Part shown: positions 1-64,000 of the stretch, one piece after another
How the letters are laid out: every line of letters starts with the position of its first letter
Position numbering within the stretch: the stretch's first letter is position 1
Assembly (NCBI GenBank): GCA_958299035.1
Contig: CATQJL010000112.1
Span: 48,380,941-48,444,940, forward strand
Source: Cylicocyclus nassatus
Lineage: Eukaryota; Nematoda; Chromadorea; Rhabditida; Strongylidae
Direction: 5' to 3'
DNA: 64,000 bases
Made by a program: the position numbers and the translations under genes
The notes under the pieces: generated by a model
The model's input: only the letters and a program-made list of their open reading frames with translations
Database searches by the model: none
Told to the model about the DNA's origin: nothing

Positions 1-83
1 TCGCACGAACTGCTCAAACGCTGCGGACCTCTCGGCGCGGTTGAAATGTTCCGAGGTCGCGATTTGTGCAATGGCGCATTTGT

Positions 84-1675
84 CTTTTCACTACTCAATA
101 CTTTTCGTTTACTTGTGATTTGTACATTGGCGTGATTCAAGGACTGACAGAATTGGTGACGATTTGAACGTACATCCATCCTTTGCTATCATAATTATAA
201 GCATAAACCCATGAAACTGCCAAAATCCGTAAAAAAATCAATGGCGCAGTTCACATACATAGTTTGCGACTGAAACATAGTCTCCTAAATGAGAAACAAA
301 TTTTTGAACACTGACCTAGTATTCTCATTGTGGATGATTAATTAAATGTAGTAATGCTTAGAGCCGTAGTGTTTGCTGCTCTACGAGCCATCGTTGATGG
401 TGATGGTGAGGTTGCTGTAAAAACTAATAAAATAATAATACCAAGAATATTGATGTGAAGTAAAAAACTTGCATTTTCTCGACTTCTCGGGTCATGCTGA
501 AGTTGGAGGTAATCAAGTGTGTTGTATTTCCAGTACGCGTTGATGTCGCTGTAATCTCTTCTGGTTGGAAGATGCGGGCGTAAATTTGCAATTTGGCGAC
601 TAGAGAAGAAGCCAACGTATCATCTGTTGGTGGTTGACATTAGCGATGGAAGAACTACGCTTGCTGCAGAGTTCGACGAATCCAACGAGGTTGATGCCGT
701 GGTTGCTCAAATTAACAGTGAATTTTTCTATTTTCCGAAAGTTTTGTCCGTTTCTTCAAACTACTATAAAACCATGCACAATAAAGATCTGAATGAGTTT
801 CAATATACATTCGATACAGCTTTTCCTTCTCTTTCTTACGAATATATAATATTTTCGAACGACAATCTTGTGTGCTTTTTTTGATAATTGCCAATATCGT
901 TTACCCGTCAATTTTATCTACTCAAATTTAAGCTAATTTTTGAAAATTTCATTCCGTAGTTCCAGAAAGGTTCAAGTATGGATCAATTAGAGTTATTTTC
1001 GGACTACATCGGATATTAAGATAATATTTTTTCAAATACTTCTTGTATACAATAAGAGTCCCTTTAGGTTTGATGTGTAAGGTGTAGACAGTGTCTCAAG
1101 TCAAAATTGAGCCTTCCGAGGAGCCAATAGGCATTTTTTTACTGGAATATCCACTTTTTTCGGAATCTTTGACCACTCTAGTTTCTACGTCTACGAAGAG
1201 AAACGTTTTGAGAATGCTGTTCTTTAATTTTTCTACGTATAGCTATTACAACCTATCCATCAGTGCAACTTCGGAATATGCATCCATTGATTGAATTTGA
1301 GGTATTCATGGAAGTCGCCTGCGTTTCATTCTTGCATACGTCTCTTTCGAAGAGAACCTAAAGGTTTCCACTTTACATTTTTCTCCTTTGTGAGCATAAA
1401 TATGCTCTACTGCTCATGAGTGAGGCAAGAGGCATTGAGAAGGGCGCGCGCTGCGTGCGCACTGCGGAAGTACCTATGGGAACCTAGCCGGGGTCCACAC
1501 TATATATGAACTGCGCCATTGATTTTCTACGGATTTTGGCGATTTCGTGGGCTTATGCTTATGATTATGATGGCAAAGGATGGATGTACGTTCAAATCGT
1601 CACCAATTCTGTCAGTCCTTGAATCACGCCAATGTACAGGTCACAAGTAAATGAGAAGTATTGAGTAGTGAAAAG
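84..1675. repeat. Foldback element with ~175-bp inverted arms
   Basis: The arms at 84-260 and 1503-1675 are reverse complements with few mismatches; for example, the gaattggtgacgatttgaac region at about 152 recurs inverted near 1590. The roughly 1.24-kb interior holds only short open frames and no recognisable domain. No target duplication was made out. It is best read as a non-autonomous foldback transposon of unknown superfamily. Confidence 0.7.
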
Positions 1676-1875
1676 TATGATCAGATAATTATCATAATTT
1701 GCAATAATAGTGCTCATAACGGGAAACTTTTAGTCTATTGCAGCAAAAAATTTGGCAGTTTTCAAATTATGACTCTGTGAGCTTGATGTAAGAATGTAGT
1801 TCTAGCTAAGCTTTGATGCTGACATTTTAGAAGAATTTCCTCATCTTGAATAATTCGGTACTTAAAGAAATACTC

Positions 1876-2540
<665 letters not shown>

Positions 2541-2816
2541 AAACAACCCTTAGCCCGTTATTATAAATTATGATGAAGCGACGAAAGAGGCATTGGAGAG
2601 GCAAGCCTTTTCGTCCTTTGAAAATAAGAAAAAAGACATGGAGTGCATTGCTATCTCGGGGTCATCGCAAAGAATGAACATGCACTTCGTCTATCCACAA
2701 TTTCTAAGAACTTCCATTTATGCATTTGAGTAGGTTTGCAATAATCAGCGCTCACCGTTTTACTTGCAACTCAAGGTCATGGATCATTAGAGCACAATCA
2801 ATCAGTGTGATTATTT

Positions 2817-2893
2817 AGAGCTTCCTTTGCCAAAACAGGTTTGATATGTATACTTTATAAGGCCTAACGTCTCGGCATCAATGCCTTCCTCAA
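2817..2893 (-). repeat. Terminal direct repeat of the Penelope-like element, distal copy
   Basis: About 76 bp repeat in the same orientation at 5491-5566, so the pair brackets the decayed Penelope-like element. Read on the minus strand it contains CTGATGCCGAAAC, with the CTGATG and GAAAC blocks of a hammerhead-like core. Stem II would be collapsed, so ribozyme activity is doubtful. The copy at 5491 also carries an AATAAA on the minus strand. Confidence 0.6.
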
Positions 2894-2907
2894 AGGCCCG
2901 AGCTTAA

Positions 2908-3288
2908 AGGCAGCGTCCGGGCAAAGTTTCGAGTGGAATTTTTTTTCGCTTACCTGGGCTTATTCCTCCCGCTGATTCCAAAAATGCAACTCAAAGGGCA
3001 CGAAAACGCCGAAAACGGGCTTTTCCAGATAGTCTTGATTTAAATTTTGTCGCCTGCCGTCAAGGTTAGGACGCAGAGTCTTTGTGGGACCCTACGTCTT
3101 GACTGTGTGCGGTATGCGCACTTCGGCTTATCGAACTAACTCGTCCCGGTCGCCGCGGCGTTCCGATCGCCACCTCTGGAGCGGATATCTCGCTTCGGAA
3201 GCGAAATGGTGCATTGCCAATTGGGCAAAGCCTTACCAGAACGGGCGCCCCTGTACTCTACATTTCCGTATCTGCCCGAACGCTGCCT
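2908..3288. mobile_element. TTAA-type (piggyBac-like) MITE
   Basis: Ends begin AGGCAGCGTCCGGGCA on the left and finish with the near reverse complement at 3273-3288. The left flank is TTAA (2904-2907); the right flank has decayed to TAGA. The terminus matches that of the intact TTAA element at 41,118 (AGGCACCGTCC), so the two are related. It lies just inside the Penelope terminal repeat. No coding sequence of its own is evident. Confidence 0.6.
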
Positions 3289-3715
3289 TAGAGTCGTTCA
3301 CTTTTACCCTACGCTCTGCACGGTCAAACCTCTCCTTCAAATTTGGATATTCGATTCGTTTTGAGCGAAACCAGCTAACCTCTAATTCACAAACAACTCA
3401 CCAATGATCACGCTGACAACACGCTGCGACGGCAGTGCTTAGGTTCACGCACAGATGATGGAAGTATGAACGCAGTCTTACTGGGGATCTGCTTATATAA
3501 TGTGGGCGTTATAGCTGGCACTACGCTAAAAGCATGAGATCACTTGTGATAGAGTACTGCTCATTTTTGCCATTCATTTTGGGTTCCTGATGGGATGAAT
3601 GACGCTTCCAACGATTTGCGAGCGGATATTCTACTTTTTAAAGCTAAGACTGTACACTCAACATGAAAACATTTCCGCAGTGATCAACTTTCTTGTGTTT
3701 TCCTAACGGGGCTGT

Positions 3716-5060
3716 TATGCTTTCCCGTTTTTACTCTTAGATGTTCGTGTACGAGTATATAGAGTGGCCGCCCGATCCCGCCAATATAGGTAGCGTCGCA
3801 GTCTAGGCATTCAAGCCCGTATACTGCTCTTCTTACACAGTCTCCCTGTTTTCCGTAAGGGCAAATAACGCAGCATTTTAACGTGCAGGCGATATCGTAT
3901 AATCTATGACGTACGAATTAATTTCTGATGTTATTCCGCGGTATATTAACGAGAACGACATCACGCTTTAGCTGCGCTCGCATCTAACGACTTCGTAATG
4001 CGTGTGTTACCCTGTCTGAGACGAATGGTAATCAGAGAAGAATTACCCTATTTTCAGGTGTATAAGCCGCGGGGTGGTCCTAGCTTACATCGACCAGCCC
4101 GAACACATCAAAGGACCTCGCAACCAGAGGGTCTACACTGTGCTGCGTATTGCGTGAAAGAATCGTGCGGCATAAAGATCGCTTTTCGAAACACAATGAG
4201 GCGGCTGAACAGCTCGTGGGCAAATTGGAAAAAGTGCGGCTTATACACCTGAAAATAGGGTATGTTAGATCTGTCATCAGATTTTGCAGTTGCTCTTCGA
4301 ACGCGTGTAGACTTGGCCGAACAGTAGCCGTTTGAGGCTGCTGTCGCGGATGCCAGCATTCGAGACTTCTTTCGTTCACTCTCACCACTGCAGATGTTAG
4401 TTGCCGTTCGGAAAATACTACGCTTAACGGCAGTCGGGTGGGCGGACTTGGCATGTAAAAGGATGTTCTTACAGCTGTCTACAGCTACCATATATGTATC
4501 GTGCCACCGGCCAGCATCAGTTGGGTCTCTCTGGTAAATTTTATGTACTGGGATTGTTGATTTAATACTGCAAAACATAAAGCATCTAGCAACACGGGCG
4601 CTTATGCTGACCCATTGACATCCTTTTACCTGTGAATAGAAGTTTTCAAACCACTTGTTACATTCCACTTGAGACACTCCCCTTCGGGAGTTATGAGTCG
4701 CGCCTAACTGAGTCCATACGTCGATATACTTGCACTGTGCTCATCAAGCATTTCGGGAAGAGCCTCTAGTGCTTCGCTGTTAGAGATATTGGTGTACAAC
4801 GACGACACGTGTAATGACTCTATGATGCAATTTTAGTCAAAATTTACGTCGCAGTCGATCAAAAAATGCCTAATGTTTATCAGATGGGAGGGGATTTTTT
4901 CGAGAAGTGGGCCGACAGTCTTGTTGAGGAACCACGATATCTTGTCAGTTGGACCCTTGATGCACCTAATAATTGACCGGATCTTGTATTCTGTGGCAGG
5001 CGCGCAACGTGTTTTGTGGCTTTTGTTTCGTTCACTCAAAAGTCTCTCGAATTTTTACAA
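3716..5060 (-). pseudogene. Penelope-like RT / GIY-YIG endonuclease, broken
   Basis: A Penelope polyprotein would reverse-transcribe element RNA and nick target DNA through its GIY-YIG domain. Minus-strand fragments show a fingers-like stretch with KIRSIIRCIKGPTDKIS near 4.98 kb, an SSLYTNIS motif-A equivalent near 4.79 kb, and the linker SAHPTAVKRSIFRTA near 4.41 kb. The endonuclease lies at 3.87-3.72 kb, with CVICPYGKQGDC, then VYGLECLDC, then YIGGIGRPL. The catalytic tail seen in element 2 (ARKTLE...) was not found here. Several frames must be combined and a MITE sits in the middle, so no functional protein is possible. Family assignment is firm from the GIY-YIG signature; clade is not determined. 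Confidence 0.75.
4046..4260. mobile_element. Short MITE with 27-bp perfect inverted ends, TA target site
   Basis: Left end 4046-4072 and right end 4234-4260 are exact reverse complements beginning CCCTATTTTCAGGTGTATAA. TA dinucleotides flank both sides (4044-4045 and 4261-4262), as expected for Tc1/mariner-type insertion. It has inserted into the reverse-transcriptase region of Penelope-like element 1. Confidence 0.85.
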
Positions 5061-5639
5061 AGTGTAAATTTGATGTTAGACCGCATACCAGCGCAGATTG
5101 GCTTGGAATTTCTCTTAATCCTCTTCCAGCTTTCGTTGTTCATTAATCGTCTACATGCTCCTTCCCTCGTTTTATATTTGAGTAGAGAGGAGCATAACAA
5201 ATGTTATTTCTGCTTGATAACCAGGCAGAGACATTCTCGTATAACTTTCTTATTTTTGGATGATCTTCTGGGCAGGTTGCATGTAACTCCTGCTCTATTG
5301 TTTGTGATGAATTTCGGAGCAATGGTCACGGCACGGCATCTTCTGAAGAAGATGAGAGGCTGTCACGTGACTGTTACTTTCTGGCGAAGTGCTAGGATTT
5401 CTTTGACTAATGAGGACAAATGTGGCTATACTTCACGAATTATCTCACAGGCTGTCTGTTCATAAAACCTGGGCATGTTCAGTATATCTCAGAGCTTTCT
5501 TTTCCAAAACAGATATGATAAATATACTTTATTCGGCCTAACGTTTCGGCATCAGTGCCTTCCTCAGAAACCTGAAAGTAAAGTAATTCACCTATATCTC
5601 ACGTGATTACTGCCCTTCAAAGTGATAGCAAAGGGTTTG

Positions 5640-8600
5640 AGCACACATTATTCCTGTGCTGTACAGTAGAGACGCAAAAATGATTAAGACGTCATCGAAA
5701 CAAATCTTCGATGCAATCTATTAGCAATCGCTAAGGAGCTTGCCGTGAATGATCCTCAATGACACTAAACAGATGATCCTACAATTATTCTTTGCATTAC
5801 TAAAAAACACCACTTGACTCCTCTGGATAAAAGTATTGTCATCAAATCAGCGAATCACTTCAGAGATCAGAATCGGCTTACTGGCTGAAATTCCGTTTAC
5901 GAAACATTTGCCATAACCGAATATTATATTTAGATGAAAATGAGCAGAGTGGAGTTCCGAGTTATGATGCATGCAGAAACGCACATTGTTGATCTAATGG
6001 TCCTAAAGAAATGAAAACTATGAGAACTAAAAGAAGTTGCTGCTCGCTTTTGTAGCGCAAAAAGTCAATTTGTTTTACCGTGTCTAATGTGAGTTCAAAA
6101 CAAGCATCATGCACGATGATTATAGCGTGGGCTTGCATTTACATGTTTAGACATAAATTCACAGCATGTTATCAAAAAGAATTTTGGGCGTTTTTTCATC
6201 AAGCCTTGAGCGAAATAAGTATTTGCATCTGCGATACATTATGTGAAATATACGATTTTTTCACATCTAACTTTTCGGTAACAAAATAGTCTTGAGCACT
6301 ATATTTCAAAATTCAATTCGTTTTGAACATCGCAAAATTTAATTGATGGCAATGCGACTGGGGTAATTTAATGACTGTTGTGTGATTAAACAAAGACTTC
6401 CTCCACGTCGATTGGCAAAATGATCTGAAAGCTCCGAAAGCATCGTTAAGTTGTTATTCGACACACTTGGTCACAAGCAACGGACACACTTAGTCACGAG
6501 TTGCGGGTTGGTTCAAGGACTAATTTTTTGTTACAATCTGTCTTTATCTAAATCTTCAAGCTAATTACATAGAGGCGATTAAAAGAAGGAATAGCATGTG
6601 ACAGATACAGAGCTATATAAGTGTAAGAAAGGAAGTTGTATCCGTGTCGGTCATACGCTCTTAATTTCTCGCTTCAAATGTTGTAGGGCTTGCCTTCCAC
6701 AAATAATTCTGTTGAGGCCACGGGAATAATCTCTCAGCTGAAGTCATTACTGCTAACCTAACATAACCCTATTTTGCAGCCGCTTATACAATGTTGAGAA
6801 AAGTATTCGTGATAAATAAAACAAAAATTCTGACCTTTCTTCCGTGGTATCCCACACCTTTTATTTAAAGAGGTGCTTTTATATTAGGTCGTTTCAAAAG
6901 TAAAACCGCTTTTTTCAAACGGGCACCACATTTGACGGAACAAAGGCTTTTAAGAGATCTTGGGGGCATTCGATCCAGAATTCCATTCTCTTTCTAATGG
7001 TTATGGAATTGTTGCAAAACAGTCAATGAGCTTTCAGAAAATATCCAAAATCTGCGGCCCATGCTTTTTGAGATGGTCAGTTTCACATTTTTTTGAAACT
7101 TTCATATCGAACGTCAGAAGGAGTTCAAGAAGCGATTCGATAGAGTAAACCTTATAAAATACAGTACTACTTTTTCTCCTTTCCATAGCTTGTCATACAT
7201 TTTTAACAGAATTTTAACTGATGTTACCTATTTCCATACTTGGGCAGCTAAATTCTTGCAGAACATCAAAAGAAGAGCAGCTCGCACACTATTCGATGCA
7301 GTATTTACTCCTCTTTCTAACAGGTTTTTTTGTTTCTGATTTGTTTGATTACCGGGGAGAAATCATCATAACTCATTTTTTTAGCGAGCCCCAGGCTGTA
7401 CCAGAAAAACTCGAAATTTGATATTTTGAATCCGTAAGCTCTCACTTTCATTGTAAAATCAATATTAAGTCATATACCATCTTGGAAGTTTCAAATTCCG
7501 AATAATTACCTTTGTTTGATGCGATTGGGCTGACGTAGGCCTGCCAAAATTCGATGGTTTTGTTAACAAATCTTTTAAAAAATCACGGCGAGATAGAAAA
7601 AAGAGAAAAAAGAGGTGCTGCATTCTATAAGGTTTGCACTATCGAATCGTTACTTGAACTCCTTCTGAGGATTGACACGAATGTTTTGAAAAATTGTGGA
7701 ACTTGACCATCTCAAAAAGCATGGGTCGCAGATTTTAATTATTTTCTGAAAGCTCATTATATATTTTGCAACAATTTCATAACCATTAGAAAGAGAATGA
7801 AATTCTGGATCGAATGCCTCCAAGATCTCTTAGAAACCTTTGTTCCGTCATATGTGGTGTACGTTTGAAAAAAAGCGAAATTACTTTTGAAACGACCTAA
7901 TATTATAAATATAAATTCCAAAGTTAATAATGAATTACTCTCTTTTCACAATCCTACCGCTTTGCTTCCTGGCCAACACAGAGGCACTCACGTGTGAACT
8001 TTAGCTTCGCCTCATGCAGAGTTGACGTAAATACTTTGAAAGCTTGCAGATTGGAGTACAAAGTTCTTACATGTAATGCAAGAATTTTACACTTGAGTGC
8101 TCATTGGAGCGACTTCCTCTTCGACTTCTGCTCTCCTCTTTGCTAGACCGAAGGAACAAACGGGTCCCGACTTTCAAGAAAAACGCACTTGTGCGATTAA
8201 GGGCAAGTTGCGAAAATAAAGCGGCAAAGGCGTAATGCTTTACAGAGGACTACTTGCCATCTTCGTCCGGGCCGTGGTTCACATTTTTGACAAACCTACA
8301 GATTCTATTCGTAAACTTCTATCGCTGCTGTGTTTGCGAGTAAGAAAGTACCTCAAATGCTTTTGTAAAGCGCATGATTATCTTTTTCAGACAAGTTCGA
8401 AATTTCAGGAAAGCAAACGCTTCGGAATGCGAGAAGCTATAAATTTTTCAGAATGGTGTTAACACATTTTCGGGTCAACCTAATATTTTCAAGGAAGCGT
8501 TTCATACGAATATCGGACTTGAGATTATCGATTACGAGATGTCGTACTACGCTTGGCAAGTACACCTCACTTCAAGTGGTCTCTGCAACTCACGGTATTT

Positions 8601-8946
8601 TTCGTTAATTGAAGAAACCCAGACGTAAGTATGATACGTGTGGAACAAATTCAGTGGTATAGATTTACCAGAGGTATACGCACCTTGAAAATGTTCGGCT
8701 ACTGCAATACACGGGTAGTCATTCAGCTGAAAAATGTCAAATGCTCATGAAAACTGAATCAATTAAAGAGTTTTGTTCATTTCTGCACTTTCACAGCAAC
8801 TTCAGTCAATCTTGTTATCGTTTCCTACCCGGTGTACTTTAGCGGATGCAGACATCTGGACACGTTATTGAACTTGTTCACCCTCTACTGCAAGTTGTTT
8901 TTTGTAATCTCACGCCGCCAACTCTTCCACGTAAAACAACAGCATA
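5640..8946. repeat. Arm A, block 1 (inverted paralogue of 46.9-62.3 kb)
   Basis: Reverse-complement homology runs colinearly with 62,310-61,987, then 50,770-48,216, then 46,917-46,890. Shared stretches include the region around 5,700, the helix near 6,180 (gaattttgggcg), and 7,980-8,460. The private insertion in this arm is the MITE 6884-7900. This arm shows the empty sites of the big Helitron (between 5971 and 5972) and of the hAT MITE (near 8,925). Apart from the MITE I see no gene here; short ORFs at 8235 and 48,680 lie on the shared repeat but have no recognisable domain. Confidence 0.85.
6884..7900. mobile_element. mariner-type foldback MITE, TTAGGTCGTTTC ends
   Basis: Starts TTAGGTCGTTTCAAAAGTAA and ends with its near reverse complement at 7881-7900, flanked by TA (6882-6883 and 7901-7902). 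Inverted homology extends about 250 bp inward. No transposase remains. Arm B near 49,190 lacks it, so it inserted after the arms separated. Confidence 0.88.
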
Positions 8947-10704
8947 CTAGATTGAGTCAAAAGCAATGAGAACTTTTCGCTATCCTTTCAAACTTTTAGC
9001 AAAACGTGTAGAATAGTGATAGAAGAGTACCCTAAATAGTAATATATTAGGTTGTCCCGAAAATTTTGTCCGTTTTTTCAACCTGTCATAAAAATAGGTG
9101 GAACAAAGATAGGGAAACGCTCTAAGCACTACCCGACGCATCTTTTCCTCCTCTTTATGAATTTCATAATTTTGTGCAGATTACTCTTTTGCTCACTGAG
9201 ATAAACGCCGAAATTTCGAACCCATGGTTTTTACTATGTCCAAGTTTGACAATTTTTCACAATCTTCATTTTCATCTTTTGGAAAACCTTTGATAGCTCT
9301 CAAATAGAGTAAGCAAAGGGCAATGCAATGCAATTATTTGGCATATCTAGCTGGCTTTTCAATATTTTTGAAGATAATTTTTTCAAAACTCTTCACTTTT
9401 GCGAAGTTCTAAAATACAGAAACGCCTCGAACACTAACAATTCATCGGATTTTGAAGCTTTCAAGAGCCGATTACGATCATTCACTATTTTTACGAAGCA
9501 AATCTTATATTTCGAAGCGTTTACCACTTCGAAATATAAGATTTTGCATTTTACGCGTACACGCTGGGGTGGGGTCAAATTCAAGAATTATGAAATTTTT
9601 ATCGACAAGGACCCTGCGAATTGGAAAGAAAATACACTCACTGAAAAGAGGAGGAAAAGCTGCATCGAATAACACCTTAGTTGTGCGCCGTTTCATGATC
9701 TCTGCCTTTTGGCATCTCCAAAAGTGGAATTTGATAGCATCAGAAAAATAATTCTAAAAAATTTGCAAGGCTGGCTATAGATGTCGCAAAATTGCATTAT
9801 ATTGCCCTTTGTTTGCTCTATCTAACTGTTGCCAAAGCTTTTCGAAAAAAGTCGAAAATAAAGATTGTGAAAAATCGCCAAACTTGAACATAGTAAAAAC
9901 CATGCGTCCGAAATTTCGGCGTTTATCTCAGTGAACAAAAGATTAATCGGCATGAAATTATGACAGTTAAAAAGAGAAGGAAAAGATGCGTCGGATAGTG
10001 CTTAGAGCGTTTCCCTATCTTAGCTGCACGCGTTCTTATGATAGGTTGAAAAAACGGACAAAACTTTTGGGACAACTTAATACGTAGCTTTTCTTTCTCT
10101 TTTCAGCAGCCAGCGTCCCAGTTGACTTCTTACTTGTCGAGAAAATTTTCCAATTTTTGAACCTGTCATTTTTCCTTTGAGTGAGTTTTGCTAATCCTAA
10201 GAACTTTTAGTTTGAGGGGTTCAGACTAATTCGATTATCTAAATAGACAGCAAATCCTGCTTAATGCAAACCACCTCTTAGGCTTTCAAAAGAATTTTGA
10301 GGCTTTCTAAAATCATTTTCCCAAAAAACTCAAAATTTCAAAAAATCGCTTAAAACAAAAATGCATCATACTTTAAAATCTTTCGCATTCAGAAGCCTTC
10401 AGAAACAGTTTATTGTCAAACCTTGCTTCTGCAAAGTATTCAAGGGCTTACCTTCTAAAATTACTATATCTAGAATTTTTTGCCACGTCTAAAAAGCCAT
10501 AGAAATCGGCCAACGCTTTGGGTCCAAAATTTCTGCAAATATTTCATCAACTACGGAGTGATTTGGTCGGAATATGACTGCTGTAAAGAGAAGGAAAAAC
10601 CGTGTCGGAAACCATTTAGAGCATTCGCCTATTTACATTCTACCTAATTTGACAAAAGATTCAAGAGAATATACGAAGTTCTCATTACTTTTGACTCGCC
10701 CTAA
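8947..10704. mobile_element. mariner-type MITE interrupted by a second MITE
   Basis: Left end CTAGATTGAGTCAAAAGCAA and right end near 10,685-10,704 (reverse complement TTAGGGCGAGTCAAAAGTAA) pair over roughly 45 bp. TA dinucleotides flank at 8945-8946 and 10,705-10,706. Positions 9047-10,080 are a younger nested element. Arm B at about 46,887 lacks both. Confidence 0.75.
9047..10080. mobile_element. mariner-type foldback MITE nested in 8947-10,704
   Basis: Ends read TTAGGTTGTCCCGAAAATTT and the near reverse complement finishing GGGACAACTTAA. TA flanks both sides (9045-9046 and 10,081-10,082). Long inverted arms contain ccatggtttttactatgtcc on the left and its inverse near 9,890. Short ORFs inside are shadows of the inverted arms. 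Confidence 0.88.
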
Positions 10705-11159
10705 TATATAGCATTTGTTCCCCAGCAAGATTCTCATAGGTACCACGTCATCTCGCTGCTTTTCGCTCTTTCGAACGCGTTAACCTCGAGCAGTTCCGTT
10801 GAAATCTCAGGACAAATGTGTCAAAAAGAGCGAAAGAGCGTCGCACCACGTACGCACGCTGGTTCACATGGGAACTTTGCTGGGGCACACAGGATATGTG
10901 GCAGTTTACTCAGGCAATCGACGGGACCCCTCCGCCGGACCCTCCGAAACTGCCAGAGTCGCGCCGGACCCAGTTGACCAATGAGAGAAGGGCAAATGGG
11001 CGGTCCATCGCGGTGACATCACTGGCAGGCAAATGGGAGGCTTCTCCGGCCCTGCTGCAAAGGTCCGCCATTTCTCCGGCGCGACTCTGCCAGATTTGGC
11101 GGACTCCGCGCCGGAGTTTGCGCGGCGCGTGTCCGCCAAATTTGGAAGAGCCGCGCCGG
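10705..11159. other. GC-rich spacer entering the arm-A-specific block
   Basis: This stretch has no counterpart in arm B. From about 10,910 it turns GC-rich with repeated CCGGACC / GCGCCGGA words that grade into the minisatellite. Overlapping ORFs on both strands are repeat-driven. No gene is called. Confidence 0.5.
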
Positions 11160-11322
11160 AGAAAATGGGAGGGGTCCGGAGCAGAAATGAGAGGCCTCCG
11201 GAGCAGAAAATGGGAGGTATCCGGAGCAGAAAATGGGAGGTATCCGGAGCAGAAAATGGGAGGTATCCGGAGCAGAAAATGGGAGGTATTCGGAGCAGAA
11301 AATGGGAGGTATCCGGAGCAGG
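11160..11322 (+). repeat. 23-bp minisatellite, unit TCCGGAGCAGAAAATGGGAG
   Basis: Roughly six to seven head-to-tail 23-bp units, the last five nearly identical. The same unit and orientation recur at 15,525-15,704. The words CGCCGGA and AAATGGGAGG also occur in the palindromic element upstream of both small peptide genes (about 19.7 and 36.0 kb). Confidence 0.9.
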
Positions 11323-12332
11323 CTGCGTATCGATTTGGCGCGTAGCAAGCAAACGTCTAACTCCACGGTGATGAGTCCTCTGTTTACGCTCTTTGTCCAT
11401 ATTTTAGTCGCCGTTTCTTTGATTTTGTTGTTTTTGCGCGTTTCTTTACCGTTTTTTTTTCTTTTCCGCGTTGCTCTTCGTCGCGTTGGCGTTTATGTTG
11501 CTGTAAGTTCCTCGTTTTCAGGTTTATGTTTCAAATTTTCGTGCGGTTGCACTCAATCACCTTCAGTGTTTGGCTCTTTCCGACTTGCTGAGACATCGTA
11601 GACTATTGATGGAGTGGTTTTTGTGATTAATTCTGGATTTTCGAAACAATGAGGTTAGTTGCGCAACTATCTAGTGTTGTTGTGATGAAAGTATCGTCTA
11701 AATAATTCGTTTATCGCTATCTCCACCGATGAATCACTTTGCCGTTTGCGTGGTTCGCATCTCGCGTGTCTGTGTGGGATTATCATGCGGTTTTCCGCGA
11801 ATTATCAATATGACTGTTTTTTACATACCATATTTTGTTTTCAGGGCAGAGGTAATGAACTGTGAAGAGCATGCATTGCATTGTGCAGCATTGCTTTCAA
11901 AATTTTCGTAATGCAGCTTTTTTACCTTCAGCTTTAGCACTTCTACCCTTTCTGTTGTTGTTGTTGATTTTGACTTCAGTTTAGTATACACTATGTTTAG
12001 ACGTAACCAAACCAACTCAAGATATCTGTATTTACTGGTATGGATCCCATTTACGATACAGAGGTTGTTTTCACCGAGAGTTTTGCGCCAAAACCAGTGC
12101 GGACATTCGTAGTGAATACTAGTAAGCTACAGCTCTACTTCTTTTCTCGAGGTCTCGGGAGTTTTGATTTTTTGATTGTCTTCAGATGCCGCTTTGCATT
12201 CCATCAATGCAAATGTTGAGCCATCTTCAGGCGTTTGCACGTTTCCCGCGAACAGTCACTTCCCTGATCGTTTTATTCTTTGGTATGTTCAATTTACACT
12301 TTATCACGAGTTATTGATTGGTTGGGCACGGA
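11323..12332. other. No gene recognised
   Basis: Moderately AT-rich sequence with short ORFs only. Several GT/AG pairs could be introns (for example near 11,501-11,520), but I could not link exons into a convincing reading frame. Possible 5' part of the exon cluster at 13.3-15.0 kb. Confidence 0.3.
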
Positions 12333-12340
12333 GCTCATGC

Positions 12341-13036
12341 CAGGGCTCAGCACAGCTGGCACCGGGTCAAGCCGGATATCGTTTTTAGGGCGGAAAGCAA
12401 AGGGGAAATCGTTTCTACAGAGGCCGAGCGGAGAACCGCAAAAATGCCGCCGGCATGCCATTGGCACGCTGTCCATCAACAAACAAAGGCGTTGTTTTCA
12501 GCCAAAACGCAATAGTATGACACCAAATTTGGTGTGTGCATGCGCGTTGGTGGACCGGAACTACGGGCCAAAAATTTATGAAAACTTATGTGAATGAAAG
12601 CTGTGCCGAACTTTTTTCTGAATTAGCTGGCACCGTGCCAGCTGGGGTGACTTTGCTCACATAAGTTTTCATACTTTTTTACATAAAATGTATCTACACT
12701 GTAAAAGGTTACATACGGAGAAGAAACAGTTTCATAATGTTCTCTTTTCAGCGTTTTATAGCAATTTGAAAACCAATCGGTCCGCTCCGCAGTCGAAAAA
12801 AAAATTGGCGTTTTCTGCTTCTCAAGATGTGATTCGACCACTTAATAAGCTCAGAAAGCTGTGAAAAGTTCTTTCATGAAATCAGAAATGCATGAAAACA
12901 CTACCACATTTTTTACATAATATAAAAATGATGACGGGTTTTCAAAACAGGTCAAAAGGGACTTCGTACGAAATTTTCAATATCAAACGGCACTTCGTTT
13001 TGAAATTTCCCTGGTGCCAGCTCGTGCCGAGCCCTG
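12341..13036. mobile_element. hAT-type MITE with perfect 8-bp target duplication
   Basis: Begins CAGGGCTCAGCACAGCTGGC and ends GCCAGCTCGTGCCGAGCCCTG. GCTCATGC is duplicated exactly at 12,333-12,340 and 13,037-13,044. An 8-bp duplication with CAGGG ends is the hAT signature. An internal hairpin lies at 12,627-12,645, and the cacataagttttcata motif is shared with the larger hAT MITE at 46,926, so the two belong to one family. Confidence 0.92.
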
Positions 13037-13096
13037 GCTCATGCGTATGCTTGCGGCAATGCTTGCGGCGTTTCGCGCATCTGTTATACAGGGGTT

Positions 13097-13293
13097 TTCA
13101 ATCTGAGTGTCACGGTCGACGTGGTTCACCCCCTCGAGAGCCGCGTCGCATGGGTCTCTCACGTAGTACACGACCGCACCCGGTAACGCGAAGGCCTTAG
13201 CGGATGCGGCCTTGTGCCACGTGAGAGACCCATGCGACGCGGCTCTCGAGGGGGTGAACCACGTCGACCGTGACACTCGGATTGAAAGTCCCT
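13097..13293. repeat. Near-perfect inverted repeat, ~75-bp GC-rich arms
   Basis: Left arm about 13,097-13,172 and right arm about 13,218-13,293 are reverse complements, with only isolated differences, separated by about 45 bp. Each arm has one good open frame (a TVDVVHPLESRVAWVSHV peptide, plus strand in the left arm, minus strand in the right). This suggests exon sequence duplicated in inverted orientation, or a strong RNA hairpin. Confidence 0.85.
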
Positions 13294-13334
13294 GTGCACG
13301 AGCCGCAGTTTACCAAGGTGTGTTTATCCTCATC

Positions 13335-15060
13335 TAAAGTACGCAGTAAATTTTGCAGTCTATCATTTAGATCGCCTATTGCATGGCTGAAGGACAACTG
13401 GTTGTTGTCACCTTACCTGCCAATAAATGTGAGTAATGTCAAGAAAGGACTGAGCTTGCTTTCCAACAACGTTTAATTCACTGCGTTTCTTTCCCAGACG
13501 ATAAAGCAGAAGAAGTTGTGTTCCGTGAGGCACCAACCACCTGAAGGCATGGATAAAATGGTTTCTATCGCATTGGAGAGAGCTGCGGCTAAGGTTTGAT
13601 ATCTGTTTAGTCAAATTGTTTGATTTTGTTGGTGAATCCTTGTTTTTACTTTTCTTTTTTCATGATGCTAGCCTCATATCAGGGGAAGAGGACTTTTGTT
13701 TACTGGGCGTTTCAATCCGCCATTTATCCTCAGAATTCAGGAGGAAGACGAGCTTGGGCTAGCTGAGTATGTGATGTCGGACGGACCCGCCCATGATTCT
13801 ACTTTCATGCGATCACAGATTGTGAGATTTGACATGCGTTTATCGGATATTAGTGATTACGGATTTCTAAACTTAGGTGGTCCAGAAATGGTCTCAAATC
13901 ATAAGTTTGTTCTTGGAAGCCATCCAAGCATCTCAATCTCCCCCAGGTATCATTGGTTTATAGCATTTCTACTTATCCTTGGTTTGAATGAATGATAGTA
14001 CAGTAGAGCCGACTCCCGATGACACTTTATTTGGTGGATCCTTTACTTGCGGACTCATAGCAGCACGACTACGGCACGTGGTGAAACAGCGTCTTGATAT
14101 TGCGCGGAGCTTGCTAGCATTAATTCAGCTCTACTCTGAAGACAGTGTGGGTAAAAACAGTTTTCTCAAGTTTGTGGTATTTCAATAAGATTTCAGGGCG
14201 TTACGACTATCCGATGTTTGAGTTTTCTGATCTCGAAAGGAAACTCAGCAATATCATCAATAATTATAGATTGTTTGACGATCAGCTGTCTCTGAAATTG
14301 GCAAAGTGGGCCTGAATAGACGCATGCGTGTCCCAGATATGCGAAATTTAGTGTCTCGAAATCTTTCTAGGGATAATGTGCAGGTGTCTCTATGTAGTTG
14401 GTTCTCAAAGGAGAGGGCGTGGATTGGCTGAGTAAGGTAGCGCACATAGGACGCTTTGAAGAAGCTGACCCATCCCCGGAATTCAACGTTTTTCTGGACA
14501 AAATACTCTAGGTATAATTCAATGCAGTGTCGTTCTTGTTTTGTCAAACAGATTATGTCCAGGCTGGATTACTATTTCTATCACCATATTCCGCGCAGGT
14601 TTTCTTGGCCAGATCTTTAGCATTGCATGAGCAGTATGCAGTTTTGATGGTAGGTGTCTTTGCAAGCTATAATTTTCAAATACCACTGATTCAATTCATG
14701 TTTTTCCATTATGTCACGCAATGGACTTGTGCATTTAGAACCTTTGCACTTTATCTGCAAGCAGTATCCCTAATGAACTTCGCCCTGTCATGACATTTTA
14801 CAGTGCCATTGCATACTCTGGAATAGAAAAACCCTTGAAAGTGTGTAATACAAGCAGCTTTCTAATAACTTCAGTATATACTGGTAGCTCTTTTAGGCTA
14901 TGACCAATTTTTATCTCGCCGCTAAAGGAGTAACCGATCAGAACAAGGCGCTTCTGACTGCTTTGTCACCTGTTGGCAAAACCCAAGAGATCAACCTCGG
15001 AGATTACTACGTAATGGTAAGATGTCTTTCACATATCTCAGAAAAATTTAATGGTGTTTA
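13335..15060 (+). pseudogene. Multi-exon gene fragment, possibly Nup160-like
   Basis: Exon-like segments with good splice borders lie in series. About 13,491-13,595 encodes ...PPEGMDKMVSIALERAAAK. About 13,673-13,947 has FTGRFNPPFILRIQEEDE and RFDMRLSDISDYGFLNL. About 13,999-14,149 has RLRHVVKQRLDIARSLLAL. About 14,550-14,650 and 14,896-15,015 (FYLAAKGVTDQNKALLTAL) follow. Introns of about 45-80 bp end in ...TTTCAG, CTAG or CCCAG. An in-frame stop after KLAKWA near 14,319 and the lack of clear start and end argue for a partial or broken gene. The last exons recall the helical half of nucleoporin Nup160 (nuclear-pore Y complex), but this is an impression without an alignment. Some stretches (13,370-13,480) are also open on the minus strand, so exon limits there are uncertain. 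Confidence 0.4.
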
Positions 15061-15428
15061 TCAGGCTTAAGAGGCTTTTAAGGCTTTTAAGAGTCGCCGA
15101 TGGTATGGGCCAACTGCGACTGCAATTTAGCTGTTCCACAAACCGTTGTTTGGTTGGAAAGGTTCATTCTTCGTTACACCAGTGGGTGTGAAATGATTAA
15201 CGATATAAAATGATTTTTCGAAGAAGTTTGAAAAATTTGAAATAAATGTCTTATCTCTTCGTTCTTTCTTCTATCTTCTATCCACAAACGCTAGGGGTGA
15301 GAGGGATGGGGTAAAGACGGGGTTGAGGGTCGCGCTGAACTCTTACCCGGGGGGGGGGGGTCGTATTCGGCTGATTTGGGTGGGGTTTAGAGACAAAGTC
15401 GACAAAGTTTAGAGACAAGACGATGTTT

Positions 15429-15517
15429 GCCGCAACATACTGTAATTAGCCCTAATTAAGCTCCAAACCCACATGGGGTTTGGAGCTTAATTAGGGCTAA
15501 TTACAGTATGCCGCGGC
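15429..15517. repeat. 42-bp-arm hairpin with 5-nt loop
   Basis: Arms 15,429-15,470 and 15,476-15,517 are inverse copies with two adjacent mismatches and a loop of acatg. This near-perfect palindrome sits between the exon cluster and the second GC minisatellite. It could extrude as a cruciform or be a recent templated inversion. Confidence 0.9.
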
Positions 15518-15524
15518 AGACTTG

Positions 15525-15704
15525 CGGAGCACAAAATCGGGGGGCTACGGCGCACAAAATCGGGGGGCTCCGGAGCAGAAAATGGGAGGTATCCGGAGCA
15601 GAAAATGGGAGGTATCCGGAGCAGAAAATGGGAGGTATCCGCCGGAGAAATGGGAGGGCTCCGCCGGACAAATGGGAGGGCTCCGCCGGACAAATGGGAG
15701 ACCC
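15525..15704 (+). repeat. 22-23-bp GC minisatellite, second locus
   Basis: Units of the same family as 11,160-11,322, including the identical TCCGGAGCAGAAAATGGGAG core, plus variants with CACAAAATCGGGGGG and CCGGACAAATGGGAGG. Same orientation as the first locus, so the two arrays bracket the arm-A-specific gene block. ORFs on both strands are repeat shadows. Confidence 0.88.
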
Positions 15705-16899
15705 ACCGCTGGGGAAACGCCGCGACCCTGCCATTTCTCCGGCGGAGGGGTCCTATCCGCTGTCTGAGTAGAGACCAAGAACCATGCTTCGCAGTAGAGT
15801 TTTGCTGAGTCACGCGTTTGGATGTTTGCAAACGCTCCGCCCAGCGTACACCGGGGAGGCGACGACACTAAAGGCGATATCTATTAATCCCCTACATAGG
15901 AGGGAAAATCCTGTACAGGCAACAGCCCACGCGGCACTGGCGCCCGCTACACGAAGCCAAGCTGGTGATCCGGGCTTCTGTATATTGGCGAATATGGTCT
16001 GATCTGGCAAGTTTTACCATACCGGGCACGGCAGTTAAGCAGCGGTGCCCTACCTGTCGAGATTGGGCTCTGCTGCCCTACTGCCGTGCCCGACATGGCC
16101 AAATTTGCCAGATCGTACCACATTCTGAAGTTTGGTGAATCAGAGGATTCGCTCTCGCCTGTCCAGGCTCGTCAAGGCCCGAAAGCGAGTTGGAGATCGG
16201 TAAATACCGCCCCAGATTAGCGTCAACGTGTTTAGCACACGCTTGCAAACGTCCTAAAGGTGTTCTTATGCTTTTTTCACGTAAAGTGAGCCGAATCCAA
16301 AGCTGAATAAGGGCTTTGACAGCTCAATAGGGTAGCTATACCTTAACCCTCATAGAACTGGAAATTGTATCAAAAGGGACTGAACGAATCAAAAAACAAA
16401 TCTGATTCCTGCATACTGTATGCAGTTTTGGAATTATCACCGTTTAAAGTAGCACCGCCATGATTATCTGCTCACCTTACATTGCTGGTCTTCATATATG
16501 ATCTTGCCTCCGAAACGCTATCTAGTTTCCTGCAACTGTCCTGCCAAGTCCCATCAAAGCTACTTCGTGCTACTACAACAGCAAACTCCACCAATTTCTA
16601 ACCACCACATTGCTTGCGAGACTCTCGTTTGTCAATCGCGTTTTGGTGTTTCCGCTTCTCGTTATCCTGTATAATTTCTTTACATCAGACACGACCTAGT
16701 CTCAAAAGGCTTTCCACTATTAAATTACAGCATCAGTGTGCAATACCAACCTGCTTTCACATTAAAAGAATTGGCGGGGTATTACTTGCAAAGACTTATT
16801 GCGCTACCCAGATCAAGTTAAGACTTGTGGCACTCGATCGCTAGAAACGACCCACCCCTATTTATCGTCTCATAAGGGCCTTCAGAACTACTGCACGCT

Positions 16900-18450
16900 A
16901 AGATAGGCATAACTCGAAGGCCCTACCAAACATAACGAGTAATGTATCCATAATTAGCATGCCCAATAACCCTTGTGGAGTTCTGAAGTTTACAGATACT
17001 GAGCCATGGGTGAAATGGTCATTGTCGAAAATGATCAACTTTGTTGCAAAGGTGAACATACCACCTCTTTTGGCACTCAAAACAAAATATTAGACCTTCT
17101 TTGCCTATTTCAGATATCCCGCTTTAAAAACCCTTCAAATTGTGGTATTAGAGGCCAATAAAAATTTGTTTTCCCCATTTTTCGTTGTTGGTGGCTTTAA
17201 TTTCACCAAATAGCACTCACAAGGGAATGGTCAAAACTTGAAGTGGCCAATCCCAGCAAGCCCTACATCGTTGGTCACTCCATGGAGGGCTTGTTATATA
17301 TCCGCCCTCGGTATCTGCTTATCGGCTTTTTACACGAAATTATGACCCGATTTCGTCATCGGCAGCCGCGCGTCATGGATAATAATAATTCTTCACCCAG
17401 CTAGAAGAAGCTAGAAGTCAAGCTGGACGCAAAGCGCAGTGGTAGTTGTGCAGACATAGGATAAAAGCTGCGGGTTTTGTTTGCAAATTCGATTCCTTTT
17501 GCTTGCTATTGTTTTGCAACCCATTGCCAATATTTATAGTATTAGCGCGAAGTCCCTGACGCGGAAACAAACATAATTCAACATCTAAGGAAAAAACTTC
17601 TTTTTTTTCATTTTGAGAGTGCAAGCGCAGAGTGCATTTTCAGCTTCCTCTTTCTTGCTGCTTGCTTCTGTTTCTGTTTTTTGTTTCTTTGTTCTTGCAT
17701 TCCTATTCACCAAAATTTTTATTCTTGCTTTCACCATGATCACCCTCAATTCTCAAGAGAGTCTGAGTAATAAAAAATATGAGTTTTTCACGTTTTTAGA
17801 TGTCATATTACCTTTATAACTCGCGTTGGGGACTTCGCGCTAACAATACAGATATCGGGAACGGGTTGCAAAGAGTATCAACTAAAAGGAACCGAACCTG
17901 CAAACAAAACCCGGGGCTTACCCTATGACTCTGCACACTTACCATTGCGATTTGTGCCCAGCTTGACTTTTAGCTTCGTCTGGTGGGCGACAAGTATTTT
18001 ATATCGCGCCGCAGCCCACGACAGAATGGGGCCCATGATTTTGTGTAAAAGACCGATAAGCAGATATCTAAAGTGAATATGTAATCAGCCCTCCATGGAG
18101 TGTTCAGGTATAGGCTTGCTGGGATTGGCCACTTCAAATTTTGACCATTCCCTTGTGAGTAACAGTTGGTGAAAGTGCAGTCATCAATAATGGGAAAAAG
18201 AGGATTTTCGGATTCAAATCCTCACTTTTTAGATTTTTTGAAGCGGGATATCTGGTCATGAGATAAGTAAACAAGGAGTAGTGCTTTGTATTGATTGCCA
18301 AAAAAGGTAATTAGTTCATTTTTGAAATAAAGTTAGTCATTTTCAAAAGTGACCACTTCACTGAGGTGGCTCAGCATTTGCAAACTTCAGCATTCGCACA
18401 AACTTGGGTTATCTGACATGCCAATTATGGTACTCATAATGCTTGGTAGA
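16900..18450. repeat. Large foldback, arms ~0.65-0.7 kb
   Basis: Left arm about 16,900-17,600 is the inverse of about 17,790-18,450. Examples are the pair gactgaagtggccaatccc-like words at 17,237 and 18,128, and the tagcgcgaagtccctgacgc / gcgttggggacttcgcgcta words. The centre near 17,700 is pyrimidine-rich. No coding region was found. In arm B most of the right arm is replaced by the dispersed repeat at 40,556-40,910. Confidence 0.75.
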
Positions 18451-18503
18451 GTCTCTTTATCTTGTTACGGTGTAGGTGTATGATGGCAGGATACCTCATG
18501 TGT

Positions 18504-18577
18504 TTGTATTTTCATAATTGGGTTATCTGAACGAAGCGTTGGCGCTTCGTTCAGTTAACCCAATTATGAGAATACAA
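18504..18577. repeat. 35-bp-arm hairpin with 4-nt loop, private to arm A
   Basis: Arms 18,504-18,538 and 18,543-18,577 match with two mismatches around the loop ttgg. The paralogous site in arm B (about 40,440-40,480) has only the left half, so the right half is a recent inverted copy made in place. Confidence 0.9.
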
Positions 18578-19073
18578 GGAGTCGGCAAGAGGAAACGTGA
18601 TTTATTAACTCAATTACGACTCCTCTTGCCTTTGACACCTTGTACGATCCCCCAATTGTGGTGTGCCACACCCGTGCTTGATCCTGGCCCTACCCTATTT
18701 GACTGTAATTTTCGATGAGTATGTGCAGCTCTATAGTCCAGCTAGTTTTGAGAAAGCGTCAAAAATCTCTCTTAACTCATACAGGGTGTCCCAAAAGTAT
18801 GTATACATTGTTTGATCGTTAATATTTTTCTTCCCAAGGAATATTTTACCTATTATAAGGTATCATTCTGTAGAGCGAGGTTCAACTTAGATTTACAGTA
18901 TAGAGCGAGTCACCGACCGTTTTTATTACGGGGATTACGTAGTTCTTGAGGATGTGGCGCTAAATGTTTGCCAAACTTGGACCTTTGAAAGCCTAGAATT
19001 TTCTCCATAGGCATCGCTAATAAGGAAGGCAGGTTTGGATCGAGACAAAACTTTTGTGACTGCTTCCAAGCAG

Positions 19074-19183
19074 CTCTTTTGATAGAGGAACCTCGATTGA
19101 AAGATTATGACAATATTAGAAAATCCCCCTCTTTTGATAGAGGAACCTCGATTGAAAGATTATGACAATATTAGAAAATCCCC
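19074..19183 (+). repeat. 55-bp tandem duplication
   Basis: Two adjacent identical 55-bp copies, starting ctcttttgatagaggaac at 19,074 and 19,129. Arm B carries a single diverged copy near 36,900-36,965, so this is a recent private duplication. Confidence 0.95.
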
Positions 19184-19642
19184 AACTTTTGATACTATCT
19201 GATCATCCTCTTTTTATTTTGTCATTCTCCTATCATGCATGATCATGTCCAGGCAAAATTGACCAGAATTTGCTAAGGTCTACTGTGGTTCAAAGACAAG
19301 CCAATCAATGGTCTATAGCTTTGCAGAGTCAAGGGAAGATATTACAACCGAGAACCTTTGGGTAGCACATGATCAAACGCAAGCTTTGATCATGTGCTTC
19401 TTTGAAAAGGCAATTCCGATATTTTTTGTTTCAGAGAGAAAGCTGACGAATTTACGATCGAACAAGCGAAATAGTTGATGACAGAGTTGTGCATATTATG
19501 CACAACTTTTAGGTTTTATTTTTTACATAATCAGCGACATTGTTTCTTACAAATCCCTAGGTATTACACATAGCAGAGAAATCAAGGTTGTTGTAATCTC
19601 GTAATTTCTCTTGCACTCAGAAGATCATTTGTTTGGAAAAGG

Positions 19643-19793
19643 ACTGTATGTCGCCGAAAGTGGGAGGGTCCCGCGCAGACGATGTAGCAGATACTCAGCC
19701 TGTGCATGCATCAAAAGGTGTATTTGTCGCGGATATTCGGCGGGACCTCCCATTTCCGGCGACATATAGTCGCTCACCCTATTCAAAGAAGTT
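19643..19793. promoter_or_regulatory. Palindromic GGGAGG element upstream of peptide gene A
   Basis: Outer arms (tatgtcgccgaaagtgggag at about 19,648 and its inverse ending in gacatatagtc at 19,793) form about 28 bp of imperfect stem around a 95-bp centre. It ends 66 bp before the splice acceptor and 90 bp before the start codon. The same element sits at the matching place upstream of gene B. Its unit words match the GC minisatellites at 11.2 and 15.6 kb. It could be a promoter element or simply an old MITE. Confidence 0.5.
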
Positions 19794-19856
19794 TCGTTTG
19801 ATCGTCGTTTTATCAACCGATCTATGTACCGCTTACTCTCTCAGAATATTTTCTTC

Positions 19857-19859
19857 CAG
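19857..19859 (+). promoter_or_regulatory. Conserved splice acceptor 24 nt before the start codon of gene A
   Basis: A pyrimidine-rich ttttcttcCAG lies 24 nt upstream of the ATG; gene B has ttcttttcCAG at exactly the same distance. It could be the 3' border of a 5'-UTR intron or a spliced-leader trans-splice site, the latter fitting a nematode. Confidence 0.5.
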
Positions 19860-19883
19860 AGCCTTCACGTCAGTTCAACAAGA

Positions 19884-20167
19884 ATGAGAATTTTCAAACT
19901 CATCTTCTTGTTGCTTACCATCTTAGTGGTAGGTTGACCAAGCAAGACATGACTTACTTTGCGATTTTACCCCTTGAACTTACTGACTGTACATTACTTT
20001 AATGCTTACAGATTCTCTCTGTTGTGGTTGTCGGTGAATGCGGAATCAAAGACGTTCTCGGAAAAGTTGGAAAAGCAATCAAAGATCGTGCGATAGAACA
20101 AGTCAAGAAATTTCCAAAAGCTGTCAAGCAAACTATTCAAGTGCTAAAAATTACCGGTGCACTATGA
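19884..20167 (+). CDS. Small secreted lysine-rich peptide A (two exons)
   Basis: Exon 1 is 19,884-19,928 (15 codons, starting MRIFKLIFLLLTILV). The intron is 19,929-20,011 (83 bp, GTAGGT...TTACAG). Exon 2 is 20,012-20,167 (51 codons and TGA). The 66-residue product begins with a strongly hydrophobic leader running across the splice junction to about residue 24, so it should be secreted. Next comes GECGIKDVLGKVGKAI and a lysine-rich tail with about ten basic and three acidic residues after the single Cys. This fits a linear amphipathic helix, as in antimicrobial or membrane-active peptides. The start is supported because leader, intron length and the acceptor at 19,857-19,859 are all conserved in paralogue B at 35.5 kb. 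I do not recognise the family; the function is inference from composition. Confidence 0.75.
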
Positions 20168-20524
20168 CTGCACTAGGATGTTTCGTGCTCGATTGTCGAT
20201 AAACCTTGGCATTGTGAAAGTAGTAATACAGTTTTTGAGCTGCCGACCAAGGTTAGCAAGACTTTATTATGCGATAAGCCAACGTTCCGCCGTCAATAGG
20301 ATTTTTTGAAAGATCGAGACTTTGATCTGCCCGCTTGAAGTCAGTCGCCCTGTTTGGCAATAAAATCTCTTTAGCTATGTGATGAAGTGGCAGAGTAGCT
20401 GTTGAAGCCTGACTTCAAAACTTGTCAAATCGGGATATAGAGACCGAACAACCAGTACTGCGCTCAGCTGCGCTATGTGTATTGGGCTATAGAAGATCCC
20501 GTATTAGGATCCACATAGTGTTTG

Positions 20525-22160
20525 TTAGGAAAACAGTTCGCTCTTTATGGTAATGCCTTCATCGTTGCGGTTGATTTTTGGTGATTTAGACGCTATCCAA
20601 AAGACCTCCAACGTTTTGCGGGCTATAAATTTGGATTGGCGCGACAAGATCGTAACAGTGATTTGAAAGTACTGGTTCTCGTGACATAACTTTCGATGTG
20701 CGCTCAAAGGTGTGGACATTTAAATTTCTAAGACATCAAAATCTCCTTTGATTCTCGTGCGCAAGGGTCTGCCGGTCTCTCTTATGTATCGATCACCGCA
20801 TTTTTCACAGGTTATGAAATATACCACTCCTAATTCCATGCAATCCCCTGGTTTCCCAGATCTCAGATCGGCGGTCGTGCAGCTTCTGGCATGCGCTCGA
20901 TTGGGCTTAGTTGCTTTTTGAGATGAGTAGGGAAATCTATAACTCTGAGAGGAATCATCGAGACCGACTTTAAACAAAGATTTCCTGATAGCTCTGCTGA
21001 AACCATCATACAGTCTGCTCCAATCGGGATCAGGCTGAACCGTCGGCGTAAGTTTGCGCGCTCGCAGCGCTAGCGGCCTGCGCTGCATGTGCGCGCTGTC
21101 GGAGAGAGCAAAAGGATTGAAGAGAGGGCAGAGAAGCAGGCTGTGGGCGTGACCGCGAAACCCTAGCGACGCGGTCTCCCGCAATGCCAGTTTTGGCCTG
21201 CTTGGGATTAGGGCAGACTGTATACGAAGAACACAAAACGGTTTTTGTTGTCTTCATTTCGTTCGGTCTGCTTTCTTGCCTACAGGGTATTTATTTATAT
21301 TTATTTATTTATTTATTTATTTATATGCATTGGTGCACCTTTTGCGGTATAGCCGATAGAATACGCAATCTGTTTGGCAAGGTTCATCGATGCATTGCGC
21401 TGTTCAACGATGGATGAAACTGATTTTGCTGCCTGAAAATGTCGCCTATTACGGATCGTTTTATGCCCCAAGGATGAGCAAAACGGTAGTGAATTTATAT
21501 ATTCTTACTAGCTCGTTTGCGAAATCATTTAGTTATGATCCTTAAGATAGAAACACTTGGAGGTTTGTGAATGCTAGCCAATTTTCGTCGGGTATCTCGC
21601 GTGAATCTTATGTTAGGGGTGACTATTCAGAATGTCAAAGCATATGTCTATTTCATTTGAGTTGGACATATGATGCAGCAGTCGTCAATGTGTCCATAAA
21701 AGAGCAAGGGCTCAAAGCAAGTACGGGTTTTTCGATCTTTGGCATGAAGGCGATTGCGACAACAGGAGCCAATCTTTGCCCTATCGCTAGGTCACGTACT
21801 TGCTTGTAATACCTTCCTGATCAACGGCATATGCTGCAATTTAGGCATTTTTGAAAGCGTCATGATTTGTCTAACACTGAATCCATACATGTTGAGAGCA
21901 GGTTGATGTTCCGAATGTAGTCATAGACGGCTTCCTTAGCATCTTCATCGGAGACATTTGTGTACAACGAGTGACCTCTAAGCTTTCAATCGCACATTCT
22001 CCATTGACAAAAACATTCTAGTATTCAAAAGATGGGCAGGCACATATTTCCGTAATTGTGTTGAGATCAAGCTCAAGAGCCTGGACTAAAGAAATCTAAC
22101 GTAAGGAGTTTGTGTGTTGTCGGAGCTCAACCAGCTGGACCACAGCTTCCATGCTAGGTT
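20525..22160 (-). pseudogene. Penelope-like element 2: RT fragment plus GIY-YIG endonuclease
   Basis: Read on the minus strand, an SLYTNVS motif lies near 21.97 kb and AIGQRLAPVVAIAFMPKIE near 21.78 kb. HIDDCCIICPTQ (the usual Y.DD position of RT motif C) lies near 21.68 kb. After about 0.5 kb of unrecognised sequence come GKPGDC, GVVYFITCEKCGDRYIRETG (GIY-YIG core) at about 20.86-20.77 kb, and, past one in-frame stop at 20,720, STPLSAHRK and ARKTLEVFWIASKSPKINR (the conserved catalytic tail) to 20,525. Stops and frameshifts make it inactive. It lies directly against the inner edge of arm A block 3 and is absent from arm B. Confidence 0.8.
21280..21326 (+). repeat. Short ATTT microsatellite
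   Basis: About ten tandem tttattta-type units inside the Penelope-like element 2 region. No further meaning is seen. Confidence 0.85.
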
Positions 22161-22538
22161 CTCAATCCGAAACCCTTAGAAGCGATCAAAATTCGGCGAA
22201 AGTGGCTGCACCTGTGGTCACTTTGAAATCTTTATAATGTCAAGGAATGAATTTAATTACGATGAAAAAGACAAAAGTTGTATACATTACTTTTATGTCA
22301 ACCTAATACATGAGAATATCTGTAAATTTGACCAGCTCTTACACAACAAGTGTTGCTACCGAAGAACAAACGGTACTTGACGCCCGTGAATTTTTGCAGC
22401 GTACTCTGAGTTTCAGTCAAAAGACGTTGATTTTAGTAAGAGTAGGATGAAGTCTATGCAAAGTGCTGTTGACAACAACAACTTTAACATTTACGATGAG
22501 GTGGCAAAAATACGTCATATTCTATAATTAGCTAATTA

Positions 22539-23554
22539 TTAGATCGTTTCAAAAGTAATGTCGCTTTTTTTAAACGTATGCCACATTTCCTGGAACAAGG
22601 ATGTATAAGGGGTTCTGGAAGCATTTGATGCAGCATTTCATTCTCTTTCTAGTGGTTATGGAGTATTGCAATACAGTCAGTGAGCTTCCAGAAAAGAGTC
22701 AAAATCTGCGACCTATGCTTTTTGAGATGGCCAAGTTTCACAATTTTTCTAAAATTTTATAACAAACCTCAGAAAGAGTCCAAGTAATGGATGGATGGAG
22801 CAAGCCCTACAGGAAACAGCACAACTTTTTTCTACTTTTCAGAGCTCGTCATAATTTTTGTACAGATTTTTTGATGGAACCACCGAGTTTTAGCAGGCTC
22901 GTCTCAGACATAAGTGCATCAAACGCCAACAAGTCTTCGGATTTTGAAACTTACAAAGATGGATTATGGTTTGGCAACAATTTTACAAACCAAACGAGCA
23001 TTCACCGCTTCGGCTTAGCAACCTTCGAAAATTTCGGGTACACCTTGGCTTTGGAAAAGTTGAATTATGATGATTTTATCCCGGAAAACTTGATGAATCG
23101 GAAACAAAAACAACCGCTAGAAAGAGGAGAAAAAGCTGCATCGAATGACATCCGAGTCGCTTGCCGGTTGTTGTTCTGTGGGGTTTGACTTGACTAAATA
23201 TGGAATTTGATGGCATTGAGAAGTTGATTGTAAAAACTCTGAGAAGCAAGCTAAGGAAAAGAAAAAATTACTCTGTGTTCTATAGTGTTTGCTCTATTTA
23301 CCAGCCACTTATACTTTTTCGGAGATTAGGTACAAAAATTTAGGAAAATAGCCAAACTTGACATGGCAAAAAGCATGAGTCGCAAATTTTGGTAATTTTT
23401 TCGAGAGCTCTTTAAACGTTATGCAGTGGAATTAGAACCGTCGGAAAGAGGATGAAATGCTGCATCGAATGCTTCTAGGATCTCTTAAAAATGTTGGTTC
23501 CACGAATAGTGGCATTTATTAGAAAAAAAGCCACATACTTTCGGAATGACCTAA
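22539..23554. mobile_element. mariner-type foldback MITE, TTAGATCGTTTC end
   Basis: Left end TTAGATCGTTTCAAAAGTAA after TA (22,537-22,538). Right end near 23,535-23,554 is a decayed inverse (cggaatgacctaa) followed by CA rather than TA. Interior words (atgctttttgagatgg, gcatcgaatg...tctagga) are shared with the MITE at 6884, so they are one family. The ORF at 22,787 lies inside and has no known domain. Confidence 0.8.
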
Positions 23555-23569
23555 CATGAATGGTTGCCT

Positions 23570-25069
23570 CGAGAGCTTGAGATGTGAACATTGGGAAACT
23601 TGCAGCAATTTGGGGATGGGGGGCATTTGGCAGATTGTTTTGGGATCACGGTTTTTTGTACACATAATAGTCAATAATCTAGTGCTTTTCATTTTCTTAC
23701 TCACCATCCGCGATTGCGGCCCTCATCATCGGTGAACTTCTGTTCCCTTCTCTCGATTACAATCTTTCACGGCCCTAGTTTCATCCCACTAGCTTTTGAT
23801 CACCAAGCCTCAGCTAATCTAGCCGCAGATGTTTTAACATGTTCATTGAATTTCTTACAAAGGGCTGAGAAGTATAAAGTAAGTCAACATGCTGAAGTGA
23901 ATCTGTGAAACACCCACATTCGCTAGTTTACGGATCCCTTGCTTTCTGGCTGTGGAAAACCAGAACCTGGCACTCAGGAGTACCCTCATATAGTATGGAG
24001 ATTTTTCTTCTGCTGTGCTCCATGATCCGGATAGAGCAGCCTCACAAATCATTGCGGTATCAGTGTGCCTTCCATCGATTTCAGCCATCTCGATGTCTTT
24101 GTTCTGCTCCCGTCTACATAGGATGTATATGCAAGTGACTTGCTTTGATGATTGTAAATAATTTTGAAAAATTATCTACACTTTTTCCGGAGGGCACCAC
24201 TTCCCTCTTCTCTGGAGTTATGGGCCACTCACCGTTAGCCAGCCACGCACCTTCACTCAAAAAGAATTTTGTCGCCCCCCCCCTCCCGGTCCGAAATCCT
24301 GGGACCGCCATCGAAACTACGGTATTTTTCTGGGCTACTCAAGAAAATGAAACTTCCAACCTTTTATTAAAGCAATGTCAAACTGTCTCGAACTAGTGAA
24401 ACAACTAAGCGTTGCTACATACTGTGTACAACAATCCTTTAATAGTACATCGGTGAATTCTCAGTTTTCTTGAAGCGCAAGTTTCCAAGAAACGTGGCTT
24501 TGGATCAAGCACCCTTGTAGGAAAAGCTAAGTTCGATAATTTTCGAAAAATAACGCTTGTATATACTTATGAAAGTTCAAAGTACACATTCACTGGGTTA
24601 GAAACAGCTCAGCACTGCTTCAATAGAACTTGCAAGTCAGAGCGGTTTTTGTAGGACTATTCTGGAAGGGTTTCCGATTTTTTATGATTTTTCGAGTGAA
24701 TGGAACTTTCTAACTTTTAGCTCCAAACTTTGTGTAGAAGTTGATGCAACCCTCACATCATCATGCACGGCAAAAATCTTGAATGCAATAAGTTTTTGTT
24801 ACAACCTGATACTTCGCTCGACAGATACGTTTGTTTCGGTGACATGGCAAATTACAAAAATCCTTGAAACGGTGGTAATCTGGTCAAAATTCCGAGATCA
24901 AAACTATCTCAAAGTTGACTCTGAGTTCAATTCTCAACAATTGAAGTTTCCAAAGTTTCAATTTTCAAATACAGAGTTTCGATTTGAACATTGAATAAGC
25001 AACACTCAAGATGCAACTCAGATCTGTTCGCTAGCGTAATGCGCCGCGCTACATCACTAGATCATGACG
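23570..25069. other. No gene recognised
   Basis: AT-rich unique-looking sequence with short ORFs only. A local pair at 23,895-24,140 is open on both strands but has no recognisable motif. Confidence 0.5.
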
Positions 25070-25730
25070 CGGAGGACGCAGGAGGAACCAAAGGCTTAGC
25101 CGCTAGTGTCCGCAGGAGATAATTAGAGGCTCGAGCACACAAGTTTCAAGATTTTCTTCAAGAATTATTGAATGTCAAGAAATCGGAGTCGTCATATCGT
25201 GACGCTAAAAATCTGTAGTATAAAATCTTTTGAAGATTAAGAAGATTGTTCACGAAGCTTCTGCTCGAATTCAAACCATGAACCATTCAAAAAACCATCT
25301 GTAAATAACCTACAGAAAATTTTACAATGTACGCAAATTCTCAATTTCTGAAAAATCTCCAGTCTGGTTCAAACACAATTTTGCAATCATGTAATTTATC
25401 AGTTCAAGGTTTCATCTTGGAATGCTGACTCTAAGTTTGTCTTCCCCTTTTTTCAACTTGAATTGTGAAAATTCTTTATGGTGATTTTTTTTCAGATGAC
25501 AGTTATTTCACTGAAAGAAGCTGTGGAAAGTGGATTTCAAAACTGCCACTTGTATTACTCGTGCGTTTTCCCAAGCAAAGTTATGAAATACGTTTTCTTA
25601 TGGTCTCCTTCAAGTTTCTTTGCTAAGCTGTTCTGGATCCTTGCCAAGTCCTCTCCACAGTGCTCGCGCTCTTAATTGCCTCCTGTGGATATGGCGGCAG
25701 GGCCTTTGGTTCCTCCTGCTACGCTGCCAA
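25070..25730. repeat. Inverted repeat pair with GC-rich ends
   Basis: About 25,072-25,140 (ggaggaaccaaaggcttagc) is the inverse of about 25,660-25,730 (gccgccatatcc... / ggttcctcctgctacg). The interior is AT-rich without coding signal. Likely a decayed foldback element; no target duplication was identified. Confidence 0.55.
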
Positions 25731-25739
25731 ATATTAGCC

Positions 25740-26726
25740 ATTTCTATTCAACTTTCCTAGGTGGACCTAGCATGACCTTCTTATAGCTTGGGTTCAGTTT
25801 TCTGCACAAAATCTGTATTGATGAAAAAATTTTGTTATGACTTCAGCCTGAGGCCAAAATTCTAACAATTGGCTTGCTCTAAGAAATCGTGGTTGAACGG
25901 GGTGCCCTATAAGAAATGCAGACTATTTCTGGGATGGCAGGACTGCACAGGAAGTTGCTGGACAACAATAGAACGGTCAATTTCAACCGAGCAACCCAAT
26001 TACGTCATCTAAACAAGGCCATGCTACAGGAAAGATCGAATATACATGTCAAATGAATTGTTCTGCATCACGAAACATGACTCCATAGGCAAGCATATTT
26101 GAATGGGGGAACACTTAGCATCCAATGCACTCTTCAAATTTTGCGTCAATAATTATTTTATTTTCTTTGTTTCCTTACAGCACATATCATCCCCTCTACA
26201 ACTGCTGTTACCCTGCCCTGCCTCGGACTTAGGTTAAGCATTTTTAATATGCTGGCAACATGCAGCAAGATTCTGACATAAATGCTGAATGCAAAATGCC
26301 AAAGACTTTCGTCAACATGCTGTTGCAGAAACATGTTGTTTCGCCGCCAAGATGTCAGAATGCGTACCGCAGGTCAGCGCAGAGCAAGCTTAACAGCAGT
26401 TGTGGCGAGGAGTGCAATGTGTTGAAGACAGTGTCTCACCAGAATTTCATTCACGGTTTTGCAAATTACACTTTCCGACCGTGTATATCCGACCCTACAA
26501 TACACTCTTAGAATGTGCAATGTGCAAATTTCCTTAAATGTCGCGGCGGGAATTTCGCGGAAGTCTGCGATATCCCCGGAACTGCGCGACGATTTCGGGA
26601 ATTTCGAGGTAACAACGCGAATCACGCAAACTACGCAGCGCATGACTTTTGCGCTGAGTGCAAAAATGCAGCTTTCAGAGAGAAATAGTATGTTGCAAAC
26701 AGGCTCTTCAACTCCTCAATTTCATA
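25740..26726. other. No gene recognised
   Basis: Short overlapping ORFs on both strands at 26,260-26,785 show no domain. No repeat structure was identified. Confidence 0.5.
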
Positions 26727-27735
26727 TTAGGTGGTCCGAAAGTTTTGTCAGTTTCTTCAATCCATCGGCAAACACGCTAGAATGAAGATAAACAAACGCT
26801 TCAAAATTTGACCAATGCAAAATTTCTTGCTCTTCCTAGCTGCTAAACTCACGTTGTGTTTCGTTACGAGTGTGACGAGATATTTGCTGGAAATTACAAC
26901 CACTCGTATTTACCATGTCCAAATTTCGCTAATTTTAGAAATTTTTGTATGAGACTTTAGGAGGAACCCTAATGACCAGCAGATAGGGCAAACCTTTTGC
27001 CTTTAAGCAAATTTTTCTTTTTTCCAGCTGCTTTCTCAGATTTTTGCTAAATAATCTTCTAAACGTCTTGTGTTTTGGAAAAACCGCATAACCTGTTATT
27101 GCACCAAACACTCCAAAACCTACAGAAAACTAAGTTTTCAACACACAACTATTACTACCGCTATCATTACAAAGTAAATGAGCGATTTTCGCTTGAAATT
27201 ATGAAAATTTTGAAACATACGTTACGTCAATGCGCACTCCTGAAACTGAGAAATACTGCGATTTTCCCCACAAATTTCGCATGTCTCGGCAAAAAAGACA
27301 AGTGTTAGAAAGAGCAGAAAAATCTGCATCGAATGGTGGCTGAAGTGTTTAACATTTTATGTTCTACGAGGTTGAAATAAGCTGAATGTAAAATCTGGTC
27401 ACTTCAAAAAATAAATCGTAAAACTCTAAAAGACAAGCCGTGGGACTACAAAAAATTGCTTCTGTTGGCAAAAGGTTTGCCCTCTGCTGGTCATTAGTGA
27501 TCCTCCGAAAGTCTCATCCAAAATTTCCAAAATTAGCGAAATTTGGACATGGTAAAAACGAGTGGTTATAATTTCCAGTAAATATCTCGTCACTCTCGCA
27601 ACGAAACATGAAAGTTTAGCCCTGGAAGGAGAAGGAAATTCTGCATTGGATACATCTTGAAGCGTTTGTTTATCTTCAATCTAGCATGTTTGCCGATGGA
27701 TTGAAAAAACTGACAAAACTTTCGGACCCACCTAA
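26727..27735. mobile_element. mariner-type foldback MITE, TTAGGTGGTCCGAAAG ends
   Basis: Begins TTAGGTGGTCCGAAAGTTTT and ends with the inverse ...CTTTCGGACCCACCTAA, flanked by TA on both sides (26,725-26,726 and 27,736-27,737). Inverted homology extends a few hundred bp inward (ccatgtccaaatttcgctaa versus its inverse near 27,545). No transposase is present. Confidence 0.9.
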
Positions 27736-27811
27736 TATTTGAAGGCGCAGCGCCCATACCTTCAAACATGTATAAGGCCCCCCCTCGGACCGCCACTGGT
27801 GTTGCTAGGAA

Positions 27812-28013
27812 CAGTCAAGTAGATTTTCCGCTTGATATAGTATGTTTGCACTAAAGGTGAAATTAAGATTTGCGCATGAACAAGTAGCCACGCCAGTAAT
27901 GCCAACATTTTGCGCGCGTAAATGACCGGCGTCACAGGCGTAGCTATTTCTTTATGCGCAAATTTTACCTTCAGTGCAAGCACACTATATTGAGCGGCAA
28001 ATCTACTCGACTG
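27812..28013. mobile_element. Hairpin MITE, CAGTCGAGTAGATT family, copy 1
   Basis: About 60-bp inverted ends (CAGTCAAGTAGATT... and ...AATCTACTCGACTG). The right flank is TA; the left is degenerate. Nearly the whole element folds on itself. A better-preserved copy is at 33,598-33,813. Confidence 0.85.
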
Positions 28014-28290
28014 TATATGCGTTATACGCCTTCAAATTCATAGGGCAGGAATTTGATCTCCTACAAAAAAATCCACAATCTGTAGAAGGGGGGATAACGC
28101 TCATTTACACTTCACGATGAGGAGGAAGCGGTAATTTAAAGCCAGAAAAATACACAGAAAACACAGGTGAGCAGTCCAGATTCGAAGCCGGAGTAGGAAA
28201 AAAAGAAAGATAGAGGCATTGCGAGGGAAATCATGAGGGTAGGTTGCGAGAATAAACCATCACAAAAGAAAGCAAACGGAAAGAGGGTAA

Positions 28291-28409
28291 GTTGTTGAAT
28301 GCTCTAAAGCATTCAACAACATTCGGAACATACGTACAGACAGACAGACAGACCGACAGACAGACAGACATACATACAGACAAACAGACATTCAGCTTTA
28401 TATATAAGA
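28291..28409 (-). mobile_element. Truncated Helitron 5' end joined to a perfect 13-bp hairpin
   Basis: Positions 28,321-28,409 are the reverse complement of the Helitron 5' terminus (A|TCTTATATATAAAGCTGAAT at 28,409, then the tgtctgtctg tract and gtacgtatgttccgaat). The truncation point abuts a perfect hairpin, arms 28,291-28,303 and 28,308-28,320 with loop ctaa. No 3' end is present. Confidence 0.8.
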
Positions 28410-29345
28410 TTGCGACAGAATCCTTTGTCAAAACCCAAATACCAAACAAATACTTTTGCTGCTTCTCAACTTCGAAAATGAGCCAGTCATCATACGGATT
28501 TCTTCATAAGAGTTTGGGAAGCATTATTCTTTAGTCCAAATCGAAAAAATTAGATCATTCGAAAGAAACATTCGCGTAAAGACTACTGCATGAGGAAGGC
28601 ACAGAAGCAGTATTAGTTGAGCGGGTGCACGCGACGCGTATTATCCTCATCTTGTGAATCCTGCGCCTCATGCGCTCTGCGGCTAATAAAGCCGCGTTCG
28701 CGTCCGAAGATATTGCGCCTTCGACATGCAGCAGCCTATATATTCGCATTCGAAATTCGAAACCCGGAAATTTCCATTCCCGAGTAAAACTCAAAAAGAC
28801 GATTATCAAAAGAACTGGGGGTCGGAATAGGAAACGAGGACTCGATTCAAAGAACGGGGTTTCGAATAAAATCAAATACTCGAGTCATTGGAGATCGATT
28901 TGAAAGGATACTATTCGAAGGTTTTACTCGAATTCTTACTGAAATGAATTTCTTCGAATTATTGGGATTTGTACAGAGCCACATCGACGGAGCAGGGTCA
29001 GCAATTTTGGATATGGTTCTTCTAAGTGTTCGGATAGCTCAGTCGAAAATTCATACTAAGTCGTCCCAAAACTTGATTCTCACCATTTTTAAAAACTTGT
29101 ATTTTCTTATGTTTCCGAAGGATTTTCACATGGTTAACTGTTCCTAAATGAGGAAATTATGCTCTTTATGTCGCACCTAAATTCCTTCTACTAGGTTGAT
29201 TTCTGTTCTGTCCTTGATTTTGAAAAACTGATAACTGCTCCCTATATGAAGTACTGAACTTACAAAAAACATCTACAGATAGAAAAATCTATTCACTTTC
29301 TCATAACGTCCTCGCTGCTTTTCCACGATAATCATTCAAAGAAAA
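28410..29345. other. No gene recognised
   Basis: AT-rich; ORFs at 28,555-28,903 overlap on opposite strands and carry no domain. Confidence 0.5.
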
Positions 29346-29652
29346 TAAGTCAAAATATCTAAAACGCTGCGGAAAAATGTGAGATCATGTTTATTAGAGG
29401 AGTTTTGAGCTGTTTTCAATGGTGCTAAGTTTGTGCTTATTGAGCTTTTCTGCGAAGAGTTAGGATTTTCGTTAAAAGTGCAAAAAACGGTAAAAAATGG
29501 CGTTTTTTGCTTTTTTCTGCATTTATCACGAAAATCATCACTTTGTGAAGGGAAAGTCGTTCCGCACAAGCTTGGCATCGTTGAAAAAAAGCAGCTCACA
29601 TCTAATAAAGATGATCTCACATTTTTCTGCAGCGTTTCAGATTTTTGACGAT
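29346..29652. repeat. Hairpin element, ~150-bp arms
   Basis: The left half (…cgctgcggaaaaatgtgaga) is the inverse of the right half (tctcacatttttctgcagcg…), meeting near 29,500 at the gcaaaaaacg / cgttttttgc words. Two overlapping ORFs on opposite strands are its shadow. Probably a decayed MITE. Confidence 0.75.
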
Positions 29653-30897
29653 TTAATCCCGAAAATCACGGATTTGAGCAGCCCTCCTATCCAAATTTTT
29701 ATCTCTGGGTCTTCTGCCGTCAAAGAGCATCGAGCATGAGAAAGCAGATGGATGTAGAGGATTTATTTATCTGGAGGTATTTTTCGTATATCACTACGTT
29801 CACCTAAGGAGCGGTTACGAATTTTTGAATTTTAAAGCGACAGAACTATTATATCCACCTAACACAAAGCATTGAAGAAGATCGCTCAAATTTCAGTTTT
29901 TTTTTGTAGAACTGTCAAAAATCTCAAACTCGCCCTGAAGATCGCAGCTGACTTTATACGTTCCTGCTCTTTCTAGCTTAGCAATTTCGTTTTGATTGAG
30001 CTTTTCTACAAAAGATTATTATTTTCGAGCACAACACAAAATGACAGATCTGATTTTCCTGACATTTTTTCCAGATCATAAGTTTTGCTAGAAACCCTCA
30101 ATCAGCACAAACTTTGCGTAGGTAAAAAAAATCTTGAAACTTGAGAAAAACCTCAAGAAAACAAAAGCTAGAACTAAATATTACGATTTTGCAAACTCTA
30201 GATTACTAACAACTTTACGTAGGAAAATCAAAACTGATACTTTTCTTCTACAGCTTATTTCCCCCATTCTAGGCGTGATAGTAGAACACCGTTTGAATTT
30301 TTTTGTTTGTAAAGCGCGTGACTTCTTTGTGCCTGTTGACATGTGCAAATCCTTTGGAAGGATTGGTTAAGAGTTTTCAAGAAATGGAAGAATGAACTCC
30401 GAACACGATATTATATGCGAATAATTTATTCAATGTCTGGCCATTCAACCAAAGCACTGAATATTTGTTCAAAATTCTACTCTGAATATATTTCAATATA
30501 ATCGATACCCGTTCATTCGAGAATTTAATTCACAAACTTATTCGATATTCATTCATTCGATGAAAAATTTTGAGTTTGCCGAAGAGTTGGCAGGAAGATT
30601 ACTAGAAATGTCGAAATGTTGGGCTTTGAAAGTTTGTACAATAGCATGCATTCGCTTTCTATGCTTTTCAGTCTCGTTCGTCGATGTGCGAAAGCAACTG
30701 AAATGGATTTGCGATAAGACAGGTGAGTGACACTATAATAGCACAAAGTTAAGAGTGAAGAATGTTACAAGACCTTTCGAATATTGTCTAAGAACGAAAG
30801 CAAAGTGAAAACAAAAGCCTCAAATCCGCTCACTAAGATTGACGCCCGTCAACCTCTATCGTGTAGCCAAATCAAAAAAATGACTCCTGACCCATAA
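29653..30897. other. No gene recognised
   Basis: AT-rich sequence with no supportable ORF, RNA gene or repeat. Confidence 0.5.
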
Positions 30898-32050
30898 TCT
30901 TATATATAAAGCTGAATGTCTGTTTGTCTGTATGTATGTATGTATGTATGTATGTATGTATGTCTGTCTGTCTGTGTGTACGTATGTTCCGAATAGAAAA
31001 TTCCATTTCTGAACCGATCCGGACCAAACTTGGCACACATACACTTCGGGCCCCGGCGGGTGTCATAGGCTACTTTTCGTCATCGATCGATATCGATTTT
31101 ATCGATTTTTATCGATTTTTTTGCTGAGTTCACCTACGGGGCTGGGAGTTGGCACAGGGGGGTAATCGAGCATGGGGATTCCGAATACAATATTGGTTTT
31201 CAGGATTATCGATTACTTTTATTGATTTTATCGATTTTTTTGCAAAGTTTGAGCTACGGGGCTGGGAGTTGGCACAGGGGGGTAATCGAGCATGGGGATT
31301 CCGAATACAATATTGGTTTTCAGGATTATCGATTACTTTTATTGATTTTATCGATTTTTTTGCAAAGTTTGAGCTACGGGGCTGGGAGTTGGCACAGGGG
31401 GGTAATCGAGCATGGGGATTCCGAATACAATATTGGTTTTCAGGATTATCGATTACTTTTATCGATTCTATCGATTTTTTTGCAAAGTTTGAGCTACGGG
31501 GCTGGGAGTTGGCACAGGGGGGTAATCGAGCATGGGGATTCCGAATACAATATTGGTTTTCGGGATTATCGATTACTTTTATCGATTTTATCGATTTTTT
31601 GCAAAGTTTGAGCTAGGGGGCTGGGAGTTGGCCCAGGAGGGTAATCGAGCATGCTGATCATCCCCACGGGGGTGATCAGCATGCTCGATTACCCCCCTGT
31701 GCCAAATCCCAGCCCCGTAGCTCAAACTTTGCAAAAAAATCGATAAAATCGATAAAAGTAATGCGCGATTTTAAAAACTAATATTGTATTCGGAATCCCC
31801 ATGCTCACTTACCCCCCTGTGCCACATCCCAGCCTCCTAGCTCAAATTTTGCAAAAAATCGATAAAATCGACATCAATCGATAACGAAAAGTGGACTGTG
31901 ACACCCGCCGGGACCCGAAGTGTATGTGTGCCAAGTTTGGTCCCGATCGGTTCAGAAATGGAATTTTCTATTAGGAACATACGTACACACAGACATACAG
32001 ACAGACATACAGACAGACAGACAAACAGACATTCAGCTTTATATATAAGA
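30898..32050. mobile_element. Double-headed Helitron derivative (two 5' ends, inverted)
   Basis: Both outer ends are Helitron 5' termini: A|TCTTATATATAAAGCTGAAT at 30,898 on plus and the same on minus ending at 32,050, with T after. From each end come TGTA/TGTC tracts, the ccgatccggaccaaacttgg motif, and 120-bp units rich in ATCGAT. There are four direct units on the left (about 31,111-31,617) and two inverted on the right. They meet in a near-perfect palindrome at about 31,642-31,704. No CTRR end or 3' hairpin is present. The 155-residue ORF with a 40-residue period is an artefact of the 120-bp unit. Confidence 0.85.
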
Positions 32051-33597
32051 TACTATGAACGAGCTCACAGATACCGCAAACGCTACTCACTCGACCACAG
32101 AGGTCTCTAATAGGGAATACTACAGAAATACTGCACTTGCAGATGTGCATCAGTGGCGTTGTTACAAATTTTTTGAAAGCCAAAAAAGATTTTCAAAAAA
32201 TGAGTTAACTTGCTCACTCCCACCAAAATTTTTGAAATGGCGGCAGCTAATCTTTGGATTTCGATAATCAACTCGATTCCAAACAGAAATTCTTATTATC
32301 CCTTGGAAAACGCCCACCTAATGATTATAACTAATATTTACCAGTCAAAAATTTGTTTCCCGAGGGGAAGGGGGGAGGGGGAAGGAAAAATCATGCTCGA
32401 CCCGCAACTGGCTCCCCTGCTACCTACTGTACATATCCGCAAAATGGTGACCTTCTTTTCTTTGGTGGAAACAAATCATTGAGTCATAAATTAATCTGCA
32501 TATTGTACACAACGCCAGCTACTTCACGACTTTAACAAAGCTGTAAGGCTGGAACTTACAAGGTCTTGTAAGGCTAGAACCTGTTTATTCCCAAGGATGT
32601 CTAATCTTTTAAGCTTCGTTGGTTTGACTGAATATTTACCAGGTATTAGTTCACAAGTCCATCTTTCCGCTGGCCCAACCGTTACTAGTGATCCATAAAG
32701 CTTTTTCTAATGGCGTTTACTGCAGTAAGGAGCGCAAAGCTCGCAGATAAGGTCGGAAATGACTGGCGCATAAATGCTGTATCTTAACATCCACTATTGT
32801 TTTGTGTTTGCTCGAAAGAACCCGTAGGTTTTAGCTTTACCAATAGGTAACGATGGGCTGAAATACTTGAAGTGACTGGCAACAATAACGGATGTGCATC
32901 TGAAGCATTTCTAGGTTAGACGGCTCATGAGTACTCCCTGACCTATACTGATGCCAGGAATAGTTGATAGACTCAATAACGGCTAATTTTTTAGATAGGG
33001 TTACTAAAGAGCACGGCATTGTCTTGGTATGTCAGCCGTTCTTTACATCCTCTTGACAAAACTCGACTCAAAGACCGAAAAGTAACAAGACCAGTCAAAT
33101 CACGTTATATTTAGAAAAATTGTGAAAAGAGGGTAGCATGTTGGCAAAAGTTCCAAACCTTTCGCGAGTTCACTGGTTTTTGTGCGATAACAATTTTTTT
33201 CCGATTTTTGACCTCTTCTATGCTCCACTTGAAGTAGACGAAATTTGAACGCACTATTATGTTGCCTTGGCTACATTATGCGCAATACTTTTTGCTGCTC
33301 GTTTACTTTTGCTAAATAATTATAAGAAGCAGTTGTCAGAACTCTACAGTCGAAAATCGGTTGATTTTTTGGCGCACTGGTAGAAATGCTTCTAGATACC
33401 CAGTCATATCCGATTATAATGTATCTATTCATTCATTTAATTATTTATCATTTCAAAAATACATCGGTGTACAAACGCTGTTCTCGCTTACAAAAACAAT
33501 GGCAAGCGGAAATACTATGACTACCACTGACGGCCCTCACTTTTGCGTCGCATTATAATGGATCTTCAAAAAACTTTTGAATGATCAAGATCATATA
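32051..33597. other. No gene recognised
   Basis: Mixed AT-rich sequence with a G-run at 32,360-32,385. No ORF with a domain, no splice-supported gene. Confidence 0.5.
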
Positions 33598-33813
33598 CAG
33601 TCGAGTAGATTTAGCGGTAAATATAGTGTGCTTGCACAGAAGGTGAAATGCGGTGAAATTTGCGCATGAGCAAGCAGCCACGTCAATACCGCGGGTATCT
33701 TGCGCGCGCAATTGGCCCGCGCCACAGTCGAAACTATTTCTTCACGCGCCAATTTTACCGCATTTCACCTTCTGTGCAAGCACACTGTATTTACCGCTGA
33801 ATCTACTCGACTG
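33598..33813. mobile_element. Hairpin MITE, CAGTCGAGTAGATT family, copy 2
   Basis: Ends CAGTCGAGTAGATTTAGCGG and the inverse ...AATCTACTCGACTG pair over about 50-60 bp, flanked by TA at 33,596-33,597 and 33,814-33,815. Same family as 27,812-28,013. A Tc1/mariner-type origin is inferred from the TA site. Confidence 0.92.
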
Positions 33814-33815
33814 TA

Positions 33816-35084
33816 ACAGAATATGCCCAAGGTGCAATGAGCAAAAAAGCAACCACTTCGTAGCAATGTCTTTAATCGAAGCGATTTTCTTGCTGAATCA
33901 CACGTTTTTCTTTTTTTCTACAAAGTAAGAGATACTCCGCCGGTCTATTTTGTACAAAAGAATGAAATTTTTAGGGACGAGCGAATCCGCCGTACGAAAG
34001 GAGAAGGACCCAATTAGAAAGAGGAGTTCTCAAATCCTTTAGACCTCAACAATTTTCAGAGTTTGTAAAGGATTACTGTTCATATCTCCGAATCCGCAGA
34101 GTTGGAAGTCAGCTTAATTGGCAAAAGCTTAGCATCTTGCTTAGAGGCGTATTAAAAGTAAACCATCGATGGAATTTCATGCCTAAGCGATGAGGGAAGG
34201 ACATGTTCACTACGATCACTACTAGGTTTGGAGTTTCAACATTTGCTTCTCATTCTTAATCTAGCCAGCAGTAATGCGCAAAAGTAAAATGTAAAGTTAC
34301 GGATCCGTTTATATCATGAGTCGCTCAAATCCAAAACAGCTAGTTTTAGCTTTTATGGGGGTAGAGATTAAGGATAGGTTGAGTTGGAAATCATCTGTAA
34401 AGGTTGATAGATGTTCTATTCAAAAAAATATCAGAGTGATCCAAAAGTAATGGAGCACCTAGAGGATGAATGCAGTTTTTTCGAACAAGAAAATTTAATT
34501 GGACGCAATAGTTTTGGCAGATCTCAGTACATATAAACCCTTTGATCGAGGTCTATACTGGGCACGGTCGCATCGCGTTATGTTAAAGATCTAAAACCAA
34601 ATAGTCTTCAAGTAATTTCGTACTTCAATCAGCACGGTCTAAAACAAGTAAGTCTACCAATAATAACTGGGTACGATGGGTTAATTGTCAACGAATCCAC
34701 GATAGTCTATCCCAAAGCTGTACAACAAGAGGTATAACATCGAGCATTAGAAGACATTCATTATTTCTCTCATCAAAGTAATTGAATGAGCTTACCTTTA
34801 ATGGTTAGCATCTAATATTTTTGCGCTCTATCCAAGCATAATGAATTGCATGAATTTGCACATTCTGAGGGTGGATTGTATATCGCACATTTTCTAATAA
34901 GCCTCTTTTTATGCAGAATGATGAAGAAATTCTATGCGTTTGAGTAACCATCAGAAAGATCTTGGAAAGCCCTTTCGAATGATGTGTCAAATATCCAGAG
35001 AATTTGAGGTGCAGCAAAACTCGGATGGCATTCGAAAAGCTCTGTGTGATTTCTTTGAAGCGCTGCTCGAAGGGTTAGGAGTGA
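33816..35084. other. No gene recognised
   Basis: AT-rich; minus-strand ORFs near 34,805-35,177 overlap each other and lack domains. Confidence 0.5.
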
Positions 35085-35501
35085 GGTGTGTGTTCTGTTC
35101 CTAACTGTTCTCCTATCAAACACTATGTGGATTCTAATACGAGATCTTATATAACCACATAAGGGCATTATTGACACCGACTATCATACTCACTCACAGC
35201 GCAGCTGCAGCGCAGTACTGGCTGTTCGGTCTCTACATCCCTATCTGAAAAGGCTGAAGTCAAGAGCTTACACATCTATTCTGCCACTCCACCAGATAGC
35301 TATACTGTCTACTGCAAAACAAGACAATAGGGGGAGTCCTCAAAGTCTAGACTTTCAAGAAGCCCTGATGAAGATGGACGGACCGCTAACGTTGGCTTAT
35401 CGAGTAATAAAGTCTTGCTATCAACCTTGGTCGGCAGCGTAAAACCTGTATCACAACTTGAATCACAATGCAAGGGTTTATCGACAATCGAGCATGAAAT
35501 A

Positions 35502-35812
35502 TCAATGTTTTGTGAGTTTGTCTAACACTTTAGGAACTATTTCTCCTCCAAATTTATCAATCGCCTTTTCAAACTTTACGACGCCTTTTACAACTGTTTT
35601 TATCGCTCCTCCAATCTTTCCTCCAACTGTTTTCACTCCGTTTATGAATTTTCCGCATTCACCAACGTCCACAGCAGAGAGAATCTGTAAGCATCGAAGT
35701 AATGTACAGTCAGTAAGTCTAAGGAGTAATAGCGCAAACTAAGTCATGTCTTGCTTGGTCAACCTACCACTAAGATGGTAAGTAGCAAGAAGGTAAGTTT
35801 GAAAATTCTCAT
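35502..35812 (-). CDS. Small secreted lysine-rich peptide B (two exons)
   Basis: Minus strand. Exon 1 is 35,812-35,768 (15 codons, MRIFKLTFLLLTILV), the intron 35,767-35,685 (83 bp, GTAGGT...TTACAG), and exon 2 35,684-35,502 (60 codons and TGA). The product is 75 residues. Fourteen of 15 exon-1 residues match gene A, and the leader ends in the shared VGECG. The mature part then departs from A: GKFINGVKTVGGKIGGAIKT, then a lysine-rich helix-forming stretch and a KLTKH end. It has about 11 Lys and four acidic residues and is richer in Gly than A. A secreted amphipathic cationic peptide, antimicrobial-like, is inferred. Conservation of ATG, intron length, both splice sites and an upstream acceptor, with a divergent mature region, argues for real, selected genes. 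The family is not recognised. Confidence 0.75.
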
Positions 35813-35836
35813 TCTTGTCGAACTGGCGTAAAGTCT

Positions 35837-35839
35837 CTG
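35837..35839 (-). promoter_or_regulatory. Conserved splice acceptor 24 nt before the start codon of gene B
   Basis: On the minus strand, ttcttttcCAG ends 24 nt upstream of the ATG at 35,812, at exactly the spacing of gene A. It is a candidate trans-splice or 5'-UTR intron acceptor. Confidence 0.5.
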
Positions 35840-35947
35840 GAAAAGAATATTGTGAGAAAGTAAGCGGTACATAGAGCGTTTGAAAAAACGACGAACAAAA
35901 ACGAAACTTTTCCAACATAACCTGACAGAAAAACAAATGGGGTAGAA

Positions 35948-36078
35948 GACTACACGTCGACGGAAATGGGAGGTCTAGCCGGACGTCTGCGACAACAACT
36001 TTTAGTACATGCACAGGCTGATTATCTACTACATCGTCCGCGTAAGACCCTCCCACTTTCGGCGACATATAGTCCTCT
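35948..36078. promoter_or_regulatory. Palindromic GGGAGG element upstream of peptide gene B
   Basis: Counterpart of 19,643-19,793. Outer arms gactacacgtcgacggaaat and its inverse (…ctttcggcgacatatagtc) surround a core with cacaggctga...ctactacatcg shared with arm A. Maintained at the same place relative to the gene in both arms. Confidence 0.5.
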
Positions 36079-37115
36079 ACCCAAACAAAAAAATCTTCTG
36101 ACAAGGGAAGGAAGGTTCGTCGAAGTGGCCTCTTAGGATCCGTTGTAAACTGTCTCATAGAGTTTGGAACGCTAATTCCAAATCTGCCTTCGTAATCTGC
36201 TGAGAGCTTCTGAGCGAGGAGTTACGAAGGTTTTTTTTGAGTAAAAGTCACATGCAAGTTCAAAAATCACACGTAACATTTTTTCTAGGGCTTAACTGAT
36301 AGTCGGGTCACTCGGCGCAATGCATATTCTTAATTTAGACAGCTTGCTGCTGCCTCATTTGAACGTTAAGAAAAAATAACGACCGATTTTGCACTAATCT
36401 TGCATTTTTCAAGATCTGCAAGATAGTGTACGTTTCATCTTAGAAAGCCACTTCGACCCACCTTCCTTCCCTTGTGAGTGCAGGGGAAATTACGAGTTTC
36501 CAGTAATTTGATTTCTCTGCTATGTAGTTCCTAGGGATTTGCAAGAGACAATGTCGCAGAGTAATCAAAAATAAAACATCATAAAGTTGTGCACAATACG
36601 CACAACTCTGTCATCAACTATTTCGCTTGTTCAACTGTAAATTCATCAGCTTTTTTCTCTGAAACAAAAAAGACCGGTATCGCCTTCTCAGAGAGGAAGC
36701 AAAGAAAGCTTGCTTTTGATCACGTTTCACTCAAAAGTTGTTGGTTACTACTATTTTCCCTCGACTATGCAAAGCTATGGACTATTAATTAGGTTGTTTT
36801 TGAGCTACAGCAGACCTTAGCTTCTGGCCAACTTTGTCTGAACATGTTTATGCACAGAAAGGGGAATTGAACGAAATGAAAAAGAGGATGATCAGATAGT
36901 ATTGAAGCTTGGAAATTTTCTAATATTGTCATAACCTTTTCAATCAAGTTTCCTCTATCATAAGAGCTGCTTGGAAGCAATACACAAAAGTTTTGCCTTG
37001 ATCCAAACCTACCTTCCATACACGATGCCGGACTATGGAAAAAATCCAAGCGTTCAAAGGTTCAATTTTGGCAAACATTTAGCGCCACATCCTCAAGAAC
37101 TAGTTGTTCAAAAAC

Positions 37116-37949
37116 ACCTACTGTGTCTTCAATAAATGTGAGCATCCTTTGAAATCAGTACACTCAATATCTTGCTCGTCATGCGCTTGAAAGTTGGATT
37201 TTAAACCTTATTATGCACTAGGAATTTAGTGATTTCCACATTTAACCACATTCAAATCATAAAATTACTGAAGCTCTAATGCATGATGTGCTAAAGATCC
37301 AACTTGGGAGTGCAGGACTAACAAGATATTTAGTCTAGCAATTTTAAGGGATGCTCACACATAACAGAGACGCAGATAAGTGTTTTTGAACAACTAGTTC
37401 TTGAGGATGTGGCGCAGAATGTTCTCCAAATTTGAATCTTTGAACGCTCATAAGTTTTTCCAGAGAAGGGCATCGCAGATAAGGAAGGAAGATTCGAAAT
37501 CAGCTCATCAAGGCGCATCTAACGACTTGCGGTTTAGTCCAAATAGCCACTTTAAGTTGGGGTCGTACCCTTGTTAGACCTATTGTACGAGCGAATTTCC
37601 GATCGTTCTTCATCAGTGCAGAATAACGGTAGCAACTTCAGGAATGATTTTAGGACATAGACAACCATATTTTGCCTCGGAAAATAAGCTAAACAAGTCA
37701 AAAGCTTTACACTAGGTTAATCAAAGTCGCAGACTTTAGATAAGAAATGCACTTCACTGTAATGCTTGATTAATGAGTAGTATTCTCCCATAACAATTGT
37801 CTTCTAATCCAGAAAGTGATCATACTCTGAGAACGCTCAAAAAGCTCGCAAAAATGTGCAGTAAAATGAGCAAGCGTGTAAACCTTGCTACGTAGTTTTT
37901 CACACTTTTAAAGGAAATTTCGGCAGACAGCTTTCTTACAGTGATCCTA
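37116..37949. other. No gene recognised
   Basis: Includes a second, partial inverse copy of the gtgttcttgaggatgtggcg region (37,385-37,520 versus 37,080-37,110), giving a loose inverted repeat. No coding sequence. Confidence 0.45.
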
Positions 37950-38725
37950 TTAAGTTGTCCCAAAATTACCATTTTCAACTAAATTGAGCTCTTTTTGTTT
38001 TCCTCGCAGACTTAATGTACCTTCCGATAGAGCGCAGACGAGCTCTACAAAAAGGCCACCAAAAATACAACTAAGTGTAATCCAGATAAAATTTGGAGCT
38101 AAAAACCAAATTTCTTCAGCTACACTAAAAATCGGACTTCCTTCCAGAAAATTCTTATGGACTCCGAACTTGGTCTCTATACATATATCAGACACATAGT
38201 GATACCCGAAAATGTATTCTATTAGGATTTTTTTCCGGGTTCAATTGAGAAACAAAGATGGTGTGTTAATGCCAAAATGCCCTTTCTTTCGAATTTTCAT
38301 GTATAACTTAATATTTCTCGTTTGTAAAAGCACACATAAGCCTACAGTTTTGAGATTGAACTAACTCGTAAGTAAGGCTTGTAGTATACAATGACATTGG
38401 AAGGGGGGGGGGTGACGTTGCCATTTTTGAAGTATCTTTTTTTTCGTTTTTTATGCACGGAAAAAGTCCAGTAAAGACATATTTGAGAATACTCTGCGCC
38501 CACTGTGTAATGACCAAGTTGGACGTCCGTAGGATTCATTCTCGCAAAAATCCTTTTTTCAGGTGAGAAATTTTTATTTTGGGCTTCAATTTTCCACATG
38601 GAATGCGACTATCTTTTGTAGTCACTTTGAAGAGCTTGATCTGTTCTATCGAATGATAACCTAGTACTGGAACAAAAACAGCTTGAATTATTTATAAAAA
38701 GGTGTTTAATTTTGGGACAACCTAA
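37950..38725. mobile_element. mariner-type MITE, TTAAGTTGTCCC end
   Basis: Left end TTAAGTTGTCCCAAAATTA after TA (37,948-37,949); right end TAATTTTGGGACAACCTAA at about 38,707-38,725, followed by CA. Inverted ends are about 20 bp, shorter than in its relatives. The interior has two overlapping ORFs without domains and a ten-base G run near 38,403. Confidence 0.75.
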
Positions 38726-38834
38726 CACATGCCGAAACTTTCTACTGTAATCCTACGGTGGACAGCGGTATAAGTTGAAGCCGGTTTTACAGAATGATAC
38801 TTGAAGATGGGATGAAACTAAAGCAAGAGAAATA

Positions 38835-39543
38835 TTAGGTCGTCCCGAAAATTCTTACGCACGATTTTCAAAAATTCATAACTTCTGAATTTTCAACCGA
38901 TTTAACTGCTTTTACTTTTGTATGAAAGAGTAACTCATGCTCTTTATAACGACATTTTAGATGCTTTTTAATGGTCATCTGTTGTGCATAGATAGGAGCG
39001 ATAGAAGAAAATTGGTCAAAATTTGAATTTTCTGTGTAGGGTCATAAAAAATCGGAAACTTGCAACAAAAATCGGAGCAGTCGGTGCTGTAGGTTCTTTT
39101 ACCAGCTTTTTCTAACAGTGCAAGGTTTGCGCCGATTGAGCGTCTCTATGAAAAGTTATGATTTCCCTTAAAAATGCTAAAATAAATCAAATCCGCCCTT
39201 TTGTATCGCTTGCTCGAAAGTCATAACTTTTCATGGAGACGCTCAATCGGCGCAAAGTTTGCACTGTTAGAAAAAGCTGGTAAAAGAACCTACAGCACCG
39301 ACTGCTCCGATTTTTGTTGCAAGTTTCCGATTTTTTATGACCCTACACAGAAAATTCTAATTTTGACCAATTTTATTCTATCGCTATCTATGCAACAGAT
39401 GGCCATTAGTAAGCAGCTAAGATGCCTTTATTAAGGGCATGACTTACTCTTTCATATAAAAGTAAAAGCAGTCAAATCGGTTGGAAAAGTCAGAAGTTAC
39501 GAATTTTTGAAAATCGTGCGCAAGAACTTTCGCGACGACCTAA
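38835..39543. mobile_element. mariner-type foldback MITE, fully palindromic
   Basis: Begins TTAGGTCGTCCCGAAAATTC and ends with the inverse ...CGACGACCTAA, flanked by TA at 38,833-38,834 and 39,544-39,545. The two halves are inverse copies almost to the centre near 39,190. Absent from the matching place in arm A. Confidence 0.92.
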
Positions 39544-39545
39544 TA

Positions 39546-40214
39546 CTAGCAACTGAACGTGCGCACAATTTTTGGGACACTGTGGTCTTTGGTTGTCTTA
39601 GGTTTTGATATAGTTTTATGGCGTGATTGCATCAGCTGCTACTCATTGATTAATACATGTTGTTGCGAAATGTTTCACTTCGCATCTGGCAGAGCATATG
39701 TTTTATATAGAGAATATCAATGAGACATATTTGCTTCCATATGCTTGTTGCACAATCATTTCATATATACTAGTAAAAAATAAAGATGAAATCATATGGA
39801 CATGAAGTAAATCGAGCTATTTTTGAAGATCTTCACTCTATCACGATGAAGAGAGAACTGCTTCAGCAAAATTTAGGCGTTTTTGGATTTATTCTTGAGA
39901 GCGTGATGTCTTCTCTTGCGGCAGGCGCTGTACTGTAACGCTCATCCCCCACCTAATATAAATCATTCCGAATAAATTTCGCTTCTATGACCTTCGAAGT
40001 TTTAACATGTATGAAATTGGTGAGTTACTTATGAATATTAGCGGTGTATGAAAGGACAGAAAAAATCCTTTCAGCTTTGCGGCTAGCACATTTGACTGGA
40101 AGTGAGTGATATGGTAAGTTAGCACATTAAATCAGCACGTTTTCTAGACTCAAACTTGTAGAGTTTTGAGAGCTAAGGATTGGAAGCGTTTTGGAAGATT
40201 TTTATGCTAAATAG
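39546..40214. other. No gene recognised
   Basis: AT-rich. A single mariner-like end-like word (tttttgggacactgtgg) lies near 39,570 without a partner. No ORF of note. Confidence 0.45.
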
Positions 40215-40555
40215 ATGAGCAGTTGAGAGAGATATCTGACGCTGTCCCAAAACTAGCTGGGCTATCTTGAGGCTGCACATATTCATCGAAGATCACCGTC
40301 AAAAAGAGTAGGGCCAGGTTCAAGCGTGGGTATGGCACGCCACAACTGTGGGACGTTTAAGGTGTCAAAAAGCAAGGAGTTGTAATTGAGTAATAGTGAT
40401 AATAGTGATAGCATGTTACTAGTGAGCGGTTTGTTCAGGTAACCCCATTATGGAAATACAAGTAATGAGATATTAACTCGCCATCGTCTGCCTACACCGT
40501 AACATGATAAAGGGACCTCCAAGCATAATGAGTAATATATCTTCAATTAGCATGT

Positions 40556-40910
40556 TAACACGTTTCGGACCGGTGCTGCACATTGTGCAGCACGCGCATT
40601 TGAAAGATCTTTTCAACGTTTAAAGGAGCTTCTCTTTTTGTCCAAGGTTATTAAATCAAAGGCCTAAGTTCCCCCTTTTCGAAAGGGTCTGTAGTGCTGG
40701 CCGTCGATATCTGTTCAGAAGATATGAGGACAAACCGAACATCAGTTGCAACGAAGTGCGGCAACGCGAACGACGCGTGCGACGTGCAACCTTGGCTATG
40801 AATACAAAGAGAAAAACACTAGTTCCAGTAATAATGGTTATCGTGTACGATTTATGTAGATACTTTTGAATACAATTAGAAACTGAGTTTTCGTTCCTAT
40901 CTTCTGTCTG
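40556..40910 (+). repeat. Dispersed repeat, copy 2
   Basis: Direct counterpart of 1876-2220, including the gtgctgcacattgtgcagcac dyad and cgaagtgcggcaacgcgaac. It lacks the (AC)n tract. No coding function is seen. Confidence 0.7.
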
Positions 40911-41117
40911 AAGCTGTCTTAGATGTTGAATTACCTTTTTGAGCGCGTTAGGGACTTCGCGCTTACACTATAAATAATGGCAATGAGTCGCAAAAGAGCA
41001 GTAAGCAAAAGGAATCGAACTTGCAAACAAAACCTGTGGCACTCATGACTCTGCCTTACCACTGCGCTTTACGTCCAGCTTGGTTTTTAGCTTCGTCTAG
41101 CTGGGACGAGTACTTAA

Positions 41118-42908
41118 AGGCACCGTCCACCCAGATTCTCGACTTCCAGGTTTTTGTCATTTTAGGGCTTTCTCATGTGCCTGATTCCAAATATGAAGTC
41201 GAGAGTGCGCGAAAACCCCAACAATCCCCGTTCCGGAGAACCCACAGGCCGGCCTTCCAGAACGGTGATTGGATGAGCGCGCACAAATGGGCGGGCATGG
41301 ACGGGGAGGGGCGGGCACGGATGGGGGTCCTCGTGCATCTTCGCTCTTCCTAAGGCTGCGTTCATACTGATTCCCATGTTCTGGAACTGTTCCCGCACAG
41401 TTCTCGCACTGTGCTGAAACTGTGCGGGAGCTGTGCGGGAACTGTGCGGGAACAGTTCCAGGACTGTGCTGCATGCGCTGCAGCCGCCCCGCACCGTTTT
41501 GAACGACGGGAGTTGGAGAATTTTGACCGCCCTCAACGGTTTTTCTTCCAGATTTCGCTCATTTTGGCCTTAATCCTCCACCCGCTTCCCTTTTTGATCA
41601 GCAGAACTGCGAACTCGAAGCGGGGTTTAAGAATGAGCGCTTTTCTGCGCCGTGTATTTGGAAAGATGGGCTATCGTGCGATTGTTCATTCTGTCTTCTT
41701 TTTTTGCTCAAAACTACTTCATTTGTTCCAGGAAGCGGCTGTCCAGTTTCCATAGCCATCTGCCACAATTCAGGGAGTACGAGAAATCCTGAAATTGCAT
41801 GAGTTGGGACTTGTCTCTTGTTTTTGGTAATTTTGGGCGTTTCCAGCCTTTTTCGTTTTTCCATATCGCTGCTTCTCCGTTCTTTCTTCTACCCTGCTTC
41901 TCCTAGTGATGAGAAAAGCTGTGAATTTGAAGCGGGGTTGAGGATTGAACGCTGTTCTGCTCCATGTATCCGGGAATATGGGCCTTCGTGCGCTCGTCCA
42001 TTCTCTCATCGCTATTTTTGTTCAGACCTACTTCATGTGTACTAACAAGTCGCTGCGTAGTCTCGCATCTGTATTGAAATTGAAACAGACAAGTCTCTAG
42101 AACACAAGAAGTAGGTCTGAACAAAAATAGCGATGAGAGAATGAACGAGCGCATGAAGGCCCATATTTCCGGATACATGGAGCAGAACAGCGTTCAATCC
42201 TCAACCCCGCTTCAAATTCACAGCTTTTCTCATTCACTATGAGAAGCGGGATAGAAGAAAGAACAGAGAAGCAACGACAAGGAAGAACGAACAAGGCTAA
42301 GAACGCCCCATGAAAAACAAGAGACAAGTCCCAACTCATGCAATTTCAGGATTTCTCCTACTCCCTAATTCGTGGCAGATGGCTATGGAAACTGGACAGC
42401 CGCTTCCTGGAACAAATGAAGTAGTTTTGAGCAAAAAACAAGAAGACAGAATGAACAATCGCACGATAGCCCATCTTTCCGAATACACGGCGCAGAAAAG
42501 CGCTCATTCTTTAACCCCGCTTCGAGTTCGCAGTTCTGCTGATCAAAAAGGGAAGCGGGGTGGAGGATTAAGGCCAAAATGAGCGAAATCTGGAAGAAAA
42601 ACCGTTGAGGAATTGGTCGAACGGTCAAAATTCTCCAACTCCCGCCGTTCAAAACAGTGCGGGGCGACTGCAGCGCACAGCACAGTTCTGGAACTGTTCC
42701 CGCACAGTTCCCGCACAGTTTCAGCACAGTGCGAGAACTGTGCGGGAACAGTTCCAGAACATGGGAATCAGTATGAACGCAGCCTAAGCGATTTTCCCGC
42801 TTCTGAAGCGACATTTTGAGAAGCGACTTGAGCATTGGCTTGATAGAAGGCCCTACTGTTAGATGCTGCCAAAAGCTCAACACCATCAACTTAGGGTGGA
42901 AGGTGCCT
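41118..42908. mobile_element. TTAA-type (piggyBac-like) MITE carrying a nested MITE
   Basis: Ends AGGCACCGTCCACCC and GGGTGGAAGGTGCCT lie between exact TTAA duplications (41,114-41,117 and 42,909-42,912). The arm A site near 18,000 is uninterrupted. No transposase. The interior is mostly the nested element 41,354-42,784. Confidence 0.9.
41354..42784. mobile_element. PIF/Harbinger-type foldback MITE, ~690-bp arms
   Basis: Begins GGCTGCGTTCATACTGATTC and ends with its exact inverse, flanked by TAA duplications (41,351-41,353 and 42,785-42,787); a three-base TWA duplication with GG-start ends fits PIF/Harbinger. The arms are inverse copies up to a centre near 42,065 and contain repeats of the aactgtgcgggaacagttcc kind near each end. 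Long ORFs on both strands are mirror shadows. Confidence 0.85.
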
Positions 42909-43282
42909 TTAAGACGCGCGGCTGCAGACGACGGAATCGAGGGCCATAACTTCGTGTAAAAGACCGGTAAGCAGATAACGAAGCCGGATATGTCTCCCCA
43001 TAGAGTGATTAACGGTATAGGGCTTACTGGATTGGCCACTTCAAATTTTGATCCCCTTGTAAGTAATAGTTTTTGAAATTACAGCCATCAAGGCGAAGAA
43101 TGAGAAGAACGAAATTTTTATTGGCCTTTAATTCCACAATTTGAAGGTTTTTGAAGCAGGATTTTTGAGGTAGTCAAAGGAGGAGTAGTGCTTTGTTTTG
43201 AGCGCTGAAAGAGAGTGAGTTCACCTTTGCAAGAAAGTTATCATTTTCGATATCGATCAATTTACCCATGGCCCAGTATTAG

Positions 43283-44233
<951 letters not shown>

Positions 44234-45289
44234 TTATGGATAAATTACTCGTTATGTTTGGCAGGGCCTTCAATTTATGCCTTAGTGTGCAGTAGTTCTG
44301 AAGGGTCTTATTAGACAATAACAAGGGGGTGAGGGTCGCTTCTGCGATTGAGTGCTACACCTCTTACTTGGTCCTGGGTAGGGCAATAAGTCTTTGCAAG
44401 TAATAGCCCATCAACCCTTTTAGAGAAAAGAAAGCAGGTTGGTTTTGCATACTGATGCTGTAATTTGAGTAGAGGAAAGCTTTTTGAGACTGAGTTGTGT
44501 CTGATGTAAAGGGTATATACAGGATAACAAAAAACGAGGTCACTCAAACAATGTGGCGGTTAGAAATTGATGGAGTTGGTTGTTGCAGTAGCATGCAGTA
44601 GCTTTGATAGGACTTGGCAGGGCAGTTGAAGGAAAGTGGGTTATCGTTTCGGAGGCAAGACCATTTATCAATACCAGTAAGGCAAGGCGAGCAGATAGTC
44701 ATGGCGATGCTACTTCTCGCTTGAACAGTGAGAAATCTAAGACTGCATGTAGCGCACAGAAATTCGGTTTATGAGGGTCAAGGGATAGCTACAATATTTA
44801 GCAGCAAAAGCCCTCAATAAGCTTTGGATTCCTCGGCTCACTCTAATGAAAAGAGCATAAGAATACTCCAGGACGTTTGCAAGTGTGTGCTGAACACGTT
44901 GACGCTAATCTGGGGCGGTATACCGATCTTCAACCCGCCGTTTGGGCCTTGTCGAGTGCCGGACAGGCGAGAGCGCCTATCCATAATTCACCAAACTTCA
45001 GAATGTGGTCCGATCTGGCAGGTTCGGCCATGTCTGGCAGCAGAGCCTGATGTCGACAGGTCGGGCTCCGCTGCTCCACTGCCGTGCCCCACATGGCTAA
45101 ATTTGCCAGACCATATTCGCCAATAGACAGGAGCCCAATCACCAGCTTGCCTTCATGTATCGCGGGCTGTTACCTGTACGGGAATTCCGAATTCCCTTCC
45201 TATACAGGGGATCAATAAATATTGCCCCTAGTATCATCGCCTCTCCGGTATACGTTGTGCGGAGCGTTTGCAGACATCCAAACGCGTTG

Positions 45290-46740
45290 GGACTTATGAA
45301 TAGTTTGAACATCAAACATGTAGAAGAGCAGAATGTTATACCTAGAATATATGGTATTCCAAAGATGCACAAGACACCCATTAAGTTCCGGTAAATTACC
45401 GGAGCAAAGAGATCTACGCTTAAGCCCCTTTACAAGATACTGCAATTAATGCTTGCACACTTTAGAAAGCATTTCATAAACTATTGTAAAGTTATTTATC
45501 AAAGAACTAGAATAAAACATTTTTGGGCTATAGAAAATAGTAATCAAGTGCTGAAAGAACTGCTGACAACAAATGAAGATTTAGAAGTATATTCAGCCGA
45601 CTTTTCTAGTTTGTTCACCAATCTGCCACATAACGTGGTCAGATCTAATCTCAGAAAACTTATGAGCTTATGCATGAGGGGATATAAATATATCAGAATA
45701 TAAAACAATAAAGTATCGTATGTCAATGCAGATACGGCACAGGGCAGATGTTATCAACTTGAAGACATAATTTATTTAATAGATTCTATACTGGAGTCTA
45801 GCTACCTGTATTTTGGTGGATTGATATATAAACAAATAAAGGGTATGCCTCAGAGAGCTTCGTATAGCCCACAGATAGCAGACCTTACTTTATGATACAT
45901 GGAATTTGAGTTCTTAAAAAGACAGACAAGAACTCTGAGTCATAGCACTAACTTGTACAATCACACACACTTACAGATATATAGATGACAAATTACATGT
46001 CTCTAAAGATGCATCGCATTTCGAAAGGACTTTAAGAAAAATCTATCATCCTTCTTTACAAATAAAGAAAACTAACCTGTTGACAAAAACAAATTTTTTA
46101 GACCTCACTCTCAATATTTACAATAATAAAATAGAGTTTAATATGTACAATAAGACAGATGACTATAATTTCAAAGTATTTAGATATCCACATTGGGAGT
46201 CTAATATTCCCAGACATATATTGTACAGTACTTGCACTTCAGAAATTCATAGAATTTACAGAAATTGCTCTAATTATGCACATTTTAAGGAAAGAGTAAT
46301 AGAACTAGCTAAGACTTCAAAAACTAATGGATGGGAATATCATATTTTTATTAGTAAACTTTATCATATACTATTCGATAGACCATTTATAATGCGTAAG
46401 TACGGAGTTCCTAGTAACATACATTTGCCTCTTTTAATGACCTACATGATACTTGGGCTCACGCTAGCGCGCTCTGAGATCACGGCGGGAGTACTCCAGT
46501 TTGAAAAAGAGGTCGCTATTTCTTCGGATGACACTTGCCATTTATTTTGTCGTATACGTACATGTTAACGAAACTTGCTAACTCAATTTCTTTATACGCC
46601 ATTTTCCGTCTTAGACCTCATCTTAGATTTTCATTTGATAATTTTGAAGCTTCCTTGGGAACTACTGACGAGGGGCACCAAGGAAGCCGCACTACCGGTA
46701 GTGCGGCTACTACTTCTAAGCCCCGAAACCGGATAATGTA
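45290..46740 (+). pseudogene. Penelope-type reverse transcriptase, element 3, broken
   Basis: Plus strand, several frames. RIYGIPKMHKTPIKFR then, after a stop, ITGAKRSTLKPLYK lies at about 45.34-45.43 kb. SADFSSLFTNLPH (motif A) lies near 45.60 kb, GMPQRASYSPQIADL near 45.85 kb, and YRYIDDKLHVSKDA (motif C, YIDD at 45,978-45,989) near 45.98 kb. TKTNFLDLTLNIYNNKIEFN and a downstream thumb-like region follow at 46,080-46,568. Reverse transcription of element RNA would be its role. No endonuclease domain was found. It is clearly different from elements 1 and 2. Stops near 45,394, 45,702 and 45,894 kill it. The 3' end shows a hammerhead-like motif (next entry). Confidence 0.75.
46665..46729 (+). 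ncRNA. Hammerhead-like motif at the 3' end of RT element 3
   Basis: CTGACGA (46,665-46,671) is followed by GGGGC, then a 43-nt insert holding a perfect 22-nt palindrome (46,686-46,707), then GCCCC and GAAAC (46,725-46,729). These are the conserved hammerhead core blocks with a paired stem II. Stems I and III could not be drawn convincingly, so catalytic activity is uncertain. Penelope-like elements are known to carry hammerhead motifs. Confidence 0.4.
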
Positions 46741-46925
46741 GAAAATGAACAAAAGGAATTGAATTTTTTGTGTTCCTAATTAGTATTTATCAAATTCTTT
46801 TTCATATTAAAAACCTCAAAACCAGTTGTTATGAAAAACTCTACTGCAAAGTCTGCTTCTTTATGTTCTCTAAACTGCCACGTATGTATGCTGTTGTCAT
46901 ACGTGGTAGAGTTGGTGGCGAGAGA

Positions 46926-48207
46926 CAGGGCCCGGCACGAGGTGGGCAAACGGGGTTTTCCAAAACGAATTCCCCTTTGGTCCCAATAGTTTTTACGAAT
47001 ACCCTCTTGAGCCCAAAAATGACGCTCTGTGCTTGTGCAATGAGAGTATCGGCCACACTTCGCCTAAAAGCACACAAAAGTGCCCGCCCAAATTGCTCAA
47101 ATTTCTCAAATTACTCCTCATCTGTATCAAGATAAAAAACAGGAAGAAAAATAAGCAAGAAACATGATGGAGGAATGAGAAAATATCAAAGTAACGCAGT
47201 CATAGGAATGAGAAACGCCGTTCCCTCTCGTATCGATTGACTGGGGCGCGCTTTCCGTCTCATAAAGCTAGGCTGCTGATGCGATTTTGGGCTCTAACAA
47301 GGACAAGAGGAGGAGTTTCGGAACCAAAATTTCACCACGTAGTAAACTTTAGGCGTACAACAGATCTATGTAAAAATTTTGAAAAAATTATGTGAATTGA
47401 AAGTTTTGCCCACCTCAGGTGGGCATTATGTGGGCAATTGCCCACCTAATTTGGAAAAAAGTTAAGCACGCTCTTCATTCACATAAGTTTTTCATAATTT
47501 TTCATACATTGCTCCTTAGTCCTACTGCGCGTATACACACCAAGTCTCGCACGATTTCGTTTTCTCTGCGCTGCAAACGAGCCATTTTTCCATTTTCTTG
47601 ATAAGGAGAAATTTTCAAAAAAAAGCTTGCCCCAACCTTCAGTCATATAATTTTGCAATGAAACTTCTAAGTTAAGCCTTGCAGGCCTGTGTTCATATAT
47701 CTACCAAGTTCCATAACGTATGGTCATCTGTGCGCTGCAACGAGCCATTTGAATTCACATCTTCATTTACCAGTTTTGCAAAATTTTTGGAAAAATGCTC
47801 ATTATCCTCCCATTCACATAAGTTTTTCATAATATTTCATACTTGGTTTCTACTAGCCTCTCTTCGCTCGCTTAAGTAATTTGGTGCTATATCGTTATGT
47901 CTGCATTGAGAACTGATCATGTAATCATGCTGTTTAACGGCATCGCTTATGCGACGTCGCGCACGCGGCAATCAGCGGCGGCGCGGCGTAGCCCGCGCGA
48001 GCTCTGTACAGACGTCTGAAGGCTTATGAAATACTTCCCAATGAATTGGGTGTATGAGGTAACAAGCATGATTAGACCTTCTTTTGCTTGCACTTGGAAT
48101 CTTCTTCTGGGGCTCCGCCCCAAACCCTGCAAAAACGATTTCGTCCTTGCTTTTTCCACCAAAAACGATTTCCAGCTTGTCATTTGCCCACCTCGTGCCG
48201 GGCCCTG
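46926..48207. mobile_element. hAT-type MITE with perfect 8-bp target duplication
   Basis: Begins CAGGGCCCGGCACGAGGTGG and ends with the exact inverse, flanked by GCGAGAGA at 46,918-46,925 and 48,208-48,215. Arm A near 8,925 has the site without insertion. No transposase; the internal cacataagtttttcat words occur twice and link it to 12,341-13,036. Confidence 0.95.
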
Positions 48208-48215
48208 GCGAGAGA

Positions 48216-50770
48216 TTATAAAGAACAATTTGCGGTAGAGAGAAAACAAGTTCACCAACATGTTTAGATGTCTGCAAATGCTCCACACACGGTACACGGG
48301 GAAGAGAAGAGCAAGGTTGGCTGAAGTGTGCTGTGAAAGTGCGAAAGTGAATAAAAACTCTTTAACTGATTCAATATTTAGAAACATTTGACATCATTCA
48401 ACTAAATGACTCTTTCTGTATTGCTATCGCCGAATATTTTCAAGATGCGGTCTACTGGTAAAATCTACACCGTTAAATTTGTTCCAAACGTATAGTACCT
48501 AGGTCTGCCCAAAAGTAGTATGATATCCTAATCACATTCCGATATTAGTATAAAAACGCTTTCGTGAAAACATTAGTTTTTGATCCTTAAATGTGTTAGC
48601 ACCACTTTGAGAGATTTATAGCTTCTCACTTCCGAAGCGTTTGCTTTCCCGAAATTTTGAACTTGTCTGAAAAAAATAGTCATGCACTAAAAGCATTTGA
48701 GGTACTTTCTAACTCGCAACACAAAATTGATAGAAGTTTACGAATAGAATCTGTAGGGTTGCCAGGGATGTGAACCAGGGCCCGGACGAAGGTGGCAAAT
48801 AGTCCTCTGTAAATTACACCTTTCCCGCTTTGGTCCCGCGATTTTCCCCCCGATCGCATCAACTGCGCAAACTATTTGATTAAAGCGTGTCCTTCTCAAA
48901 AGCCGGGACCGTTTGTTCTCTCGGAGTCTAGCAGAGAGGACAGGAGAAGTTGGAGATGAAGTCGCTCTATTGATCACTTAAGTGTCAGAATTCTTGCATT
49001 ACCTACAAGAACTTTTGTATTCTGCAAGCTTTCAAAGTATTTACCTCGACTCTGTATGAAGCGAAGCTGTCTTGCTCACTGGAGGACCATAAAGTTTACA
49101 CATGAGTGCCTCTGTGCTGGCCAAGGAGCAAAGCAGTAAGATTGTGAAAAGAAAGAACTTTGTTAACTCTGGAATTCATAATATAAATGCACCTCTTTAA
49201 ATATAGGCTGTGCTAACAAGGAAACGATACTCAATGTCCGTGGCTTTTTGAGACGAAATGTACACCATTACACTCGTTTTTGAACGCTGATTCCGAATCT
49301 GACTTTCGTTTCTGCTAATCGTTTCTGTGAAAGAAGTTATGAAGGATTTTCGATTCAAGTTTGGCCGCTTAAGGGAAATATGGTCATTGGAACGGCCTCT
49401 ACTGCGACCACGTTCTGGTCTAATGGTTAGTGCGATAGCCTCATAAGTTGATGTAGGTTCAAATCCTTTGCGTTGTTACTTTCGCATTACTTTTGCTTCA
49501 ATTAAGCTTGTTCGAGAAAGTTCGAATTATGACCATTGAATACATTTTAGCGCAAACAGTAGTGATTTTTTCCAAAATTCCTTTTTTTTCAAGAGTAAGG
49601 CCTTCACTTAACTTGAGGATTTGAAACAACGCAAAACTAAAAAACACAAAAGGACTCGAACCTAGAGCTGCATCAACTCATGAGGCTATCGCACTAACCA
49701 CTAGACCACAACGCACCTATGCCATTGGCGCTCCGACTAATTTTCACTGGGCAGCCAAATTCTGCGCGATCCATGATAACATCTTTGGAGCGATTAGCAG
49801 AAACGGAAGTAAGATTTGGAATCAGCGTTCCAAGACGAGTGTAATGGTATACATCTCATTTCAAAAGGCCACGGACACCGAGTATCGTTTCCTTGTAAGA
49901 TATTAGAAAAGGAAAAGTCAACATTTCTGTTCTACCTAGCACATAACACCTTTTCTCAGCATTGTATAAGGCCGCAAAATAAAGTTATATTTTGTCTTAA
50001 TGACTTATACTAAGAGATTACCCCCTGTGGCCTCAATAGGATTATTTGTGGAGAGCAAGCCCCATTTGAAGCGAGAAATCGAGAGCGTATGACCGGCACG
50101 GACACAGTTTCCTTTTATACACTAAGAAATAAAGCCCTGTATTAGTCATATGCGAGTACTTTTTCCAATCGCTTATATGTAATCAGCTTTGAAAAATTAG
50201 ATGGAAAAGCAAATCCTTGAACAGCTCGCAACTCGTGACTAAAGTGTGTCCGTTGCTTGTGATCAAGTGTGTCGAATAACCATTTTACGATGCTTTTAGT
50301 TGCACTGTCATTAATTGAATTTTGCAATGCTCAAAATCGAGTGGTATTTTCATGATAATGGCGCTCAAGATTATTTTTTTACCGAAAAGGGTGTCAAAAA
50401 TTGTATGTTTTTCAAACAAAGTATCGCAAATGCAAATAATCACTCCGCTCAAGGTTTGATGAATAAACGCCGAATTTCATTCCTCTTCAGAATTCGCTGC
50501 TTTTTTGATAACATGCTGTAAATTTAAGTTTGAACATGTAAATACATCCTCAGAGATTCAGCAATATATCTGCAAAAGATAAGAGCGAAAAAAATTCAAC
50601 AGGCGGTCTCTCAAATTCCGCTGACTCAGCAAGCGGTCTTCCGAAAAGTCCTGATTGCTTTGCAAAAAATCCGCGAGCGGGGTGCGAGAAATCAGCAATC
50701 TATTTTTCCGGTGCCCGCCTGCCCTCAGCGATTGTCTGAGTTAAGGCCATTAGATCACAAACTTTCTATA
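48216..50770. repeat. Arm B, block 1, left part
   Basis: Inverse counterpart of arm A 8,930-5,972, interrupted by the foldback 49,207-49,895. It resumes beyond the Helitron at 61,987-62,310. Contains no recognisable gene. Confidence 0.85.
49207..49895. mobile_element. Foldback element carrying two tRNA-like sequences
   Basis: Arms of about 170 bp: aacaaggaaacgatactc at about 49,216 and its inverse gagtatcgtttccttgt at 49,878-49,894. Arm A lacks it. Just inside each arm, facing each other, are tRNA-like words: ggtctaatggttagtgc ... ggttcaaatcc (49,420-49,476, plus) and ggtctagtggttagtgc ... ggttcgagtcc (about 49,715-49,655, minus), resembling A and B boxes. A proper cloverleaf could not be formed, so they are called tRNA-like only. 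Confidence 0.65.
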
Positions 50771-50939
50771 TCTTATATATAAAGCTGAATGTCTGTTTGT
50801 ATGTATGTATGTCTGTATGTATGTGTGTACGTATGTTCCGAATAGAAAATTCCATTTCTGGACCGATCGGGACCAAACTTGGCACACATACACTTCGGGC
50901 CCCGGCGGGTGTCATAGGCTACTTTTCGTATCGATCGAA

Positions 50940-51370
50940 ATCGATTTTATCGATCTTTATCGATTTTTTTGCCGAGTCCACTTACGGGACTGGAATTTGG
51001 CACAGGGGGGTAATCGAGCATGCTGATTACGAATACAATTTTAGTTTTTAGAATCATCCGCTACTTTTATCGATTTTATCGATTTTTTTGCAAAGTTTGA
51101 CCTACGGGGCTGGAAGTTGGCACAGGGGGGTAATCGAGCATGCTGATTACGAATACAATTTTAGTTTTTAGAATCATCCGCTACTTTTATCGATTTTATC
51201 GATTTTTTTGCAAAGTTTGAGCTACGGGGCTGGGAGTTGGCACAGGGGGGTAATCGAGCATGCTGAATACGAATGCAATTTTGGTTTTTGGAATTATCCG
51301 CTACTTTTATCGATTTTATCGATTTTTTTGCAAAGTTTGAGCTACGGACTGGGAACTGGCACAGGGGTAA
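50940..51370 (+). repeat. Helitron 5' tandem units (120 bp)
   Basis: About three and a half head-to-tail 120-bp units, each with tatcgattttatcgattttt, ctacggggctgg and cacaggggggtaatcgagca. Homologous units occur in the two Helitron derivatives at 31.1 and 43.6 kb. ORFs through them are repeat artefacts. Confidence 0.9.
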
Positions 51371-52150
51371 TCGACCACCCTGATTACGAATGTAGTAAGC
51401 TGTTTGTGAGAATATCCAGTATTTGTTTTTTAGAACCTTGACTAGAAGGGTGTATATTGGTACTTGGTAATGCTGATTAAACGAGGTTACCTTTATTTCT
51501 TATCCTCAATCCTGCATCAAAATATTTTTTTCTCTTAATTAGGACTGGATTTCGGTAAGGGTTAGGCGACTGCGGTTATTGCAAAACATCCTCCCTAAAA
51601 TAATTCGAGCGCTAATGCTACGCTCAAACGTATTAAAAGCACACTGGTCATTTTTATAAAATCACAGCTTCGTTTTTTCGGCGAGGTCTAAATTATTCTG
51701 AAAAAAAAATTTTGCTTATGAAACACTCTTTTCGATTTCAGGTTCTAATAGACCTAGACAAATTGTTGAATTTTTGCATGCACACATTGTATATGTGGGT
51801 AAACATACAAAAATATTTTGAGAAAAAAAACCGTTCTTCTAGGGGTTTTTTAAATTTGTTGAGAGGAAATCATGATGGCGTCTTCGAATGAGAAGGAAAA
51901 AAAATATGTAAGTAGCACCGCTGGATTGGCCATCAAAAGTTAGTATATACGTGTTTTTGACGCAAGGTCCCAGGATGTCTGTGAGACGAGATACAAACAT
52001 TTTTGAATTTTCTGTAAAAATTCCGGTTTCACCGAGTGTTGATATATCCGTACGCTTTCAGCCAGTGAACCGCGGGTTCCGCCTCGACTGAGGTGGCCGA
52101 ATGGCTCACCTCGACGGAGGTGTTGAGCCAGTGGTTCAATTTTTGTTACA
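51371..52150. other. Helitron interior without recognised gene
   Basis: AT-rich filler between the 5' units and the first minisatellite. Short ORFs only; nothing recognised. Confidence 0.5.
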
Positions 52151-52200
52151 ACCTCGGTTGTCCGACAGAGGCAACCGATGGTTGTCCTCACAACCGATGG

Positions 52201-53100
52201 TTGTCCTCCGAGTGGAGGCAGCCGAATGGTTGTACCTCCGAGTGGAGGCAGCCGAATGGTTGTACCTCCGAGTGGAGACAACCGAATGGTTGTACCTCCG
52301 AGTGGAGACAACCGAATGGTTGTACCTCCGAGTGGAGACAACCGAATGGTTGTACCTCCGAGTGGAGACAACCGAATGGTTGTACCTCCGAGTGGAGGCA
52401 GCCGAATGGTTGTACCTCCGAGTGGAGGCAGCCGAATGGTTGTACCTCCGAGTGGAGACAACCGAATGGTTGTACCTCCGAGTGGAGACAACCGAATGGT
52501 TGTACCTCCGAGTGGAGGCAGCCGAATGGTTGTACCTCCGAGTGGAGACAACCGAATGGTTGTACCTCCGAGTGGAGACAACCGAATGGTTGTACCTCCG
52601 AGTGGAGACAACCGAATGGTTGTACCTCCGAGTGGAGACAACCGAATGGTTGTACCTCCGAGTGGAGACAACCGAATGGTTGTACCTCCGAGTGGAGACA
52701 ACCGAATGGTTGTACCTCCGAGTGGAGACAACCGAATGGTTGTACCTCCGAGTGGAGACAACCGAATGGTTGTACCTCCGAGTGGAGACAACCGAATGGT
52801 TGTACCTCCGAGTGGAGACAACCGAATGGTTGTACCTCCGAGTGGAGGCAGCCGAATGGTTGTACCTCCGAGTGGAGGCAGCCGAATGGTTGTACCTCCG
52901 AGTGGAGGCAGCCGAATGGTTGTACCTCCGAGTGGAGGCAGCCGAATGGTTGTACCTCCGAGTGGAGGCAGCCGAATGGTTGTACCTCCGAGTGGAGGCA
53001 GCCGAATGGTTGTACCTCCGAGTGGAGGCAGCCGAATGGTTGTACCTCCGAGTGGAGACAACCGAATGGTTGTACCTCCGAGTGGAGGCAGTCGAATGGT
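52201..53100 (+). repeat. 30-bp minisatellite, 30 units, upstream of Rep/helicase
   Basis: Unit TGTACCTCCGAGTGGAGACA plus ACCGAATGGT repeats with an exact 30-bp period. Two variants, agacaacc and aggcagcc, always change both positions together. Because 30 is divisible by three and the unit lacks stops, ORFs of 320-540 codons run through on both strands; these are not credible genes. Each unit holds dyads AACC-GAAT-GGTT and CTCC-GAGT-GGAG. Two more units lie at 53,160-53,240. Confidence 0.97.
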
Positions 53101-53600
53101 TGTCCGATGGTTGACAGAGGCAACCGATGGCTGTCCTCGATAGAGACAACCGATGGCTGTTCTCCTCCGAGTGGAGACAACCGAATGGTTGTACCTCCGA
53201 GTGGAGACAACCGAATGGTTGTACCTCCGAGTGGAGACAACCGATGACTGTTCTCAACAGAGGCAACCGATGGTTGTCCTCGACAGAGGCATCCGATGGT
53301 TGTCCGCCGAGTGAGGCATCCGATGGTTGTCCTCCAAGTGAGGCATCTGGTAGATGTCCTCCAAGTTAGGCATCCGATGGTTGTCCTCCAAGTGAGGCAT
53401 CTGGTAGATGTCCTCCGATTGAGGCATCCGATGGTTGTCCTCCAAGTGAGGCATCTGGTAGATGTCCTCCAAGTTAGGCATCGATGGTTGTCCTCCAAGT
53501 GAGGCATCTGGTAGATGTCCTCCGATTGAGGCATCCGATGGTTGTCCTCTAAGTGAGGCATCTGGTAGATGTCCTCCGAGTGAGGCAACCGTCCGGCACG
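53101..53600 (+). repeat. Mixed minisatellite, ~27-bp units
   Basis: Degenerate relatives of the 30-bp unit: gaggcaaccgatggttgtcc alternating with gaggcatctggtagatgtcc. It forms the link between the upstream array and the promoter and resembles, in opposite orientation, the array at 59.4-61.9 kb. Confidence 0.88.
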
Positions 53601-53636
53601 AGGCAACCACCGGAAATGACCGGTGCAGCGACGCCT

Positions 53637-53802
53637 CGCCTTATATACCCCTCCAAGGGGGCGGGGCAAGGGGCGGTCCAAAGTGGGCGGTCCAATTCGT
53701 GTGGTTAAGCATAGGCTTTCCATACAAAAACTATCCGCCCCTTCCGAGTTGGTGTGACCAATCACAGCCGGCCCCGCCCCTTTTCGAGGGGTATATAAGG
53801 CG
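53637..53802. promoter_or_regulatory. Palindromic, apparently bidirectional promoter of the Helitron
   Basis: Arms 53,637-53,667 and 53,771-53,802 are near inverse copies. Each has a TATA box pointing outward (TTATATA at 53,641-53,647 for minus; TATATAA at 53,792-53,798 for plus) and GC boxes (GGGGCGGGGC; GCCCCGCCCC). A CCAAT lies at 53,758-53,762. The plus side would start Rep/helicase transcription near 53,825; the minus side would transcribe the upstream arrays. Confidence 0.7.
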
Positions 53803-53984
53803 GCCGATCTCGCCATTGTCGGTCACTCACCTCTGCTAGCCGGCGGCCACTGAACCACCGAGAGCTCTGAGTACCAAGCGAGGACCAAAGATCCAAGGAC
53901 CTGAGGACCTGATAAAGGACCTAGGATCTGAGGACCAAGCGACAAAGCCGAAAGGCTCTTTCTCCCTCGAGAACCGAGAAGCCA

Positions 53985-54110
53985 ACGGCTCCACTCGAGT
54001 ACCGAGAAGCCAACAGGCTCCACCTCGAGCACCGAGAAGCCAACAGGCTCCACCTCGAGCATCGGGAAGCCAACAGGCTCCACCTCGAGTACCGAGAAGC
54101 CGAGGCTCCC
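53985..54110 (+). repeat. 30-bp repeats in the Rep/helicase leader
   Basis: Four to five copies of accgagaagccaacaggctc plus cacctcgagc just before the start codon, following GGACC-rich repeats at 53,880-53,940. Probably untranslated leader. Confidence 0.85.
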
Positions 54111-54138
54111 ATATCTCGGGTACCGAGGAGCTTACAGG

Positions 54139-57100
54139 ATGCCGCCGAAGAAGCGTGCATCCATCGGAAGAGTTGATCCCAAGGCCAAAAAGGCCAGGGA
54201 TCAACGAGAGGCTGAGACCTCGGAGCAGCGCCAGGAACGGCTAGAGGGCAATCGTGCCCGAATAGCCGAGGCGAGAGCAACGCAAACGCCTGAAGAGCGT
54301 GAAGCAAGTCTCTCGCAAACTCGCCTGCGGCTTGCTGCTCTGAGAGCCTCAGAATCACAAGAAAGCCGTGATTCTCGACTCGCGGATAAACGGTTGAGAA
54401 CCGCTGAAGCCAGATCCGAAGAGACGGCCGAACAGCGCGAATCTCGACTCGACAATATGCGGTCGAGAAACGCTGAGGCCAGATCTCAGGAGACGGCCGA
54501 ACAGCGCGAGTCTCGACTCGACGATATGCGGTCGAGAAACGCCGAAGCCAGATCTCAGGAGATGGCTGAAGAGCGCCAATCTCGACTCGAAGACATGCGG
54601 TCGAGAAACGCTGAAGCCAGATCTCAGGAGACGGCTGAACAGCGCCAATCTCGACTCGAAGACATGCGGTCGAGAAACGCTGAAGCCAGATCTCAGGAGA
54701 CGGCTGAACAGCGCCAATCTCGACTCGAAGACATGCGGTCGAGAAACGCTGAAGCCAGATCTCAGGAGACGGCTGAACAGCGCGAGTCTCGCCTCGAGAG
54801 CAGTCGAATGAGGACTGAGGCCTCACGAAGAGCGGAAACTGGTGCAGCGCACTCAGTACGGCTCGAACGTGATCGTGCTCGACAAGTCCACGCTCGACAG
54901 ACATCCAGGCGAGTAGATCTTCACTTGGCGGCACTCAACTACGATGCCCAGGTAGACTACTCGACCCATCCGAAGGTACTAATCGGAAGGATGGATGTCG
55001 TATGTGGCAAATGTCAAGCCAAGAAGTTCAGAGCCGAACCTCCTGGCATGTGCTGCTCCAGCGGCAAGGTCGATCTTCCGCCTCTAAGTGAGCCGCCTGA
55101 GCCGCTTCGCTCATACATGTCCGGCACCAGTGCTGTGTCCAGGCATTTCTTGCAGAACATCAGGAAGTACAATGCGTGCTTCCAGATGACGTCGTTTGGC
55201 ACTACAGTTGCCACGCCAGACGTTGAAGAACAGGGCTTCATGCCAACGTTTAAGGTGCAGGGACAGGTCTATCATAGAGTTGGATCCCTGCTTCCTAATG
55301 GCAATGATAGCCCCAAGTTCTTGCAGCTGTACTTCGTCTGCGACGAGCAGCTGCAAGCGGATCAACGTTGCGGCATCATCGGTGGCACAAGGCCGGACGT
55401 CGTGCTAGAGCTGCAAAGAATGCTGCATCAGCACAACGAGCTGGTGAAGGACTTCAAGACCAACCTGGATCGAATGCCTACAGACGAGTATAAGGTCGTT
55501 ATCCGTGCTGACAGAAGGCCTGCTGGTCAGCATGAACGACGCTTCAACGCTCCGTCTGTAAGCGAGATGGCGGTGGTCTTGGTTGGCGAAGACGACAGCG
55601 ACGGGCGTGACATTATCATCGAGAAACGTTCCGAAACGTTGCAGCGCATCTCTGAAACCCATAGGTCGTACGATGCCCTGCAATACCCACTCATGTTCTG
55701 GGATGGGGTAGACGGGTATCACTTCGAACTATGGCAGAGAAATCCTAGCACTGGTGCCCCTACCAATAAGAGGGTATCGGCTATGGATTTTTATGCGCAT
55801 CGCATGATGATAAGGTCCACGTCCTTCAACCACGTCGTGAAATGTCGCCAACTATTTCACCAGTTCATCGTGGACATGTATGCCAAGATTGAGAGTGAAC
55901 GGCTCCTCTTCATTCGACGCAATCAGCGAAAGCTGCGTGCAGACGACTACATCCACCTGCGGGATGCCGTGGCCGGAGATGGAAATGTCACTGACCTCGG
56001 GCAAATGGTCATACTACCATCCTCCTTCACGGGCGGCCCACGCCACTACACGAGTACACTCAGGACGCAATGGCCTACGTTAGAGCGTACGGGCGTCCTG
56101 ATCTGTTCATCACGTTCACGTGCAACCCGGCGTGGACCGAAATTGCGGAAGAGCTCTTCCCTGGTGAAGCGCCTTCTGACCGCCACGACATCACGGCGAG
56201 AGTCTTCAAACAGAAGCTCACGAAGCTTATAGACGTGCTAACGAAGAGCCACGTCTACGGAGACACTCGCTGCTGGATGTACACCGTGGAATGGCAGAAA
56301 CGCGGTCTTCCGCATGCCCACATCTTAGTGTGGCTGAAGGAGAAAATACGCCCAGATCAGATCGACAGCATCATCTCGGCGGAGCTTCCCAGTCGAGAAG
56401 AGGATCCTCTTCTATTCGATGTTGTCCTCAAAAACATGATCCATGGGCCATGCGGACCACTAAATCCGAGGTCGCCTTGCATGAAGGACGGCAAATGCAC
56501 CAAAAGGTACCCTCGGCAGCTGATCCGCGAAACCCAAACGGGAACTGATGGCTATCCTCTATACAGAAGGCGAAAGCCTGATGATGGAGGACACACCGCC
56601 GTCATTCAAATGAAGGTGGACCATCAGACCGTAGACGTCGTGGTGGACAACAGCTGGGTTGTGCCATACACTCCCTTGCTCTCGAAAATGTTTCGAGCAC
56701 ATATTAATGTGGAGTACTGTAATTCGGTGAAGTCGATTAAGTACATCTGCAAATATGTGAACAAGGGAAGTGACATGGCAACGTTCGGCCTCGAGCATGC
56801 CACTGCACCGTTTGATGAGATCGAACGATATCAAACGGGCAGGTACATAAGCAGCAACGAGGCAGTTTGGCGTATCCTGGGTTTCAGGATACACGAACAT
56901 TACCCACCTGTCACCCATCTACATGTCCATCTAGAGAATGGACAACGCGTCTATTTCACGGCTGATAATGCGCGGGAAAGAGCTGCGCAGCCACCTCAAA
57001 CAACTTTGACGGCATTCTTCCTTCTGTGCCAACATGATCCGTTCGCACGGACTTTGTTGTACTCAGAAGTTCCAAGATATTATACTTGGAACAAGTCAAC

Positions 57101-59098
57101 AAAGAAATGGGCCAGAAGGAAGCAAGGAGCCGAAGTTCCCGGACAACCTGGCATACGTGCTGCGGATGTGTTAGCGCGTGTATACACTGTACACCCTAAC
57201 CAAGCCGAATGCTTCTACCTCAGATTGTTGCTTCACACAATCCGAGGACCGACGTCATTCGCAGCATTGAGGACCATCGATGGAGAGGAATGTGAGACCT
57301 ACAGAGAAGCATGCCAAAGACTTGGCTTGCTTGAAGATGATCAGCAATGGGACAGAACTCTCGCAGAAGCAGCTACGACAAGTTTCGCTGCTCAACTGCG
57401 AAGTCTCTTCGGCATCATTTTGACCGTCTGTAAACCGTCAAATCCTCGAGCACTCTGGGAGAAGTACAAAGAGGCTCTGAGTGAAGATGTACTCAGGGAA
57501 TGTCGCAGAGGGTTACCCTCTGCAGACATCGGTTACTCTCCCGAGATATTCAACCGAGCGTTGATACTGCTTGAGGATACGTGCGTGTCGATGAACGGTC
57601 AAACTCTCAGAGACCTAGGTTTGACGCCGCCAATACGCGGAGATGACCAGGCACTCGAGAGCGATGTTCTCCGAGAGAGGTCCTATGATGCCGATCAGCT
57701 GACTACATATGTAGAGTCTAACAGACCTCTTCTTACGGAGGATCAAGAGTTGGTCTACCGTGCTGTTCTGGACACGATTTCCAGTGGCAGAGGTGGGCTA
57801 CTCTTTCTCGACGCTCCGGGTGGAACAGGGAAAACGTTCCTCATCAATCTCCTACTTGCCGAGATTCGCAGACAAGGAGGAATCGCAGTAGCAGTGGCAT
57901 CCTCGGGGATTGCCTCAACACTGCTAGAAGGAGGCCGAACTGCTCATTCAGCCTTCAAGCTTCCTCTGGATATTGCTCATGTAGAGCACCCAGTGTGTGG
58001 GATAAGCAAAGGCACAGGGAAAGCCAAGGTGCTACAAGAAACCAAACTCATAGTTTGGGACGAATGCACCATGGCGCATAAGAAGTGCCTGGAAGCCCTT
58101 GACAACACACTGCGAGACATCCGAGAAAGCGACACGCTAATGGGTGGGGCCGTCGTGCTACTGGCAGGCGACTTTCGTCAGACTCTGCCAGTAATTCCGC
58201 GATCGACTCCAGCAGATGAGCTGAACGCTTGCCTTAAAGCTTCTCCTCTCTGGAGACATGTTCGATCGCTGAATCTCACGACGAACATGCGAGTCCACCT
58301 CCTTGGCGATGAGTTGCCCGAAACTTTGCGCAACAGCTGTTGCTTCTTGGCGAAGGCAGAATTCCGGTTGAACCAAGTTCTGGCTGGATTACCTTCCCTC
58401 CAGACTTCTGCAATATGGTTCAATCGGTGGGAGAACTGATCGAAAAGGTCTTCCCAAACATTGCCACCAACTTCAGCAATGGGGACTGGATTTGCGAGCG
58501 AGCAATTCTGGCACCCAAAAATGAGCAAGTGGATTCTATCAATGCTCAGATTTTAAACAGCCTACCTGGACCGGTATCAACGTACACGTCCTTTGATACC
58601 ATGGTTCAGCGTGAACAGGCTGTTTACTTCCCCACTGAGTTCTTGAATTCACTCCAGCCCAATGGGATACCACCTCACAGACTTGATCTGAAGGTTGGTT
58701 TGCCAATCATGCTCCTTCGTAACATCAACCCACCGAGGATGTGCAATGGTACAAGGCTTTGCATCAGGGATCTCATGCCAAACGTCATAGTAGCGACCAT
58801 ATTGGCGGGGAAGTTCAAAGGCGAAGTGGTTCATGTTCCACGAATCCCTTTCGTCCCCTCCGATATGCCCTTTGAGTTCAGGCGAGTGCAGTTTCCGGTC
58901 AGGCCTGCACTTGCTATGACGATCAACAAAGCGCAAGGACAGTCTCTACGAACAGTAGGAGTAGACCTGGAAACTCCCTGTTTTTCGCATGGTCAACTGT
59001 ACGTGGCGTGTTCGAGGGTCGGGAGTCCGGCGAACCTGTACATATATGCGCCCGAAGGGAGCACGGCTAACGTAGTGTATCCCAGGGCGCTAACATAA
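54139..59098 (+). pseudogene. Helitron Rep/helicase (RepHel), two frameshifts
   Basis: It would nick and join single-stranded DNA (Rep, HUH family) and unwind it (Pif1-like SF1 helicase) for rolling-circle transposition. Part 1 (54,139 to ~56,047): a basic N-terminus with about six 23-residue repeats (ETAEQRQSRLEDMRSRNAEA), then CGKCQAKKF...CC, a likely zinc site, then the Helitron-like N domain. Part 2 (~56,051 to ~58,318): TFTCNPAW, the HUH motif LPHAHIL at 56,307, the two-tyrosine motif KYICKYVNKG (Tyr codons 56,742 and 56,754), then Walker A GGTGKT near 57,818 and Walker B VWDE near 58,051. Part 3 (~58,322 to 59,098): LLLLGEGRIP, motifs TINKAQGQS and YVACSRV. Frame changes lie near 56,048 and 58,320, each explicable by one small indel. 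About 1,650 residues in all; otherwise well kept, so recently active. No OTU or AP-endonuclease domain, hence Helitron rather than Helentron. Confidence 0.93.
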
Positions 59099-59149
59099 TT
59101 GCATGCTGTAGCATAGTGCAGTATTTATTTGTTGCATGCCATTTCTATT

Positions 59150-59235
59150 GGAAAAATCCAAAAAAATTGGAAAATATAAAATCCAAAAAAATTGGAAAAT
59201 ACAAAATCCAAAAAAATGGCAAAACGAAAACCCAA
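59150..59235 (+). repeat. A-rich ~30-bp triplicate after the RepHel stop
   Basis: Three copies of aaaatccaaaaaaattggaa-type units directly downstream of the helicase. No AATAAA was seen here. Confidence 0.8.
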
Positions 59236-59418
59236 AAAAAACGGAGGCCAGCGGCGGTCAGGGCAGGTGGGTGGGACAAACGAGAAGTTGAACAGATCCA
59301 ATCGAGCTCCCTCCCTTACTGATGAGTTCCGGGGAAAGCCTAGGACCTGTTTAGCCAAACCGTCTAAGGATAGGAACGAAACGGTACATCCTCTTCTTGA
59401 GGAACGAAACGAAAGGAC

Positions 59419-61885
59419 CATCGGCATCGGCTGCCTCTGTTGAGGACAACCATCGGTACAACCATCGGTCGCCTCTGTTGAGGACATCCATCGGTTGCCT
59501 CTATCGAGGACAGCCATCGGTTGTCTTTGTTGAAAACAACCATCGGTTGTCTCTGTTGAGAACAGCCATCGGTTGTCTCTGTTGAGAAAAGGCATCGGTT
59601 GTCTCTGTTGAGATCAGCCATCGGTTGTCTCTAATGAGGACAGTCATCGGTTGTCTCTGTTAAGAACAGCCATCGGTAGCCTCACTTGGAGGACAGCCAT
59701 CGGTTGTCTCTATCGAGGACAGCCATCGGTTGTCTCTATCGAGGACAACCATCGGTTGTCTCTAATGAGGACAGCCATCGGTTGTCTCTGTTGAGAACAG
59801 CCATCGGTAGCCTCACTTGGAGGACAGCCATCGGTTGTCATTGTTGAGAACAGCCATCGGTTGTCTCTATCGAAGACAGCCATCGGTTGTCTCTATCGAG
59901 GACAGCCATCGGTTGTCTTTGTTGAGAACAACCATCGGTAGTCTCTGTTGAGAACAGCCATCGGTTGTCTCTGTTGAGATCAGCCATCGGTTGTCTCTAA
60001 TGAGGACAGCCATCGGTTGTCTCTGTTGAGAACAGCCATCGGTAGCCTCACTTGGAGGACAGCCATCGGTTGTCTTTGTTGAGAACAGCCATCGGTTGTC
60101 TCTATCGAGGACAGCCATCGGTTGTCTCTATCGAGGACAGCCATCGGTTGTCTTTGTTGAGAACAACCATCGGTAGTCTCTGTTGAGAACAGCCATCGGT
60201 TGTCTCTGTTGAGATCAGCCATCGGCTGTCTCTAATGAGGACAGCCATCGGTTGTCTCTGTTGAGAACAGCCATCGGTTGTCCCTATCGAGGACAGCCAT
60301 CGGTTGTCCCTATCGAGGACAGCCATCGGTTGTCTCTGTTGAGAACAGCCATCGGTAGCCTCACTTGGAGGACAGCCATCGGTTGTCTTTGTTGAGAACA
60401 GCCATCGGTTGTCTCTATCGAGGACAGCCATCGGTTGTCCCTATCGAGGACAGCCATCGGTTGTCTCTATCGAGAACAGCCATCGGCTGTCTCTATCGAG
60501 AACAGCCATCGGTTGTCTCTATCGAAGACAGCCATCGGTTGTCTCTGTTGAGAACAGCCATCGGTTGCCTCACTTGGAAGACAATCATCGGTTGCCTCTG
60601 CCGAGGACAACCATCGGTTGTCTCTATCGAGGACAACCATCGGTTGTCTCTATCGAGGACAACCATCGGTTGTCTCCATCGAGGACAGCCATCGGTTGTT
60701 TCTATCGAGGACAGCCATCGGTTGTTTCTATCGAGGACAACCATCGGCTGCCTCTGTTGAGGACAACCATCGGTTGCCTCTGTTGAGGACAACCATCGTA
60801 CCAACCATCGGTTGCCTCTGTTGAGGACAACCATCGGTGGAACCATCGGCTGCCTCTGTTGAGGACAATCATCGGTACAACCATCGGTTGCCTTTGTTGA
60901 GGACAACCATCGGTAGAACCATCGGTTGCCTCTGTTGAGGACAATCATCGGTTGCCTCTGTTGAGGACAACCATCGGCTGCCTCTGTTGAGGACAATCAT
61001 CGGTACAACCATCGGTTGCCTTTGTTGAGGACAACCATCGGTAGAACCATCGGTTGCCTCTGTTGAGGACAACCATCGGTTGCCTCTGTTGAGGACAACC
61101 ATCGGTGGAACCATCGGCTGCCTCTGTTGAGGACAATCATCGGTACAACCATCGGTTGCCTTTGTTGAGGACAACCATCGGTAGAACCATCGGTTGCCTC
61201 TGTTGAGGACAATCATCGGTTGCCTCTGTTGAGGACAACCATCGGCTGCCTCTGTTGAGGACAACCATCGGTTGCCTCTGTTGAGGACAACCATCGTACC
61301 AACCATCGGTTGCCTCTGTTGAGGACAACCATCGGTACAACCATCGGCTGCCTCTGTTGAGGACAATCATCGGTACAACCATCGGTTGCCTCTGTTGAGG
61401 ACAACCATCGGTAGAACCATCGGTTGCCTCTGTTGAGGACAATCATCGGTTGCCTCTGTTGAGGACAACCATCGGTTGCCTCTGTTGAGGACAACCATCG
61501 GTACAACCATCGGCTGCCTCTGTTGAGGACAACCATCGGTTGCCTCTGTTGAGGACAACCATCGTACCAACCATCGGTTGCCTCTGTTGAGGACAACCAT
61601 GGGTTGCCTCTGTTGAGGACACAACCATCGGTTGCCTCTGTTGAGGACAACCATCGGTTGCCTCTGTTGAGGACAACCATCGTACCAACCATCGGCTGCC
61701 TCTGTTGAGGACAACCATCGGTTGCCTCTGTTGAGGACAACCATCGTACCAACCATCGGTTGCCTCTGTTGAGGATAACCATCGGTTGCCTCTGTTGAGG
61801 ACAACCATGGGTTGCCTCTGTTGAGGACAACCATCGGTTGCCTCTGTTGAGGACAACCATCGGTTGCCTCTGTTGAGGACAACCA
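59419..61885 (-). repeat. 26-bp minisatellite array, ~90 units, downstream of RepHel
   Basis: Units GGTTGTCTCTATCGAGGACA-GCCATC (left) and GGTTGCCTCTGTTGAGGACA-ACCATC (right), 26-27 bp. The right part (60.75-61.88 kb) shows higher-order repeats with short 'ggtacaaccatc' and 'ggtagaaccatc' inserts. The array is related to the upstream 30-bp array but in opposite orientation. Each unit contains hairpins ACAACC-ATC-GGTTGT and CCTC-TGTT-GAGG. ORFs here are artefacts. Confidence 0.96.
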
Positions 61886-61959
61886 CAATTAAAGAGCCAA
61901 AGTTGTTTTCTCTTCTTGAGGAATATAACTTCGTTTTTTTAACCGAAGTGTATGTGATG

Positions 61960-61986
61960 CCGGGCGGAGCCGGGTATGCCAGCTAG
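61960..61986 (+). terminator. Helitron 3' hairpin and CTAG end
   Basis: CCGGGCGGAGCCGGG forms a short GC stem; eight bases later the element stops at CTAG, followed by host T. This is the rolling-circle termination signal of Helitrons, not a transcription terminator. The short Helitron at 44.2 kb shares the hairpin but has TTTG. Confidence 0.9.
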
Positions 61987-62310
61987 TGCTTCATAATTTG
62001 GAACTCCTTTCTGCCCATCTTTATCTAAATTCAACATTCGCTTATGGCAAACGTTTTTTTCTTCAGCCCACTTTTAGCCGATTATGTTTTCTGAAGTGGA
62101 TCGTTGATTTGATGGCAATACTTTTATCTAGAGGAGCTAAGTGACGTCTTCCAGTGATGCAAAGATAATTATCAGATTATCTGTTTAGTGTCATTGGGAA
62201 TCCATTACGACAAGCTCCTTAGCGATTGCTATTTGATTGCATCGAAAATTTCTTAAAAGGTCTTAATTATTTATGCCTCTCTACTGTACAGGACAAAGTA
62301 TGGTGTGATT
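61987..62310. repeat. Arm B, block 1, right part
   Basis: Continues the inverse homology with arm A 5,971-5,640 immediately after the Helitron. It ends near the shared ctctactgtaca word. Confidence 0.85.
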
Positions 62311-62873
62311 AGTTGAAAGAAAGTAGAATTTTCCGATTCTTTGGTTGAAACCATAGGTGCGATAGGGGGAGCAGGGCTCTCCCCAGGTGAAGGGGGTCTC
62401 GGCTGTTCCCGATTTTCCAGGGTGAAGGGGGTATGTGAGTCTAGGGGGGGAGGAAGACAGAAAAGTTAAAAAAGCGTGGTATGAAGAGTTCTAATTTGTA
62501 CCTTATTTAGGCACAAATTGAAAAAAATTTACAAATTTTCAAAAGAAATTAAAAAATTTTAAAAAATTTGATTATGAAGATCTGTGCTCCTGTTTCACTG
62601 CATCAACAAAAAACGAAAGCAATAAGGTTTATCCCAAAAGATGTACAAGTTAGGAACAACTTCATTTCCTGCACATCATCATCAACAATATCACTATCGC
62701 TAACGTCAGAGACAACAAGTTCGCTGCCTGAAAAATCTTCTTTTTCCTCCGAAAGGTCATCGGAGTAGAAGTAGAATTGCGTGCAAAAGCGTTCTGAGTC
62801 GAAAATGGATTTAAACTTTCTTCTTCTTCTAAGCGCTTTTGTGATTTTTTTCCTGGCCCTCTGGTAGCACCAG
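62311..62873. other. No gene recognised
   Basis: G-rich (62,360-62,460) then A-rich sequence; the short serine-rich ORF at 62,568-62,768 has no domain. Confidence 0.5.
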
Positions 62874-62911
62874 CTCAGATAATCGCCGGGGGCAAGCGGC
62901 GATTATCTGAG
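62874..62911. repeat. Perfect 15-bp hairpin
   Basis: ctcagataatcgccg (62,874-62,888) and its exact inverse (62,897-62,911) with an 8-nt loop, abutting the 3' end of the hAT-like pseudogene. It could be part of a terminal inverted repeat or a local templated inversion. Confidence 0.9.
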
Positions 62912-63709
62912 TAGGTGACCAGTTTCTTCATAGCTTCTTTTAGGATATTTCAAAAAGTCATACGGTAACAGCCTGTCTGGACCACTTATAACAATTTTTT
63001 TAAATGAAGTTTTTACAATGTGTTTAGTAGAAAGTTGACAAATCTTAAGTATTAGCTTAGATGCTCTATCGTTGTACGACTTCTGCGTTGTGTTCTGATA
63101 ACAGAGTAGATAGAAAATTTCTTTCTCCACCTCTGCCGTGCTAGTCGGAATTGAAACTAGCTTTGCTAGTAAGTCCAACAGATTTTTGCGGTAAGTAATG
63201 GGAAAAGAGCGAGATCGCATATGCTTTCGCAACACGGAAAGGAAATAGTGCATACTTTTTTTTGGGCCTCGTCGAACTCTGGCTTCACCTCCTCTGGCAT
63301 ACGTCCTGTTAGCTGATTAGAAAGCTGCTCAACTTCTTCTTTAACAGCATCTGCGGAATAGCCGAAAAAAAAGAGGTACTATGCTGCGCGTTGGTTTTTT
63401 TTTCATATCATAGGTCATAATGTCACAAGGCGAATAACTTCCAAAAGCATAAAGCACAGAGTTGGGTTCGCACTCCAGCCGGGATCTAAGTGCAGTAACT
63501 ATGCTTTGTACTAATACCTTCCTTTTGTTCATATCCATGTTTGTGAATTCAGCAGCCTTGAATTCTTCAGCAACCTGAAGATCAGCAATGGACTTCCTGG
63601 ACATTTCCTCATTGAAACTAGAAAATCTGCTTGGATTCCTTATGCAGGAAATCAGAGAGTTTTGCTCAATTGTCAACTCTGTATCAATACAACTTTTTCG
63701 TCGGCTCAA
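62903..63709 (-). pseudogene. hAT-like transposase C-terminal part, frameshifted
   Basis: Minus strand. Upstream part 63,709-63,341 (RKVLVQSIVTALRSRLECEP, YAFGSYSP) looks like the region before the hAT dimerisation domain. After frame changes at two homopolymers (about 63,360 and 63,262) comes DAVKEEVEQLSNQLTGRMP, then 63,253-62,903 with NLLDLLAKLVSIPTSTAEVEKE, which matches the hAT C-terminal dimerisation signature (L..L...P.STA.VE+). The N-terminal zinc finger and catalytic core are missing or further right. It could be a decayed relative of a transposase for the CAGGG-ended MITEs, but no evidence ties them. Family call from motif resemblance only. Confidence 0.5.
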
Positions 63710-63829
63710 GGTTCTCCTTCTGCCTCGCTGTTGAACTAGAACACATGCGAGTCATCTGCGATTTTGTAAAGTATTCTGCCTGCCGTTTCCTCTTCAAATT
63801 GCCAACCTTTCCAAAACATTGAGGGATAT

Positions 63830-64000
63830 TTTAATAACATGTTATTCTTCTGAATGTCTTAGAGTTTTTGATTCATTGAAACCAACCATTCTCTACAAAT
63901 CAGGTAAGGTGTGTCTAGAGCGTTTTCACGAAAGTGACCTTCTTCAGCACTAGGTTTACAGAGTATAGATTCCAGAAATGGGCGGGTTTTTGTGTGAAGG
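63830..64000. other. No gene recognised to window end
   Basis: AT-rich; nothing supportable. Confidence 0.4.

What the first reader, a model, noticed from the sequence alone, without database searches (positions are those of the whole stretch)
35502..35839. Paralogous peptide gene B: conserved leader and intron, divergent mature peptide
Gene B shares 14 of 15 exon-1 residues, intron length (83 bp), both splice sites and a splice acceptor exactly 24 nt before ATG with gene A, yet after the shared GECG the mature peptides differ in length and most residues. Conserved leader with hypervariable mature part is the pattern of host-defence and effector peptide families under diversifying selection.
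Basis: partly seen in the sequence, partly recalled or inferred. Interest (0 to 1): 0.88.

Follow-up and report, generated by a model that had tools for sequence, protein, structure and literature searches.

The report
Worm peptide arsenal, one shared leader
A horse-gut nematode carries about sixty scattered copies of a tiny peptide gene whose leader, intron and flanks stay highly similar while the encoded peptide differs between most copies read, likely giving the worm a diverse set of secreted, membrane-attacking antimicrobial helices.

Summary
Genes A and B belong to a large family in the worm's own assembly; matching records are named Cylicocyclus nassatus, an equine small strongyle. Exon 1 occurs 62 times genome-wide (backwards control 0); all 38 annotated relatives at E<=0.04 are from this species. 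Of 36 loci modelled, 3 are damaged or cut short. Median identity is 87-94% for leader, intron and first 3' bases; mature DNA (median 0.70) is close to shuffled sequence (0.68). Yet all 31 distinct mature peptides are cationic and 25 of 31 are more helix-amphipathic than shuffles; simulated neutral change erodes both. Selection explains only part: gene B's clade gives omega about 6 (p 9e-4), two other clades about 1.3 (not significant), and silent sites in the mature part are raised too. Gene conversion is another part: a four-copy comparison shows 3' flanks homogenised within chromosomes while mature parts keep an older split, and gene A shares a bounded tract (last 13 codons plus 3' DNA) with a paralogue 70 kb away. 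Best reading: secreted linear helical antimicrobial peptides diversified by duplication, ectopic conversion and selection. Expression and activity were not testable here.

The parts
35837..35839 (-). Gene B: splice-acceptor-like CAG (TTTTCCAG), predicted trans-splice site
   Evidence: Sequence. In 36 of 36 modelled loci an AG site ends 21-25 nt before ATG (35 by pattern, L013 by eye). Trans-splicing itself is inferred.
35813..35836 (-). Gene B: 24-nt 5'UTR (predicted)
35768..35812 (-). Gene B exon 1: 15 leader residues MRIFKLTFLLLTILV
   Evidence: exon-1 27-mer found 62 times in the genome
35685..35767 (-). Gene B intron, 83 bp, phase 0, GTAGGT..TTACAG
   Evidence: 79-86 bp in 30 of 30 loci
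35652..35684 (-). Gene B exon 2, leader end ILSAVDVGECG; signal-peptidase cut predicted after C25
   Evidence: the cut site is inferred
35505..35654 (-). Gene B predicted mature peptide, 50 residues, net +7, amphipathic helix
   Evidence: moment z 4.9 and 4.3 against shuffles; AlphaFold helices, low confidence
35103..36998 (-). Extent of the duplicated unit shared with gene A (upstream limit set by the piece compared)
   Evidence: 76.8-90.5% identity over 5 pieces; the mature part falls in a gap between pieces
19857..19859 (+). Gene A: splice-acceptor-like CAG, 24 nt before ATG
19884..19928 (+). Gene A exon 1
19929..20011 (+). Gene A intron, 83 bp
20012..20167 (+). Gene A exon 2: leader end plus 41-residue predicted mature peptide, net +7, and stop
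20124..20454 (+). Gene-conversion tract shared with paralogue L070 (70 kb away): last 13 codons of gene A plus about 290 nt of 3' DNA
   Evidence: 3 substitutions and one 11-nt gap inside; 8-28% diverged per 100-column window on either side (last, partial window 51%)
19043..20538 (+). Gene A copy of the duplicated unit

Best explanation
Gene B is one of about sixty dispersed copies of a gene with a highly conserved leader and a hypervariable mature part, likely encoding secreted, cationic, membrane-active helical antimicrobial peptides that the worm would release to control microbes around it. Shown: the copies, the conserved leader, intron and 3' DNA, the rewritten mature part, conserved positive charge and amphipathicity, and site patterns of gene conversion in flanks and in one peptide tail. 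Inferred: the transcript is made by trans-splicing at the acceptor about 24 nt upstream; the 25-residue leader is cut after Cys25, leaving a linear peptide that often starts with Gly; the peptide folds into amphipathic helices on bacterial membranes and permeabilises them; copies spread as duplicated units of roughly 1.5-3.4 kb; ectopic conversion keeps leader, splice and UTR signals uniform and sometimes swaps peptide tails; and selection favours new mature sequences that keep charge and helix.
For: Family: exon-1 27-mer, 62 matches at up to 3 mismatches, backwards control 0; 40 of 40 scored DNA matches at 88-100% identity, 103 candidates in the first look. Anatomy: 30 of 30 loci keep leader, intron of 79-86 bp and GT..TTACAG. 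Contrast over 435 pairs of these 30 loci: median identity intron 0.904, exon-2 leader 0.939, 3' 0-60 nt 0.870, mature 0.696 against a mean of 0.681 for shuffled sequence. Constraint on properties: 31 of 31 distinct mature peptides at charge +2 or more (mean +7.6), 25 of 31 with moment z above 1.64; simulated neutral change to 60%, 35% or 20% identity leaves +2 or more in 0.86, 0.77 or 0.68 and z above 1.64 in 0.56, 0.37 or 0.13. Selection: pooled 10 pairs, N 0.172, S 0.110, flanks 0.035; omega 5.95 in gene B's clade, p 9e-4. Conversion: four-copy test and gene A tract. Sub-threshold Pfam matches include moricin (P0009, P0007) and pleurocidin (P0011). Comparable linear nematode peptides were shown by others to inhibit bacteria (PMC10414684, section 32 read).
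Against: No expression, secretion or activity data. No antimicrobial Pfam family reaches its cut-off; the only one above cut-off is RPEL in P0031, and the sub-threshold list also holds unrelated families. Some members are weakly cationic (+2: L059, L064; +3: L019) or not clearly amphipathic (z 1.64 or less: L027, L030, L031, L035, L036, L046). Three of 36 loci are damaged or cut short and were dropped before the counts. Omega is not above 1 with significance in two of three clades, and conversion violates the single-tree assumption of that test. AlphaFold confidence is low (mean pLDDT 58.6 and 69.1). In PMC10414684 only 8 of 20 predicted linear helminth peptides had an MIC under 100 ug/ml, so looking like an antimicrobial peptide is no proof.
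Confidence: 0.6

Rival explanations
1. The peptides are secreted effectors aimed at the horse (for example immune modulators or cytolytic peptides for mucosal cells), and the hypervariability evades host antibodies.
For: A parasite of the equine large intestine (recalled; the start of the PMC12247273 abstract, listed, says so of related cyathostomins); predicted secretion; diversification in gene B's clade; amphipathic helices can also act on host membranes (general knowledge).
Against: No host-directed domain passed a cut-off, though two sub-threshold Pfam matches are to receptor ligands (GPR15L in P0013, Toddler in P0028). Conservation of generic charge and amphipathicity fits membrane killing at least as well.
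Confidence: 0.25
2. No diversifying selection: flanks are homogenised by gene conversion, and mature regions are merely older copies drifting under loose constraint.
For: Silent sites in the mature region are raised (0.110 against 0.035); 3' flanks are homogenised in the four-copy set; omega is about 1.3 and not significant in two clades.
Against: Gene B against L011: 0 of 23 silent against 14 of 85 replacement sites; omega 5.95, p 9e-4, in that clade; pooled N above S, p 0.02; codons with unchanged residues differ silently in only 9 of 234. Free drift would erode charge and helix periodicity.
Confidence: 0.25
3. A locus-specific hypermutation process targets the mature exon, as suggested for frog skin peptides by a paper title (Vanhoye 2003, seen only in a reference list).
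For: Sharp edges near leader end and stop codon; L031/L035 differ in 2 of 317 flanking bases but at about 30% of mature sites, silent ones included.
Against: In that very set the mature split is older than the copies: L043 and L044 on two chromosomes share an identical mature part (0 of 120 aligned sites, insertion left out) while their flanks differ by about 2-3%, so nothing mutated fast there since that duplication. Conversion explains the 3' flanks.
Confidence: 0.05
4. Chance or artefact: mispredicted small ORFs in a dispersed repeat.
Against: Reading frame and splice sites persist in 30 of 30 loci, and the cationic amphipathic character in most of 31 distinct mature peptides; simulated neutral change erodes it.
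Confidence: 0.04

Closest known systems
Anuran skin antimicrobial peptide precursors
   Same: Highly conserved signal sequence and hypervariable cationic mature region (PMC6245896 passages).
   Different: [quoted passage not shown] here the variable part follows the leader directly. Unrelated organism.
Myticalins and myticin-C of Mytilus mussels
   Same: Lineage-restricted, hyperdiverse; cationic mature part and conserved exon-intron structure in myticalins (PMC12294457 passages); recombination and positive selection reported for myticin-C (PMC3164099 passages).
   Different: Myticalins have an anionic C-terminal extension after a dibasic site; in myticin-C introns vary more than exons, exon 2 being close to the introns, unlike here, where the intron is far less diverged than the mature exon part.
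Linear nematode AMPs nAMP-LP-617 (Heligmosomoides) and nAMP-LP-249 (Trichuris)
   Same: Gly-started, Lys-rich linear peptides shown by others to be antibacterial (PMC10414684). Best local matches among 31 members: L021 for 617 (z 5.9), L034 for 249 (z 6.4).
   Different: Similarity of composition and period does not prove descent, and 31 members were tried for each; a third such peptide, nAMP-LP-18, gave only z 2.2. Leaders were not compared; the 249 precursor encodes further peptides. The protein search found no named relative outside C. nassatus.
Nematode cecropins
   Same: Secreted linear cationic antibacterial peptides; L018 is the best of 31 matches to cecropin P1 (z 5.0).
   Different: Reported as restricted to Ascaridoidea and highly conserved (PMC10506718 section 15); no Pfam cecropin match in the proteins scanned.
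Moricin (PF06451)
   Same: P0009 (18.8 bits, E 0.0014) and P0007 (18.1 bits, E 0.0023) match the profile.
   Different: Below the curated cut-off of 27.6 bits; only 2 of 21 members at E<=0.1.

Membership tests
Conserved-leader, hypervariable linear AMP family (as a kind) | Highly conserved leader with divergent mature peptide across paralogues | tested here: met
   Leader median identity 0.88 against mature 0.26 in 435 protein pairs, from 30 of 34 proteins; the other 4 lacked the leader-end motif and were left out; DNA contrast
Conserved-leader, hypervariable linear AMP family (as a kind) | Cationic amphipathic helical mature part | tested here: met
   31 of 31 at +2 or more; 25 of 31 with moment z above 1.64; helices predicted at low confidence in the two proteins modelled
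Conserved-leader, hypervariable linear AMP family (as a kind) | Antimicrobial activity | not testable with these tools
   No assay or expression data
Anuran skin AMP precursors | Acidic propeptide ending in Lys-Arg between signal and mature part | tested here: not met
   Leader mostly ends VGECG or VAEG, directly followed by the variable part (read)
Nematode cecropins | Cecropin profile match | tested here: not met
   No cecropin hit at E<=0.1 in the 21 members of A2 or in the 30 proteins, which overlap A2
Moricin | Pfam PF06451 above curated cut-off | tested here: not met
   18.8 and 18.1 bits against 27.6
Myticalins | Anionic C-terminal extension after a dibasic site | not tested
   Feature taken from PMC12294457 passages; not scored here

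The most novel reading that the evidence does not exclude
A nematode has built a germline peptide-diversity generator: about sixty scattered genes share one leader, intron and 3'UTR that ectopic gene conversion keeps uniform, and the same conversion, cutting into the mature exon, swaps helix tails between copies. New membrane-active peptides would thus be assembled in combination while every secretion and splicing signal stays intact, converging on frog skin arsenals.
Probability: 0.35. Interest if true: 0.8.

Novelty: new variant of a known kind. Interest (0 to 1): 0.66.

Why it matters
No description of such a nematode family turned up in the listings of the paper searches made (a library without most subscription journals, and only listings and a few papers were looked at). 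The family offers a chromosome-scale natural experiment on an old question: how do such families keep leader, intron and UTRs uniform while the mature part changes, by selection, hypermutation or gene conversion? The four-copy set and the gene A tract make this directly testable and already argue against hypermutation there. If active, the peptides would be a candidate route by which cyathostomins, common parasites of horses, shape the gut flora they live in.

Tried and rejected
Rejected: simple homology edge (homology resumes right after the stop codon); exon shuffling at the intron (the switch lies inside exon 2, 33 nt past the splice site); viral origin (183 pattern matches in viral contigs, none a relative; bacterial genomes were not scanned); hypermutation as sole cause. 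Led nowhere: similarity to solved structures (14 weak matches, mainly designed coiled coils and chemoreceptors); AlphaFold models too uncertain for a fold search, which I did not run; paper searches on cyathostomin genomes, transcriptomes and peptides. The site test for conversion in gene B itself was not significant outside the mature part (p 0.07), and the L013/L014/L016/L018 set showed no clear discordance. First S and N counts were repeated with codons near gaps dropped, on 10 pairs that I chose. Locus L004 (doubled exon 1) was fetched but not modelled.

Full report
What was checked. The A-B comparison shows more: both genes sit in an inverted duplicate in which upstream DNA, leader, intron and 3' DNA align at 79-91%, while the mature part is at 50%. 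Homology resumes in the 3' DNA right after the stop codon.

Where it is. P0001, identical to gene B's product, is an unnamed Cylicocyclus nassatus protein on an 89,099,805-base contig. The window lies on a contig of that same length in its own assembly (514.7 Mb, 369 contigs). The species is a strongylid nematode; that it lives in horses is recalled.

The family. Protein searches gave 20, 34 and 39 hits. In the last, 38 at E<=0.04 are all C. nassatus, and one unnamed hit has E 9.2. Only annotated proteins that share words with the query can be found this way, so restriction to the species is not proven. In the assembly, a 199-base query from 5'UTR to leader gave 103 candidates, of which the 40 scored were all 88-100% identical. 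An exon-1 27-mer with up to 3 mismatches matches 62 times against 0 for its backwards control; L004 holds two of these. By my tally, 34 of the 62 lie in C112:44-56 Mb, 10 elsewhere on that contig, 11 on C316, 5 on C1 and 2 on C305.

Gene models. All 30 loci have a leader, a 45-nt exon 1, an intron of 79-86 bp and GT..TTACAG. Six further loci were read. In 36 of 36 an AG site ends 21-25 nt before ATG (TTG in L044): 35 by pattern (26 of them at exactly 24), L013 at 24 by eye. Three of the 36 are damaged or cut short: L023 (15 residues after Cys25), L038 (5 residues) and L044 (ATG lost, about 470-base insertion in the mature exon). Two pairs are identical in product (L025/L026, L032/L033), leaving 31 distinct mature peptides; L027, also with only 15 residues, was kept.

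Leader against mature part. Over 435 pairs of 30 loci the median DNA identities are: promoter 0.870, exon 1 0.933, intron 0.904, exon-2 leader 0.939, first 60 nt of 3' DNA 0.870, mature 0.696, the last against a mean of 0.681 (sd 0.085) for shuffled sequence. Among annotated proteins with a recognisable leader end (30 of 34), leader identity has a median of 0.88 and mature identity 0.26; 337 of 435 mature pairs score below z 3, while members of one subfamily are clearly alike.

What stays constant. Every one of the 31 distinct mature peptides has charge +2 or more (mean +7.6), and 25 of 31 exceed shuffles of themselves in helical hydrophobic moment (z above 1.64; mean z 3.4). Simulated neutral change from the same genes to 35% identity leaves mean charge 3.6 and mean z 1.2, and to 20% identity 3.1 and 0.4. 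So physical character is kept better than neutral change would keep it, while sequence turns over. Below the line are L027, L030, L031, L035, L036 and L046. The predicted mature part starts with Gly in 22 of 31. AlphaFold predicts helices with low confidence. Pfam gives sub-threshold matches only, among them moricin, pleurocidin and phenol-soluble modulin but also phage and receptor-ligand families; P0031 alone passes a cut-off, for RPEL.

Selection. In 10 close pairs that I chose so that no locus is used twice, with codons near gaps dropped, flanks differ at 110 of 3140 sites (0.035), mature silent sites at 24.4 of 221.5 (0.110) and replacement sites at 133.6 of 777.5 (0.172). N against flank gives p 2e-36, S against flank 4e-6, N against S 0.02. 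Codons with unchanged residues differ silently in 9 of 234. Codon models give omega 5.95 for the mature part in gene B's clade (4 loci, 48 codons; likelihood ratio 11.0, p 9e-4, null kappa taken from a grid) and 1.30 and 1.35 (p 0.47 and 0.52) in two other clades. Leader omegas are 0.95 (with kappa at its bound), 0.41 and 0.68. So there is evidence of diversifying selection in B's clade, and no proof of it elsewhere.

Gene conversion. L031/L035 are an inverted pair 11.5 kb apart with 98.3% identity over 3.4 kb; their mature parts differ at about 30% of sites and by indels. The same pair exists on another chromosome (L044/L046). In the mature region 26 sites group copies by locus and 0 by chromosome; in the 3' flank 6 group by chromosome and 1 by locus. 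That one locus site is at +6 and the six lie from +214 to +425. Hence 3' flanks were homogenised after the split while the mature parts kept it. On the 5' side the informative sites beyond -259 group by locus and none group by chromosome, so homogenisation is not shown there. Gene A and L070 share about 330 nt, covering the last 13 codons and about 290 nt beyond, with 3 substitutions and an 11-nt gap, inside sequence that differs by 8-28% per 100 columns. In a quartet test 16 sites run together, p 5e-5, the floor of 20,000 shuffles. For gene B the matching signal (5' like L011, tail and 3' DNA like L017) gives p 0.07 outside the mature part. In 18 of 31 loci the nearest relative by 5' DNA differs from that by 3' DNA; this count has no control.

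How it likely works. An mRNA, probably trans-spliced about 24 nt before ATG, encodes a leader likely cut after Cys25. The released peptide would bind anionic bacterial membranes as an amphipathic helix and permeabilise them. Duplication makes copies, conversion keeps shared parts uniform and can exchange peptide tails, and selection retains new sequences that keep charge and helix. Function is inferred from physical character and from other nematode peptides shown to inhibit bacteria (PMC10414684, section 32 read; there 8 of 20 tested helminth peptides had an MIC under 100 ug/ml). Two of those resemble family members in composition and period, a third hardly does; this is no proof of descent.

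Papers. Abstract plus sections 15 and 21: PMC10506718. Passages and section 32: PMC10414684. Passages only: PMC12294457, PMC6245896, PMC3164099. Others only in search listings.

Noticed in passing
window 54139-58439 (+): Helitron-like element: Helitron_like_N and PIF1 helicase domains across two overlapping ORFs; the first ORF also matches STPR repeats.
   Followed up: partly
window 37049-37448: Nested inverted repeats (72-nt arms 90% complementary, 82-nt arms 73%) near the upstream edge of gene B's duplicated unit; a possible foldback element.
   Followed up: no
window 35940-36075 (-) and 19640-19785 (+): Hairpin-forming stretch of about 140 nt upstream of both genes (DNA fold z -3.0 and -5.2), 79% identical between them; an old foldback insertion or a regulatory element.
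   Followed up: partly
window 19074-19194: A 55-nt unit is tandemly repeated (2.2 copies, 96% matches) upstream of gene A but appears single at the matching place of gene B.
   Followed up: partly
L044 (C316:69.46 Mb): A family copy carries a palindrome-like insertion of about 470 bases in its mature exon and has lost its ATG.
   Followed up: partly
P0031: Annotated protein joins the family leader to an RPEL-repeat protein; either a leader-exon capture or a gene-model error.
   Followed up: no
L004 (C112:49.15 Mb): Exon 1 with its donor is doubled 51 nt apart in this copy.
   Followed up: no
G000:C316:36639, 45704, 54995: Three matches of equal score about 9 kb apart near the contig start, in alternating orientation.
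   Followed up: no
mature exons of close pairs: Several indels in helices are 3, 4 or 7 residues (one or two turns), though 1, 2, 5 and 6 also occur; it may preserve helix register.
   Followed up: partly
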